This document shows, in pieces, positions 1 to 64,000 of a DNA stretch of 64,000 nucleotides. Each line of letters begins with the position of its first letter. Position 1 is the stretch's first letter. The position numbers were made by a program, and so were the translations under genes. This DNA is from Angiostrongylus vasorum. Its lineage: Eukaryota; Nematoda; Chromadorea; Rhabditida; Metastrongylidae. The stretch spans positions 883,001-947,000 of the forward strand of contig JADANN010000443.1 of the NCBI GenBank assembly GCA_018806985.1, written 5' to 3'. The notes beneath the pieces were generated by a model that was not told the DNA's origin, made no database searches, and saw only the letters and a list, made by a program, of their open reading frames with translations.

Positions 1-120
1 GTTCATCCAAGCGACTAACGGAGGAAGCGCATTCCTACTGACGCTGGCATACTTGGTGGAGGTTTCGTTATTCAGGAATCGGATACACTTTGCAGTTTTT
101 TGTTCCATTTATATGGAAAC

Positions 121-3100
121 TCTTGGTGTGTCCATTTGTCTCATTTCTGATTCTAAATGTCGAAGCACTCTCTCTTTCTCGCTTTCAACTCCTGTAGAAT
201 CGATCAATACGCATTTTCACTGGGATTCCCACGAATTTTTTGGCCATCTGGATTGTATATCGACTACTCCTTCTTCTTATCCTGCTGTTTATCCACGATG
301 CCGGTTCGCATTAGTGCTTTCCTTGCCCCGGGACAGTCTTGCAGCTTTCTCGTCGTCGACCAGAAAAATATGGTCAGCCTATAGCTGGCTTGCTAATTCG
401 GCTTCGTGCAAATTAGTCTTCAGATTTTCTTGATATTCTTTCTAGCCGATATCAGGTTTTGCTGGCAGCCTTAAAACTTCATAGATTATACAAAAACATG
501 TCTTTAAAAAATATTGAACATTCATTGTTTGGCCAGGGATCCTACATACAGAAAAAACAAGGGCTAATAATTAAACAAAGTAAGGGAAATGTTTAGCAGA
601 TGGTTTTTGATTCTGAATGACTTGAGAGTGGAAATGTCGCTTTGAGTTTCGCCTGACTTGCTGCTGATAAATGTGAAGGAAATGCTATTACCTGTTGGTT
701 TCTAAGAGACATTCCTCTTCACGGTTTTTTGTTTACATTTGCAAGACCATCTGTTTTGCTTTGAAAATGCATTCTGTGGAATATGAATGGACTTACGGTA
801 AGCGTATATGGTATTTGGAACATATGTGGAGCTCATACATTATTTATGGAGAATTTCTGTATCAAATAGAGAATTCTCTATCTCCCTACCAAATATATTC
901 TATAAGTCGATAGAGAACACTTCTCGTAACTGCGTTTAACCTATAGCATAGTAAAATATTAGCCAGGAACCAACAACTATTCTATATTCCACTGAGCCAA
1001 CCAATACGGTATCTGACTTTTTGTCAAGTGAACCTGCTTTTTAGCTTTCATAAGTATTCTAGGTGCATTGAATGTCGCTGATCTCTATCGTATTATTCTG
1101 AAACAATGGAATGAATACAGAGTAGTGTATTACGTTATAACTGCCAATCATCTACTTAGCAGTAAGTGTTCAGTACTATAGAAGTCCGTCTTCGTCGTCA
1201 CAACTTCAGTTCAGTTGGTTTTCGTCTTTAAATGGATTTCAATAATTTATGTTATAGGTCCATAGTTCCTTATCGATTTTTATGGTAGTTGGAAGTGTAA
1301 AGAGAGACAATGTACAACATTTGTTATTCATCTGATCCGTTTCTTTCGTATTTCGTCTTTGTTTGGAGAATCTTCATTGGTGGTCTCTCGGAGCAGCTAG
1401 AGTATGGACCTTTAAATAGACTAGTTATCATCAAGAGGAGTAAAAATACAAAGGATTTTGCATGTTTACATAATACGAGAAGTCTACTTTCACGAGAGCA
1501 GAACATAGCGTCATTTCGTTATATAAGCTTCAGCACACTCAAACACCATCCAACTATATGCCATTTGTTGAGAGTCCCTAATCATGAACCCCCGTATGGT
1601 AGAACAGGATGAAAGATTAGGTACTTTGTCTTTGATAGTCGGACAAATCATAAGTCGTAAAATTGTTTACAGCAGATTAAATATGAAAAGAGAAAAAAAA
1701 ACGAAGTGGGCATAATGAAAGCAGAGCTCGTTGGGGGTAACATCTGCATAATACGTTTTCTGGATGGTCGTCCAGTAAATTGACGCAGTGCCACCGGTCT
1801 CCTTATTCTCATATCACGCGTCATAGTTACACAGTGGTTCTTTATCACCTTAAGAACACATATCCTACCACGTTTCTCCTACAGAATTTTTACAAAGAGG
1901 TTAGTTTGGTGGTCTTCTTGTTGTGCTGAGCGTTCGGACTACCTTATTTTCGAGATTTCAACGTATGAGACAGGATCTGTGATCTTCAATCGTTGGTGTA
2001 GACTTGTCTTTGTGGAGTCCATGTCTCCGAAATGCATTAGGGTAAGAACTTTTCTCGTGGAGAAGATGCATGTGAAGCGATATGTCCTCCTTCTTCTTCG
2101 CCACATCCTCTGCTCTTGCAAACTCACGAAGCGGCTCTTTTTCTCTCGCCTTGGTTTAAAGCCTATCAAGCTAATCATGTTGATTTACCAACAGAAATGT
2201 TGGGTTATCAGAAGAATATTTGTTAGGTGTGAATGGAGCTTCAGAAACGAATCCGTTTCTTGTCAATGATGATGATATTGTAAAAACGCGAATTTGCGGT
2301 TGAGAAGTTGCTGTATTTCTTATAAAGTAACTTCGTGAACGAGTAAGAACGCCTTGGTTATCCACATCTTTCGTGACGGCATCCATCACAGCAGAATCGG
2401 AAATGTTCTTTGTTTCGATGAAAGTGGTGAATTTCTTTCGTTAGTATGCAAAATGATCGTATGGGTGTCATGTTTTGTCGCCGAATCTGTTCGAAGCGCT
2501 GCTTGCATGCATGACTGTTCTTTGTCCAGATTTCTCAAATTTTCGGTCAGTTCATCTGAGGAAGAATTTAGTGAATAGCTTGGAAACGACCGACAGATGA
2601 CACCAAATCTGGTGATAGCTATAGATATCACGCAGGTTTATCTCCTTGTGAAACCACAAGGTCTTGCCCATTTTCTGTTGACCAAATACCTTATATTTTG
2701 ATAGATAGTATGTGGAAGTTGACGCAGTGTTTTTTATAAAGTATAAGAACTCACAGGCTTTTCAGATGTTCGCGTTTGGTGAATTAGAGACCAGTTGCTG
2801 GATGATTCATAACAGCGAGAAAGCACACCATACCTTGAATTTAGTAGCCGTTAAGAGAAAATCATGACGTGATATCGAAGTAGAGGTCCAGGAGACCCTA
2901 CCATTGCCCTGTTTTGTGCAGTGCCTATTCAACCCATCTCCAAAAATGTTGTACCAAGATGTGACAGTAATGACAGCAATTAGACAAAATGTTAGATTTA
3001 CAATGATGTAGTCGATTTCATTACGATATACTCCACTGGCAGTCATTCACATCTAGAATGAGGGTTTCTGAAGTTCTGAGTTGTCATTAGGAGTTTTGGT

Positions 3101-3231
3101 TGTCATGATAAGGTTAAACATTGTAGTGCTTGTGGAACTCCTCCATATCCACGTGGAATGTCCCGAGCTTGTTTTGATTGTGACTTAATCTTGACGAGTA
3201 GCCGACGAAGAATGTCAGAGTTAGCATTGTT
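121..3231 (-). CDS. Unidentified minus-strand gene, partial, helical and charged segments
   Basis: Exons read from splice sites and phase, 5' to 3' on the minus strand: 3231-3120, 2555-2390, 2318-2189, 2149-1963, then a gap, then 378-297 and 191-121, ending at a donor near the window edge. The first four join in phase, as do the last two. Readable stretches include DILRRLLVKIKSQSKQ and ARDIPRGYGG (first), ELTENLRNLDKEQ (second), REFARAEDVAKKKED (fourth) and EKERVLRHLESEM (last). The composition suggests coiled coils. I do not recognise the family. Exons between 1962 and 379 are unresolved. A further open segment (QLGLLSQIEEDTATASW) at about 3960-3740 minus may be an upstream exon. If the last part extends to 444, it contains an in-frame TAG at 379-381, so decay is possible. 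Confidence 0.5.
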
Positions 3232-3535
3232 CTACATTTTTTAAGCGTTGAGGTTTAACCGCTTGCTGCCTGTTTAAAGGAAACAAGTTTAATGTCGAAG
3301 AATTCCTGAAACTCCAGTGCTCTCTCAGATTCTCAAGAACATTTCTTCTCCCGGATCATATATTGGTGTCTTTTCGTCTCGTCTGATCCGATGACGACGT
3401 CCTTTATGTTATTGGCTTGCATAATAAATTTCTTAATCAAGGAATTAGTGGAAAATCCTCGTGCTAGGATGCATGTCTTGTAGGTACATATAGTTACCAC
3501 TTGTCATTCTAAACCTAGAAAACGTAGAATTTCCC

Positions 3536-3931
3536 GTGCTCGTTCTACCGAACGCTATCGTTTCAGGTTTCTTCCAGTGTCAATGGGATGAGAGCATTTC
3601 AACTTGTTTTGTTGGCGACACTAACAGTCTTGAGGCTCCCTTCATTAAGAGCGAGAGCACGAAGCATGTTAACGAATTAACAGTGGACTTTTCTTTCGTT
3701 TGCAATGAGAATCCAAAGGTAATACGTCACATAAGTGTCAGCTGCATAGAGACGGATGTTAGGCAATTTTTACAGTCGAAGGCAAGGGAATCAGCAGCGG
3801 TAACAATACTGGAATCATTTTCACAGAAAAGCATTTTCAAACGCTCTGCTCTCAGCCAAGAAGCTGTTGCAGTATCTTCTTCGATCTGGGAAAGAAGGCC
3901 AAGCTGGATTGGACGTCTTTCCGAAGATTGA
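3536..3931 (+). other. Open frame of 131 codons on the + strand, competing with a minus-strand reading
   Basis: The + frame has an acceptor, gtttcttccag, near 3570 and a donor, AAG/gtaata, near 3718, giving a Cys-containing peptide starting CQWDESISTCF. The minus strand over 3960-3740 is also open and reads as a charged helical segment, matching the style of the minus-strand exons at 1-3.2 kb. Only one is likely real. I cannot decide from sequence alone and favour the minus reading slightly because of its neighbours. Confidence 0.25.
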
Positions 3932-3999
3932 TGAGAATTGACATTCGGAAATATGTGATTAAGAAAGAGAATTTATAAGAAAAGCTAGTGCAATTCGTT

Positions 4000-5620
4000 T
4001 AGTTTGCAACACTTGCTTTTACTAGGAGTTTAAGATTCGCTTGGTTTTCGGAAAGAATAGTCGTGTATGGTTATGGAAAGACCTAGGTTTTGGAGTGCTT
4101 AACACAATGGGTAGCGCTGTTATTCTGATAACTACCGGAGATTTTTTCGACAGTTTTTCTTGGACTTTTTGAGGAATTTAGAACTTAGTAGATAGAAGAC
4201 ACCTTGGTCTTTCGCTTCAGGTCATGTGTAGCTCTCACAACTCAGTTATTTATTTTTTAATTCTGCAGAGTTATAATTTGCACAAAAGAGAGGATAGGGA
4301 TTTAATTTTCTAGAATTTTCAATACATTTGGGAGCAAGCGCTAACATCAATAGCGCGGGATACGATCGCAACCACTTTCATGAATTTACTACTGTTCAAT
4401 CCTTTCGATCTTAGAAATACGAGCATTGAGGAAGCACAACGGCAGAAATAAAGGTTGTAGATTCTCGTGGTCCTTAACGAAAGTGATAAAGTTCACTATG
4501 AGCTGAGATGTATTGGTGTAAAGTTGAAGGTGGCCGTTGTATTCGCACTGTACCCATTGGAATCAATCCACATGGTCAATTAGGCGTAATGAGTAGATGT
4601 CTTTTGTCGTTTCGGTGTGTTTATTTACTATTTAGCAATGTTTGTTCTTTGTGGACGAAAGAAAAGTATAACATTATGAACAGGTGAAAAATGTAACGCA
4701 CAAATGTTAAAATGAAACATCCTGCTTGGCCTCCAGCCAAGAGTGCTGTTCCCCATGTGGGGAGAAGGTGGAGAGAAGGGGGTTCGTGAATCGACTATAT
4801 TTGGACTAGAGTGTCGGTCGACATTGCACCGGGTGCGCTGCGATTGTTTGCCGCCGATTCGGATTTATCTTCGGTCTCGTGCAAATACACATCGTAATGT
4901 AAAGCTTCCTTTTGTGGTTCCTAGTTTTAAGCTTAGTACCAGTAACGATGAAGTGTTAGTGGATGTCATTCTCGCCTGGGACCCGTGTTGTATATCCCAG
5001 TGGAACGCGACGAATTCGTGTGGGTGGTGTTTCGTCGAATGTCCCAGTGTATTTTAAGACGATTTGTACACGATGACGGCAAACACCACTTTCCCTGTCG
5101 TCCACTGTTCGCGTGGGATTTCGTTGTCTTAGAAGTTTCTGTTTCAGTGAAGCGGATAGATGTGAAAAGTTGTTTTTCGTAAAGAAAATATTTCTGTGCA
5201 CAGAAGGTTACAGAAGGGGGTTTTTGGTGTTTCATTTTTGCGTTTTTACGTTTTCTTGAAACCGCTTTGTATTCCATTTCCACAGCGTTCTTAGTTTTAC
5301 TGATCTCTTCGTCTTTACTCGCTTTAACAGTATTCCTTTAGCCCATGAATTATTACAGATCCCATTGATTATGGGTTAATATGATAATTCGCTTTACTGA
5401 GTGGTCCATTACTTTGTTTGAAGCAAATCCAGTACTGATTTTACTGACAGGAGTTGCAGGATATGTGCTGTTCTTTCTATCATAATGTCAACACGCGTGC
5501 TGGTTTGCCGACAACTGACGATAATGATTTCCGACTCACTTGAGTATCAGAAGAGTCGAGAGCTAAACAGTTTTTATAGTGGCGATTTTACTGTGCTTTT
5601 AAACAATTATGTATAAATTT
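4000..5620. other. Non-repetitive stretch, GC-richer block at 4740-5280
   Basis: No gene model could be supported. Between 4740 and 5280 base composition shifts to higher GC, and several overlapping frames are open on both strands, including a minus-strand frame of 81 codons ending at 4956. It could hold a 5' exon of the minus-strand gene or a promoter region. The remainder is AT-rich with no recognised repeat. Confidence 0.3.
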
Positions 5621-5624
5621 ATGG

Positions 5625-5758
5625 GTTTGTGTCGCAGTGCTCGGAGGCGCCGGGCGACACACGCACATTTGATCGATCCCCGTGTTCGTGGCTCTTGAAT
5701 GCATGGCGCATCTCTCAGGGATTAACTAACGCCGAGAGCTTAATCCTTTATCCTTTTA
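5625..5758 (+). repeat. SINE family A, internally deleted copy
   Basis: It starts with the tRNA-like head (cgcagtgctcggaggcgcc, then a B-box-like gatcgatcccc). It jumps straight to the 3' end (gcatggcgcatctctcaggg, gccgagagctt) and the tail atcctttatcc. The middle ~150 bases found in full copies are missing. Confidence 0.75.
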
Positions 5759-6784
5759 TGTATGAGTTTAACTTTGAACTTGTTAGCGATTAGAATTTAC
5801 AAGAATTTAAACTTGAAACCTAGATGTTTTAACATTTCTTTCCGATGTTTTGGAGAACACTCTGTTTTACGTTCCATGGAATTCAGAAGAATCAGAATTT
5901 CATCTCGATAAAACCGAACTTTTGTCTAGTTGGGAAAGGTTCACAGAGAGTAGAGCTTTTTATTTCGATGAGTAAAGTCCATTATTAACTAAGATATGTT
6001 ATTTTAGACCTGAATGAGGTCATTATTTTCACAGAAAAGCATTGGTATCAATGCATCCCGGGTGTTATGTGCCAGCTCACGGAATGTATGGGTAATTCAT
6101 AGCTACAAGAATACTGTTAAAAGTGACATACTGGAAAATGTAGCAATGAGAAGTGCTGGTAGATATCTGTCCATTTTTGAAAGTTTTTTTTCACTTCAAG
6201 CAACCAAATTTTCATATCTACAAACCTAAGTAAGTATTACTAAAGTACTGAAGGAAGGATAAGTAAAGAGCAAGCTAACGCTGAAAAAAGAAGCGAAGAT
6301 CGGCTGCGTTTCATTCTAAGAAATGGATTGTTGAGGCAGAAACCAAATTAAAAAGACCTTTTTCCATGTTTTATGGAAGATTTCGCCGGTGGGCTATTCC
6401 TTTATGGACGTGATGGATTGGCTCACATTTTTCTTTCCCGTTCTTATCTCGAATTTGGTAAGGTTCCTCTACAATTTATAATAGTAAATAGAGAGTGAAC
6501 ACGTTGACATCATGAGATTATCTGTGCCTTTCTTTCTAGTTTTTTCGGGATTGTTAGGCTCGACGGTCATTCAGTGCACTTTCGGATGACCTGCTACACC
6601 TTCTCTCTTCACTCTGCATTGGGGTCAAGTTGTGCGCCACCCATTGGCGCGCCAGTTTTGACATGTAGAGATATCGTGTATCCCATTTAATTGGGTCGTC
6701 TGCACGAACTACTCTCGAAAATGGAGTTCCGAGCGTCATCGTCATATAGCTGTGAATTGTAGTGTCATCAGAATCCACTGCACC

Positions 6785-7012
6785 AGTACCCACGCCCTTG
6801 GCCCACCAAGCCTTCCATCCCTCCGGTTTCGTAAAATGCTACCATACTTGTCTGGAAGGATGACAGCACTGGCTCGATACATCGGTAGACCACCGCGAAT
6901 CATTGTAAAGGCCAGATATGCATTCAATCACCTCCAAGCGATGCTCAATGAAGCCGAAGGCATGGCGCATTCCTCAGGGGATTGATGAACACTGAAAGCT
7001 TTATCCCTTACC
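6785..7012 (+). repeat. SINE family A, 5'-truncated copy
   Basis: It begins within the post-B-box region (cacgcccttggcccaccaag), carries the central block (catacttgtctggaagg) and the 3' block (gccagatatgcattcaatca), and ends at the ctttatccctta tail. The tRNA head is absent. Confidence 0.8.
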
Positions 7013-8129
7013 ATTCATACTTAATCAGTGCAGAGCAGTGAAAAGCCCTTCGTATGTATACGGTGGTTTGCTCTACCACGATTCATTAATAACTAGGTGA
7101 ACCAGTTACCTCAGCTTGGATGTCAGTCCAGACGAAATGCTTGTTAATTACGTGGATGTGAATTAACGTTTCCAGTTCTATGACATATTCTTCATGTCAT
7201 AGATATTTCCTTATGTAGATAGAGATGGAGATTCGTCAGATTCATCACGATTTTTTTCAAACAATCATAATTTTTAGAGTAATGTCTTGCTGAGAAATCA
7301 GATCTTAGGAGAGCGGGTTAGATTTCTGAGGTCTTTCTTGGTCCCGAAAAAATTAATTAAGAAAAAATAATGACTAGTGTTAAGAAAAATCAAGAACAGA
7401 CACTTGTACTTCATCGGTACTTAGCAGTGGAAATCGAGAAGAACAATCGGAGGTCTGAGACCGACCTGATCATAAGTGCAGGTTTTTCTCACGAATCAAT
7501 CTATGGTCCTCACTAGTGGGCACACCCACCAGGTGTGGTATCTGCAGCAAACTGATCATCCAGTTCGAAGTGTCGGTAGACCCTCCGGGGGCTTTTTTTG
7601 TTTTCTTGATTCGTCGTCATTCTTTCCTAAATATTGCTTCACCATATGTCAGCTAATATGAGAATTTCGAACGCAGATGGATGTATGGCCGCCATAAGAA
7701 CAGATCATAACGGTTAACGATAGGTCAGCAACCATCCGGCACGAGTGGGACCGGCCTCCCTTCGAACGGATCGAACTCGCTTCGACCGCGAACACCCACA
7801 TTGGCGGGAACTGCTCTAGACTCTCATCGTCCCAAAACCCTTGGCCATAATGAGAATTTGCGTAACAGTCTCGTGTAAGCTTAAAAGTACATCGTGTCGT
7901 TGTTACGCATGTACTAGTAAGATAGAGCATCACTTCCCAATGTGGCGGTTTCATCGATTTTCCGATTGGAATGGTCATCTCGTCATGCTTTGTTTAAATA
8001 GTGATGTATTTTTTAATTATCACTTTCTCATAGTTGCTTTAGGTTCGATCCCTTCTTTGAAGCTTTTTTTCTGTTGATGTTATTGCTTTTTTGTGTGAAC
8101 ATCCTCACAAAAGTCAAATTTGTTCCTTT

Positions 8130-8142
8130 TGCAGAAATAATG
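8130..8142 (+). promoter_or_regulatory. Acceptor six bases before the start codon, possible spliced-leader site
   Basis: The sequence cttttgcag ends at 8134, and five bases later comes the ATG used as the start. No convincing coding exon in phase was found upstream. In nematodes this spacing is typical of SL1 trans-splicing of the first exon. A cis-spliced 5' UTR exon further upstream is the alternative. Starting here leaves out the extra N-terminal region seen in insect and vertebrate MAP1 proteins. Confidence 0.5.
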
Positions 8143-11100
8143 GCCTACGTACCATCGTCAGACGTACCATCTGCCTATCTGATTAGTTCCGGTGGGTATG
8201 GTCGTTCATTTGGTTTCTTCCATCCCTTTTGTTCCCTTTGAATATTTCTCACATTCATCCAGTCTTTCCAATATTATTGAAGTCAAATCTATCACTCAAT
8301 TTCATTGTTTAAGTAGTGCTAGCAACCTAATCCTCTTGAATGCTTTAAGCATTCGTGCTGTGGATGGTTTATTCGTGAAAGCAGTGGGTCATTGCTTTGC
8401 CAAGATCGCCAGTGAGATTAAAATAGTGCTGGGGTCTGCTTGATTTTTCACTGAAGAGGATGTGTGGGTATTGAAATAAACAACAAACATCAAGAGTATT
8501 TCGACTTAAACCTTATTCGAAGAGAGGCTGGTATCGTCCATTGAGTCTTTGCTTCAAACACGTGGAAGTTAGGCAAGCCGTTAGGGTGTCAGGATTTTTT
8601 AAGGTTTGTCTTAGAAGAATGGAATTCCTACGATTTCCATGCTCTTTCAATAGTCGTCATTGAAATCCTTTGTTTATCAATGTGATGGCAACTGTGCTCA
8701 CCATCATTGTATCAATTTCAATAAGTGTTGTCTAGATTTTATGCGTCTGACGTTTGAATTATCCATGTTTGCAAGTTTTGTGAAGGGGGGTTCATGTACG
8801 ATTCGATAGGGAATTGGGATATGCTGGGACCTGCATTTCTTCTTCATTAAAATCTATTCTAGATGCTGACGCGGTACTCTTGGATCTCATGGGGACGTTC
8901 GTGCTTCTGGACGGTGGAGCTGAAGAAATCCTGTTCACGAAACACGTCCGGCAAGTAAGGACTTTGTTGGGTTTGTTGGTCTTTTTTTAACCACATTCAT
9001 ATATAACTGATGATTCGTAAGGTTTTTTTGTTGCGTAAACTTAGGTTTCTTTTTGTAGTTTTTTGCTTTTTTTTGTCTTATTTTTTGTGGAAAAGATCGG
9101 AAGTTGGTTTTTATAAGGTAGAAAGACCACCCCTCTGATTCACAAGGGCTGCGGCAGCCTGTGGTGGTGACGACCTGGGGGCAGATTTTCGCCAGGCTGA
9201 CTTCGGGACTCCAGGGAAACACAATGTAAACGAGCAAAACTCCGAACAATAGAGATTATGCTAGGGCCCGCACAACCAATGAGAACGGGCCATCTAAGCT
9301 CAAGTCCAGGTCCAAATCCAAGAGGGACCATGGAGTGATTTTTTATTCGCATTGTTTCACCAAAGTACTTGCAAGCTCAGTAATTATGGAAGTTGCTGGA
9401 ACTGGATGTTGAGCTGTGATATTACTTCTAAGGAGCATCAGAAGTGATGTAGTTTCATTTTGACGAAATAATACTTCGTATCCTCGAGCTCACACAGCGC
9501 CGCTTTCTCATGTTTGTGTGGTTTGGCATTTCAATTTTTGAAGTTATTGTTATCCATTTTTCGTGCGTAACTTCATCTTTGAATATGTTAAAGGATAAAT
9601 AAAGGATGAAGCTCTGGGCGTTGATCAATCCCTCAGGGATGCGCCATACATTCGACTTCATTAAGTATCGTTGGAGGTGACTTGACTGAATCCATATCTG
9701 GACTTCACAATGACTCGCGGTGTACTGCCGATATAGTATCGAGTCAGCACTGCTGTCCTCCCAGTTTAGTCTAGTACCAATTTTTCCGACCCCAGAGAGA
9801 TGGAGGGCTAAGTGAGCCACGGGCTCGCGGTTCGATCCCAAGTGTGTCTCGCGGGGCGCCTCCGACCACTGCGCCAAGCGCGCCCTTTGAATACGTTACA
9901 GTCTTCTAATAGTTTGAGAAACAAAACAAGCGAAATTTAGGCCGGGATTAGTGTGTAAGTGTAGGTTCCGTCTGTAAGGTTAGTGCTCGGCAAGAAGTGC
10001 GATTCGTTTCTGTTGTTAGTAAATTTATAGAAGATTCCTTTGCTAAGGAAAAACATTCATTTCCTTTTCAGCCGGTCCACCAAACCATTACACGTATCAG
10101 TGGAGAAGATATATTGTACCAACATGTTTTATAAAAGGGGGAAATCTATTGCCTTGCTGATATAACTCTGCGATAATGGTCAGGGTCTTCAAACGCGCCT
10201 TTTTAATGGTTCTTTCCAACCGTAATTTTTTTTCTTGAAAGCATATATATATATATATGTATATGTATATGTATATACTTATAAATAAAGTTAGATGACT
10301 CGTTTCCACGTTCCATAAGCCTCTTAGCACTTCTATTAGCCTCTTTGTCTTGCGACCACCATTCATGGTGCTCGTGTGTGAATTGGCTCATAGTTCCCCT
10401 AGAAATCGGAGATAGTGAGACCAGGGTGTTCTCAGGTGTCCATCACAAGTAGTTGCTGGTCTGCGGAGGTTAGAGGGAAATTTGTTGTCTTGCGACTCAG
10501 AACCTTTCAGGTTAGCAGCGATTTTTGTCGTGGCAGTGAATAATACCATTAATCGACCGGCCATTCAAAGGCAATGTAACAAGTGGAATCCAACTAATGA
10601 TGATTGTAGTATATGGTAATATCACTTATATACATATACAGTGTTGTTTAGATCGATGCGAACGTCATCAGCGCACCGACGAAAGCAGCTCTCACAAATG
10701 CTGTTGCACTCAACAAGGTTCTTTTTTTACTGTATTATATTGTTGATGAGAAATTTCATCACGAAAAATTTTTTACACTGTTTGGTTGGTGTTGTTGTCC
10801 CATTGTTTCTAGAAGGTTTTGATCGCAAGGCTTTTTGAAGGATGCTGTGGTTCCTCTCGTGGGTAACATCCCAACAGTCAAGTCGCCCGGCTCGGCAGAT
10901 TCCGTCGCTAAACTTCTGAAGGACATTGAGCGAACCACTGAAAGTTTACCTATCACTCCAACACGATTCAACTCGAAATACGAACCTATCGTCATCAGCA
11001 AGGTGTAATTGTGGCTTGTTATAGTAAACAGGTGCAGTGCTGTTTCGTAGAACTTACAGTGCTTTTCAATTCTAGTCTCTCCGTACCGGCCGTCTTGAAA

Positions 11101-14100
11101 TGTTTATACTTTCTGGTGATGCTAAGGAAATTGAGACCATTCGAATAGCCGTTGAGAATGGTGACGAGCAAGCCATTGAAAAGGTCTTTTAGATGGATAT
11201 GCTTTCAAGAACTTTTGTCACTGTTGTGAAATTCTCGTTTCTTATAGGCTGCATCCAATAATGGAACGATATCAGTACTGGTGTGGTTTCCTGCAAGACC
11301 GTCAGATCCTATTAAGAGGATTTTGCACACGGGTTTGTTTATCATGTTCCACATTTGATGTTTAGATTTTTGGAACGCATACGTGTTCTCTGATTTTGTC
11401 TGTGTTTTCACTGGGTGTGTATTTCACTGGAGTGTTTTATACTCGTCTCCCAACGGTCTACCGCCTCTTCTTGGCTAGGAGCCGTTCCTGGATGTCGGGC
11501 TGCGACGTACAGTGGGGGGATGAATCCTCCTCCCCGTAGGGTCTCCCATGCTGTGAAGGACTCCGGCGTTTCTATCAGTGAGCCCAGCTAAGAGTAAACC
11601 AATACCAGGAACCACCACCGTCCTGTCATCAAAGTAGTAGCATAGTGGCAAATCTCTTTTGACCTAAAAGGGCGGCGTCTTCCTTTGGTGGTGACCATTT
11701 GGGGCAGACTTTGGCCTGGCTGTCCTCCGGGCTTCAGTGAACCACAATGGCTAAGCCAGCGAAACTCCAAAAAAGTGGGATTTGTGCTGGGACCGGCAAG
11801 AGTGAAGGCAGGCCATCCAAGTATCCAAGTAAATTTTATGTTCGAGGTGCTCCTTTCTGGTCTATTTCACACTGGTAGATATGCCCAGTTTTTCATCACG
11901 AAAAGAACACTGAACTCATTCCATGTATACCAAAATGGTGAGAAGGTAGAGTAGGGTAAACTCCTCTTTAGAAACGTTCCTTTTTTTTCTCTATTTGTAC
12001 AGTAAAGGAGAAATCTCCGATGGGTCCGTGTCTTCGTGTTTATTCAGCAGCGACACTGGCTTTTTTTGTTATTGGCTTTTTTTGTTATCAACAGTCCCAA
12101 TGTAATTCTGTCGGTTTAAACGGCATGGTGGGAAGCAGAATGTCTCATGTAGCAAACAAAATTATCCCAAAATCTGTTTTCTTCTTTATCAATTTTGATG
12201 GGTGCGAGGAAAGGTAAAGTTGAGATGGGGTGGGAGGGGGTAACTTAAATATGATACAAAAGGTACTGCTGAAAACTTCTAACAGAAGGGAATTAACCGA
12301 AAATAAAACCCATTGAAATCCACGCATATTGTCGCCAAGATGTTAGCGAAGACGTATCATTTTCTTGGCGTTGCCTTGGGTTTGGTCATGTCGTAATATA
12401 TATTATTTCAAACGTTTTCTTTCAGCGTCTCTTTTTGTTTCATTTCTTTTCTAGCACTTCTTCTTTTTTAAGGCACGGCGCCATTGGCTCGCATAGTGTT
12501 AGCACTAGAGAAAGCAAAATCGTTACCGTTCTTGCACAGTCCACTTGTATCAGCTGCTAATGCTTACAAGGAGAACGGTACACATTCGAAAACGGCCAAT
12601 TCTAAGACCACTTTTCCACTACGAAATGTACCACCAATTTCACTAGCTAATGCTTCGAAAGTAAGAAATTTTTTGGGGAGTTTAAATGGAATTCTACATT
12701 TATTTGGAGTTTCTACACAAAGTTTCCAGGCTCCACCATCAAAGCGTACGTCAGCTCCATTGGCAGGCAGTATTCCACCACGTGCTGGTGTACCAACTCT
12801 TCCTAAGTCTTGTTGGTTTTGGTTCAGTAGTGTTTTATTTGTAACTGTTATTATTTTGATATAGAATCTGGGAGAAACTCATCGTTAAAATTCTATTGTT
12901 ATGTCATATTATATTTAATTATTCCTTCGTTAATGTCCCTTAATGCACTAGCAGCTGCTTTATTTTCAATTTATAGTGGTCTGTTTGTGCACTTTTTTTA
13001 TATGACCCGTCTCCACGTCTACTGTGCGGATCCCAAAAATTCTTACATTTGATTCGTTTCCTCGCATCCATTATCCACGAAAATCTTTCAGCTTTTACGT
13101 GTGGTTCCGGCTACTGCTTGAGGATTTTCATTTCATCTTGAATGTCGCACAATACTGGTCAAGTTGATTTTCCCTGCATTCCTAGGATAGCTGGGCTAGA
13201 GTGTTCCCAATTGGATTGCGGAGAGTTATTTTTTCCCGGACAAGTCCGGCACCATTTTCTGGACCCTGGAGAGATGAGAGGCTGGGTTGGCCCGGGGCGG
13301 AATCGCACTAGCACCATTCCCTTGATGACTGACATCACTACCACTGTGCTATCTGCCATATTTCTGTAGGTATTAGCAATTACATTGCTATCTTTAGTTA
13401 ATATAAAGATATCTGTCTAAATACATAAATATGGGTGTTAATTCTAGCTAATGCGGCATCACAGCGTGTACCTAAACCAACGAATCCAACATTGGCGAAC
13501 AATCGTACACGAGTAACAGCTTCGGCCACATCTACAACGAAACCTGGTGCGCCAGCGACCAGGACTGGAAACGCGCCAGCTAACAAAAAGTCGAAAATCT
13601 ATGAGGCCCCAGTCCAGAAAACCGTAGGGTATGTAGTGCTTTTTTATTGTCTTCCTCATTCTGTTGATGTGGTCATCACATCATGAAAATATCATAAAAG
13701 CGCCTTGGAAATATGAAAATTTCCAGATGTGATTCTGGTTTTGATTGTAAAGGAACATTATCAGACCGCTAGAAACTTGTCAGAATTCGGTGTTAATACT
13801 TTGAGTTGATCAGCTGCACTTGGCGTCATTTTTCCAGGACATCCGCCAAAAGTTCCCCCGTGTCCCGTCCGTCTCCTATAGTTAATAGAGCTGCTGAAGC
13901 TAAAGATGCTAAAACATCGCCGTCAAGACCTCTTGAAGATGCCAAGCCTCTTCCGCCTACACCAGATCCTCAATTAACTGCTGAAGCAAATCCGACGTCT
14001 ACCATTCCGAAAGCATCGACTGAAGTGAGTGTCGTATCTTCGTAACTTTACTGAGGTACTAATTCGTTTTGTTTTTCAATCACTACTATATGATGAACTG

Positions 14101-17100
14101 GATCGTAATCGATATGTGAAGATATTTTTTAAATGTATAGGAAGATAGCGCTGTCCATCATTAACTGTCGCTCCAGTTTCAGTGGCTTAAGAATCTTATG
14201 GATGTTATATATGCTTTTTATTGGAATTAAAAGCTTGTGTAGTGGCATCGTTAAACGGTTGGCATGTCGTTTTAGTTGGACGCTTCCGTATACATGCTTG
14301 ACGATGTAATGCCAGAAATCAACATCGACGCGCCACAAGATCCCGTTTCTCCAGACAGTCGAACTCCAGTGGAATTAGTAGTGATTCCACCGACACCAGA
14401 ACCAGTATCGCAGTCAGTTCACTCTTCAGTGGATGTTCTTCCACCAGGAGTAGTGGAAAAACCCACAGATGATAAAGAAAGCATGGATCGGCAGGTACTC
14501 ACTACTACACTACAGCACTGCTGCATGCATTTTATTTGAGTACATAGTAATGTAATGTGTATGTGCATGTGTTAACGAGCATTTTTGGGATAGCTAGCCA
14601 ACTACTTGTAGTAGTAATGTGTTGTGTTGTAGCCTCTTTTGGTGAGAAACGACGATGACGGACGAAGCAGCAGTGATGTTCTTTCGACAACCACAACGCC
14701 GGATCCGGCCTTTTCTTTCGATCACAACTCAGTTGAAGAACTTGATGATCATCCAGATAACCAGCCATTAGATTATCATGGACTCGAACGTAATGAGTCG
14801 CCACAACTTAGCTCACCAGGCGCTTCATTCATCTCTTCATCAGATCAGGTCCCTAGCTGCGGAGCACCATCAAAAGATGTGTTGGCGTCAGAGTCGGTGC
14901 TGACACCTAAACACGATAACAGTCCAAAAGTTGATCTCCCGACAGAACCTTCAGTCTCTCCAAATGCGAATGATTCATTACCTGTTTTACCTTCCAATAC
15001 GGACAACATACCAGCGGAACGTTTTCCCTCACCGTCGTTAATAGAAGAGGACCGAAATGTTGTTGTTGAAGGCGATGTACCTGAAGAATTCAAGGTTTCC
15101 GTTTATATTTCCGTCCGATTACACTTCAGTTTCTCTTTAGTTGAAAATATTATTTTCGTTATATTTCTCATCAAAAGGAAAGCTATTCAGTCATATTGCA
15201 AAAGAAGAGGTTGAGAAGGTATAGCATTCAGAGTGATGATGTAGCTTTTAACGTTTTCTTAGCGTAGTGTTACTTAGCAAAAGTACACGTTGCGCAAGAT
15301 TAAGCATCCAGTGAATAAAGCCCCCTATAAGATGTCCGGAATTTCCTGTGAAGTTATGACAACTATTAATTACTTGGATACATGAATACTTGGACGACCT
15401 GTCTTCACTGATTGTGTGGGCCCCAACATAATCTCCATTTTCGGAGTTTTGCTGGTTTAGCTATTGTGTTTCCCTGGAGTCCCAAGGTTAACCTAGCCAA
15501 AGTCTGCCCCAGATCTTCACCACCACAGACAGTCGCCACCCTTGTGGACCAGAGGAAGATTTGCCACCATGCGACTAGTTTGATACCGGGACGGTGGTGG
15601 ATCCTGGTATTGGTTTACTCTTAGCTGGGCTTCCTGGTGAAAAATCCTGACTCAGCTTGGGAGACCCTACCGGGAAAATGTATCCCCCCGCTGGATATCG
15701 CAGTGCAACACCCTGCCACCATGAGGGGAACCATTAATTAATGAAGTGGATTTCGTCCTAACCAGTCATCTTTGGAATGACGAAAAAAAGACAATTTTGA
15801 TGAGAAGTAAACAAATTATTATCCCTACGAACAGCTTCAGGTGCAGCGCAAATAGAAATTTCGCCTAATGGACTTTCCAAAAATGTTTTCCATGCATTCC
15901 TTCTTTCAGGAAAAGAAGATGTCAGAGGGACCCAATTTGTTTGGCTTTTAGGTGAAGTAATGGTAGCGATTTCTGCGTTGTATTTTAACCATTGTTATTA
16001 TCATTGCTGGGCACCAAAATAAAATTTCCCTTCCAAAGGTATATCTAAGATATCATAAGGAAACTTTATTTTGCTCTTATTTCAGGGTCCTCACGTTCCT
16101 CAAGTAGTTGGAGAAAACGGACTGCTGGATGATTTGGAGGATCCTCAAACTCTGAAGAAGATCAGCATGGACACAGATGATTTAAAAAAGGCATTGGAGG
16201 TAGATATATCATCTGATTCCATCCTGTTAAGAGATTGGCAGAAGCGTTAGAAACTCAATCTATCAGCATACAAATGGGAATTTTTTTGCCTATTACTGAT
16301 GCACATACCACATGCTTAGATCTTTCTTTTTTTGTTTCAGAATGAAGAGTGCAAGAGTGCTTCAGAAGAGTATACTGAAGCAGTGCGCAAATTGAGCCAA
16401 CAAATGATTAACGATGCATCGACTCCCCTCGCTTCGGCTCTAGCTTCTTCACTTATTGATGGAGTTGAAAACACCATAAAGGTGGGCTAGAATTTATTGC
16501 TGTAATGTAATTTATGACGCCTCCAAATGGTTTACTGCCTCAGCGTGACTGGAAGGTGTTCCTGGGTGCCGGGCTGCGATGTACAGCGGGATTCATCCTC
16601 CCAACAGGGCCTCCCAGGCTGAGAAGGAGTCCGACGTTTACATCAAGAAGCCCAACTGAGAATTAAACCAATACCAGGATCCATCACCCTCCTGGTACCA
16701 AACTAGTCGCATGTTGGCAAATCTCCCTCGAACCCACAATGACCTGCGACAGACTTTGGCCACGCTGATCTCGGGACTCCAAGGAAACAAGTGGCTAAAT
16801 CAGCAAAACTCTGAAAAAGTGGAAATTTTGCTGGAGCCCACACAACCAGTGAAGACGGGTCATTCAAGTATCAAGTAAGTAATTTATGACGAATAGTGTT
16901 TATGTGGTGTGTTTAAACAACAGTTATGCTTTTTTAGTTGATTTGTGGTTTCTCGCCATTCTTCTCATTTATTGTGTATTGAGAAAACTTTATATTATTT
17001 CAACGAGAATCTGTGGTACTTATAACTTTATCAACTCAGGTTGCTGGTTCAACATTGGAGTACGTAGTTGATCAGACCAGCAAGGGTTTGGACGCTGTTG

Positions 17101-20100
17101 TTGAAGAAGTGAAGGATGTCTCCAAACAACTGGATGAGAAAGTATGGCATTCTAGATTTATAAGGAATAAACACTTAATCATGGAAGCTTAAGGTTGCTT
17201 CATACTAATAGGGGCACGTCTTTTTTTTTGTCTTTGAGAAATCCGTTAGCCAAAACTGTTTGCTTCATGAGTTCTTCGTCTCGTCGAAATTCTTATTGTT
17301 CTTATAACTATGTAGATGAAACTGTATTTTTTCCCTTGTAAAACTTCATAGTTTCTCCTTTTCTGCTGTGTTAGTTCCAGTTTTTAGAAAATTGTTACCT
17401 AACGAGATCTGCTTGTCAGTTGTTTTGTTCAGATGTTGGCTATGCAGAACCGCTCGAACCTTATCGAAGATGACGATGCCAACCATGTTGTGAAGTACGA
17501 AGAGGTTTGCTAATATTCTTTTATATGTGACTTCTTGATATCAACCGTAGAATTGAGTCAAATGTCATCAATTCTCTTATCTTTTCTTTTTTCGAAATAT
17601 ATATATGAGAGGGACGTATCTTATGAAGACCTATGTATCAAGGTATTTTTGTCTTCATGGACAAATCCGTTTGGGCGCATCTGGGCAGTGGTCGGAGGCG
17701 CCCTGCACCACATTTGGGATCGATCCCCGTGCCCGTCGCGTACCAAGCCTTCCATCCGTACGGCGTTGGGAATTTGGTACGAAACCTGTTTGGGAAGATA
17801 GCAGCACTGGCTCAGTACATTGCTATGCTTAATGAAGTCGAATGCATGGTGCATCACTCAAGGATTGATCAACGCCGAGAGCTTTATCCTTCATTTTATT
17901 CTTTAACCTAAATTTGCTTTAATTACTTCGAGACTTATTAATAGCATAATGTTGTCACTTCTAAATGGGTTTGACGACCGTTTAATTTCAAATATTCTTT
18001 GTATTTCATGTGGTTGGTGTGGACCCATGGTGGTTCCTGTTCTTAAAAAAAACAAAACAGCAAAGAAGATGTAACCTATTTGTGTAGCCGTGTTTTATGA
18101 CTCGCGTACTTATATACCACCATTTTAGACAGATCCGATTATTGATTCCGTGCTCGAGACCGTAGCAAGCGACTCAGATCGAGTTGATCTCTCCCTAAGC
18201 AATGGCGGATCTGAACTTGGAACTGACGAAAAAGATGGGATGAGAAAGCACGAGGTACTCATTTTCATTCTACTTTGAACTAGGAGCCACTTGTGTCACT
18301 TGTCTTTCGTTGGTTGTCGAATCCCTCCAACAGGCGTTGACATGAGCTTTTCTGCGCGTCCAAATTACTTGCAGAGTTCTCTTGCTTGCAAAACTTGAAG
18401 AGGCACTCGAAAAGCATGGTTTTCTTTCAGAATCTTCGTTAATTCTGTTATCTGATCAGTGCCTTCCCTGATATGTGATGCATATTTCGCATGACCATGT
18501 TCTGGAATGGCCGTTTACCTATTGATTATCGCCATTTCGTTTTTATTCACATGTCCCATCATCACATCTACTTTGTGGGTCCCACCGTTTCGTTTCTTTT
18601 CCTCGCATTCATCGCCTTCAAAGGTCTTCGAATATTTTGCGTGTTGTTTCGGCTGCTGCTTGAGGATTTCATATTCATTTGAATGTTGTAGAATACTGGT
18701 CGAGTCGATTCTCCTTATGATCATGGAGGTAGCTGAGCCAAGTCGTTGTCTTGTGGATCAGACGAAAGTGTTGGAAGGGGGTCGAACCACTACCTCCTAT
18801 CCAGATGGACCGCATCACTAGCCACTCCACTCGCTATCTTTGACATCTTGAAATATGTGACGGCACTCTGATCTTTTATTATGGACATTGCGCCGAACAT
18901 AGGATTCCTTTCTTAGCCTGCGTTGTGTAGTATAGTTTTAGCATGTTGTCGCTAAAGTGTTTGTTAGCCCTAGGTTGAAGTTCCACATGTCTACATCCAC
19001 AGCGTGAGAATTTTTTTTATGCAAGGAAAAAGTATAGAGTCGAGGAACTGGGCAGATAAACTAGACGTTCTTTGTTCTCCTAATACGCATCTTTGATGCT
19101 CTTATGTGCTTCTTCTGCTCGTACATAGCTCTGAATCTAAGTTGTTTATCATGCTAACTTCTCGATCTGCATGTATAATGTGTATCGAAAAGCTTAGGAG
19201 ATATTCGTTCACTGAGTGTGAGAGGTACATCACAGATGAAACCGTTTCACATGAAGAGCGTTCTCTGAAAATCCGACCAAACTGGTTTTTTTTTATAAGC
19301 GCCGTCGAAATGGCAAGAATTTTCGTTCTGCTCTTACGCTTTATGTTTTAAATAGGCTTAGATTTAGTCTTAGGCTTGCAAAGCCAAAATGATGAAGTTG
19401 CGAATTAGAGAACGTTGTTGTAAAATCTGTAATTTAAAAGAGTTCTCGCTGTAAATGTCATCGTTTTGAGATTTAAACCTCCGCTACCATCCGTAATTCC
19501 AGAAAGCCTCATTTTTTTCTATTGAGGTGGATGAGGACGGTTTTCGTGTTGCAGCTGATTCTCACCATATGCGGCTGTACCTTCTTCCTCCATCGACAGC
19601 ACGTGGCGCACGTGGTATAATTTTTGAATACGCCTTTTTTATTGTGTGTTATATGCATCCTACCAACGGTTAACCGCCTCATCGTGGCTGAGAGGTGTTC
19701 CTGGGTATCGGGCTGCGATGTACAGTGTGCATTCATCACCCCGGCAGGGTCTCCCAAGCCGAGGAGTCTGGCGTTTCCATGCGAGGATCCGTCACCCTCT
19801 TGGTATCAAACTAGTTGCGTGGTGGCAAATCTCCCTCTGATCTACAAGGGCGGCGATCGCCTGTGATGGTAACGACATGGGGCAAACCTTGGCGGGGTTG
19901 ATTTGAAGACTTCAAGGAACTACAGTGGCTAAACCAGGAAAACTCTGAGAAATGGAAATTTTGCTGGAGGCCACAGAACTAGTGAGGATGGGTCATCCAA
20001 GTAAATATGTTATATGCATTAATGTGAAAAATTCGAATCATGTGCAATTCTTGCGTAATTTCCTTTGTGTAGAAACGGTAAGACAGACACCCTATCTCTC

Positions 20101-20950
20101 CGGGGTCGGAATATAGGTATGAGACTTACTTGAAAATTGCGAAACAGTTATCAATATTTTGGTGGGTAGATGTTATTGTAAGCCAGACATGTATTCAATC
20201 ACTTCTGCGATACCTACTGATGTCACATGCATCCCATATTCTTCAGAGGTTCATCAACGCTGATTGCTTTATGCTTTATTCTTAAACGCTTATATTTTAA
20301 TGGTTTAACTTTCTTTTTAGACTTGACAATGCTTCACGTAGAGGAAATTATAAGAATGTGTAATATAAAATAATTTCTAGCCCCATCGGTTCCACACTTG
20401 TCTCGACCACTCTTCTTTGAACTGGCAACTGTACCTCACTTCAATGGAAAGTGCAGTATTACTGATGAGCAAAGTGCGATTGAGTACTTCACAAACATCA
20501 GGTAGGTATCGTTTTTTTTTCCGCTTGGTTTTAAACTCATTTAGCTTTATTGGAATCTATCGGTGCTTTCTTTTCCAATGTTCTGCGACTTTTTTAAATC
20601 GTAAATTCTTCCTAGCGTTATCCATTAGTTTAGTGAATGGAACATCTAAACATATTTTGGTTGCAGAGCGTTCTTATAGGTCAAGCAATTACATTTTGCA
20701 CACCGGAGACATATCTCCAACTGTGCTTGATGGATGGCTTGCGGGTAAAAAGCATTGGTTGCACAGTGGCCAGAAAAGCCGCTTGATTCCAACACGACAT
20801 CACAGTGCGCTGCCAGCATTCTTGACTGCAAACGCGTCGCAAATGGAGGAATCTGGCCTTGTGATGAATTCTGCTCTCGATTACAACACAATTTCTTTAA
20901 ATACGGCAGACGGACTGATTGATTATAAGATGATTAAAATTGAACTTTAG
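8140..20950 (+). CDS. maph-1: MAP1/Futsch-family microtubule-associated protein, 22 coding exons, 993 aa
   Basis: Exons read from splice signals and phase: 8140-8191, 8523-8567, 8863-8954, 10072-10125, 10841-11002, 11076-11183, 11248-11332, 12473-12660, 12730-12811, 13448-13628, 13838-14024, 14276-14494, 14633-15094, 16086-16199, 16341-16481, 17040-17141, 17433-17504, 18129-18254, 18974-19003, 19527-19614, 20381-20501, 20680-20950. They total 2982 nt and stay in one frame to a TAG. Residues 33-51 contain LLDLMGTFVLLDGG, as in the metallo-beta-lactamase-like start of MAP1/Futsch. Residues 179-220 contain ISVLVWFPARP, RILHTG and ALEKAKSLPFL, which line up with the conserved heavy-chain block. 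Residues 263-677 are a Ser/Pro/Thr-rich acidic linker; 678-782 look helical. Residues ~871-993 match the light chain, with FELATVPHF, VLDGWLAGKKHW and RLIPTRH. The family binds microtubules and is usually split into heavy and light chains. Least certain are exon 2 (weak acceptor), the 12811 donor and the 30-nt exon. Confidence 0.9.
9125..9306 (+). repeat. Family B (RTE-tailed) element, 5'-truncated, in a MAP1-gene intron
   Basis: This covers the 3' half of the family: a run like gtggtgacgacctggggg, the gccaggctgacttcgggac block, then agggcccgcacaaccaatga and a degenerate ccaagtcc tail. It lies in the intron 8955-10071. No target-site duplication was obvious. Confidence 0.7.
9590..9890 (-). 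repeat. SINE family A, near full-length, in a MAP1-gene intron
   Basis: On the minus strand the head reads tggcgcagtggtcggaggcg (A box) and ggatcgaacc (B box), then the central core and the 3' block, ending in a tail seen on the + strand as aaaggataaataaaggatg. It lies in the intron 8955-10071. Confidence 0.85.
10242..10277 (+). repeat. AT / GTATAT simple repeat
   Basis: atatatatatatatatgtat continues into gtatatgtatata, in the MAP1-gene intron 10126-10840. Isoleucine/tyrosine runs in the minus frames here are artefacts. Confidence 0.9.
11450..11832 (+). repeat. Family B (RTE-tailed) element, near full-length, in a MAP1-gene intron
   Basis: It runs from the 5' block cccaacggtctaccgcctc, through gtgaaccacaatggctaagc, to a 3' tail of ggccatccaagtatccaagt. 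It sits in the intron 11333-12472, sense to the gene. Confidence 0.8.
12985..13365 (-). repeat. SINE family C (tRNA-derived) in a MAP1-gene intron
   Basis: On the minus strand the head reads atagcacagtggtagtgatg, a good A box (TAGCACAGTGG). A degraded B box (gtgcgattccgcccc) follows, then the core with ccggacttgtccggga, then a 3' part seen on the + strand as gcttgaggattttc. Intron 12812-13447. Confidence 0.8.
15373..15732 (-). repeat. Family B (RTE-tailed) element in a MAP1-gene intron
   Basis: Near full-length in reverse orientation; the 3' tail is at the low coordinate (acttggatacatgaatactt) and the 5' end near 15732. It is flanked by attaatta at 15365-15372 and 15733-15740, a short candidate target-site duplication. 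Intron 15095-16085. Confidence 0.8.
15910..15951 (+). CDS. Possible alternative terminal exon of the MAP1-family gene
   Basis: A strong acceptor, ttctttcag, ends at 15909. In the phase left by the exon ending at 15094, the next 14 codons read EKKMSEGPNLFGF and then stop. An AATAAA lies at 16018-16023, 67 bases after the stop. Using this exon would end the protein after about 652 residues and remove the light chain. It sits in the intron 15095-16085, which the main model skips. It may instead be an unused cryptic exon. Confidence 0.4.
   Translation, partial: EKKMSEGPNLFGF
16530..16878 (+). repeat. Family B (RTE-tailed) element with 13-bp target-site duplication
   Basis: The 3' end reads ggagcccacacaaccagtga and then tcaagtaa. 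The direct repeat gtaatttatgacg occurs at 16507-16519 and 16879-16891, perfectly matched. Sense orientation in the intron 16482-17039. Confidence 0.85.
17680..17908 (+). repeat. SINE family A in a MAP1-gene intron
   Basis: Head gggcagtggtcggaggcgcc and B-box-like gggatcgatcccc, then the core; the segment between the core and the aatgaagtcgaatgcatggt block is partly deleted; the tail is ctttatccttcattttattc. Intron 17505-18128. Confidence 0.8.
18490..18838 (-). repeat. SINE family C copy in a MAP1-gene intron
   Basis: On the + strand it shows the family C hallmarks in reverse: gctgcttgaggatttcat, ctggtcgagtcgattctcct, then a degraded core and head near 18838. Intron 18255-18973. More diverged than the copy at 12985-13365. 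Confidence 0.7.
19659..20007 (+). repeat. Family B (RTE-tailed) element with 12-bp target-site duplication
   Basis: It runs from ccaacggttaaccgcctcat to the tail tcatccaagtaaat. The direct repeat tgttatatgcat is perfect at 19647-19658 and 20008-20019. Intron 19615-20380. Confidence 0.85.
20186..20282 (+). repeat. SINE family A, 3' fragment
   Basis: A diverged 3' fragment: gccagacatgtattcaatca, then a block like atcccatattcttcagaggt, ending in a ctttatgctttattc tail. Same intron as the preceding B element. Confidence 0.55.
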
Positions 20951-21137
20951 GAATAGCAGACTTACAGCTTATCACACACTCATAACTTCACCAAACGTAT
21001 CATTTTTTAATGCTTTTTTGATGTGTAGTTGCGTGTCTATAATGAGCTTGTATGGCCGGCAAAGAACAAACAGACAGCGCTCTACAGTTGCTCTTCGTAT
21101 TTAAGTTCTATTTCTGTTGAGTTCTGATACTGTAAGT

Positions 21138-21143
21138 AATAAA
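21138..21143 (+). terminator. Poly(A) signal of the MAP1-family gene
   Basis: AATAAA lies about 190 bases after the stop codon at 20948-20950, within a T-rich 3' flank. It is the first canonical hexamer downstream of the stop that I see. Confidence 0.6.
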
Positions 21144-21149
21144 ACTAAA

Positions 21150-22000
21150 AAATCTTATCGCTAATTCGTGGGTTTCTATTCTTAGCACCTTGTCAATTTA
21201 ATCATAACGTTTAAGATCATAAGATCACACTGTTCACGTTGTGCAAAATTAGTTTTAGTTGTTGCAAGTTGAGTTATGCGTTAAAGTTTGATAAAAAGTT
21301 CTAAAACGTCTCGTGTTTCCAAGAATCATACGGAGTTTGAAGATGCTTTTTTCTTCGTACAGATTGTTGAGCTGATTACCGTTTAAAATCACTAGTTCGT
21401 TAACCTTCTCACGACTACGTGAAATGACTTAAACATGTACACTGCTGCACATTTCGAACCATGAGTATTGATTTCAATGCGCACAATTCTTTCTTTTTGC
21501 CGTACATAGCTATTTCGCTGGAGTTCTTGTTGTCAATCGATATCTTGTCGAACGCTGGTTTTGTGCTGCCGTTAGTTCATGGATTTGTTGCGCTTTAGTA
21601 GTGAGAAGAATACTGCACTATGCTTTCGGCAGTGTTAACCGTTTTTGCTGGAATTTCATAGCGGATCTATTGGTACTTATACAGTTAAGTTTAGAGGTTA
21701 GGAACATATTATGGTCAGGAAAAGATAGCATATTACCAAGAAGATTCCTATAGACGTGTTTGTAGTATTCGGAAGGCCTGAGGATCCTCAAGGTGCGGAT
21801 TTATCAGTAGGCAAACTACAGCCTTGGGAAAGGAACACGTCAGAAACGCCTACGTCACCTTTTCTATCGCCTCTGTTGTAAACGGTTAAATATTTGAGGA
21901 AAATCATATTGAAGTATTTATAGTGGTAGCGTAGAGAGAGTTCGGATTCACTAAAGTGTAGAGTACATATTTCTGACCTATGTTTTCATAACGCTCATCG
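21150..22000. other. Intergenic sequence after the MAP1-family gene, no features seen
   Basis: AT-rich sequence without a supported exon or recognised repeat until the family B element at 22010. Confidence 0.5.
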
Positions 22001-22009
22001 CTTTGGAAA

Positions 22010-22350
22010 AAAACCTCGGCGGTTTACCGCCTCATCGAGGCTGAGAGGTGTTCCTGGGTGTCGGGCTGCAGTGTACAATGGGAGATTCATCCTCCAGCAG
22101 GGGTCTCCAAAGCTGAGAAGGAGTCCAGCGTTTCCATCAGGAAGCCCAGCTAAGAGTGAACCAATACCGGGATCCACCACCGTCCTGGTATAAAACTAGT
22201 CGCATGGTGGCAAATCTGTCCCTGATCTACAAGGGCTACAACTGCCTGTGCTGGTGATGACCTGAGGCAGACTTTGGCCAAGCTGTCCTCTGGACTTCAG
22301 GGAACCACAATGGCTAAGGCATCTCCGGAGAATGCAAGTTGTGCTGGGGC
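22010..22350 (+). repeat. Family B (RTE-tailed) element, tail truncated
   Basis: The 5' part is typical (ggtttaccgcctcatcgagg). The 3' end stops inside the RTE-like tail after gtgctggggc. A 10-bp direct repeat, ttttcataac, is found at 21983-21992 and 22353-22362. Confidence 0.75.
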
Positions 22351-22511
22351 TATTTTCATAACAATATAATGATGTCGTGGACTTTCTGCTAGGAATATTT
22401 TCTTAACGGTCGTCAACTTATACAACCAGCAACGGTCAACAGTTTACCCTTGTTGTCTAAAATTTGTGCTTCTTGCATGTAATCACCACTTAATGACAAC
22501 AAATAACAAGT

Positions 22512-22879
22512 GCTTACTTGGTACTTGGTACCTGAACGGCCCGTTCTCACTTGTGCGTCCCCCCAGCATAATCTCCATTCTTCGGAGATTTGCTGGCTAA
22601 GCCATTTTGACTCCCTGGAATCTCGAGATCAGCCTGGCCAAAGTCTCCCCCACGTCTTCACAGTCGCAGCCCAGAGGGAGATTTGCCACCATGCGGCTTT
22701 GATACCAGGACGGTGGTGGATTCTGATATTGGTTTACTCTTAGCTAGGCTTTCTAATGGAAACGCCGGACTCATTCTCAGCTTGGAAGACCCTGCTAGGT
22801 GGACGAATCCCCCCCCCCGCTGTACATTGCAGCCCGACACTCAGGAACACCCAGCCAGGATGAGACGGCAAACCGTTGG
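22512..22879 (-). repeat. Family B (RTE-tailed) element, full-length, 17-bp target-site duplication
   Basis: A complete 368-bp insertion on the minus strand. Direct repeats gacaacaaataacaagt (22495-22511) and gacgacaaataacaagt (22880-22896) match at 16 of 17 positions. The tail, at the low coordinate, contains two copies of a tacttgg unit. This copy best defines the element boundaries. Confidence 0.9.
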
Positions 22880-23159
22880 GACGACAAATAACAAGTAGTA
22901 ATCAATATTTACAACCTCCTACAATAGTTACCTAGTGCCTTCTACAATAATCTATTTGTAGTCCTTAATACTTATTATATCAATAGAGAATATGCATTTC
23001 CTACCTATAGTATGCAATCGTTAAGCGAAATGCCTGGTACGAACGAGTGGGTCGGATTCTTGATGAGCAGTATTAAAAGTCTAAGCAAACATTTCTTACA
23101 TTAGCTGCAACTAGTACATACTTCTCAGCATTCCTTGCATCATATCTAGAAGTTCCATA

Positions 23160-23345
23160 CAATCTACCCAGCCAAAACACCATAACCAAACAGAGAAAAT
23201 GCTAAGCCAAGATTTCTTTTGGTTTAGCATTTTCTCTGTTTGTTATGGCGGTGTTCGGCTGGGTAGATTGCGGTCAACATGACCTTTCCGGACTCCGAGG
23301 AGGGCGAAATCCGCCGAAACTTCAGCTTGTTAGTAAATAAGGAAA
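23160..23345 (+). repeat. Long hairpin joined to a Penelope-like terminal fragment
   Basis: Arms at 23160-23205 and 23224-23270 are nearly perfect inverted repeats of about 46 bp with an 18-base loop. The right arm runs directly into the hammerhead-like block ctccgaggagggcgaaatcc and gccgaaacttcagc (23291-23326). This is a mutated form of the CTGAAGA...GAAAC core seen elsewhere in the window. Confidence 0.7.
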
Positions 23346-23349
23346 TAAA

Positions 23350-24105
23350 ATAACATCTCGTGTTTCCTTAACAAGAATGTAAGGGATTATTTAATCAATC
23401 CCGAGGTTAATAGAAAATCCGCTATGAGAATTGCAAGGAGAATTGACTCGACCAGCATAAGAAGATCGTAAAGATCGTATTGGGTCGGAGTTAGAGAGAC
23501 ACAAAAGATGTGTGAGGCGACGGAGCAACAGCAACTTCAGGAAACTGGTCCGTCGCGCCTTCTGTTCGAGATTGCTGACTGTACATCTTCATATCAATGC
23601 GCGCTCCTATTGTGCTACAAAAAGCAAGCGGTCGTGAAGGGGGTTAAACTCTCCACCCTTATCACTATGTCGTTGTCTAATAGTTTTTGATTTTATTAGT
23701 TCCCGAAATTGTCGCATATCACATTTTTGGGCTACTGTGAGATCGGAACTGAAATTTCGATTGGCATAGTGGTTAAGGATTTGGAGAATTTCATCCGAAA
23801 ATATGCAGAAATTGATATCTACTTCGCCATTTGGATCTAGGTGTTTAAAGGATCGCTCTAGGACAAGTATGTGATCGTACGCCTATTTCTTATTCATCAC
23901 TCTTATGTAACCTATCTGGAGTAGCTTTGAAAAGGCGTCGATCTTAAAGTTCATGCAGGCTCCATGCGATCTTTAGACGGTAATTCTACCAAGAAGACGG
24001 TTCCATTTATTTTGCCCATCATTTTCAACGAAAGATACGCAAATAATTCTTCATGTTTTTGTTGAGCAAAAAGTGAGGTGCTATTTGTTTCTTCATTACG
24101 ACGAC
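23350..24105. other. Unassigned AT-rich stretch
   Basis: No supported gene. A short piece near 23435-23510 (gaattgactcgaccagcata) resembles the interior of family C SINEs but is too short and diverged to annotate as a copy. Confidence 0.4.
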
Positions 24106-24180
24106 GCTTACGTTTGGACGGATTTCTCCTTCCTCAGAGCCTGGAAAGGTCAAATTGACCGCAATCTGTCCATTGAAACG
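24106..24180 (-). repeat. Penelope-like terminal fragment
   Basis: The minus strand contains gcggtcaatttgacctttcc and aggctctgaggaagg, the first half of the hammerhead-like core with its usual upstream flank. The GAAAC half is lost. Confidence 0.55.
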
Positions 24181-25124
24181 GTCCATAACTAAACTAGGTC
24201 CTTCACATATTCACTGCTTTCTATGAGCCTTCCACTGAATAGTCATGTGGAGACCAACCGCACAGAGTTCACATGGAAGGGCAAAGTGTCTCTCGCACCA
24301 AAACAACGTTCCTAAATCCCTCTCTCCACCCACACGAAAAAGGATGCTTGTAAGAAACGTGTTTCGAACAGCCACCAACGTGTGCACAGGAAGAGGACAG
24401 AAAGAGGAATCCAGAAAATTGGCGCGGGAAATAGCCATTTCAAAAGGCTACGAAGCTGTAGCTTCTCGGGATAGATGTAAAGGAAAATCCAGTCCCCCCA
24501 AACCACAACTCTAGCTATAATAAGGTCCCGCTTACTCTGCACTTTATTTCAAGCGGAATAACTGCAGCTGTAAAACGCTGTTTAACAAGGGCCGGTCTAG
24601 AGAATTCGGTAACAGTAATGGAAATACCATCGAGCACTCTAAGATGCCAGCTAGTTCGCAACCGCCTGTATGATCGTCTACAGAGGACGTAAATAGTTTG
24701 TCACAACGGTATGGTGATTGCATGAGTTCAGGTACGGTTTGTCTTGTATCTTGTAAAACAGACGGGGACGAATACACTGGCGAAGCGGGAACATCACTCT
24801 GCGTTTGTATAAAGAACACCTAGTCGGTAAATTTAAGGTTAAACCGAATACTCCACTACGCACGCATAGTGCCCGATGGCATAACGAGGAAGATTTTGAA
24901 GTAAAAGTCGCTATCCTCGAAATACCTCAACCTATTTTTTCTCATCTGGGCCACGCAGATTTCTCACTCATGTAAGACTCAGTGCGGCTGGTCTCCACCA
25001 AATAACTGGGAGGCTTACAAAGAACAAAACGGGATCTCAAAAAACCAACTTTCCTTCAATCTCGGCATAATCAATCAATATCTGTTCTTTCGTCCATAAG
25101 CGAAAAAGGGGTTGATAAAGAGGT

Positions 25125-25570
25125 TTTTGGGCCTTTCGGCGATTCGGATAACGTTTCGAAGTCTTCGTCTTTGTCAGAGTCGATGATCCGAGTCGATGGT
25201 CCACAGTCTTTCGTACACTCGATTCGGTTTCGTCGTCGCCGTATCAAGTCGAATCTTCTTCATTGGAACACTGCTCGAATGAGGCAACCTCACCTGGCGA
25301 TGTATTTTTAAACATGACCAGTTGCTGGTGCTAGCAATTTCTGGTTGAAAATGAACGAAGGAATAGAAAATGGTGAGTGTTTAGAAGAAACTGTTTGTAA
25401 TGCGAATGAGGATTTATGTATTAAGTCCTATCTGATGAGGTTCTGAAAGTGGCTGGCTAAATAGACTGCGTGTCAATATGACCTTCCAGGTTTTGAAAAA
25501 GGAGAAACCGCTGAAACGTCAGCTATTGTGAATGCATAAATGCCATAATAACAACCTCGTGGTTGCTCTT
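25125..25570. mobile_element. Penelope-like remnant, two opposed hammerhead-like blocks
   Basis: On the minus strand, 25125-25300 carries gtcagagtcgatgatccgag and its family context (a caaagacgaagacttcgaaac core in reverse). On the + strand, 25465-25530 carries ccttccaggttttgaaaaag and aaaccgctgaaacgtcagc. No reverse transcriptase frame lies between them, so this is a short non-autonomous or deleted copy. Confidence 0.55.
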
Positions 25571-26295
25571 CAAGAAACATAGTGAAGTAGCTTATTTTAA
25601 CTACAAAAGGGATGCTGGCACCATATCTAAAAAGTTTTCAGCTGCTACCCGCAGTCTACATGAATATGCGTCCGTACTGACGAGCTGGATTTAATACTAC
25701 TCAACAGAAGTAAACAATTTGCTGCTTACATCGTTCGGTTTCAAACGGTAAGAACAAGGATGTGTTCGCATCGTGATGAGCAATGCTACGTGAGTAAGGG
25801 GAATCTGCAACGGAAATTTACTCAGAGCTGACCAATTCATGATTGTGTTTCGACACAGTTTTCGTTTTATTGGGAGTTTCCAGTACTCCTTATAGGTATA
25901 TTTTTCTCAAATCGATATAGAGCGTGAAAGTTCCAACGACGCAAACTAGTAAAATATCATATGTCACATTTTCTGTGACACTAAAATCTACCTACACAAT
26001 TACAACGGACATCGTTTCTCGCACAAGAAAAAAATGCTCATCCAGTTCGCGAACTGTTGGACAAAGACGAACAGTTCCAAGAGAGATAAAGTCTTTTCCA
26101 GCGAGCTGCGAAACAAGTGTGGGTACGAGAATAGGAAGGACGAAACATACGCTCGGTTGGCATCATCACGGCTATAATAGAGATGATATTAGGTAGAATC
26201 GTACTGACGTAGCAGCATCTTATATTTGCATACACTATGAATTCGTGTACTTACGGATTTCAGGTAGGTACGTGGTGAGCGCGCCAAGGGACGTG

Positions 26296-26575
26296 TGTGG
26301 TGCAGTGGTCGGAGGCGTCCTGCAACACACACGTGGAATTGATCCCCGCACCCATGGCCCACCAATCCTTCCATCCCTCCGGGGTCGGCAAATTGATACC
26401 AGACTTGTCTGGGAGGATAACAGCACTGGCTCGTTAGATCGATGGGCCACCCCGAGTCATTGTAGAGGCCAGATATGCATTCAATCACCTCCAAACGATG
26501 CTTAAAGAAGTTGGATGCATGGCTCGTCCCTCAGGGATTTATCAACGCTGAGAACTTTATCCTTTCATCCTTTAC
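26296..26575 (+). repeat. SINE family A, full-length
   Basis: Head tgtgtggtgcagtggtcgga (A box TGGTGCAGTGG), B-box region gtggaattgatccccg, core with accagacttgtctgggagga, 3' block agatatgcattcaatcacct, tail ctttatcctttcatccttta. One of the best full copies in the window. Confidence 0.9.
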
Positions 26576-26719
26576 GCCGAGACCGATAAATTGACTAAAC
26601 AGAAGCTTATTTGAGCTCTTATTATTCAAGAAGTGGACTCATCATGCATAGGAATCAGGGTGACAGGTATAACAATTAGACTTGTCTATACTACGTTTTT
26701 CGTCAATACAGTAGTAATA

Positions 26720-26905
26720 TAAGCATGAAGGGTGAAGCGATCAACGTTAGTCAGTTCTCGAAGGATGCGGCATGCATTCGAATTCATCAAGTTTCGTAAA
26801 AGTGAGTGTATTTGACCCATACAATGACTTTTGATAGCGTACTGATGTATCGAGTCATTGCTCCTATCCTCAAAAAAAGTCCTGCACCAATTTGCCTACA
26901 ACAGA
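26720..26905 (-). repeat. SINE family A, 3' half
   Basis: Reverse copy lacking the tRNA head: catgaagggtgaagcg tail region, gatgcggcatgcattcgaat, and a core remnant reading gtcctgcaccaatttgcc. Confidence 0.65.
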
Positions 26906-27257
26906 GGGGTGAAAGATTTGGTGGACATGGAACGTAGGATCCTTTATTCCTTACTGTAAACACAGTAAAGATAATCAGATAAGGCGGCATTATCTTCCCA
27001 AACCGTTCACAAGCTCATTCCAACGAATAGCTTTATTACTCGAATAGTTGGACAAATACTTCAATCTTCAGTTCGGCCAGTCTGCCCTGTGCAAGGATAA
27101 ATGGACAACAATTGACTTTGATGTCTAAGTGTTAACGAGTTTTGTCTGCTCTGATCTCAGATCTGTATTCAATGTGACCTGCTTCAAAAACAGTGCATGG
27201 TGAAATTGATTAAGATATTAGAAAAATAATATGAAACTCTGGACAGTTCAATGCTGT

Positions 27258-27545
27258 TTGAGGGCTCGTGTAGCGCAGTGGTCTGAGGAGCCCTGCAACA
27301 CACACGTGGAATCCATCCTTCCGCCCTAGGCTCACCATGCCTTACTACCCTGGGATCGGCAAATTGGTACCAGACTTGTCTGTCTGGGAGGAGAGCAGCA
27401 CTGGCTCAGTACATCGGTAGGCCATGGCGGGTCATTGTAAAGGCCAGATATGCATTCATTCACCTCCAAACGATGTTTAATGAAGTCGAGTGCATGGCGC
27501 ATCCCTAAGGGATTGATCAACGCCGAGAGCTTAGTCCTTTTAGCT
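27258..27545 (+). repeat. SINE family A, full-length
   Basis: Head ctcgtgtagcgcagtggtct with A box TAGCGCAGTGG, then cacacacgtggaatccatcc, core accagacttgtctgtctgg (a 4-base tandem duplication), 3' block, and a short tagtccttttag tail. Confidence 0.88.
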
Positions 27546-27559
27546 TTATAATGCTCTTT

Positions 27560-28977
27560 TAACAAATGTTATGGTTTTCGAGCTTTAACACGGTTAAATT
27601 TCAACATTTCATGGTAAAGGCGATAATTTGACTTTTTTCACTGTCATTTACCCAGCATTACGTTCTTATTTGATGTAACATCTGGCAATGATGGATTAGA
27701 TGACACCTTGCACTTTTTTACTTTCAGTCCTTCTTGTCATAAATAAATCATTCACGAGCCATCCGTCCCATCGATATGTTTCATCTTTCATAGAAACTCC
27801 AACTTGAATCCTATTTCATTCCACTTATGTCTTATGTGATACAAATCTGGAATGGATAGTTTCCGATTACTAGGTTTTCTCGAATGAGAACTTCTAAACG
27901 TGCACGATTTCACTGACATTTTAAACTCATTACAATGTCAGATCTTTTATCCGCGAATCTCTACTGAGTTCATTTTTCTCATTCATCTTGTCGGCAGACT
28001 ACCACCATGGAGTTTTCATAGAGGTTGTTGTACTCAAATAATTTTAATAGAAAGCGAGTATTAGCGCCTTTAGCACTTTTCCCATCTGACAGCTGTTACT
28101 TGTCTTTCTTCTCTGCAGTTCCAAATTCCATATGTCCTGACAACGGGCACTCGTCGGATGATGTCCTTCTGAAGGAGATTTCTTACTTTACGACTGGGTT
28201 TCTTTTAGGACAACAGTGATTCTTTACATAGGTTTGATTTTTAGCGGAGGTTTTAAATGCACAAATATCAACATTTTCATACCGAACCTTTACTAAAAGT
28301 AGTCCAATGAACGCAGAGCTCAGGGAGACATTCGTAATTACTTCAAGCCAAAAACAGTGTAAAAAACACGAGAACAAAATTACACTTCGAGTCTCTGAGT
28401 GATTACCATTGCACTCTGGAAAAAGTTTACTGGTGTTCATTCGAGTGACTTGGTGATTAACAGGACTGCAGATGGCATTTCAAATGGAATGCATAGGTCT
28501 TCTTTTATTCGTTGTGCTGTGGCTTATTCAGGAAATCTTAGATTCGCTTCCATTTTTCCCGCAATTTTTTTTGGTACAAAGTCATTTATCCATTCTGCTT
28601 CTGGACAGAAAGCACCAAAGCTGGCTCATCTGGTCAAGTTGAAAAATATTTATTCAGAGCGAATATATCTTCTTCTTCTCACATGCCTCTTGGACTTTTT
28701 TCCTTGTTTCCATGGGAGATAGAAAAAGGGGCGTGTAGCTAAGACTGAGCGAAGTAATGGTGTCGAGAAGAAAGAGTGATGAGATATTAGGTTGTTGGGA
28801 ATTAACTGTAGGATTTCATCCTGTGTTCTTTAAAGTGGCTTATCTCAGCTCAGAACAAACTTCGTTATTCGAAATCAAAACAATTCGAATCTACAAGTTT
28901 CTATCTACAAAAGACGTTTATTTAATGCACTGAGCGGACCAAGCCAACTACACTACCTCTTGGAATTCTCTCAGCAA
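27560..28977. other. Gene-poor stretch with weak open frames
   Basis: A 107-codon + frame at 28399-28722 and an acceptor-preceded segment, ctctgcag at about 28119 leading to VPNSICPDNGHSSDD, could be exons. They do not link into a model and match no family I know. No repeats were recognised. Confidence 0.3.
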
Positions 28978-29240
28978 TTTGATACGAAACTTTTACGGAC
29001 AAGGCTCCATTCGTTCCACAAAGGAGGGTAATACTGTGTTGAGGAACCGGGAGCGATTTATTGGTGCTGTACTAGGACTCCAGGGAGATTCAACTCGACC
29101 AGCACCCAACACTCATAAGGGAGACAAAGGTTCAAGTAAACCCGGACCTAGTTGCAAAATCCGAGTGGCTTCCTGGATGAATATTGCAAGAAAACAAATC
29201 GAGTGAAAGAAGTGCTGGGCTCCGCATTGAGGGTCAGGTC
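28978..29240 (+). repeat. SINE family C, 3' portion
   Basis: Shared family C interior: gattcaactcgaccagc, then ttgcaagaaaacaaatcgag and gaaagaagtgctgggctccg. This 3' end is also present in the copies near 48.5 and 49.6 kb. Confidence 0.65.
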
Positions 29241-29999
29241 GTATAAATTAATCAAAGAAAGTGAAAACATCTGCTATAGAAATAATTTGAAAATATTGAT
29301 GTTTTTAGGTTTTAGATATACCCTGTTCTTCTTGAGATTAGTTCCAGTAAAAGGATAGTTACCACTTTGAGATTTGAGATTCTTAGAGTAATTAGCGAGG
29401 CAAGTTATTCCAAATACCGATCGGAAAGAATTACAATGTTGTACAGCTGGTCCGTGCTACTACTACCGTTTTTCTACCAGAGGGAAGAAAATATCTGAAT
29501 CCCAGCAAGATTTTCCTCCATTTCACCGACCATATTAATAAAATGACTTAGTGTCTTTCGAGATACCAAAAGAAGGTTTATGGACGAGGATTTTCAGGCG
29601 ATTGCTTTCGTACTAAGCTGGCAGCTTAATCAAATCAGATACGCAGCTTATTCTCTAGTTTCAATCTCACAAGACCCAAGTCTACATCGCGAAGAGTTCT
29701 TTTCGTCTATGACGTTTTCGCGTTTTGCTGAAATAATACGATGTACCAGGTTCGTGCCTTTTCGGGATTAATGGAAAAACGCTAGTCAGCATCTTCAACT
29801 GCAGTCAATTCATGCAATCATATCATATTACCAAACTCGTTACTTCCAGTTCTTCTGCGGTTGTATGACACTTCGTTCTGAAAATGTTATCAACCTGGTA
29901 TCTACTCAAGAAGAAAACACGGACTTGTTGAACAACGTCGAGCTTCATAGAAATTCAGACCTGGGAATTTCATTCTGAATTCTTGCATCATCAGATCGT

Positions 30000-30190
30000 T
30001 TGTATATAGATCTATTGATACGACGACGAAGATGCTACATCGAGAAGACAACGACTGTGGGCCATCGAACTAGCATCATCGACTTTGAAGAAGACGAACA
30101 AGTGGAAACGCAAGCCGAATAAACCTTTTTATCATCCTCGTGTCAGTTTAATAATCCAGAAACGTATTGATTGCCAATGCCAAGGTTAAA
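30000..30190 (+). repeat. Penelope-like terminal block, second subfamily
   Basis: Contains tttgaagaagacgaacaagt, then ggaaacgcaagccgaataaa and cctcgtgtcagtttaataat. This is the subfamily in which the helix II segment is GACG...CGTC and the distal end is an AACCTCGTGTTAGC-like run. Confidence 0.6.
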
Positions 30191-30520
30191 CGACGGTGGA
30201 TTTCAAAATATTGATTTGCTGTAGATTGCTTTCAATCCCCACTTGGTCTTCCACAATGAGTCCCTTCATTGTTTTTTAAATGCGTTTCCATTTAAATGCG
30301 GGCTTTTAATATTGGCGTAAATCTTCGCAAACCACCGATGGTTTATTGCATTCAGTTCTATCACATTGCACACAATGCATACGAATCTCTTTAACTCTTC
30401 AAACGACTTTAGCATGTAGTCGTTATAAAAACCGCAAACTCTCGTTTCTTTCTGTCATTTTATCATCTTCATCTCATCCTTCCATAAATGTTAGCGCTGA
30501 ATGAAATAGGAGAACGCGAC

Positions 30521-30560
30521 TAGCATAGCATAGCATAGCATAGCATAGCATAGCATAGCA
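30521..30560 (+). repeat. Pentanucleotide microsatellite (TAGCA)8
   Basis: Eight uninterrupted copies of TAGCA (tagcatagcatagca...) follow gaacgcgac. No coding frame is associated. Confidence 0.97.
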
Positions 30561-30689
30561 CACGCTCTGCAGTACTTTAAAAAAGCTTATGAAATGACAA
30601 TAATTTGATTCCGATGCAATTTCATTTTTTCAAGCAATCACATTGCATGGCTTTTCAATTGTTTACAATTCCTTATTTTTTCTTTACGT

Positions 30690-30790
30690 GCAGCACAGTA
30701 GCTAGAGGTGCCGTGCGAAACAGACGTGTTCTTGGGTTCGACCCTGCGCACTTAGCCCATTCTTACGCCAAGAAAAGTTTGATCTCCAAA
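30690..30790 (+). repeat. tRNA-derived SINE fragment
   Basis: cacagtagctagaggtgccg followed by ttgggttcgaccctgcgcac gives a tRNA-like spacing of A- and B-like boxes. The 3' body is lost or unrecognisable. Confidence 0.45.
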
Positions 30791-31103
30791 TCCTATGATA
30801 CGACGATTTTTTAAAAACCTTTCCATTAGCTGGAAAAAGTATCCTAACTATGAATTTTCAGTGCAGGCCCCGAAGCAGTTCACATTTTTTGAACTGTCGG
30901 ACTTCACAACTAATTTTTTTCTTTTTTTTCTTTCGGAAGGTACATCGACATTGTTGGACTGTACTGCGTAGGTTCATTTTTTAAAAAGGGTTACGAGTGG
31001 AAGGTCGAACTTCTCAGCTTTGCAGGTCCTGTTAAGGAGTGAACTTCCACTGATCACCTAAGAACACCTCTAAAGAGGTGCAACCTATTTAAGACGGTAC
31101 TTT

Positions 31104-31590
31104 ATTGGATTGTTATGCTAACACGAGGATAATAAAGAAGATTTTTTGGCTAGCGTTTTGATGTCTTCGTCTTTAGCAGAGCAGATGGTCCGAATCGTTG
31201 GCCCACAGTTGTTCGTCTTCTCGATGTGGTGTCTTCGTCGTCGGATCGAGCCGGATCCCTAATCAGTGGAGCACCACTCGAATGAGGCAACCGGATTGTT
31301 AAGATCTTTGATTGTTAGGTTTTCCTAGATTGTTATGCTAGCACAAGGGTGATAACGAAACGAAGGAAAAGAGTTGTCGAGTGAGACTGCCTCATTGGAG
31401 CGGTGCTACACTGAGGATGAGCCGTCTCAGTACGACGACAAAGACGCCACAGCGGAAAGATGAACAGCTGTAGACCATCGAGTCAGCTCTTCGGCTCCGA
31501 TGAAGAAGATGACGTTAAAACGTCAGCCGAACAAATTTTTTTATGAAACTCGCGTTAGCTTAACAATCCAAAAAGGTATTGATTATTACT
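31104..31590. mobile_element. Penelope-like element remnant as an inverted pair
   Basis: Left arm (31104-31297) and right arm (31389-31570) are reverse-complement relatives of about 190 bp, both with the second-subfamily core (gatgaagaagatgacgttaa on the right) and a common outer end (ttgttatgctaacacgagg). A short third copy of the outer end lies at 31329-31350. The centre is only about 90 bp, with no coding frame. Confidence 0.65.
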
Positions 31591-32191
31591 AGCTAGGTTA
31601 AATGACTGTCGCTTTGAAAATTATTTCGGACAGTGTTATATTGTTAGGAGATTAGAATCAAAGGAGAATTGTGCCCTAGAGCTAGAATAAAAGCGAGATA
31701 ATAATACATATTTTATGCTGTTTTTCGTGCTTAATAAAGTCGTTTAGAAAGTTTCTTGATGAACAAGGGTTTGCATAGCGTAGGGATTGGCCAGGGATTG
31801 TAACGCGTGGCTACAACGTCTTATTGAATTATGCGACTACACAGTGGTGTCCAAGAATCTTGAATAGACATGTCCTTCAGTTAAAAGTGTTAGATGGTAG
31901 TTCAATCACTACCAACAGCTCCTTTTGACTGACTTATTCAAGTAAATCTGTGCTTGGTAGCTGTACTTTTTCGTTGGAAGAAAAGGTCAGTTTTAATAGA
32001 ACCTTAATTTCGTTGGACTTAACGTTTGGATAAGTGTCTTTTCCTCTTAGCTGTATGGGTACATTTGTAACACTGAAAGGCAGAGTTCTCCATACCTACT
32101 AAAGTGTTTTAGAGATATTTTAAGAACCATCTTTCACTAAACACCGTTAAGAATTTTCTACATGATTGGGCTTTACATGAGGTTAGTATAA

Positions 32192-32530
32192 AACTTTTTA
32201 TTCGGCTGATGTTTCGGCGTCTTCACCTTCCTCTGCGCCGTGAAGCAATGTGCCTGCAAATGAAGTGCCTACTGTTGCAGGACTTATTGCCAGCAAAAAG
32301 ACGATCAAATTAGATGGCGGCAATAGATCATCATGCGTTTTGTATACAAAGGACACTGTCTAGTGAAGTTCCTCATTCGAACTGGGTTCCAGTTCAGCGC
32401 ATGCGACTCGATGGGACAACGAACTATCACATGGCGAGGCCGACTAGCTGTCCACCACCGGCTCCAATCAATCCGGCTCTGAAGAAAACGAAGACGTCGA
32501 AGCGTTAGCCGAGCAGAAATTTTTTAACAA
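32192..32530. mobile_element. Penelope-like remnant, inverted hammerhead-like blocks
   Basis: The left block on the minus strand (ttcggctgatgtttcggcgt) and the right block on the + strand (ggctctgaagaaaacgaaga, then cgtcgaagcgttagccgag) face each other about 240 bp apart. The outer flank aacaacctggtatcagctca matches the family end. Confidence 0.6.
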
Positions 32531-32800
32531 CCTGGTATCAGCTCAGTTATGTAGCAAATTGTTGTTCTAGAGATATTTTACATGCTTAATTTTTCCATAA
32601 TTCATCTATGACACACTGATTCGACAAAACAAATGTAGTTATTGGTTCGACCACGCACTCTCTGAGAACTAAGCATCTCATGGTTCCGGGATCGGCAAAT
32701 TAGTACCAGCTTTGATCGAAACGATAAAACAAATAGCTTAATAATCCCCTGCTTTCTTGATATGACTAAGTGAGGCTATTGCCATACTCTTTATCCATAA

Positions 32801-32880
32801 AAGCTGACGTTTCGGCTGATTTAGCCTTCTTCAGAGCCTGGAAGGGTCAAGTTGACTGCAATCTATTCAGTCAAAAAGCT
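32801..32880 (-). repeat. Penelope-like terminus with near-complete hammerhead-like core
   Basis: On the minus strand, 32840-32801 reads ggctctgaagaaggctaaat then cagccgaaacgtcagctt. Elements: flanking helix I (GGCT with AGCT/AGCC), CTGAAGA, helix II GGCT/AGCC, and GAAAC followed by GTC. An extra A sits between CTGAAGA and helix II. Confidence 0.65.
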
Positions 32881-32994
32881 CCAACAACCACAGCGGAAAA
32901 TTCACGAAATTAGCTCTCGGTCGAATTGGAAATTTTAGTTTCGGTAAGTTCTTCGCCAGCTGAAAATCGGCTTCTGGAATTATTGACTCAACAC

Positions 32995-33115
32995 ATCGGT
33001 TGGCCATTACAAGTCAGTCAAAGGTATAGACTAAGGCTATGTGCATTCAATCAGCTTTATGATGCTTAATGGCTTCGTATGCACGCCGCATTTCTATGGG
33101 ATTAGCCAATAAAGG
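32995..33115 (+). repeat. SINE family A, 3' fragment
   Basis: acacatcggttggccattac, then gtgcattcaatcagctttat and a gcatttctatgggattagcc end. The start of the + frame at 33069-33359 lies inside this fragment. Confidence 0.6.
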
Positions 33116-33119
33116 CGCT

Positions 33120-34400
33120 ATATACCAAACGCTTACCGTTGTCACCTTTAACCCTGTTAAGAATTGTGTATTTCGAACCAGCATCACCTATAACCTCACT
33201 ATCACGAGCACAGTCAAGTTGCCCATTCGACACTGCTCACTTGAACCAAATCAGACAGTCATAGTTACCTCTCCAAGTTTTTCCGTGTACATTGATGTTA
33301 CTGTTACTGTTAATGATTTACTGTTTACGAGCTGTGTGGTAAAATGTCAAACTGCTTAGCTTCAATTACTGTGGCAAGGTGATGAGCCCCACTCTTTGAA
33401 TTACAGTTTATTATGGGCTTTTCTGACACAAAAGGTGCAGCAGAACAAATTAAGTTTGTGATTTTTTTAAGTTGCAAATTCTATAAAAATTTAAACTATA
33501 TATTATTATACAAAATTTATCAAAGGACACTGCCGGGTGTGCTTGCCTCATTCGTGCTGTGTTCACTGAAGGAGATCCCTTTCGGTATGACAACGAAGAC
33601 GCCACATGGAGCTAACGAAGAACTGTGGACCACCAACACTAATCATCGGCTCTGATGTTGACGAAGACATCGAAACGTTAGCCGAAATGAACAATTTTTT
33701 CAACCTCGTTTAAGCTCCACAATTTAAAGACATGTTTATTATGGGCTTTTCGTTGGAAATTTTCCACAGTTGCTACTGACTTCTCTGTTTTGCGGAACTT
33801 GGCAAAGAGTCTAGATTGTGTAATTCTTACTTAATCGGATTTGCTGACGGCATGAATTACACGGTCGGAAGCACACCCATCAACCGTTTCTCTTTCTCGT
33901 CAGCCACGTCAATTAGGGTAATCTACTTCGTTGATGGTGGCATTCGTCAATTTTTTCTTCGTTTTTTTGAGCGACTTTTATCTAGTGTCGCAGAATTGCA
34001 ATCCACCCCCGCCCTGCAGCTGGCTGATATCGTCTTCGAGCGCGTTAGCCCATCATGTTTTTGGTATTATATACATTACCCTGGAGAGATCCCATCCTTT
34101 TTTATAGCCTCCGGTTGCATTTCAGTAGATCCTATAAAGATAAATGTGAGGTGTCCGAAATCCGCTATATATAGTCACTACAGTGGCAGATGAAAACATT
34201 GGCCTTTTTTTCGATTTGATCCTGTTTTTTCTTAAGTGTTATGGCAACTCGAGCTACTCTCATTTTGTTTTCCTTTTCCCTCTCTTCTAAGTCATTACCC
34301 AGATTTTCTGAGTAGAGGTTTGGAGAGACGATGCTATCTAGTGAGGCAAAATCTGCTAGCGATATTAATAATGTCATAGAAGTCTTTCTCTTTCACTTCA
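33120..34400 (+). other. Region with two + strand open frames and one Penelope-like block
   Basis: Frames at 33069-33359 and 33816-34193 are open for 96 and 125 codons and encode Cys- and Thr-rich peptides, but splice sites do not join them. A second-subfamily Penelope-like block (gctctgatgttgacgaagac) is at 33535-33725. I do not annotate a gene here. Confidence 0.3.
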
Positions 34401-35298
34401 GCGCTCTCATGTGCAGTTGATTTTTTAAAAAAAGAACGGGATAAAGTCTACCTGGCATGGATGGTAATCCAAATTTTTTGCCGAAGTGCTGGTGTTGGTT
34501 GAATTAAATCTTATTGTTATGTAGGACAAAACTTTAGGAAAATCTTATAGCAACTCTAAGCCGACAAACCGCAAAGTACTAAGAAAGTGCCGGAAGTTCT
34601 GTACCGTTCTTGGTTCTTTTTCAAGGGATTGTATGTAGTCCTTTATGAACTGCTGCAGCTGATAGGTTCCAGCTCTAAAGAACTGATGTATATGATGTAG
34701 TCTAACACTTATGTAAAATTTGTTGCTATCAGAGGAATTACTCAGCAATGTCATTCAGCATTCTAGTGAGAGTGAAAAATTCTACATGCGAAGGCCTTCT
34801 GGTGACACATGAAGAGCGGGTTTTTAAGTCGAAATGTGTCTAAGTCCTCGTCATCTTTTTTGAAGAAAGGGTCAGAGACGTTGGAGATGTGCTTCGAATC
34901 TCTTGACGATTGATGTCATCTTCCATATGTTCACGACACTCTCCCTACTGCATCACTGGTCTCCTCACTTTTCACACATTTTTTTCTCCTATGTCCATTC
35001 CTCACTCCATCCCGGTGACTTCTCATTGAATTTTAAATAAATGCATTAAGAACCTTCGGAATATTTATGGGTTTTCGTATAGTCATGTTAAGAAAAAATT
35101 ACATCGATATTTTCCTTTGAGTTTAAGAGGATTACTGTACTAGAGGTCCGTTTCAAAATAAACTGGTAGTGGATAGAACTCCAGCTGCTCTTTTCCGGAT
35201 GCTTTTCAACGTTGAGAAACATTGATATTTTTTTTCGTCTATGTTTAAATGACGATACAGTTAGTGCACAACAATTGCCATTTGTCCACTTTCAGAAA

Positions 35299-35417
35299 CC
35301 AACAACAGGATGCTTTGTGATGCCCATTCGACCCAACACTGACTTCACCAACTGTGTTGAATTTTTCTCCGATAAGAATTGCCAATTCTTCAGTAACTCA
35401 AGTAGCTCCCAACTACG
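35299..35417 (+). other. Ambiguous exon, open on both strands
   Basis: The + strand reads KPTTGCFVMPIRP between an actttcag acceptor and a CTAC/gtatgc donor. The minus strand over the same bases reads ELLELLKNWQFLSEKNSTQ. Splice signals exist for both. A similar + start, KSTADGCFSIPTD after a ttcag acceptor, occurs at about 39361, which slightly favours the + reading. Confidence 0.25.
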
Positions 35418-35504
35418 TATGCATTTTTAGGAGTTACAAGGTTACAGATAAGTTCAGCCTTTCTCGCCCAAAAGTTCTGCAACTAATCTGTCCTCGCGTT
35501 CTGC

Positions 35505-36339
35505 TTTCCTCTAGATTTTTTTTGGGCCAAAGGTTTCATGAATTTATCGCAAATTAAGCAAATTTGACATTCAACATTATGACCGAACAGATTGATGCCG
35601 CCATTAGCGGATACCATGACACCTGCTAGACGAAATAACATTTCTTCAGCCGGTTCGTTGCAATCCTTGGTTAACGAGAAAAAGCAATCAGCAGGGGTTT
35701 GAAAAAATTTTGTGTTTTCTTCGCAAATATAGGTGCATTGAGGTGGTCTTCGTTTCACTTAAATCCTCGCTATTAGGCCCGAGCTGTTCATTCAAAGAAA
35801 GGCGAAAGGTGAATGACGAAATTGTTTTCTTCCATTTATGATTCCACCATTTCGTACATGTATGATTCTGTCCCGAATGTATTAGGGATTCTGTCATCCA
35901 GGAAATTTCATGCCATTTCACCTCACATTGTCTGATTTTGGTTTCAAAAAACAAAGAGTCAAAGTGTCCCAAATGACATAGTCATACGGGCTCCTTGAAG
36001 CTTTGAAAAAGAAGTCGAAATGAAATTAAAAATCTTCTTGAGATTCCTCCGCTTTAGATGAGACCGGATGGCAAAGGTCGGTTTAGTTCCAGAAGAGAGA
36101 AAGAGAGTTAAAATCTTAGTTACTCTTTAAGCTCGGTGAGTTGTTGGTAAGCTGGTCTGTCGCTGTGATTTGCTGATTTTTTTTTCTTTGATTTGTCGAA
36201 CTTTGAGTTATCCATGCAATGTGTGGCATTAGAAACTCGTTGTACATCCCATCTGAAATCCACATCATTACACAATAGATGTGGCCACTTAGCGGGACAA
36301 AGGCACTCAATAGCGCTGCTTGCAGTTGTGAATTTCATC
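35505..36339 (-). CDS. Candidate cysteine-rich (secreted-type) gene, partial model
   Basis: The exon 36339-36202 begins with an ATG one base after an acceptor and contains ECLCPAKWPHLLC. Its phase matches the next exon, starting at 35931 after aaaatcag, with QCEVKWHEISWMTES and CTKWWNHKWKK. A further open segment at about 35758-35483 has CTYICEEN and CQICLICDKF before a stop. The third join is unresolved. I see no signal peptide, so secretion is only suggested by Cys spacing. The family is not recognised. Confidence 0.4.
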
Positions 36340-36598
36340 CTTAATTATTCTGGATCATGAAATTTATTGAAGAACGGGAATCCTTACACTCCCTGTCTGA
36401 TGAAGTTCCATAACGGCGATAAAATTTACGTTAACAGTTCTGCAAATACTTGACCGGATATTCCTTCGTATTGACATGTAGGTGTTGTTGATTGGGCAAA
36501 GTACTCATTGGCTTGCTTACCGTGACGAAGTAAGGTGTAGCATTTCATGTTTACTTTGGCCAACTTACTCCCTTTTCGCCTAAAGTAGCTGCGTTACA

Positions 36599-37664
36599 CT
36601 ATTTGAAGAAGCTTTTTTTTTCTTCGCTTCCAATGCAATAGATCGCTGCTCTTTGGGAAGTTTGCATTGTCACCTTTTGAAATACTGCCCTCTTTGGAAT
36701 GGCTGATGGAGGTTTCTAGGAAATACACTGAAAGCAGAGGTGTGTACAGAGTAGTGGTTAGAGGTATTCTGTAATACATGCATGGTCATTGGTTCGACAC
36801 CGCACCATGTGGTGACTAAGCCACCTCATTTCTGTAGAGACACCAAACTAGTACCATATTCGCCTTTGAGAATGAAAAGCAATGAATCCACACAGCACTA
36901 GGCCTCCGAAAGTCGTGTATAGCACAAATATACTTAATTATGTCAAACCCACAGAGCATTCCTGAGAGGGCGAGCAACGCTGGCCACTTCATTCCCTATC
37001 CCTTGAATAAAAGAAGCACTTCGAAGCAGCTGAATATTCCACGCCATCAGCAACTTAATTTATCATTCATGTTTTGCATTTTAAGGATTATCATACATCT
37101 TTCAAGCTTTATTACAACTTGGTCTTCATTTTATATCGATATTATACTTTCAACAAGTAAAGTGAGCTGAGCTGGGGCAGACTTTGGCCAGGCCGACCTT
37201 GCGACATCAAGGAACTGTAATGGTTAGACCAGCAAAACTCCGAAAAAACGGAAATTAGGCTAGGGCCAGCGAACCAGCGAAGATGGGACTTCTAAGTGTT
37301 CAAGGAAAGTGGGCTGAGAAACGATTGTTTTTTACCAGTTTTGCAAAGAATGGAACAATTATTGCAGGACCGCAGTCATGCTTTTTATTGCAGTTTTTTT
37401 AGCATTCTAGTTCACCGAAAGCCTCTTTGTTCGTTGAACCCATCTAGTTGCAGAATCGAATACAATTTGTAAATTGGATATATCGATGAAATATTCAGGA
37501 GCATGCGACGGAAACCAATTACTTGAATCAACAAATGCGTTATGGTTTAACCGAGTAACGGCAGACCCTTCTCCACACAAGGGGTAAGCATTGAAACAAC
37601 GCAGCGCGTCATTGTGAGGACAGTGAGGGATGAAATACGAATCGAAGTCGGCCACAAACTTGCA
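36599..37664 (-). CDS. Candidate 3' end of an unidentified gene, two exons
   Basis: The exon 37664-37416 (83 codons) follows the acceptor tacgtcccag and holds CPHNDALRCFNAYPLCGEG and NWFPSHAPEYFIDISNLQ. It ends at the donor TCG/gtgaac. The exon 36715-36599 follows tttcctag, is in phase 0, reads KPPSAIPKRAVFQKV and AAIYCIGSEEKK, and ends in TAG. An AATAAA on the minus strand lies near 36360-36368. The intron carries a tRNA-like SINE piece (36750-36860) and a B fragment (37172-37305). The family is not recognised. Confidence 0.45.
36750..36860 (+). repeat. tRNA-derived SINE fragment
   Basis: agagtagtggttagaggtat then cattggttcgacaccgcacc gives A- and B-like boxes at tRNA spacing, followed by a core remnant (ccaaactagtacca) shared with families A and C. 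Confidence 0.55.
37172..37305 (+). repeat. Family B (RTE-tailed) element, 3' fragment
   Basis: gctggggcagactttggcca, then accagcaaaactccg and a degraded RTE-like end gccagcgaaccagcgaagat. Confidence 0.75.
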
Positions 37665-37799
37665 CTGGGACGTAAATGGATTGGGTGAGTGGGTTTTTTG
37701 GTAAGATTGCTTTATTCTCATTCATGCCTGTATAGAAGCATGACGAAATTCTATTCGGCCACTGCGTCATTCGGAGTTGTTCACTTTCCAGTCAATCTG

Positions 37800-38865
37800 T
37801 TCAGACAAACACAATGATGATTTACAATTTATCTCCAGCATGGATCCCGATCTTTCAACTTTATCAAGTATTGATGGCTAGGCACTTAGTCTAACTATTT
37901 GTTCCATTAGTAACATTTAGTTATCTGGAAAAACCAGCGTACGAATGAATTAGGAAGAATCGATACCGACTATCCGCTTTGTCTTCATGTTTACATAGAG
38001 AATATAATGTTACAAATACAGTTACATGTTTTGCTAGTACTAATGTAGAAAGGATGGATGGCTTTTTTTTGGAGCTCTACTTCCTTGCTTGGTGTTAGCT
38101 CTAGTTGGCGTTTCTGCTCCATTAAGCTATCCAAAAATTCCGTCACCCGTAGTGAACGCGGTTTTCCGGCTTCGTTTCACGGATATTCACATTCCATACT
38201 TTCGCAGTAGACAGCACTAAAGTTGTTTAGTAGCTTTCGCAAAGCATAGTTAGAAAATCTCAGTTGATAGTAGGAAAGGATAGCTCATGGGTGCAATCAA
38301 TCAGTTATCATCTGGGACTAACCGGTGATCCCATTAATCGCTGAGCATATGGATGGAACACCATTAAAGTTTGTGTTTGTTTTCGTCGTGCAATGAAGCT
38401 ACTTTCGTGCGCTTGGCCTTGTCAACGAACACAAGAACACGAAGTCATTGAACGATACCCTTCATCTCTACCGTTTTTTTTTACTAAGAAGTCGTTGCAT
38501 CTGGTAACTAGCTCGCTCAGCTGCATAATGAATATTTGCTCTTAGTTCATATCTCGAATACAAATGTCAAACTTCTTTTCAGCCAAGTTTGCGAATTTGT
38601 GTTCTCATGTATAGTGAAAAAATTTATACCAAAAACCCTAGATGAACCACCAAGGATCAGAGACGCCATTGTGTACGCCAAAAATGTCGAAAATTAGCTG
38701 AACCAAACACGTGGTGCCTCTGAATGAAAATTAATGGACAGGAGCGTCTAGTGACTGGGCCCTTCAGATATCAAACGCACAACAGCAAGACCATGGTTAT
38801 GACTTTTCTGCCATATCTCATATGTGTCCCATTTGTCATGTCTTGGGAGTGCTAGGAGGATACCT
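37800..38865. other. Unassigned stretch
   Basis: No repeat recognised. A + frame near 38060-38210 reads FFGALLPCLVLALVGVSAPL, like a signal peptide, and could be a first exon, but no start codon lies in frame and no continuation was found. Confidence 0.25.
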
Positions 38866-38869
38866 ACCG

Positions 38870-39160
38870 GCGTTGACCAATGACTGAGGGATACGTTATG
38901 CATTCGATTTCATCATGCTTCGTTAGAGGTGAGTGAATATACATTTGGCCCAGAGAAGGCCCATAATTGCCTATACTTCTAGTGGCTTACCCATACATGA
39001 AATCAGTACTAGTATTCTCCCAGACAAGTCTGATGCCAATTTGTCAACCTCGGAAAGATGGAAAGCTTTGTGAGTCCGGCGGTCGGCATCAAACTAAGGA
39101 CCAAATGTGCATTGCAGCGCACCCTCTAACCACTGCGCTACACGCGGTCAGTGGCGACAA
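38870..39160 (-). repeat. SINE family A, full-length but diverged
   Basis: + strand shows the reverse copy: ttgaccaatgactgagggat, atgcattcgatttcatcatg, cagacaagtctgatgccaat, ending with ccactgcgctacacgcg (A box in reverse). Confidence 0.8.
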
Positions 39161-39350
39161 TAAGAGCGCTAGAGGGGTAGATGAGAATGTTCCATCCAGG
39201 ATCTAAGTGCGCTCTGTAAAGTGTTCGTAGTGATATGTGCCTTGACAGTATCACAATGGAGTGGAATGCCGTTCAGTTATGATTGCCTCGTTCCAACAGC
39301 TGTGTTTAGGTCAACTTTAAAAACTGAAATTATCCGAGCTAATGGTATGA

Positions 39351-39703
39351 GTGTATTTCAGGAAATCTACAGCGGACGGCTGTTTTAGCATCCCAACAGA
39401 CATAGAGCATCACTTTCATTATGTGAATCTCATCTCTGAGTGGGGTTTTGTTCCGCTTCATACACCTTACGTTATCACGAATGTAATGCTAATGTGTCCG
39501 AAGATGGTTTTTTATTGCGTTTTGATGGAGAATCGCAAAGCGACTGGTGCACGAAAAACAAAAGTCCTCACTGGTTACCTGCACCCACACATCATGTCAT
39601 CTTCAGTCCGCTTCAGATGATTATGGACAGTAGTAACAGCGCGTTCGTTCCCCATCGCAAACCCCTGCGGTCCGGTTTTGCAAATATCTCAGCACCATTG
39701 TAA
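39351..39703 (+). other. Candidate exon(s), two overlapping frames
   Basis: After a tgtatttcag acceptor, one frame reads KSTADGCFSIPTDIEHHFHY for 86 codons. The overlapping frame reads RYHECNANVSEDGFLLRFDG. The 3' end overlaps the family D repeat (gcaaatatctcagcaccatt), so at most the 5' part is genic. Function unknown. Confidence 0.25.
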
Positions 39704-39720
39704 TTACGAATAGTAGTTTT
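39625..39720 (+). repeat. Family D repeat copy
   Basis: aacagcgcgttcgttcccca, then aaacccctgcggtccgg and gcaaatatctcagcaccatt. The same run recurs at 56795-56940 and 44120-44285. Confidence 0.6.
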
Positions 39721-39729
39721 GGAAATATT

Positions 39730-41280
39730 AAATCTTTAACAGGTGTTATATACTCGGCACTAAATATTTTCTTAACAACGAGTTTCAGCTGCACCTAGTT
39801 CCTAGTACGAATGCGTTCATACCGTGGTTTGTCATTGACACTCAAATTAGCATAATCGATTTTTTGCAAACTTTTTCTTTATCGTGTTGTGACAGATGTT
39901 ATAATAGGGTTCTGAACTAGTGACACTCCTACAAACTAATCTTGAATATAGCCAACTTCTATGGAGGATCCATGCAAGCTACTTATGACTGCGCGTCTTA
40001 TTGCCGAAAAGAGTGAACTATCAGAAAACTTTCGCACCAAAAGTTTGTAAAACTTTGGAACTGAACTGGAAACATTGGAGCAAATCTATGCTAGAATTCC
40101 AAAAAGAACTAGTCAGATCAGCTTTCATCGACAATCGCGGTTGCTTCACCTCAATTTCATAGCCAAGCAATTACTTGGTCACTTGATGCCGAATAGGGTT
40201 AGCATTTGAGTCGTTCACATATTTTCCAATTGAAAACCATGCAAAATGTATGGCTTGATCGATAATTTGTTCAAATATGTATATATTTGGTCAGTGGTTG
40301 AGAGCTGTTTAACTTGTTGGCTGGTCGTTTCCATCCTTGTGCTACGTACTCTAGACGGGTATGGTCATCATTTTGTACTGATCGGCATTTTTTTCGCAAA
40401 ATATTCTGGAGCTTCTGCGATTTTCTCTTGAACTGATGGTGCGTTTATCATTTCACATGTAATCTTTGCGAAAGAGACCAGCCCTCCAATCCTGACGGCT
40501 TTGCCCTTGTCGCCGCTTCAGAACAACTCTGTCGAGAAACTCGATAGATCATCTATCTTTTTTTTCTGTCTTATTCAGGTTGCTCTCTATATACTTTTTT
40601 ACGTACCTATATACATATGCTCGGTCTAAAACAAAATAATCGAGTTTTAATGGAATGATAGCTTTTTTTGCAATCGAAGATTTGTTGCGAAAAGAACAAA
40701 AAGTGCTGTGGTTTTTTGTTCTTTCCTCCTAAAGTACTGTTTACGTAATCCCACAATGTGGAGAAATGCGCTAAGCACTATTAACACTTTGTTTTTCCTA
40801 TTTCTTAGAAATATGTAAGAGGCAAACTTACTAGACGGTGGTTATTTCATTGCCGCTCATGGTTTATAGGTGGAACAATCGGCAGATGGCCAGAATATCA
40901 AGAGTCTCACCGTCACTGGGTTTAAGTGCTCCTATTCGCTTCGTGTAGGGAATAATTGTATGTTCAATAGCTGATAATCTGATCCGTTTGGACATCAAAT
41001 GAACCTAGAAATGCTCCAATGATTAAGTATGAAGGAGCAGCAATAAAAATCTCACAACGTGTAATTTTGAGTGTTATGGAGTTGTCGACAAAGCCCTTGT
41101 TGGCTTTTTTAGCCGCTGGCAATCAGACTTTTTTTTAGATTACTCACAGTGATAACTTTCTGTCAACTTTGACTGCTAAGTTATTCTGCTGCATCATTCT
41201 CGTTGACGGATCACTACTGGTAGCACCGTTAGAACATTGGCTGAGGGAAAGGAAAACGATTACCTAGGCAAGTGTAACGT
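39730..41280. other. Unassigned AT-rich stretch
   Basis: No exon or repeat could be supported. Confidence 0.4.
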
Positions 41281-41284
41281 AAGC

Positions 41285-41425
41285 CCATAATAAAGGTTCG
41301 AATTCTACAAGTTCGAATCCCAACTGAGAATCTGGGTTTTCGCCATGGCTCCAGCGTCCTTGTGGTTGTATTTCGCATCGCACTCTTCCAAGAAAAAAAA
41401 GGAGGCAGTAAATAAAAGTTGAAAA
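41285..41425 (+). repeat. Family D repeat copy with tRNA-like B-box
   Basis: gttcgaattctacaagttcg is followed by cttgtggttgtatttcgcat and an aggaggcagtaaataaaag end. Matches the D family end found at 56.9 kb and 52.0 kb. Confidence 0.55.
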
Positions 41426-41499
41426 CAAGGTCTTTTATGAGCTAACATGAAGTTGTCCGTTTATAATAGATTTACCTCGCAATAGCTAACGTCTCGGAA

Positions 41500-42600
41500 C
41501 AATTAAACTATGGGAGTGGCTTTGCTAACGTGCCGTCTATCGTGTCAAATATTTCTATGCTTACTAGAATGCAAGAATGCCCGACCAACAATTGTTTGGG
41601 TCCACATGCTCATTCGTTGTGTTCCTAGCATAGTAAGATTTTTCCCTGAAGTTTCAAGGAAATCCAAAAAGCACCCTTGGCTTGACAAGCTGATGTTTTT
41701 GATGTTGACAACAGAATCGAAACTCTAATCTCGAAATCTTCATCGTTATGCCTCTGTGTGCCATGCCTACCTAGAAGTGTACTTTAATGAAATTCAACCT
41801 TTCAATCTATATGTCTCTTTTAACCCGCAGACAAAGTGGTCTACTCGTTTTTATCACACATTCATTTCCTCACATCTTCCAAGAAATCGGGTATTCTGCA
41901 GCCTCATTCGTGTAGACTCCATGTCTGCCCACTTTCACAATTAGGTAGCATAGTCTTTTTTTCAGCACATAGGGCTTACTTCCCTCAGGTCTGGCTTAAT
42001 AGCTGTGCCTACTCTATTCGACATGAAGAACAAAAGCCATAGAATGTTTCGTAGTAATTCAACTGCCCCACTGTATTCTTTAGGCTTACGCCTTCCATAC
42101 CTCCCTTAATAGTGAAGTCTTTAAGGCGTAATTATAAAAAAGACGATGAAAGCAGTTGATTTTTGTAAAAAAATAAAAAAAGTAATTTACTTAACACCTA
42201 CATCACTAGAACTGATGGATGAAACTAAATAGGATCTTATTTTCACTGAAGTAGTCATTTTTTAGGCATAACTTATCCTTTGCTATTAACCTGTGTTTCA
42301 CCTGAGTCGTATACATTGGAGATGACTACTTCTCGCTTCACTTTCAGTGATTCCTTCCATACATCTTTTCCGGTGCGCAACTACTTGCCGCTCCTTTACT
42401 ATCTGGCTTGTAGTACCAATTTTCAGCGTTCTCATAACATTGAGAAATGGATGCTTGTTATCTTTTCGTTGGTTTCGAATGAATTTTTGTCCCTAGGACT
42501 ATTCACTCAGTTATTGAAAATATTTCCTCATCTCCGATTATCTAGAAGAAGTGAGAAAATGCTCAGAAATCATTGGTGAAAAGAATATAGTCTAGTTCGC
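41500..42600 (+). other. Weak + strand open frames
   Basis: Frames at 41510-41728, 41756-41944 and 42280-42579 are open for 62-99 codons; one has an acceptor cccgcag at about 41830. They lack recognisable domains and joined phases, so no gene is called. Confidence 0.25.
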
Positions 42601-42674
42601 TATCCCACTGCAGAATTTCTTGTCTGTGCATAAAATTTCTGGCTCTGTGCATAATTCCTTACTTATATCTGGTG

Positions 42675-42785
42675 AGGTTATAAAAGCGTTCGAATAAGTG
42701 CATTGCGTGTCAGTTTGGCCTTTCCGTGCTCTCAAAAAGGCGAAACAGCCGACACTTCAGCCAGCATTGTACTGGATAAATTTTG
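42675..42785 (+). repeat. Penelope-like terminal block
   Basis: gtcagtttggcctttccgtg, ctctcaaaaaggcgaaacag and ccgacacttcagcc follow the first-subfamily layout with several core mutations. Confidence 0.55.
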
Positions 42786-42989
42786 CTTTTGACAGCTTCG
42801 TGTCCGCTTATCAAGAAAACAGTAAATCTTCTGGGTCATCCAGGAGATCAGAAACTATAACACTCTTTTAAGAGAATCATTAGCTGTTGAATGGTCGAGT
42901 CGCACATGCGTACTTCTCTCTCACCTATCATAAAGGGGTTCTAAAATGGCTTACATTTGACATCTTTATGTAGGTGTAATAAGAGATAA

Positions 42990-43262
42990 AGGGTAAAACT
43001 CTCGGCGTTGATCAATCCCTGAGGGATCAACCATGCATTCGACTTCATTAAGTATCGTTGGAGGTGTTTGGATGCATATCTGGCCTTTACACTGACTCGC
43101 GCTGCCCTACCGATGTATTGAGCCAGTGCTGCTCTCCTCCCAGACAAGTCTGGTACCAATTTGCCGATCCCAGCGAAGTAAGGCATGGTGAGCCTCGGGC
43201 GGAAAGATGGATTCCACGTGTGTGTTGCAGGGGCTCCTCCGACCACTGCGTCACACGCGCCA
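42990..43262 (-). repeat. SINE family A, full-length
   Basis: Reverse copy from the tail (ataaagggtaaaactctc) through cagacaagtctggtaccaat to the head ccactgcgtcacacgcgcc. Confidence 0.88.
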
Positions 43263-43799
43263 TTGTAAGTGTAATAGTGAACGACTAGTTTGTGTATATG
43301 AGGCTGTATGAGGGCATACCACATAGCTCATCCATTTGTAAATATTCTACTATTTTTTTACTCAGTAGACAGGGTATAAGTTTAGCAAATTCCAAGAACG
43401 GCTTTCTTTTAACCTCGGCATTGGCCAATAATACATGAACATAATCCTTGATGAACAACTGCTGCCAAGTAGCTCGATGTTATGAATTTATGTAACTGCT
43501 GAGCGTCATGTTTAAAAAATATTATTTTACCTGTAGTGTTTACCTTACAAACTGATGATCGAGTTTTGTATGGTGATAGATTATAGATGTGTTTATGGAA
43601 GATTATAAGTTGATGGAATCTTATAGTTTTTTTAGATGCATGGCTAGACATCTTGGTAGTTCGTTTTCCAGGCAAGGAAGAACTGATGGTTCTAAACCGG
43701 CTTTGTTTTTCCACTCTAATCTGTTCCTTCCCTTTAGATCGATTCTTGACTTCTTTTATAGACGTGCACAATAATCAAAACACCTCGAAAATTATGGGG

Positions 43800-44015
43800 C
43801 AGGCAACACAACGGAGCTGTGATGTTAGCAAAACTCCGACCCTTGGCCAGATTCGAACCCGTGATCACCTTTTTCCAGGGTCTCACGTATCACACACTGG
43901 ACGATGCGAGTTAGAATCTAATCTATAGTCTGAGTTTCCCAAACATCACAGCATATTGTGAGTTTTATTTCACATAACACCCTGTTACAAGAAAATCATA
44001 AGCACTAAGTAAAAA
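43800..44015 (-). repeat. tRNA-like 3' half within a D-type repeat
   Basis: The minus strand reads cacgggttcgaatctggcca, a good B box, preceded by catcgtccagtgtgtgatac. The spacing is too long for a functional tRNA and no acceptor stem pairs. The + end tcacataacaccctgttaca is of the D type. Confidence 0.4.
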
Positions 44016-44119
44016 GTTAACCATTGTAATTCCGACTATAGCTTCAGGATTTATGTTCTTTAGATTATTCTCGTTGACTAATTGTTGCAGATAACACCGT
44101 TAAGGTAAAAAAATTAGCT

Positions 44120-44285
44120 AAGAGAATGGCAAAAGTAAGGGCGTCACTGGTACATTGAATAACACCTGAACCACCCGAAGGGTAATCTCAGGGATGAATC
44201 TGGCTTGGGGCCCGAATTTTGCAAATATCTCACCGTCATTGTGGTTGCATTTCACATGACACTGTGTCAGAAAAAAATAGTACGC
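44120..44285 (+). repeat. Family D repeat copy
   Basis: cttggggcccgaattttgc, aaatatctcaccgtcattgt and gtggttgcatttcacatgac, abutting the tail of the SINE A copy at 44291. Confidence 0.6.
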
Positions 44286-44290
44286 AGTAC

Positions 44291-44592
44291 ACAAAGGATA
44301 AAGGATAAAGGATAAAGGATAAAGCTCTCCGCGTGGATCAATTCCTGAAGGATGCGCCATGCATTCGCCTTCGTTAAGTATCATTGGAGGTGATTGAATG
44401 CATATCTGGCTTACACAATGACTCGCGGCGGCCAACCAATGTATCGAGCCAGTGCTGCTATCCTCCCAGATAAGTCTGGTACCAATTTGCCGACCCCGGA
44501 GAGATGGAAAGCTTGGTGGGCCATGGGCGCCGGGATGGATTCTGCATGTGTGTCGCAATGGCGCCTTCAACCACTGCGCCATACGCGCTCCA
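44291..44592 (-). repeat. SINE family A, full-length with (AAAGGAT)4 tail
   Basis: The tail is four uninterrupted heptamers at 44293-44320. The body follows with cagataagtctggtaccaat and a head of ccactgcgccatacgcgctc in reverse. This copy shows the tail repeat unit most clearly. Confidence 0.92.
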
Positions 44593-44889
44593 TAGCAGTA
44601 GTTAAAAAGCTAAATATTGTGTTTACTGGGTATGGTTACAGGTTGGGCACGTCTTTCGCTGATTGGTATCCGAATAGCTTTTGTCTTTACCTAAACCCGA
44701 GGTCTGGCAACTTCGTCTAAGAATAAATGAGAGTTTATGTTCTGTTCTCCGCTTAGTTGAGATTCTGAGTTTTGCTTGTATGTGAACATTATTTTGGGTG
44801 TATTTCACATTGAACCCTACCATGAAATAGATTAGGTAGTAAAAAAAATTTAAGACAAGTAAGCAAAATCCTAGCACTGCTTAAAATCG

Positions 44890-45125
44890 GTTCTTGTTTC
44901 GCATTCATCATGCATGAGGTTATTCGGATTGGCGTGCGTGTCCGACTGCTGCTTGAGGACTTTTTTCTTGTCCGTAGAAATCATTGGACGCTGGCTGAAC
45001 TGATTCCGTATGCAATCCTAGAATAGCTTTATATAGTTGAAGACCTATGTGGATCAGTTGTAGTCTTCGCAGAAAAAATCTGGTGCGAATTTGGCGAAAG
45101 CGGAGGGTTGGAAGTTCGGATGGCT
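44890..45125 (-). repeat. SINE family C copy, diverged
   Basis: cattcatcatgcatgaggtt, gactgctgcttgaggact and a core remnant gaaaaaatctggtgcgaatt in reverse orientation. Confidence 0.6.
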
Positions 45126-45924
45126 TGCTGCTGGGTTTATCAGCAGCTTTGAGTGTATTGCAGGAAATTTAAGCGCTGGGCTTACCGAAAACGTCATTTC
45201 CATCAATAGCATGGTCGAAAAGCTTTTCCCTAGGCAAATTAGTTGCCGTAATGCTTAAAAAAGTGGTATTCGGCTGGTAGGATTTCAATTGAGAAAGCTG
45301 GGCGTGGCAGAATTTCTCATTCAAGCTTTTTCAACTCTTTATGTATCGGTTGTGTCCCGTGTGGTTAGGCAATGTCGATTAAGTGAATCCTTTAGTTTTG
45401 ATTCATTAATTAATAGCAGTTCTACAAGTTGTCATTTTCGTAGTCCTTCATCTAATTCTTGATTGTCCTTCCACTTGGTGATGAATTTGAAAGGACGAAA
45501 AAAGCTGTGGTAGACGACTTCTTTTGTTGACAACAAGTTGCCACAAGAAAAAAGGGAATTTTCTTTCTTCTTCTTCTGAAGAGTTCCTTCTGAAGAAGGA
45601 ATGCCTTTGTTTCTGTCCCGTCATTAAGCGGAATATCGTCGACCGACATAGCTGTCGCATTAGACCTCAAAAATGGAAAACAAATCTATAATGTTCCAAA
45701 AGGAGATGCAGAACAGACTTCTTTTTAGTTGTTTCACTGACAAACTTACGTCAGCCTGTTATAAAAACCTTTACTGTAGCTAATGTATCAGCGCCATCGC
45801 TTTCTTTAGAGATGCAACGATTCCAGTCGAGTATCCACCAATTCACTGGTGGAATGTGAGTCTTGCAGGTTTTGCCTGAAACAATAGGGGCATTGACCTT
45901 AAACGCCTCCAAAAGTCATTATCT

Positions 45925-46030
45925 ATATCCAATATGCCTTCAACCACCTTTATAACTCTACGAATGGAGGTGAATGCATGGTGCCTATCTCAGAAATCAA
46001 TCAAGTCTGAACGCTTCATCATCCTCACTT
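45925..46030 (+). repeat. SINE family A, 3' fragment
   Basis: atatgccttcaaccaccttt, gaatgcatggtgcctatctc and gaacgcttcatcatcc are diverged versions of the 3' block and tail. Confidence 0.5.
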
Positions 46031-46204
46031 TTAGGTACTATATTTACTCTGATTGCCGTTTTTAAAACTAAGAAATTTATGCACAATTTTAAGTCATCTT
46101 CTTGTTGTTACAGTAACAAACTTAAGTCGTTCCATAGACTACGTGTACAAAATTGAGTTCGAAGATATTTTTTAGCCGATATTTCTTTTTCCGCAGTTTC
46201 ACAA

Positions 46205-46580
46205 GCAAGCTTTTTTTTGTGTTTACACTCCCGCCTTTCACATCTACTTTAGAGACCGTAGCTCTCCTTGCATTCGGTTCTCCCCACGCAACCATCATTC
46301 ATGAGCGTCTCCCAACTTTGCGTGTGACGTAGGCTGCTACTTGAGGATTTTTGCTTTTTGTCATGAATGTTGTTGACTGCTGATCGAGTCGATTCTCCCT
46401 GGAGTCCTGTGATAGAGCAGCTGGAGCGTTCCCACTGGATTGCAGACAGCGAACGGGTATAAGACAGGTCGGGTGCAATTTCTCGACCCCGAAGGAACGA
46501 CAGGCTCGATGAGCCCTGGGTGGGGTTAAAACAGAACCGTGCTCTTGATGATCGGTATCACTACCACTACGCTAGCCTTC
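46205..46580 (-). repeat. SINE family C, near full-length
   Basis: + strand: gctgctacttgaggattttt, tgatcgagtcgattctccct, gaccccgaaggaacgacagg and a reverse head atcactaccactacgctag. Good match to the copy at 12985-13365. Confidence 0.8.
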
Positions 46581-46698
46581 CTTTACCGAGCCACTAAGAT
46601 CTGAATCTAAAAGACCTATTGAAGAAGTGTAAGAATAAGCTTGCATTTACTGCTGTATAATCTGAACTTCGCCATTGGACGTTTGTTATGAAGAAAGT

Positions 46699-46703
46699 AG
46701 AGA

Positions 46704-46759
<56 letters not shown>
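46699..46759 (+). repeat. (AG)n microsatellite
   Basis: About 60 bases of AG dinucleotides with two interruptions. The 97-127 codon minus frames across it (Ser/Leu runs) are artefacts of the repeat. Confidence 0.95.
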
Positions 46760-47581
46760 TGAAGTCCACAGCGTTGACAGTTTGTGACAAATGGTGATGG
46801 GATGTGCACATCCACATATTTGTTCCCTCGAGTCGCAACCGATGTGAATACCACTTGCATAATAACTTCCGATTGTCGGTCGATAAATTAGTTTTAGTTT
46901 CTTTGCTCGTTGGAGAAACTCTACTGATTCCGTAATGAAACGCACGGTTCGATCAGCGAAATCAGTTTCTTGAGCAGCCAGCATGTACCTATTTGACACA
47001 ACGTTGCACTACAGTACATCTTATGGACTTCTAGGACATACCTCACGAAAAAAATTAAATTCTGATGCTATTTCCCCTCGTACTCACATAACTATGAGTA
47101 ATTTAAACGGAAAGCTGAAGTCTTATTCTGATCGTCATAGCTAAACCGTCATTCGTGAAAGGTACTTTCAATCTGGACTAAATGAAATTGCTATTATCTT
47201 GCTATTAACAAAGAAAGGGACGTCCATCGAAAAGATGATGTCCTCACGATTCTTAATATTGTAATAATTCTCATGCAGCACTTTCATGAAGGCAGGAAAG
47301 ATTTGGATCAGTTGTAGATATCTTCTTTAACTCCTAAGGCCTGCGCAGTTTCCGACAACACGCAAGTTTATTTGCAGCCTTTTGACCAGCTACAGTTATT
47401 GGATTTCGTCTATAGTCATTGATGAACCTGACCACCTCCTTGGGTGGTGATGGTCGCCGTAGAATGGAAAGAATGAGAGATTTGAACCTTTTGGTCTGTG
47501 AGAGATGTTGTCATGATTTTCGAAAAGCGGCTTCTATTTAGTCTTGCAACTATTGATCGGTATTGTTGTATTTATCAGCTT

Positions 47582-47760
47582 ATACGAGGTTGTTACTAAG
47601 ACTGTTTATTGTGGATAAAGTTTCGGCGTATTCTCCTTCTTTGCAGTCGCGAGTATTCTAGTCAATCGCCCACAGCTGTTCGATCGCATCGAGTCGGATT
47701 TTCTCAAAGAACCGGTGGAATGTAGTTCTTTCATTCGGCAGCGCCTTCTTATATACAACA
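47582..47760 (-). repeat. Penelope-like terminal block
   Basis: tatacgaggttgttactaag at the outer end, then gtttcggcgtattctccttc and the interior cccacagctgttcgatcgca. Confidence 0.6.
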
Positions 47761-48149
47761 GTTATCCTGCTGATGACCCGTTTTCATAGCGGCATTGCAT
47801 TCTGCAGCAGTCGGAGTTTTAATAGATGACAGACAAGAAGTAATCCACAATGGAAACTTTCGATAACAACTTTGTACAAGTTCATGAATATAATAAATAC
47901 TGTTACAATGATACGCTGAATATGCAAGCAGTTATTCTGTCATGAAAACGAGCATTCTTTTTCCTGACATCGCTCATTCGTTTTCGTCATCTTGATTGGA
48001 TTTCACAGTAGATTCATACGAATGGGATTTTGTCTATTAGGTTAAGATTTCTCAGAAACTTTTTTGTTTTCAATAAAAATCTCCAAATTCTCCATCTTCT
48101 CTATGTTCCATTTTGCATGAGCTTCTCCGCATCTTACTATAGTTTCACT

Positions 48150-48540
48150 AAGGCAGGTAGCGCAATGGTAGTGATCCTGTTCATTACGCGAACGGCCCAC
48201 CTAGCCTAACTGTGATTCGGCCCCTTCCCGGGACCACCAAGGCTCTCATCCCTTCTGACCAGAAAATTAATACCAGACTTGTTCGGGACAGGCTCACCCC
48301 CTCTAATCCGCTTGAAGACGTCTCTATCAAGTCTATCTCCGCTGTCCAGAGAGGATCGACTCGACTGGAATTCAACGAAATTTTGTGACGAATATGAAAA
48401 AACTTCTCAAGCAGCAGCCAAAACAACGTGCAAAGAAGGTCGAGCGCCTTCGTAGATGATGGATGTGAGGAAGCCAACGGAATGAATGAAGTGCTGGGAT
48501 CCGCAAAATATGATATATGTGGTGTTGGGTCATGTAATTA
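48150..48540 (+). repeat. SINE family C, full-length
   Basis: Head ggcaggtagcgcaatggtag (A box TAGCGCAATGG), B-like gtgattcggcccc, core ataccagacttgttcggga, then ctcaagcagcagccaaaaca and the 3' end gtgctgggatccgcaaaata. Best + strand copy of the family. Confidence 0.85.
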
Positions 48541-48802
48541 ATGAATGAAAGGAAATATTTATAATCGATTTGCAAACTTTGAAGCATAAAAGGTCCTAAG
48601 AAAGCAGTGAGCCAGTCATAAATATACTTGGCCCTTTTCACTTGTGTGTAATGCGATCATTTCAATCTCATTCTCATATCCGACTTGCTTTCTCGTTCTC
48701 ATTATTAGTGGGAAAAAATATTCTCCACGGCTTCCCGTCAATGAATTGTCTTTTTGTGTACGAGAAATGTGTCTAAAAGAGTGAAAGACTTTGTGTGGAT
48801 CA

Positions 48803-49070
48803 GGAAAAGGATAAAAGGATGAAGCACTCGGCGTTGGTCAATCCTTGAGGGATGCGCCATGCATTCGACTTCATTAAGCATCGTTGGAGATAAGTGAATG
48901 CATACTTGGTCTATACAATTACTCGCGGTGGCCATATCGAGGCCAGTGGTGCTACTCTAACAGGAAACTGGTACCAATTTGCCATTCCCGAAGGGAAGGA
49001 GAGCTTGGTGAATTTAGTGCGCAGGATCGTGTTGCAGGGCGCCTCTAACCATTGTGCTACAGGGACTCCT
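48803..49070 (-). repeat. SINE family A, near full-length
   Basis: Tail ggaaaaggataaaaggatga, body in reverse with atgcattcgacttcattaag, ending in ccattgtgctacaggg at the head. Several small internal deletions. Confidence 0.8.
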
Positions 49071-49289
49071 GTGAATTAGTAATAAGCTGAAGTTCTCAAA
49101 AAAATAACACAAAGAAGTAGAAAAGACAATTTCGCTATATTATACTTGTTCAATGAATGCATGAAGATCTTCTTCTTTTTTCAACATTTCCTTTGACGTT
49201 TCTATAGTGGGACGATACAATTGCACTGACTTCTTTTGAGTTTTTTCTCCCAAGTCTGATACACTTATCAAATTTAATTCTATGCAGAG

Positions 49290-49650
49290 AGCACAGTCAC
49301 GGCCACTCAATAATACGCGTAAGGGAGTGGTTGAACCCCGACTGAACTAATCAATCTTTCCATTCCTTCTGTGTCGAGAAGTCGCTACCACACTTGTCTG
49401 GAAAGCTCCCACCGATTGAACGCATTATTGTTGGTTGCCTGTAGCGAAGTCCTGAGAACGTTTTAGAAAACTATCCCAGGGTTTCGTTGGGAATCTCGTC
49501 ATCCGCCATACAACGACATTCGTAAAGAAGACAAGAATCCTCAAGCAGCAGCCGGATCCGCACACAAATCCGATGAGCTTCGTGGATGATGGCTACGAGA
49601 AGACAAATCGAACGAAAGAACTGCTGAGATCCACACGATATATAGTAACG
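49290..49650 (+). repeat. SINE family C copy
   Basis: Degraded head (gtaagggagtggttgaaccc), core taccacacttgtctggaaag, then tcctcaagcagcagccggat and the 3' end tgctgagatccacacgatat. Confidence 0.7.
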
Positions 49651-50059
49651 GTTCGGACAAGAAAAAGGTGTAAAATTATTCTATTTTCTTTACGATTTTT
49701 TCTTAGACGTTCGTAGTTGAACGTGGAGAAAAATGTCTTGGTAACTACTTGCTAGGTTTGAATCTGTGACGATGCTTTTTCGTGAATTGCATAAGAAATT
49801 CGTTCTAATCCTAAAAAGCTCGCACAGGTAACACATGGGACAGTTTCTGAGGAAACTCTGAATGAACGACTGGGGGTTTTTTTGTTAGATTTTTGAATGA
49901 CGTAGAAATTCATAACTTGTTGGTTTAAGAGCGATTGGGCTACAAAGAAACGACACGTAGAGGGAATCGTTAAGATTTCATTTCGTTTTCTTAATAATCA
50001 ACAAGCACCACTAATATTCTTCTTATCACACACCAATGCTCTGCATTGTGCGCCCTTCA

Positions 50060-50330
50060 GATTAGATGTGTTTCTTTCGTAGATCTAGGCTTTCTGGGCT
50101 ATCTTTCTCGAGAAGGTTCTTCGCCAACCTTCAACTCGGAGAATTCAGATGGGTATTAGCAGCGAATTCGTCTAATTCTCGCGCCCAAGCCGACAATTCT
50201 GACGGCTTACGTCGGCATTGTCGTCTTGCCTGCTTCTGTTCGTTGCCAAATTGGAACCCATTCTTCTTCAAACTTCTGTCAACGTTTACATCAACTGTTT
50301 CAAGCGTTTGGTAAATACTCCCAAACATAT
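50060..50330 (-). other. Open frame, possible exon
   Basis: The minus frame at 50328-50131 reads SIYQTLETVDVNVDRSLKKN and SELSAWARELDEFAANTH before a stop. The + strand is open too. No linked exons or family are seen. Confidence 0.25.
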
Positions 50331-50479
50331 TGTTAATTTTCTATTTCGTGCCTACTAGAATTCTCCACGGCAGGTTATTCTCTGGAATACAGCAATAATG
50401 GTGCTGAGATATTTGGAAAACTCTATTTTTAGAAAAAGGACTTTCATTTAATCTCGGGGTGGAGCTCAATGTATGGTCC

Positions 50480-50645
50480 TTTATTGATATGCTAACGCGA
50501 AGTTGATGAAGTCTTAATCCAGCTAACGTCCCATCGTGTTCATCTTTTTCAGAGGTGGGGTTGATCCGACAGGGATTGTCTATTGCCGGTCGTCCCTTTT
50601 TTGTCATAGCCGCACCGAGTCGAGTGCTGTTGAGATATTCGATAT
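50480..50645 (-). repeat. Penelope-like terminal block, diverged
   Basis: ttgatatgctaacgcgaagt outer end, then atccagctaacgtcccatcg and ttcatctttttcagaggtgg. Confidence 0.5.
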
Positions 50646-50699
50646 TCCAGAACATCTACACATTAGGTAGCCCCAAGACGCATCTGTAGCTCATTGGTT

Positions 50700-52640
50700 A
50701 TAAGTATATAGATTTTCGGTTGATACGTTCATGTGAATATAAGGGTTTTTGGGCATTCGATTAAAGAATGCGACAGTTTGCAACTGGATATCATCTACAG
50801 AAATTAGTTCAATTTTCTTACCTTTTTTTTCTTGGCCACATATAGCCTATTGAATTTCTAGTACAACGTCATTTTCAATTTTGCTATTTTTCCACTGGAA
50901 AAATCGATATCAATTCATTCCTCATGGGTTCTGTTCTCACCTTGTGCACAGATGTTTTGATCAACTTGAGTCTAATTGCCATTGAACTGGAAGTACACAC
51001 TGTTATACACAAATCTGTTATTTCCGATATCAGCAGCTCATTGAAAAAAGCAAGAATTCTATTTCTCACAGTGAACAAAGTACATATGTGTTTTGTCTAT
51101 CATAGGCTCGCAAGACAGGTGGTTTTTGAACGATAATGAACATCGGGCGCACTTTCCCAGTAGGATCGCCTCGGAGCGCCTATTTTTTTTACCGGGATCA
51201 CATGGGAGCATTTGCATGTGTATTTGATGTTACCTTAGTGTTATCAGCAATCCCATCATGCTACACGTGTATGCCTATTGGCCTCTTCAGCTCAGTCAAC
51301 AGACGTTTCTTTGATGGTTTAACTTAATCGTCGTCAGCCTTCTTGTTATCTGCGAGCACCATTCAATTTGCCAGTTTCAGACGTCCTTTGTTCGACATAG
51401 CTTTTCTCGCTGCCGAATTAAAACGACCGTGATACCTTCACTTGACCATTTGCTAACTATTTATTCTTTTGCTCATGTGCTCCGAATTGGAAGTGTCAAG
51501 TTACAGTGATAGAACAAACATAGATTAGGAGCAAGTTGAATATTTAGCAAAATATTCAGAAGTAAGGGATGTAACACGATTCTTCTATTTCACTTCGATC
51601 CGTACAAGTGATAGAAAGGAAAAGTTAAGTTCCTGTCAGGTCATGCTTATGACAGTAAGCTTCATCTTGCTTTATTGAAATTATTCTTTTTGATTCATTC
51701 TGGTCGGTTTTTGTATTTCACTGTGAAACGCGACTTATGTATAACAAGTTCATTTAAATTAAAAAAAAACAAGCCAAATGAAAGATAAGCAGCCAGATGG
51801 ACTTTGGTAAGCGTAGTAGAAGTGCTGCAGAGTTCTGCCGTGACGGTCCTGACCAACTCTTTAAAAAGAACGATGATAAAGATTTGTCTCTAGTGCGATA
51901 CTGCTTTGCCACAGCTGTTCACATTCATAGGCAACAAGAAAAAAACATATAAAAGCCACATTTCACATATCCATTTCACATAATGCCTCACCATGAAAAA
52001 GAAATAGGCAGCAAATAGAAGTGGAAAGATGTAAAAACTCCCAGGATGTATATTACAACATGGAGATGTGGTTCATCTGTGTGTTTCCATCACCGGTACA
52101 ATGACTTTCATGCCGTCATGGCTCGAGAGGTCACGTGGTTTTCTGTATAATTACAGGAAGTTGTAGATATATGGTGTAATACATGTAAAGGAAAAGAAAA
52201 CAAATTAAGCCAAAAATAGAAAAAAAGTAGCAAATCATATGTTAGACAAAGTTGCTAGTTTTTTTGCTCAAACTGACAGAAGTGATGAATCACTGTAATG
52301 GTTTCTGCTTACAACTTAGTTCTTATTTAATTCTCATTTGCTCTACTGGAATTAAATTCTCCCAGACGTCCAGTTCAGAATTCTAAATGTGAGTTTGTGA
52401 ATAAATTGGTATGAAACTCCATCTTCAGCATGCCATATCGCTACGCCGGCTTTCGGAATCCAGTATGTGGTGGGGGTCCGAAGTTGCGTTCTCGCTTGAT
52501 ACTCGTTTTTCTCAATATCATCACCAGCAGCGGTATTGGTCACTCACAGATAACTTCGTTCTCTATTGAGGAACTGTAGCTTGTCCTGTGCTTGGTCTTT
52601 CTAGTGCTGTCTGAAGTCAGTTGATCATTTTAGAACCTTT
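50700..52640. other. Unassigned stretch
   Basis: Short open frames occur on both strands (for example 50884-51136 and 52352-52543) without consistent splice partners. Apart from the D fragment no repeat is recognised. Confidence 0.3.
51935..52025 (+). repeat. Family D repeat, 3' end
   Basis: tccatttcacataatgcctc, then catgaaaaagaaataggcag and caaatagaag correspond to the D family end. Confidence 0.45.
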
Positions 52641-52647
52641 GTCTCGT

Positions 52648-52810
52648 TTTGATAAGCTAACATAAACCTGTTAGGAATCCTTGTTGTAACCAACATTTCT
52701 GCGCTTTCGCCTTCTTCAGAGCCGCAGCGATTTGAGTCGAATGTCCAGAGAGTTTGTTTCTCACGATGAGAGTCTTAGTAGTTGCATTGAGTCCAATCCG
52801 CTGGAGACCA
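52648..52810 (-). repeat. Penelope-like terminal block
   Basis: ttgataagctaacataaacc outer end, ctgcgctttcgccttcttca and gagccgcagcgatttgagtc in reverse; the CTGAAGA part is intact, the GAAAC part mutated. Confidence 0.6.
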
Positions 52811-53608
52811 CATGTAACAAAGCGTCTCAAAATTGTTTGTTACTCACGCCATGCCAAAAATAGCTATCGATTTTTTGTGTTCGATCGAATATGAAAGCTT
52901 TGACTAGATTATATATTAACATATTTAAAGCAGAATAGTGAAAAACAACTCAAATATGGCCATGAGAAACATGTAGACTTACAGCATTGTTCAACTGGAA
53001 TGCCAACAAGCGTTTTATTGCCGTCACCGTTACTGATGGTGTTGTGCACTTATAAGAAGTATTGGCAATATTGTTAAAATTACATCTGTAACTTTAATTT
53101 CCTTTGGTGTTGTCGGAAATGGTAGTGTTAATTCAATCGCACACTCGTGACAAATTGTTCCAAATCTCATTTGATGTTAAGGTTAAGTACAAAACTTGAG
53201 TTATTTCCATTAAGGACTTTGTCAGCACCGTCTGTCACGTATCGAAAGCCTCAGAATCTCGTCCGAAATGAGAACACTTTACAACTTCCTGCATCGCTGC
53301 GAAATGTCTCTTCACACTTTTATCATTTCCTACTTTGGGATTTCTTTACTCTATGAGCATTTCACTTCATAGCGCTCTTTTTTTCATTGCGCGGCATGAT
53401 TTATTTCTTTAGAGTGGGCTTTAAAGGAGCGTGGGAGTAAAGGCGCGTGTGATACTGCAGTCTTTTTTTTTCTGAGCATATGATGAATAGGATACGAATA
53501 TACGAACTTTCAGGAAGGATGCAGTATATCCATCTTTGTATTATTGGATAAATCATTGCTTTGCAAGTTTCTTAGACTCTGTTTTTGTTTGACAAATATT
53601 ATGATAAA

Positions 53609-53686
53609 CATCTTCACATGCTGCAGGCTCGAGAGTATTGCGAAGAATGCTGGAGAATTTCTCCAGACCTGCAGCATGTGAAGATG
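53609..53686 (+). repeat. Nested perfect hairpin
   Basis: catcttcacatgctgcagg (53609-53627) pairs perfectly with its reverse complement at 53668-53686. Inside the 40-base loop, TGGAG and CTCCA at 53651-53665 form a second small stem. It lies inside an unassigned + frame (53585-53947). Confidence 0.85.
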
Positions 53687-54114
53687 ATCAACACGCGTCT
53701 ACTGACCGTCTACGTCTCGATGGTTTTTCCAGCAGTTTCTTCAGTCGGATTGAAGTGTATCCCTTCACGCTTTGAAGAGTCAGAGAGCAGATCTCCTGCA
53801 TTTGCAAACTGTGGGATGAAAATTATGATAAAGAGTTTTTTTCCACAACAATCGAATTCAGTCCTTGCAAAATCTTCGACAGAGCCTCAGGAAATTTTTT
53901 TTATAAGAGTGCGTTTATTTTTTTGGCAAAAAAGACAATTTTTGTGACTTTGCATCATCTGATTATGACTGTTTCTTTATCACTTGGAACCGCGTAATGT
54001 CTTATACAGCCTGGGGCCCTGTGAACGTGCCCATTAGGGGGTACTGTTGTGCCTTCTTAATTACATTCGCTTCTATCTCGATGACCTTTAATTATCGTTG
54101 TTGGTGGAAACGCC

Positions 54115-54330
54115 GTTCAATACACACTGGATCGATCGCCGATTGGAATGCGGGCCCACCAGCACCGTTTGGTATCAAACGTGGAGCATAAATCATTAAC
54201 TTAATACATTGGTAGGCTACGGAATGTCGTTGTGTGAACGATATACTTTAAATCACATTTAAAGATGCTTGATGAAGTCGACTGGATGGCGCATCTCTCA
54301 GGTGTCCAACACCGAACGTTTTATCCTTTA
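54115..54330 (+). repeat. SINE family A, diverged copy
   Basis: tggaaacgccgttcaataca, actggatcgatcgccg, then gcttgatgaagtcgactgga and the tail cgttttatcctttac. Confidence 0.65.
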
Positions 54331-54737
54331 CTATTTTCCTGGTAAAGTTTCCATCTGTTGTTGCACATCAACGCTACCCAATAGGATGCGTTAGGTTGAA
54401 GAACATAAGAGCTCTAAATTTTTGCTATGTGAAACATTTTTATGTCCTTGGCGCAAGCGTAGCCCAACGTAGCTCATTGACTTCTGCCGTAGAGTAGGTT
54501 TATTTCTGAAATATCGTACCTTTTTCAGCTAGACTAACATCGCAGGTAGGTGGACAACTAAACGCTCATCATCTGGGAGCGCCCATAGCCACAGTGGATA
54601 AATTAGCTAACCTCTTCTACACATTTTCCAATAATTAGAAGCGGTAGAAGGCCAATTTATCCACGCAGTTGATTTTGGAAAGTACTAGTCCAGTATATTA
54701 ATAGAAGCAAGAATGCGTCGTTTTCTTATTCAGAAAA

Positions 54738-55270
54738 CGCGAGGTTGTTATAGAGCATACAGTTAATTCCATAGATAAACACACAATACAATACAACAGT
54801 AGCTGACGTTTCGGCAGTATCGCCTTCTTCAGAGCCTGGAAGGGTACACTGATATGCAATTTACTTGGTCAAAGGCTTCAGTAACACACACATGCTATAT
54901 AAATGCCAAAAAAGCCTACAATGAAAGCAGGGAGCAGTGCCCAGAGGTCACACGCGACCTGGTCCCTCATCTTCGCATCAATTTCTGATGGGTGGTGTAG
55001 TCATCAACCATATGCGACTATAATCAGCTGTTCTAACGTTCCCTCATTGGAAGTCATAAAAAATAGCGGTGAGTGTTTCGAGAAGCTGTTGATCATGTAA
55101 TTTCCATAGAGTTTTTCGTCTTTTTGTGTTATTGAAGCGTTTGGCGTAGTAAATTGTATGAGTATACCCTTCCAGGCTCTGAAGAAGGCGATACTGCCGA
55201 AACGTCAGCTACTGTTGTATTGTATTGTGTTTTTCTACGGAAGTAAATGTATGCTGTATAACAACCTCGC
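54738..55270. mobile_element. Compact Penelope-like unit with inverted termini
   Basis: Arms 54738-54850 and 55159-55270 are inverted copies of over 100 bp. Both contain an intact core: cgaggttgttat outer end, (a)caatacaatacaacagtagc, and ggctctgaagaaggcgatac then tgccgaaacgtcagct. The interior of about 300 bp has no long frame. It is the cleanest such unit in the window. Confidence 0.75.
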
Positions 55271-55399
55271 GATTGCTGAACAAGAAAGCGGCGCATTCAT
55301 ATTCCTATGCCGAGGTTAACGGAAAATCGATGCTCAAAAGCAAGAATATTTATGTCTACCGGCTGATGACAGCTTTTCAAGAAATTTTTCAAGTAGCTA

Positions 55400-56790
55400 T
55401 CAAATGGACCTTCTGTTAAACACATGGTCTTCCTCTTTAAGCCCACTTGATAGCTAGTTAACACTAAGAAGCCGTTTGACCGTCTTCGCCTTAATGGCAA
55501 ACCACTTCATTCACATTGGTCAACTAGCTTTTCTTATGGTCCATTAACGTTTCATGAGAAACTGGAAAAATTAAAAAAAAAGCTAGAAAAATTCTTTTAG
55601 AATGGAACCCGGTTTTTCGCAGGAGATAAGGGAAAGGTTTCCACCATCATTGTCTCACAGAAGTAAGTCGTCATATTTGTCTTTAACGTAGAAATTTCCA
55701 AGTGAGGTTGTATTACGGGTTGTTTCGCGGAAAAAAAATCACAGCTGGGTATCAATAATCTATCACTTCACAATGAGCGGATGATTCTGCAACAAATTAA
55801 CTCCAGGGAAGGCGGGACCCTATTCGAGGTTTCAGACCACGTCGAGCTCGAAGCCAGTAGGTCTGACGCTGTTCCTCATCTATAGGAGCGACGACGATTG
55901 CTCTTTGAGTTTTCATTTCAATAATGGCATAGCGTGAGAAGACCACTCTATTGACATTGTTAGATGGTCAGTGTTTAACGTGGATTTCTATTATATTCCC
56001 AGGCACGGAGACGATCGCAACGTTAATTAGCATGTAACCGTTTTCTTTTCGTTCTACTTCCGTCATATTTTTTCTCTTTGGCTCGTATCAATACGATTTT
56101 ATTTAATAAGCTACTCGTTCTGCCGTCTGGTTACTAAACTATTCCTAATTGCCATACTCGTAACATCGAAGTGAAGCTGTTACTTCTTGTAGGAAGTAGT
56201 ATTAGAGCACAGAAATTCTCCGAATTCGGCCATCGTTGGTACTTCTCATGCTGATCGCGATGGTGCCTCTCCGACAAAAACTGCAGCTAACTTTCATATG
56301 AGAACCCAAATATTAGAGCAGCACTTCGGCCCTAGGTTTTCCGCAGAATCGGCAAGGCTGTAGTGAGCTACGTGAACACCTGTCAAAACCACTTTTGTTC
56401 TTGCTGCTTTCCTATGGACATTATTTCCCTAGGGTTTCCACTTTATACCGAAATAATGGCTTCGCTGCCATCTGATCTCGGCGGGTGCTACTTCTTCATT
56501 TAGAATGCGCTTAGAAATATCGCCTCGAGTGTTTGAATACTCAGATGAACATAGCCTCAAGCCACTGTATCTGCGAGCGAAAATTCCTTGAGAGGAACAC
56601 GTGCAGTATTTCTCAATTGTTGAGTTCCACAGATCCCACCTATTATCGTTTTGTATCGACCTCTACTTGCTTTTTTAATAGAAAAATGATATTGGTTATC
56701 CTTATCGATGTTAAGTGAAGACCATTCTATATAAGTATCTTGCTAGATGAGAGACAGGAGAAGCGAAGGATCCGCATGATGTGGTGGTGA
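55400..56790. other. Unassigned stretch
   Basis: AT-rich, no supported gene or recognised repeat. Confidence 0.35.
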
Positions 56791-56794
56791 ACGC

Positions 56795-56940
56795 GTTAGT
56801 CCCCGGCAAAGGTAACAACGCGTTCGTTCCCCCACCGCAGACACCTGCGGGCCGGAGTTTTGCAAATATCTCAGCATCATTGTGGTTGTACCACACATAA
56901 TACTCTGCCGTGAAAGATTAAAATAGGCAGTAAGTAAAAA
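56795..56940 (+). repeat. Family D repeat, best copy
   Basis: aacaacgcgttcgttccccc, gcagacacctgcgggccgga, gcaaatatctcagcatcatt and the end aaaataggcagtaagtaaaa. Confidence 0.65.
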
Positions 56941-57647
56941 AGTTTACATTATCTTACTAGTTTTATTCTACATAGTCTGAGTTCACATACAGTGTGGATC
57001 CCAACATTCAGTTGTGAATAGAACCGAAATCATCCTTACTTTTGTTATTTGCCAACTAAATGAGTTTTCACACAAAAAAGAAACGATACAAACAGCTTAC
57101 AAATAACCCCAACGCTCTCCTATCATACGTGATAGTCATATATGAAATCCTGTCACATTACAATGTCAGCAGCTGGGTCAATATCCATTTTTAGCCGCAA
57201 CTTTTTCTCCTATTTATCCCTTATTTGTAAAAAGTGTTTGTGAATGCTGACCGGCTTTTTTTAGTGAACGTTGAACGCGGCATTTTTTGTCTTAAAGTGT
57301 ACTTCTACCACGTGAAATTTACCCATTGACTCAAACTTATACTTTGTAATCATTAGCTATGAGTGGTTGGATTGCCTTGTTATCAATGCAAATCGACAAT
57401 TTGAAACCTAGTTGGCCGGTTCAGGGCGTTCTGAACGTTATAGCCGGAAGTTAACCATCAAGGAAAACATTTAGCAGAATTTGAAATGGTCTACCGAAGT
57501 GAAAGCTTTTGCTAGTGAGTTTTACATGTATATGTTCGTTTATGAAACACTCGTTCTGAGGTGCAATGCAACAACAGCGTGGCGTCGTCGAAAGTGCAGT
57601 CGTAGCGTCCGATCTCGATAGATAGGAGGCCATTGTACTCATTTTTA

Positions 57648-57771
57648 TTATTGTGAAAACAAGCCATATAATGACTTCACATTAGCCGCGTCTTTTCCAT
57701 TCGTTAATGCACCGGAAATTAAGAGTCGTGCCCAACGTGCCACGCTTCTAGCGGCATCGAGGGGTTTCCTG
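57648..57771 (-). CDS. Candidate terminal exon of an unidentified gene
   Basis: On the minus strand a classic acceptor, tatttatttcag, precedes 57771. The exon reads KPLDAARSVARWARLLISGA and ANVKSLYGLFSQ, then TAA, with AATAAA overlapping the stop. The same frame is open upstream to 57857, so the acceptor may be unused. No upstream exons were resolved and the family is unknown. Confidence 0.4.
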
Positions 57772-58139
57772 CTGAAATAAATAGATCGCCGAATAGTAAC
57801 AAAATCGGCCACCCCACTAGAATAGATATTTGATTTCCAGACAAACGGTTTTGACACAAACGATGATGAGACTCTCTAAGACTTTCCGTCTCATTGACGC
57901 TTAGGGGAAGAGAATGGAATGAAATGAAAGATTAGGTTATGAAGGATCTTGTTGGCCTAAGCAGAATTTCCACGTGCTTGCTAATTGGCTGCTTTGACAA
58001 GATTTTTAGATCGCCGTGACAAAACTTGTCTAAATTGATACTGCAATAGCCGTTATTTGGCCACCGAACGAGGCCTGTAAGTTACAATCACGTCCCGACA
58101 ATGATGCACTCAAAACTGAGCTTTCGGGTGGGGAATGTC

Positions 58140-59400
58140 GAGCTCCTTTTCGGCTTGAAATACTCTGCTGGTGACTCCGTCTTTACACAATGTACACAGC
58201 CCAAGTTCAACCCTAGGACCACGGCATTAACTTAAGACCACGATGAAGCTATAAAACATTACTCGCGAGACTCGAGAATCCATTTTTATCCTACTATTTC
58301 ATGTTGTCCCACTCATTGAATCAGTTAGAGGTCGTCAACATGGTTACTGTTTATGAATGGTGGTTTATGAATGGTGGCTAGAATGCATCACTAATCGTCC
58401 TATTAGACGCAGAATTACGATACCTACAGCACTTTCTATCGGTTCTTCAACTTTCCTTAATGCGGCTTTTGCTTCCTCTTCAACGTAGAACCGGTAGTTA
58501 TCCTGTTTTTGTGCAATTTAGGCTTTTTTGACAACTATCGTGTTCAATGTCCTCCAGCTTTCACACTCGTGTACTTCTACGATTTCTTTTTCTTTTGAAA
58601 ATCCACATGCTTAGCAGAAAAGCTTTCGCGGCTATTCATGACGATAGCATCTTTCTGTTTTTTTCAAATGTTTATTGATTATTGAAAAAAGTAGATAGCT
58701 ACAGATTTTTGCGGTGCAGTGGAGGGAATAAACTAAGGCCGTGTCTCTCCACCAGAGCGCCTCACTTGTTCGATATCGTTCACAAAAAGCAATAGAAGAA
58801 TTGGAGTCCTAAGAATCTTAGTTACTTTGAGCTATATGAAAGATAAAAGGGACAACTTAGCCCGACTTTTTGCTTGATGTTCACCAAAGTTTATACACCT
58901 CCAAAACAACATGAAAGACACACGCGGTCTTTCAACTATTTTTTCTAGAGTAATTTTGCATAAGAACAAGAAATTCGATGCTTAATCCTCCTCTATCCCC
59001 TATAGTATCATTCGAAAATTATGAATGAATAGCTATTGTTCAGTGCGTTGACAAGCGCTATATGCGGAAATTACGGTATCTGCTGGCCTCTTTCGAACAG
59101 GTTCAACTTGAAAGTAGACCAGCGGAATGCGTTTTTTAAAAAACCTCATATGCTAGTAGGTTCTCTCATTCGTTAATTAAAGAGAAATTCAACGACTCGT
59201 GTCCAGAAACGCTTTTGTTTAGGGACATAGCTCCAGTGCAGTCTTAATAATATGACGAGGTTTCGTAACGATGATTTAGGTCATCAGATGAAGTCGTCGT
59301 TCGGCGAATATCCAACGTCATGAAGTCGGTCATAAATTAGTCAGCAAGAGCCCATCTCTTTGATTTTCTTGTCCTTCCCTTCTCCTTTTTCTTTTCGTTA
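58140..59400. other. Unassigned stretch
   Basis: No exon or recognised repeat found. Confidence 0.35.
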
Positions 59401-59414
59401 CGCCCTTACACTGT

Positions 59415-59720
59415 CCAATGAGCATCCTTGGCCCTTCTAGGCGTACATGGAAATACATTTTTTACATGATTTGGATCATGTATTGTTCGGATCCAAGCAC
59501 TCCCTGCATTCGGTTCGTTCTCTCGCATCTGGCATTGATGAAAGTTTTCATATTTACGTTAAGGAGATTCTTTATTGACTCATGGGGTAACACTTCTAGA
59601 TCGTTTTTGGTTCGTCGCTAAAATCAGACTTCGGCCTTTGTGGAGTGGAGACGCGTTTTCTCAGAGAATTTTGGCACTGATTTGCAGACACTGGTGGGAT
59701 GAAAGGCTTGGTGAACGTAG
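59415..59720 (-). repeat. SINE family C copy, diverged
   Basis: ttcggatccaagcactccct, cattcggttcgttctctcgc and a reverse core ggcactgatttgcagacact resemble family C in reverse. Confidence 0.5.
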
Positions 59721-59729
59721 TGCAAAAAC

Positions 59730-62050
59730 GTATATGATTCTTTGCAAATGTTGACTTTCAAGAGTAATGTGGAACTGTTGTTTAGAGATGACTCAAAATC
59801 ATTCAGAGGAGTAGGAGCAACTGGACTTAAAACCATTCAGTGCAATCGGATACACGGAACGAGGATGCTGCACTTCTTATTCGGAACTTTTATTCTGTCC
59901 TTTTTAAATCGAAATTAACACCAAGTGGAAGCTATCATATCTGAACCAAGCCTGTACAAATCTCCTTTCCAACGTATTTGTGAGTTTCAAGCAAGAGTAA
60001 TTGTCTTCTTCCTCAGAAAAATAGACAGCCATGTGGTGATTTTTTGATGGGTTAGGTAAGATGTTGTGAATGTGGTTTGTGTAATGAAATAACATTAATA
60101 ATGCAAAAACAACGCTTCAGCTGGATGACATGAAGCGAGAACAGTTATAGCCTGAAGATTTCAAAAAAGAAAAGAGGACGAAGATGTAACACCTACGGAG
60201 TGATCGATAGAGGAAATAGCCAAGATCTGAGAAGAGAATCACGAAGAACGCCACTTAACAATCGCCTCTCATACGGGCACTGTAGATAATTGCCTTCATC
60301 GATCCATAACTTTTCTAGCATATCTTGATTTCGCAAAGTTCTTATATAAGGTGAAGCGGTTCACGATGACGAATGTTGATTCTGTAGGTATCGATTTTCC
60401 ATATGATGCATTCGTATCGGAACTTGTATCATCTCACTTCACTTTAGATCAACTGAAACTGAGCTTGTTCTCTACCAGTAGAGTCACATTTTTTGTCAGT
60501 ATTCAGCGGATTATCCAGGAACGCCCCATAATAGTGTGAAATCTCCATGCTTTTCATTCAAATGTCAGTTCTCTTCCATTTCAAAAGAGTGGGTCATAAA
60601 AGGTTACTGTGCAAAACTACTTAAGTCATGACATATCGTTATGTGCCACTTGTTATTCGCTTCTGTGGAATGAAGTTACGAACTGAAATAGGATTTATAT
60701 CTCTCCCTTTTAAGGATGCGGAGCATAATGGGTGATGTTTTTGCTCTCCCTTTTTAACTGGAGACAAGAAAATACCAAAAATTCTCATTTAGGCCGTCTT
60801 GCTGATGAGCTTGAGCTCTACCACTCGTCTCCTTCTTGAAACTCTTTGTCAGGCTCTTGTAGATGATATGGGGCACGTTATTATCATAAAAGGCTTTTGT
60901 AACGGACATTATCAAAATTTGCAGACATGGGCGCAAATCGGGTTTACATCGTTAAATTCCATTGAAAACTACGTATTCTCTTTTTTCTCTTTCCATCTTC
61001 GTCACCAAACTCACTACCATCTTCCTTTTCTCTCATGTCATTTATCAATAATTTTATTTTTGCCTCAACTAACAGCTGAAAAAGTCCTAGTACTTCTTCT
61101 ATTTCGACTTTTTGAAATTTGAAAGGGAACTAGAAAGTAACTATATGTAAGCACATCCTCGTTTTCAACACATTCTTGAATGCAGCGAACACCCATCGAG
61201 TAATATGATTCGAGCGAACTAGGACACGCTAATGGCTTATCAGTATTAGTATTTAATATGTCCAAAACTTCTAGATGATCGAATGTTTCTCAAAGTAAGA
61301 TTTCCACTGTCCTTGTATTCTTGTGCACGTTGTTCTTCCATCCGACATCTTTTTCTGATTGGGTATATCGATGGAGAAGACAGCTCACATGACGTCGGTC
61401 AACTTCGTTTAGTAGAAGAAGCATCTCCAGGGTCGTCGTCTTCACTGAGGCGGCTATTTTATCCAGTGTGTTCAATTCATGCCCGCCATTTCGGCATAGG
61501 TGGAGGGACTGGTCGTTGAATAAGTCTGTATTTAATCGTTTGTAGATGATTTAAGCAAAATTTTGAAGCAAATTTAGACGGCCATAAGGGAGGTAGTGTT
61601 TATTACCAGGGTGGTGAGGGCAGTTGATTTATTGTCTTGGTAAGGACGGTTGAACTATTGATCATTTTTGCTGGAATGGGAACTGACACAAAACTGAGGC
61701 TTCAGCTGCTCAGAGTGGGAATCAGTGACACTTCGAGGTGTCCCGCTGATCCATCAGCGGAAATGGACTTAACAAAATGTTGAAAATAATGTGGAGATTG
61801 AAGATTTTTTCCACAGAACTCATGTATCTACTTTCCATTAAGCTAATAGTTTTTCAATCAAATGTACAAAAAGTGCAGAAAGTACTATCAGTTCTCTCGC
61901 GCACTGACAGCTGACGATATCATTTTCATGCAGCTAACGAGCCTCATTTAGATCACGAGCTTTACTTAACACTGCTAAGTTTCAAGGCAGAGAACGCTTT
62001 TCGTTGAAGACTAGTTGAACATTCGTAGTAAGTAATAATTCAAAAGACCA
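59730..62050. other. Stretch with isolated open frames
   Basis: Possible exon pieces are the + frames at 60351-60539 (GIDFPYDAFVSELVSSHF after an acceptor), 60799-61122 and 61283-61519 (ends HARHFGIGGGTGR). Phases do not link and no family is recognised. Confidence 0.25.
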
Positions 62051-62059
62051 ACTTTCTAT

Positions 62060-62190
62060 AAACCTCGGCACAAATGGTTACATATTTATTTATACGTTTT
62101 TATGAATTGATCTTCTTGAGCTGATGCCAGGTTGATATAACTTTTCGTTGTCGTTGTTTCGCCTTCCCAGAGCCTGAACGTATTTTTATG
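62060..62190 (-). repeat. Penelope-like terminal fragment
   Basis: tataaacctcggcacaaatg outer end, then cgttgtttcgccttcccaga and gcctgaacg. The core is degraded. Confidence 0.5.
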
Positions 62191-62205
62191 TAACAGTAGC
62201 CTTAT

Positions 62206-62840
62206 AGCCGGTAGAAGGAGAGCAGCTTGGGCCGCATTCGGGACCTTTCAAAGAAGCCACCGACCAACTGAAGGACCCGAAAATCCGCGTTCATCTGTTC
62301 GATTCTACGGTCCTCCCAGCGCTCTGTTATGCTGCGGAGACGTGGTTTGATACTTCAACTACGTCAAGAATGCTTCGCACTACTCACAGAACGCTTGAGC
62401 GATGTCTTCTGAAATATAACCGGCACTCTCAATATCTAGCCGGAATGCGAAGCTCTGACCTTCGAAATCTGTCACATCTTCGAGATCCAGGAGATTATAC
62501 ATCGATAACGAAACATAGATGGACCGGTCACATAATGAGAAGAACGGACGACACATGGACGAAAAGAACAGTAGAGTGGACTCTAAGAGAATGCAAACGT
62601 CCCCTCAGGACGACCACCTACACGCTGGGCGCACGCGTTCGTAAACAAAGTTAATCAGCTGTACCCACAGCTGCAGTTGTTTTACAGATCACGGTACGAG
62701 ACTCGCAAGCGCTACCATGCTCTAACAAGACCACCACCATGGACTACGATTGCGAGAGAAGGGGACGAATGGCCTATGCGCTGGGGTCCGCATAACTCAT
62801 GAAGACGGACCGTCCGAGTATCCAAGTAAGTAAGTATAAT
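62206..62840 (+). mobile_element. 3' end of an RTE-like non-LTR retrotransposon, decayed
   Basis: The C-terminal part of an endonuclease/reverse-transcriptase polyprotein. It reads AGRRRAAWAAFGT, then IRVHLFDSTVLPALCYAAET, KHRWTGHIMRRTDDTW and, after a frame change near 62600, GRPPTRWAHAFVNK and AREGDEWPMRWGPHN to a stop. Two single-base frame changes (about 62250 and 62600) and 5' truncation make it inactive. The 3' UTR is short and ends in aagtaagtaagta. Motifs match the region after the RT core in RTE-type LINEs of nematodes and flatworms, from memory. Confidence 0.85.
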
Positions 62841-62849
62841 CGGTGAAAT

Positions 62850-64000
62850 ATCTATAGTATTGATGGAGATATAACATATAAATAAACGCCATATTGATCA
62901 AAAACTATTCAGCGTGCTGTTACAAGTGGGACTCCCCGCTTTTTGTTCACATGGGACAAGGACCGAGATCCATCCAGGGTCAGAAAGATCACATTAAAAT
63001 AAGGCGCCAGATCACGTGTAATAGTGAGGCATTCGTCTTTCCGGTCCATCTTTGGATTTTTGAAATTTATCCAGAACTCCTCAAGAGTCTTGCGCGTTGA
63101 TGTTTTTGATTCGTGCGTTAGGATATAGACAGTCAGTTAAAAATCATCGGCTTTGTGCTTTCGTGTCCTATGTGTACCCAGAGGAGTGCTTTGACGAATT
63201 TTGACTTCCCCATCCAGGTGTTCTTTTATGCAGACCCGAAGCGGTCTACCCATTTCCAGAATGTATTCCTCATCGCATGACTTGAAGAGATCAAGTATAT
63301 TGTACCTGAACTCATGCAATCCCCGTCTCTCCCGTTACAACAGATCATACAGCTTTCTGAGCCGCACCAACGATCACAGAGGCGGTTGTGGGCTAAGTGA
63401 TGGCATAGGGTGAGTAGAAGGTGAGCAACCACCACATAATTTTCAGGACCACTTTTCTTAAGCAATTCTTAATGGTGTAACTTATTTCGCATGAAGTAAA
63501 GCTTAAAAGAGATCTTACTTAGGTTCGAAACGTTACTTTTAGGGGAACAATTCTACTTTTTTTTGTCTGAGCCGAGTGGTTTCTGCTTCCTAGCCATTAG
63601 AAATGGGTATTTTTTCGTGTAAGCGATTCTTTTTGTCTTAGACGAAGAGTCGTCCTAATGCGATAAAAAAATCCACTTTCTCCGTCGCTGCTTAAAATAT
63701 CAACTTATTCTTAATTTGTGAAGCATAGGAAATTATACGATATATGGAACTTGCCAGAGATTTCTCAACAAATGCTGAACGTCGAAATAAAATTACTATC
63801 CATTTCATTGCGATGCACACAGCCTAAACGTTTTTTTTTCAACTAAACAAACGTGTGCACAAAAAAACCACTGTGCTCAGCATCTGGAGAGGAATCTCTG
63901 AAAACAATAGTGGCTGGCTCTATAGCTATTTGTGGAAAGATTCGGTGTGATATTAGGAAGAAGCTAAAGAAAAAGTTCGAAGAACCATCACGCCCAAAAA
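62850..64000. other. Unassigned right-hand end
   Basis: Several 60-79 codon frames on both strands around 62894-63465, none with linked splice sites. No repeat recognised. Confidence 0.3.

Follow-up and report, generated by a model that had tools for sequence, protein, structure and literature searches.

A head-to-head Penelope-like element insertion in Angiostrongylus vasorum with a hammerhead motif in each arm

In a 64,000-nucleotide stretch of the Angiostrongylus vasorum genome (hereafter the window), we found a unit that in all likelihood is one complete insertion of a Penelope-like element (PLE), cut down to its 3' end, in which two cDNAs, probably primed from the two sides of the target, were joined head to head, each with a hammerhead motif (Table 1). 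Taken alone, the unit is a truncated PLE copy of an ordinary sort; PLE hammerheads, inverted pseudo-LTRs (pLTRs) and tails have already been published, and it is a new example of a known thing. Its value is that of a clean specimen in which both ends and the target-site duplication are present and the two hammerhead cores are intact. Similar composites in this genome bear, as a set, on the way PLEs finish integration and on the reason for the inverted orientation of their pLTRs; they offer a countable prediction of one tail per insertion.

Borders and parentage of the unit

The 10-bp sequence AAGCAAGAAT flanks both outer ends, and the unit is therefore one complete insertion. The border at the left copy of the duplication is ambiguous by four bases, as the terminal GAAT of AAGCAAGAAT fits the end of the element too. 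The two arms form an inverted repeat of ~178-188 bp. DNA homology of the right arm to other copies begins at ~54899 and can be aligned up to 55331; the final few bases before the duplication are unaligned. An earlier note on this DNA had described an inverted-terminus unit of ~530 bp without coding capacity at 54738-55270. The inverted termini are indeed there, but the real unit is larger and carries duplications; likewise, the lack of coding capacity holds for the unit as a gene, but both the end and the start of a PLE open reading frame (ORF) lie inside it.

Table 1 Features of the unit and other elements in the window (positions are those of the window).
Feature	Position	Strand	Description
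Whole unit	54711-55337		head-to-head composite of two 5'-truncated PLE pieces, with target-site duplications on both sides
Target-site duplication, left copy	54705-54714		10 bp, AAGCAAGAAT
Target-site duplication, right copy	55338-55347		AAGCAAGAAT
Left arm	54711-54888	-	tail-less PLE piece, 5'-truncated and inverted; reference coordinates run from 1979 to 1804
Hammerhead motif, left arm	54797-54838	-	predicted cleavage 3' of GTC, between 54805 and 54804
Inner head-to-head junction of the two pieces	54889-54898
C-terminal codons of the PLE ORF	54890-54988	+	last ~30 codons and stop, ...YINAKKAYNESREQCPEVTRDLVPHLRINF*
Right arm	54899-55337	+	direct PLE 3' end: ORF end, pLTR, hammerhead, ORF start, tail
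Hammerhead motif, right arm	55173-55214	+	predicted cleavage after C 55206
Tail, right arm only	55299-55337	+	contains PLE start codon 55307-55309
Hammerhead variant (example)	32800-32840	-
Hammerhead variant (example)	33646-33685	+
Hammerhead variant (example)	32473-32512	+
Hammerhead variant (example)	25144-25183	-
Hammerhead variant (example)	23289-23329	+
Repeat shared with L035	26295-26565
Repeat shared with L035	27267-27541
Repeat shared with L035	42999-43258
Repeat shared with L035	44314-44557
Repeat shared with L035	6789-7005
Repeat shared with L035	9596-9876

The whole genome (280-Mb assembly, 468 contigs) was searched with 54701-55308, which gave 95 match rows (40 of 4328 candidate places scored). 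Among the 40 best rows, 38 match just ~199-608 of the query, that is 54899-55308, in one orientation. At least one hammerhead core was present in all 30 excised loci, the window unit being one of them. In the two loci examined closely, L032 and L034, the right-arm sequence comes after a reverse transcriptase (RT) ORF. Pfam detected only RVT_1 in the ORF pieces of these two loci, and GIY-YIG was not detected by it; the L034 piece contains the stretch CGDEYIGETGR, read by eye as GIY-YIG, and GIY-YIG (PF01541) was found in 27 of the best 120 of 169 protein relatives (54-68% identity). Among the same best 120 of 169, the top match shows 79% identity and is followed by Ancylostoma and Necator proteins at 64-68%; the highest named identities, reaching 84% across 59% of the query, belong to Angiostrongylus costaricensis and A. 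cantonensis, with other Angiostrongylus matches at 54-83%.

The two ends of the ORF could be placed by protein comparison. The C-terminal codons in the unit match residues 558-587 of 587 of P0005, an Ancylostoma RT protein (blastp against the best 120 of 169 protein relatives, E 1.6e-4), and the ORF start was confirmed in L032 by a match to residues 1-60 of P0003 (68% identity, E 1.8e-26). A start at the ATG ~30 nt past the hammerhead was considered and rejected, the frame that matches the relatives beginning at the ATG in the tail. In PDB, a sequence search yielded nothing stronger than E 0.011, all matches being weak and to RTs of the group II and retron types. Judging by its relatives, the parent element would be a PLE with a GIY-YIG endonuclease. 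The Penelope-like origin put forward in the earlier note is thus borne out by the C-terminal codons and by the similarity of the unit to an RT-bearing PLE and to the pLTR of that element; the unit also has the target-site duplication and the tail.

Similar architectures have been described for Pen2a_Av of the rotifer Adineta vaga (PMC3846280) and PAc of the anole (PMC11167929), which, in the available text of these papers, share with the present family an RT ORF with GIY-YIG relatives, pLTRs, a head-to-head inverted pLTR and, at one end, a tail containing the first codons of the ORF. For A. vaga PLEs, the same source describes inverted pLTRs with an optional tail on one of them and target-site duplications of 8-10 bp, compared with 10 bp here. 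The hammerhead lies near the ORF start both in PAc and here; its cut site is 26 bp downstream of the start codon in PAc, whereas here it is predicted 100 nt upstream of the ORF start. Unlike Pen2a_Av and PAc, this copy retains only the last ~440 bp and a 178-bp inverted piece, and it probably belongs to a nematode family.

Head-to-head composites and the priming of the two arms

To describe the composites, a rule replaced our by-eye list of 21, in which 12 shared ends of at least 8 nt compared with 5 of 418 mismatched pairs. The rule gave 29 composites with both ends within the loci (the excised loci and the window), 13 others cut by a locus edge having been dropped; these 29 still include one wrongly bounded case (L032 4084-5120, whose true right end is 8097), two overlapping L050 entries and decayed copies, and may include allelic duplicates. 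Shared ends of at least 10 nt were present in 15 of 29 composites and in none of 806 mismatched end pairs; at a threshold of 8 nt the figures were 15 of 29 and 8 of 806. In the remaining 14, the ends do not have 10 nt in common.

The reference position of each outer end decided whether it was counted as lacking a tail (1960-1992) or having one (1998 or beyond). One tailed and one tail-less end were found in 21 of 29 composites (12 no-tail/tail and 9 tail/no-tail), and in six more a tailed end is combined with an unclassed one. Two are tailed on both sides (L032 and L052), and in these the plus arm continues into the ORF instead of stopping. No composite among the 29 lacks a tail on both sides, a count that has to be read with the fact that loci drawn with a tail-containing query could hide such cases. 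The 13 composites from loci free of that query bias comprise eight with one tail, one tailed on both sides (L052, where this is not a true end) and four in which one end could not be classed (L049, L062 and two in L050). The inner ends lie more than 50 nt apart in 25 of the 29 composites and at most 10 nt apart in four, where the inner end of an arm running past the start of the 2-kb reference is a bound only.

The following origin of the unit seems most likely. The PLE protein would make a staggered double-strand cut, and each cut end would then prime reverse transcription of PLE RNA, the start sites being internal and not the same at the two ends; one site would give rise to the tailed arm and the other to the tail-less arm. 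Both cDNAs would stop early and then be joined head to head, and gap filling would produce the 10-bp target-site duplication. A PLE protein is indeed described as cutting and extending both strands, with internal start sites (PMC11167929). The available text of that paper reports no difference in start site between the top and bottom strands in vitro, and the one-tail pattern is therefore not directly predicted by that work.

The most serious competitor is that the inverted structure arose not from two primings but by fold-back self-priming on one (antisense) RNA, as was proposed for the Penelope elements of A. vaga, where head-to-head is the commonest inverted form in the account given by PMC3846280. 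The four composites with inner ends at most 10 nt apart would suit such a process. However, fold-back would be expected to leave equal outer ends, which is at odds with one tail and one tail-less end in 21 of 29 composites; the inner ends of most composites are far apart, and the duplications fit a double cut. We consider fold-back unlikely, and the pattern of tails and inner ends appears to favour two separate primings at different start sites over fold-back of one RNA. A stricter version of two-sided priming, to which we give somewhat less than even credence, is that the ends of the double cut are always primed at two RNA positions, so that each complete insertion has exactly one tailed and one tail-less end. 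If that were true, inverted pLTRs would be the normal mark of two-sided target-primed reverse transcription and not of fold-back priming; in a copy-rich genome this rule can be checked by counting.

The hammerhead motifs

Both arms contain GGCT-CTGAAGA-A-GGC(GATACT)GCC-GAAAC-GTC-AGCT and are identical over 42 nt. The pattern CTGANGAN{6,20}GAAACGTC has three matches in the 64-kb window, namely the two arms and 32806-32834 on the minus strand, and none in 100 dinucleotide shuffles; the third exact core is absent from the earlier note, whose hammerhead-like motifs in the two arms are nevertheless real. The type I layout with a nearly absent helix III that it proposed is also what we see: the conserved core CUGANGA / GAAA / UH and helices I and II are present, helix III is missing, and one extra nucleotide separates the core from helix II. 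Helix II pairs as GGC/GCC, as claimed, but can be extended to 4 bp (GGCG/UGCC), and helix I pairs as CAG.GCU/AGC.UA.CUG in the covariance-model alignment. The extra A after CTGAAGA, likewise pointed out earlier, occurs in both arms and is usual in three PLE families of this genome: the nucleotide is A in 40 of 43 distinct motifs, and GAAACGT(C/T) is retained in 38 of 43.

The four pairs of helix II form in 160 of 172 cells over the 43 distinct motifs compared with 32-71 when slid by one or two places, the core letters and the 13-14 spacing being fixed by construction. For covariation, we aligned 20 motifs belonging to two further families in the genome, neither of them that of the window unit; 18 of 38 fetched stretches that did not match the strict core pattern were left out. 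In this alignment 91.9% of cells pair, compared with 9-41% in slid controls. The covariation score was 0.315 compared with 0.183 in shuffles, none of 500 being as high, and 16 cells show two-sided change compared with 6.5 in shuffles, none of 500 reaching 16. The number of pairs with two-sided change (3, shuffle mean 2.8) and of pair types (7, compared with 8.8) did not exceed the shuffles, and each of the three two-sided changes probably goes back to a single event between these families.

A covariance model built from these two families found both arms (42.8 bits for the left arm, E ~1e-7; E-values are rough) and, with them included, 14 places in the window at E < 0.005. The Rfam models, which the earlier note had named as the check on its reading, were silent: no hammerhead was found in the whole window at gathering level, nor at E up to 10 in 54600-55400, where five other families appeared at E 0.8-4.7, far under their cut-offs. 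That check was therefore negative for Rfam, but the model from the genome's own motifs matches both arms. The silence of Rfam presumably reflects that its models need helix III, which is missing from these motifs.

For the 42-nt piece from 55175, the minimum-energy fold consists of helix I and helix II. In the predicted fold of a 60-nt piece, helix II is kept, the core CUGA pairs with UCAG and helix I does not form, and the predicted fold of two 60-mers did not show a hammerhead dimer; activity would thus not be backed by folding software alone. ACGU, the sequence standing where helix III would be, is palindromic and so compatible with two copies pairing as a dimer instead of forming that helix. 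Minimal PLE hammerheads reportedly cleave as dimers, if the title of a 2017 study by Luense, Weinberg and Breaker is followed. PLE hammerheads without helix III are described in PMC6155905 and PMC7761336, the latter stating, in its available text, that they may act as dimers. The need for dimers suspected in the earlier note is thus likely, given the palindrome at the position of helix III and the review PMC7761336. In the living element, the hammerhead would presumably cut tandem PLE transcripts, with two copies pairing through ACGU, perhaps with the help of the PLE protein.

In the minimal type I PLE hammerheads (Cervera & de la Pena 2014; Luense, Weinberg & Breaker 2017), the CUGANGA...GAAA...GUC core, helices I and II and the lack of a helix III loop are the same as here; judging by the descriptions in papers that cite them, the motifs of the three families here may be set apart by the extra nucleotide, nearly always A, before helix II. 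Comparison of these families at the sequence level suggests that a hammerhead with this extra nucleotide and with palindromic ACGU for helix III has been kept over PLE divergence. Among the titles returned by a literature search, none concerned nematode PLE hammerheads, and the matching ones dealt with schistosomes and human-genome ribozymes. Bacterial and archaeal contigs (257 billion bases) were scanned with a 14-base motif, and the at least 118 stretches obtained are uninformative on PLEs, the number expected by chance being estimated to exceed this.

An improbable alternative is that the hammerhead-like sequence does not cleave and was kept for its codons, as a promoter or for protein binding. 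In L032 the motif is crossed by a frame open from stop to stop, Rfam is silent, the extra A sits beside the core, the 60-nt stretch is predicted to fold otherwise, and the anole PLE ribozyme is reported as not needed for insertion in vitro (PMC11167929, available text). Against this, three pairs have changed on both sides between two families while the core letters were kept, and the motif, lying upstream of the ORF start, is non-coding in the frame shared with the relatives. No translated hammerhead was found in the first 80 residues of the relatives (best 120 of 169).

Recurrence of the inner junction and other features of the window

The earlier note had suggested that the unit might be a non-autonomous PLE-like or retrozyme-like element. 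For such a family, a query of 68 bp across the inner junction (54858-54925) found two places, the window unit and C443:1057356-1057423, 97% identical (2 of 2 candidates scored; for repeats, such counts are lower bounds). This C443 relative (L035:4996-5614; C443:1056995 to ~1057570-1057613) lies ~119 kb away on the opposite strand; its flanks differ, its tail is on the other arm and it has no clear target-site duplication. The differences in flanks and tail arm imply that neither place arose from the other by simple copying of DNA, and the composite may have been copied once through RNA. With a longer query C370:330125-330259 (L052) was found as well, where the match across the junction has 76% identity; the resemblance of this locus to the unit is 77%. 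These recurrences are what a non-autonomous, retrozyme-like or miniature PLE family of ~600 bp, spreading as this unit through ribozyme-cut (circular) RNA, has in its favour. However, the copy number speaks against it, other composites have other inner breakpoints and L052 continues into the ORF; recurrence of the junction does not make a multi-copy family, and what we see is a single insertion with its own duplication, one close place and one 76% relative.

The arrangement of the ribozymes is also unsuitable for a retrozyme. Metazoan retrozymes, as described in the available text of PMC7229834, resemble the unit in having type I hammerheads in a short repeat without its own ORF, but they are multi-copy, with RNAs of ~170-400 nt. 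A retrozyme would be expected to have same-strand hammerheads in direct repeat, whereas here the motifs are inverted in a single insertion. Each strand bears one sense and one antisense ribozyme, so that two sense cuts are lacking and no monomer can be excised as in a retrozyme. The unit RNA is predicted to form one long hairpin (-315.9 kcal/mol; mean of 20 shuffles -160.2) which pairs the ribozyme with its own antisense copy and would bury it. A retrozyme-like cycle is not expected from such a fold, the ribozymes in the inverted unit are probably bystanders, and we regard the existence of such a family as very unlikely. A MITE or foldback-type DNA transposon bounded by long inverted repeats, which the ~180-bp inverted arms and the target-site duplication might recall, has practically no probability, given that the right arm is the PLE 3' end elsewhere (38 of 40 best rows, with the RT ORF adjoining in L032 and L034), the arms are unequal, the tail is one-sided and the inner breakpoints differ between copies.

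Besides the two arms, the covariance model marks twelve further hammerhead-variant places at E < 0.005 (rough values) within 23289-33685 and 52686-52725; they seem to be remnants of two or more further PLE families. A second dispersed family, at 33560-33742, has helix I UCGGCU/AGCCGA, helix II GACG/CGUC and a triplet that is mostly GTT; a genome search with it gave 44 match rows (40 of 1807 candidate places scored), and by its hammerhead we take it as a candidate PLE pLTR. Searches of the window against a phage collection and for tRNAs gave no match. Another dispersed repeat, away from the unit, is common to the window and L035 at 77-85% identity, and a perfect eight-copy TAGCA microsatellite occupies 30521-30560.
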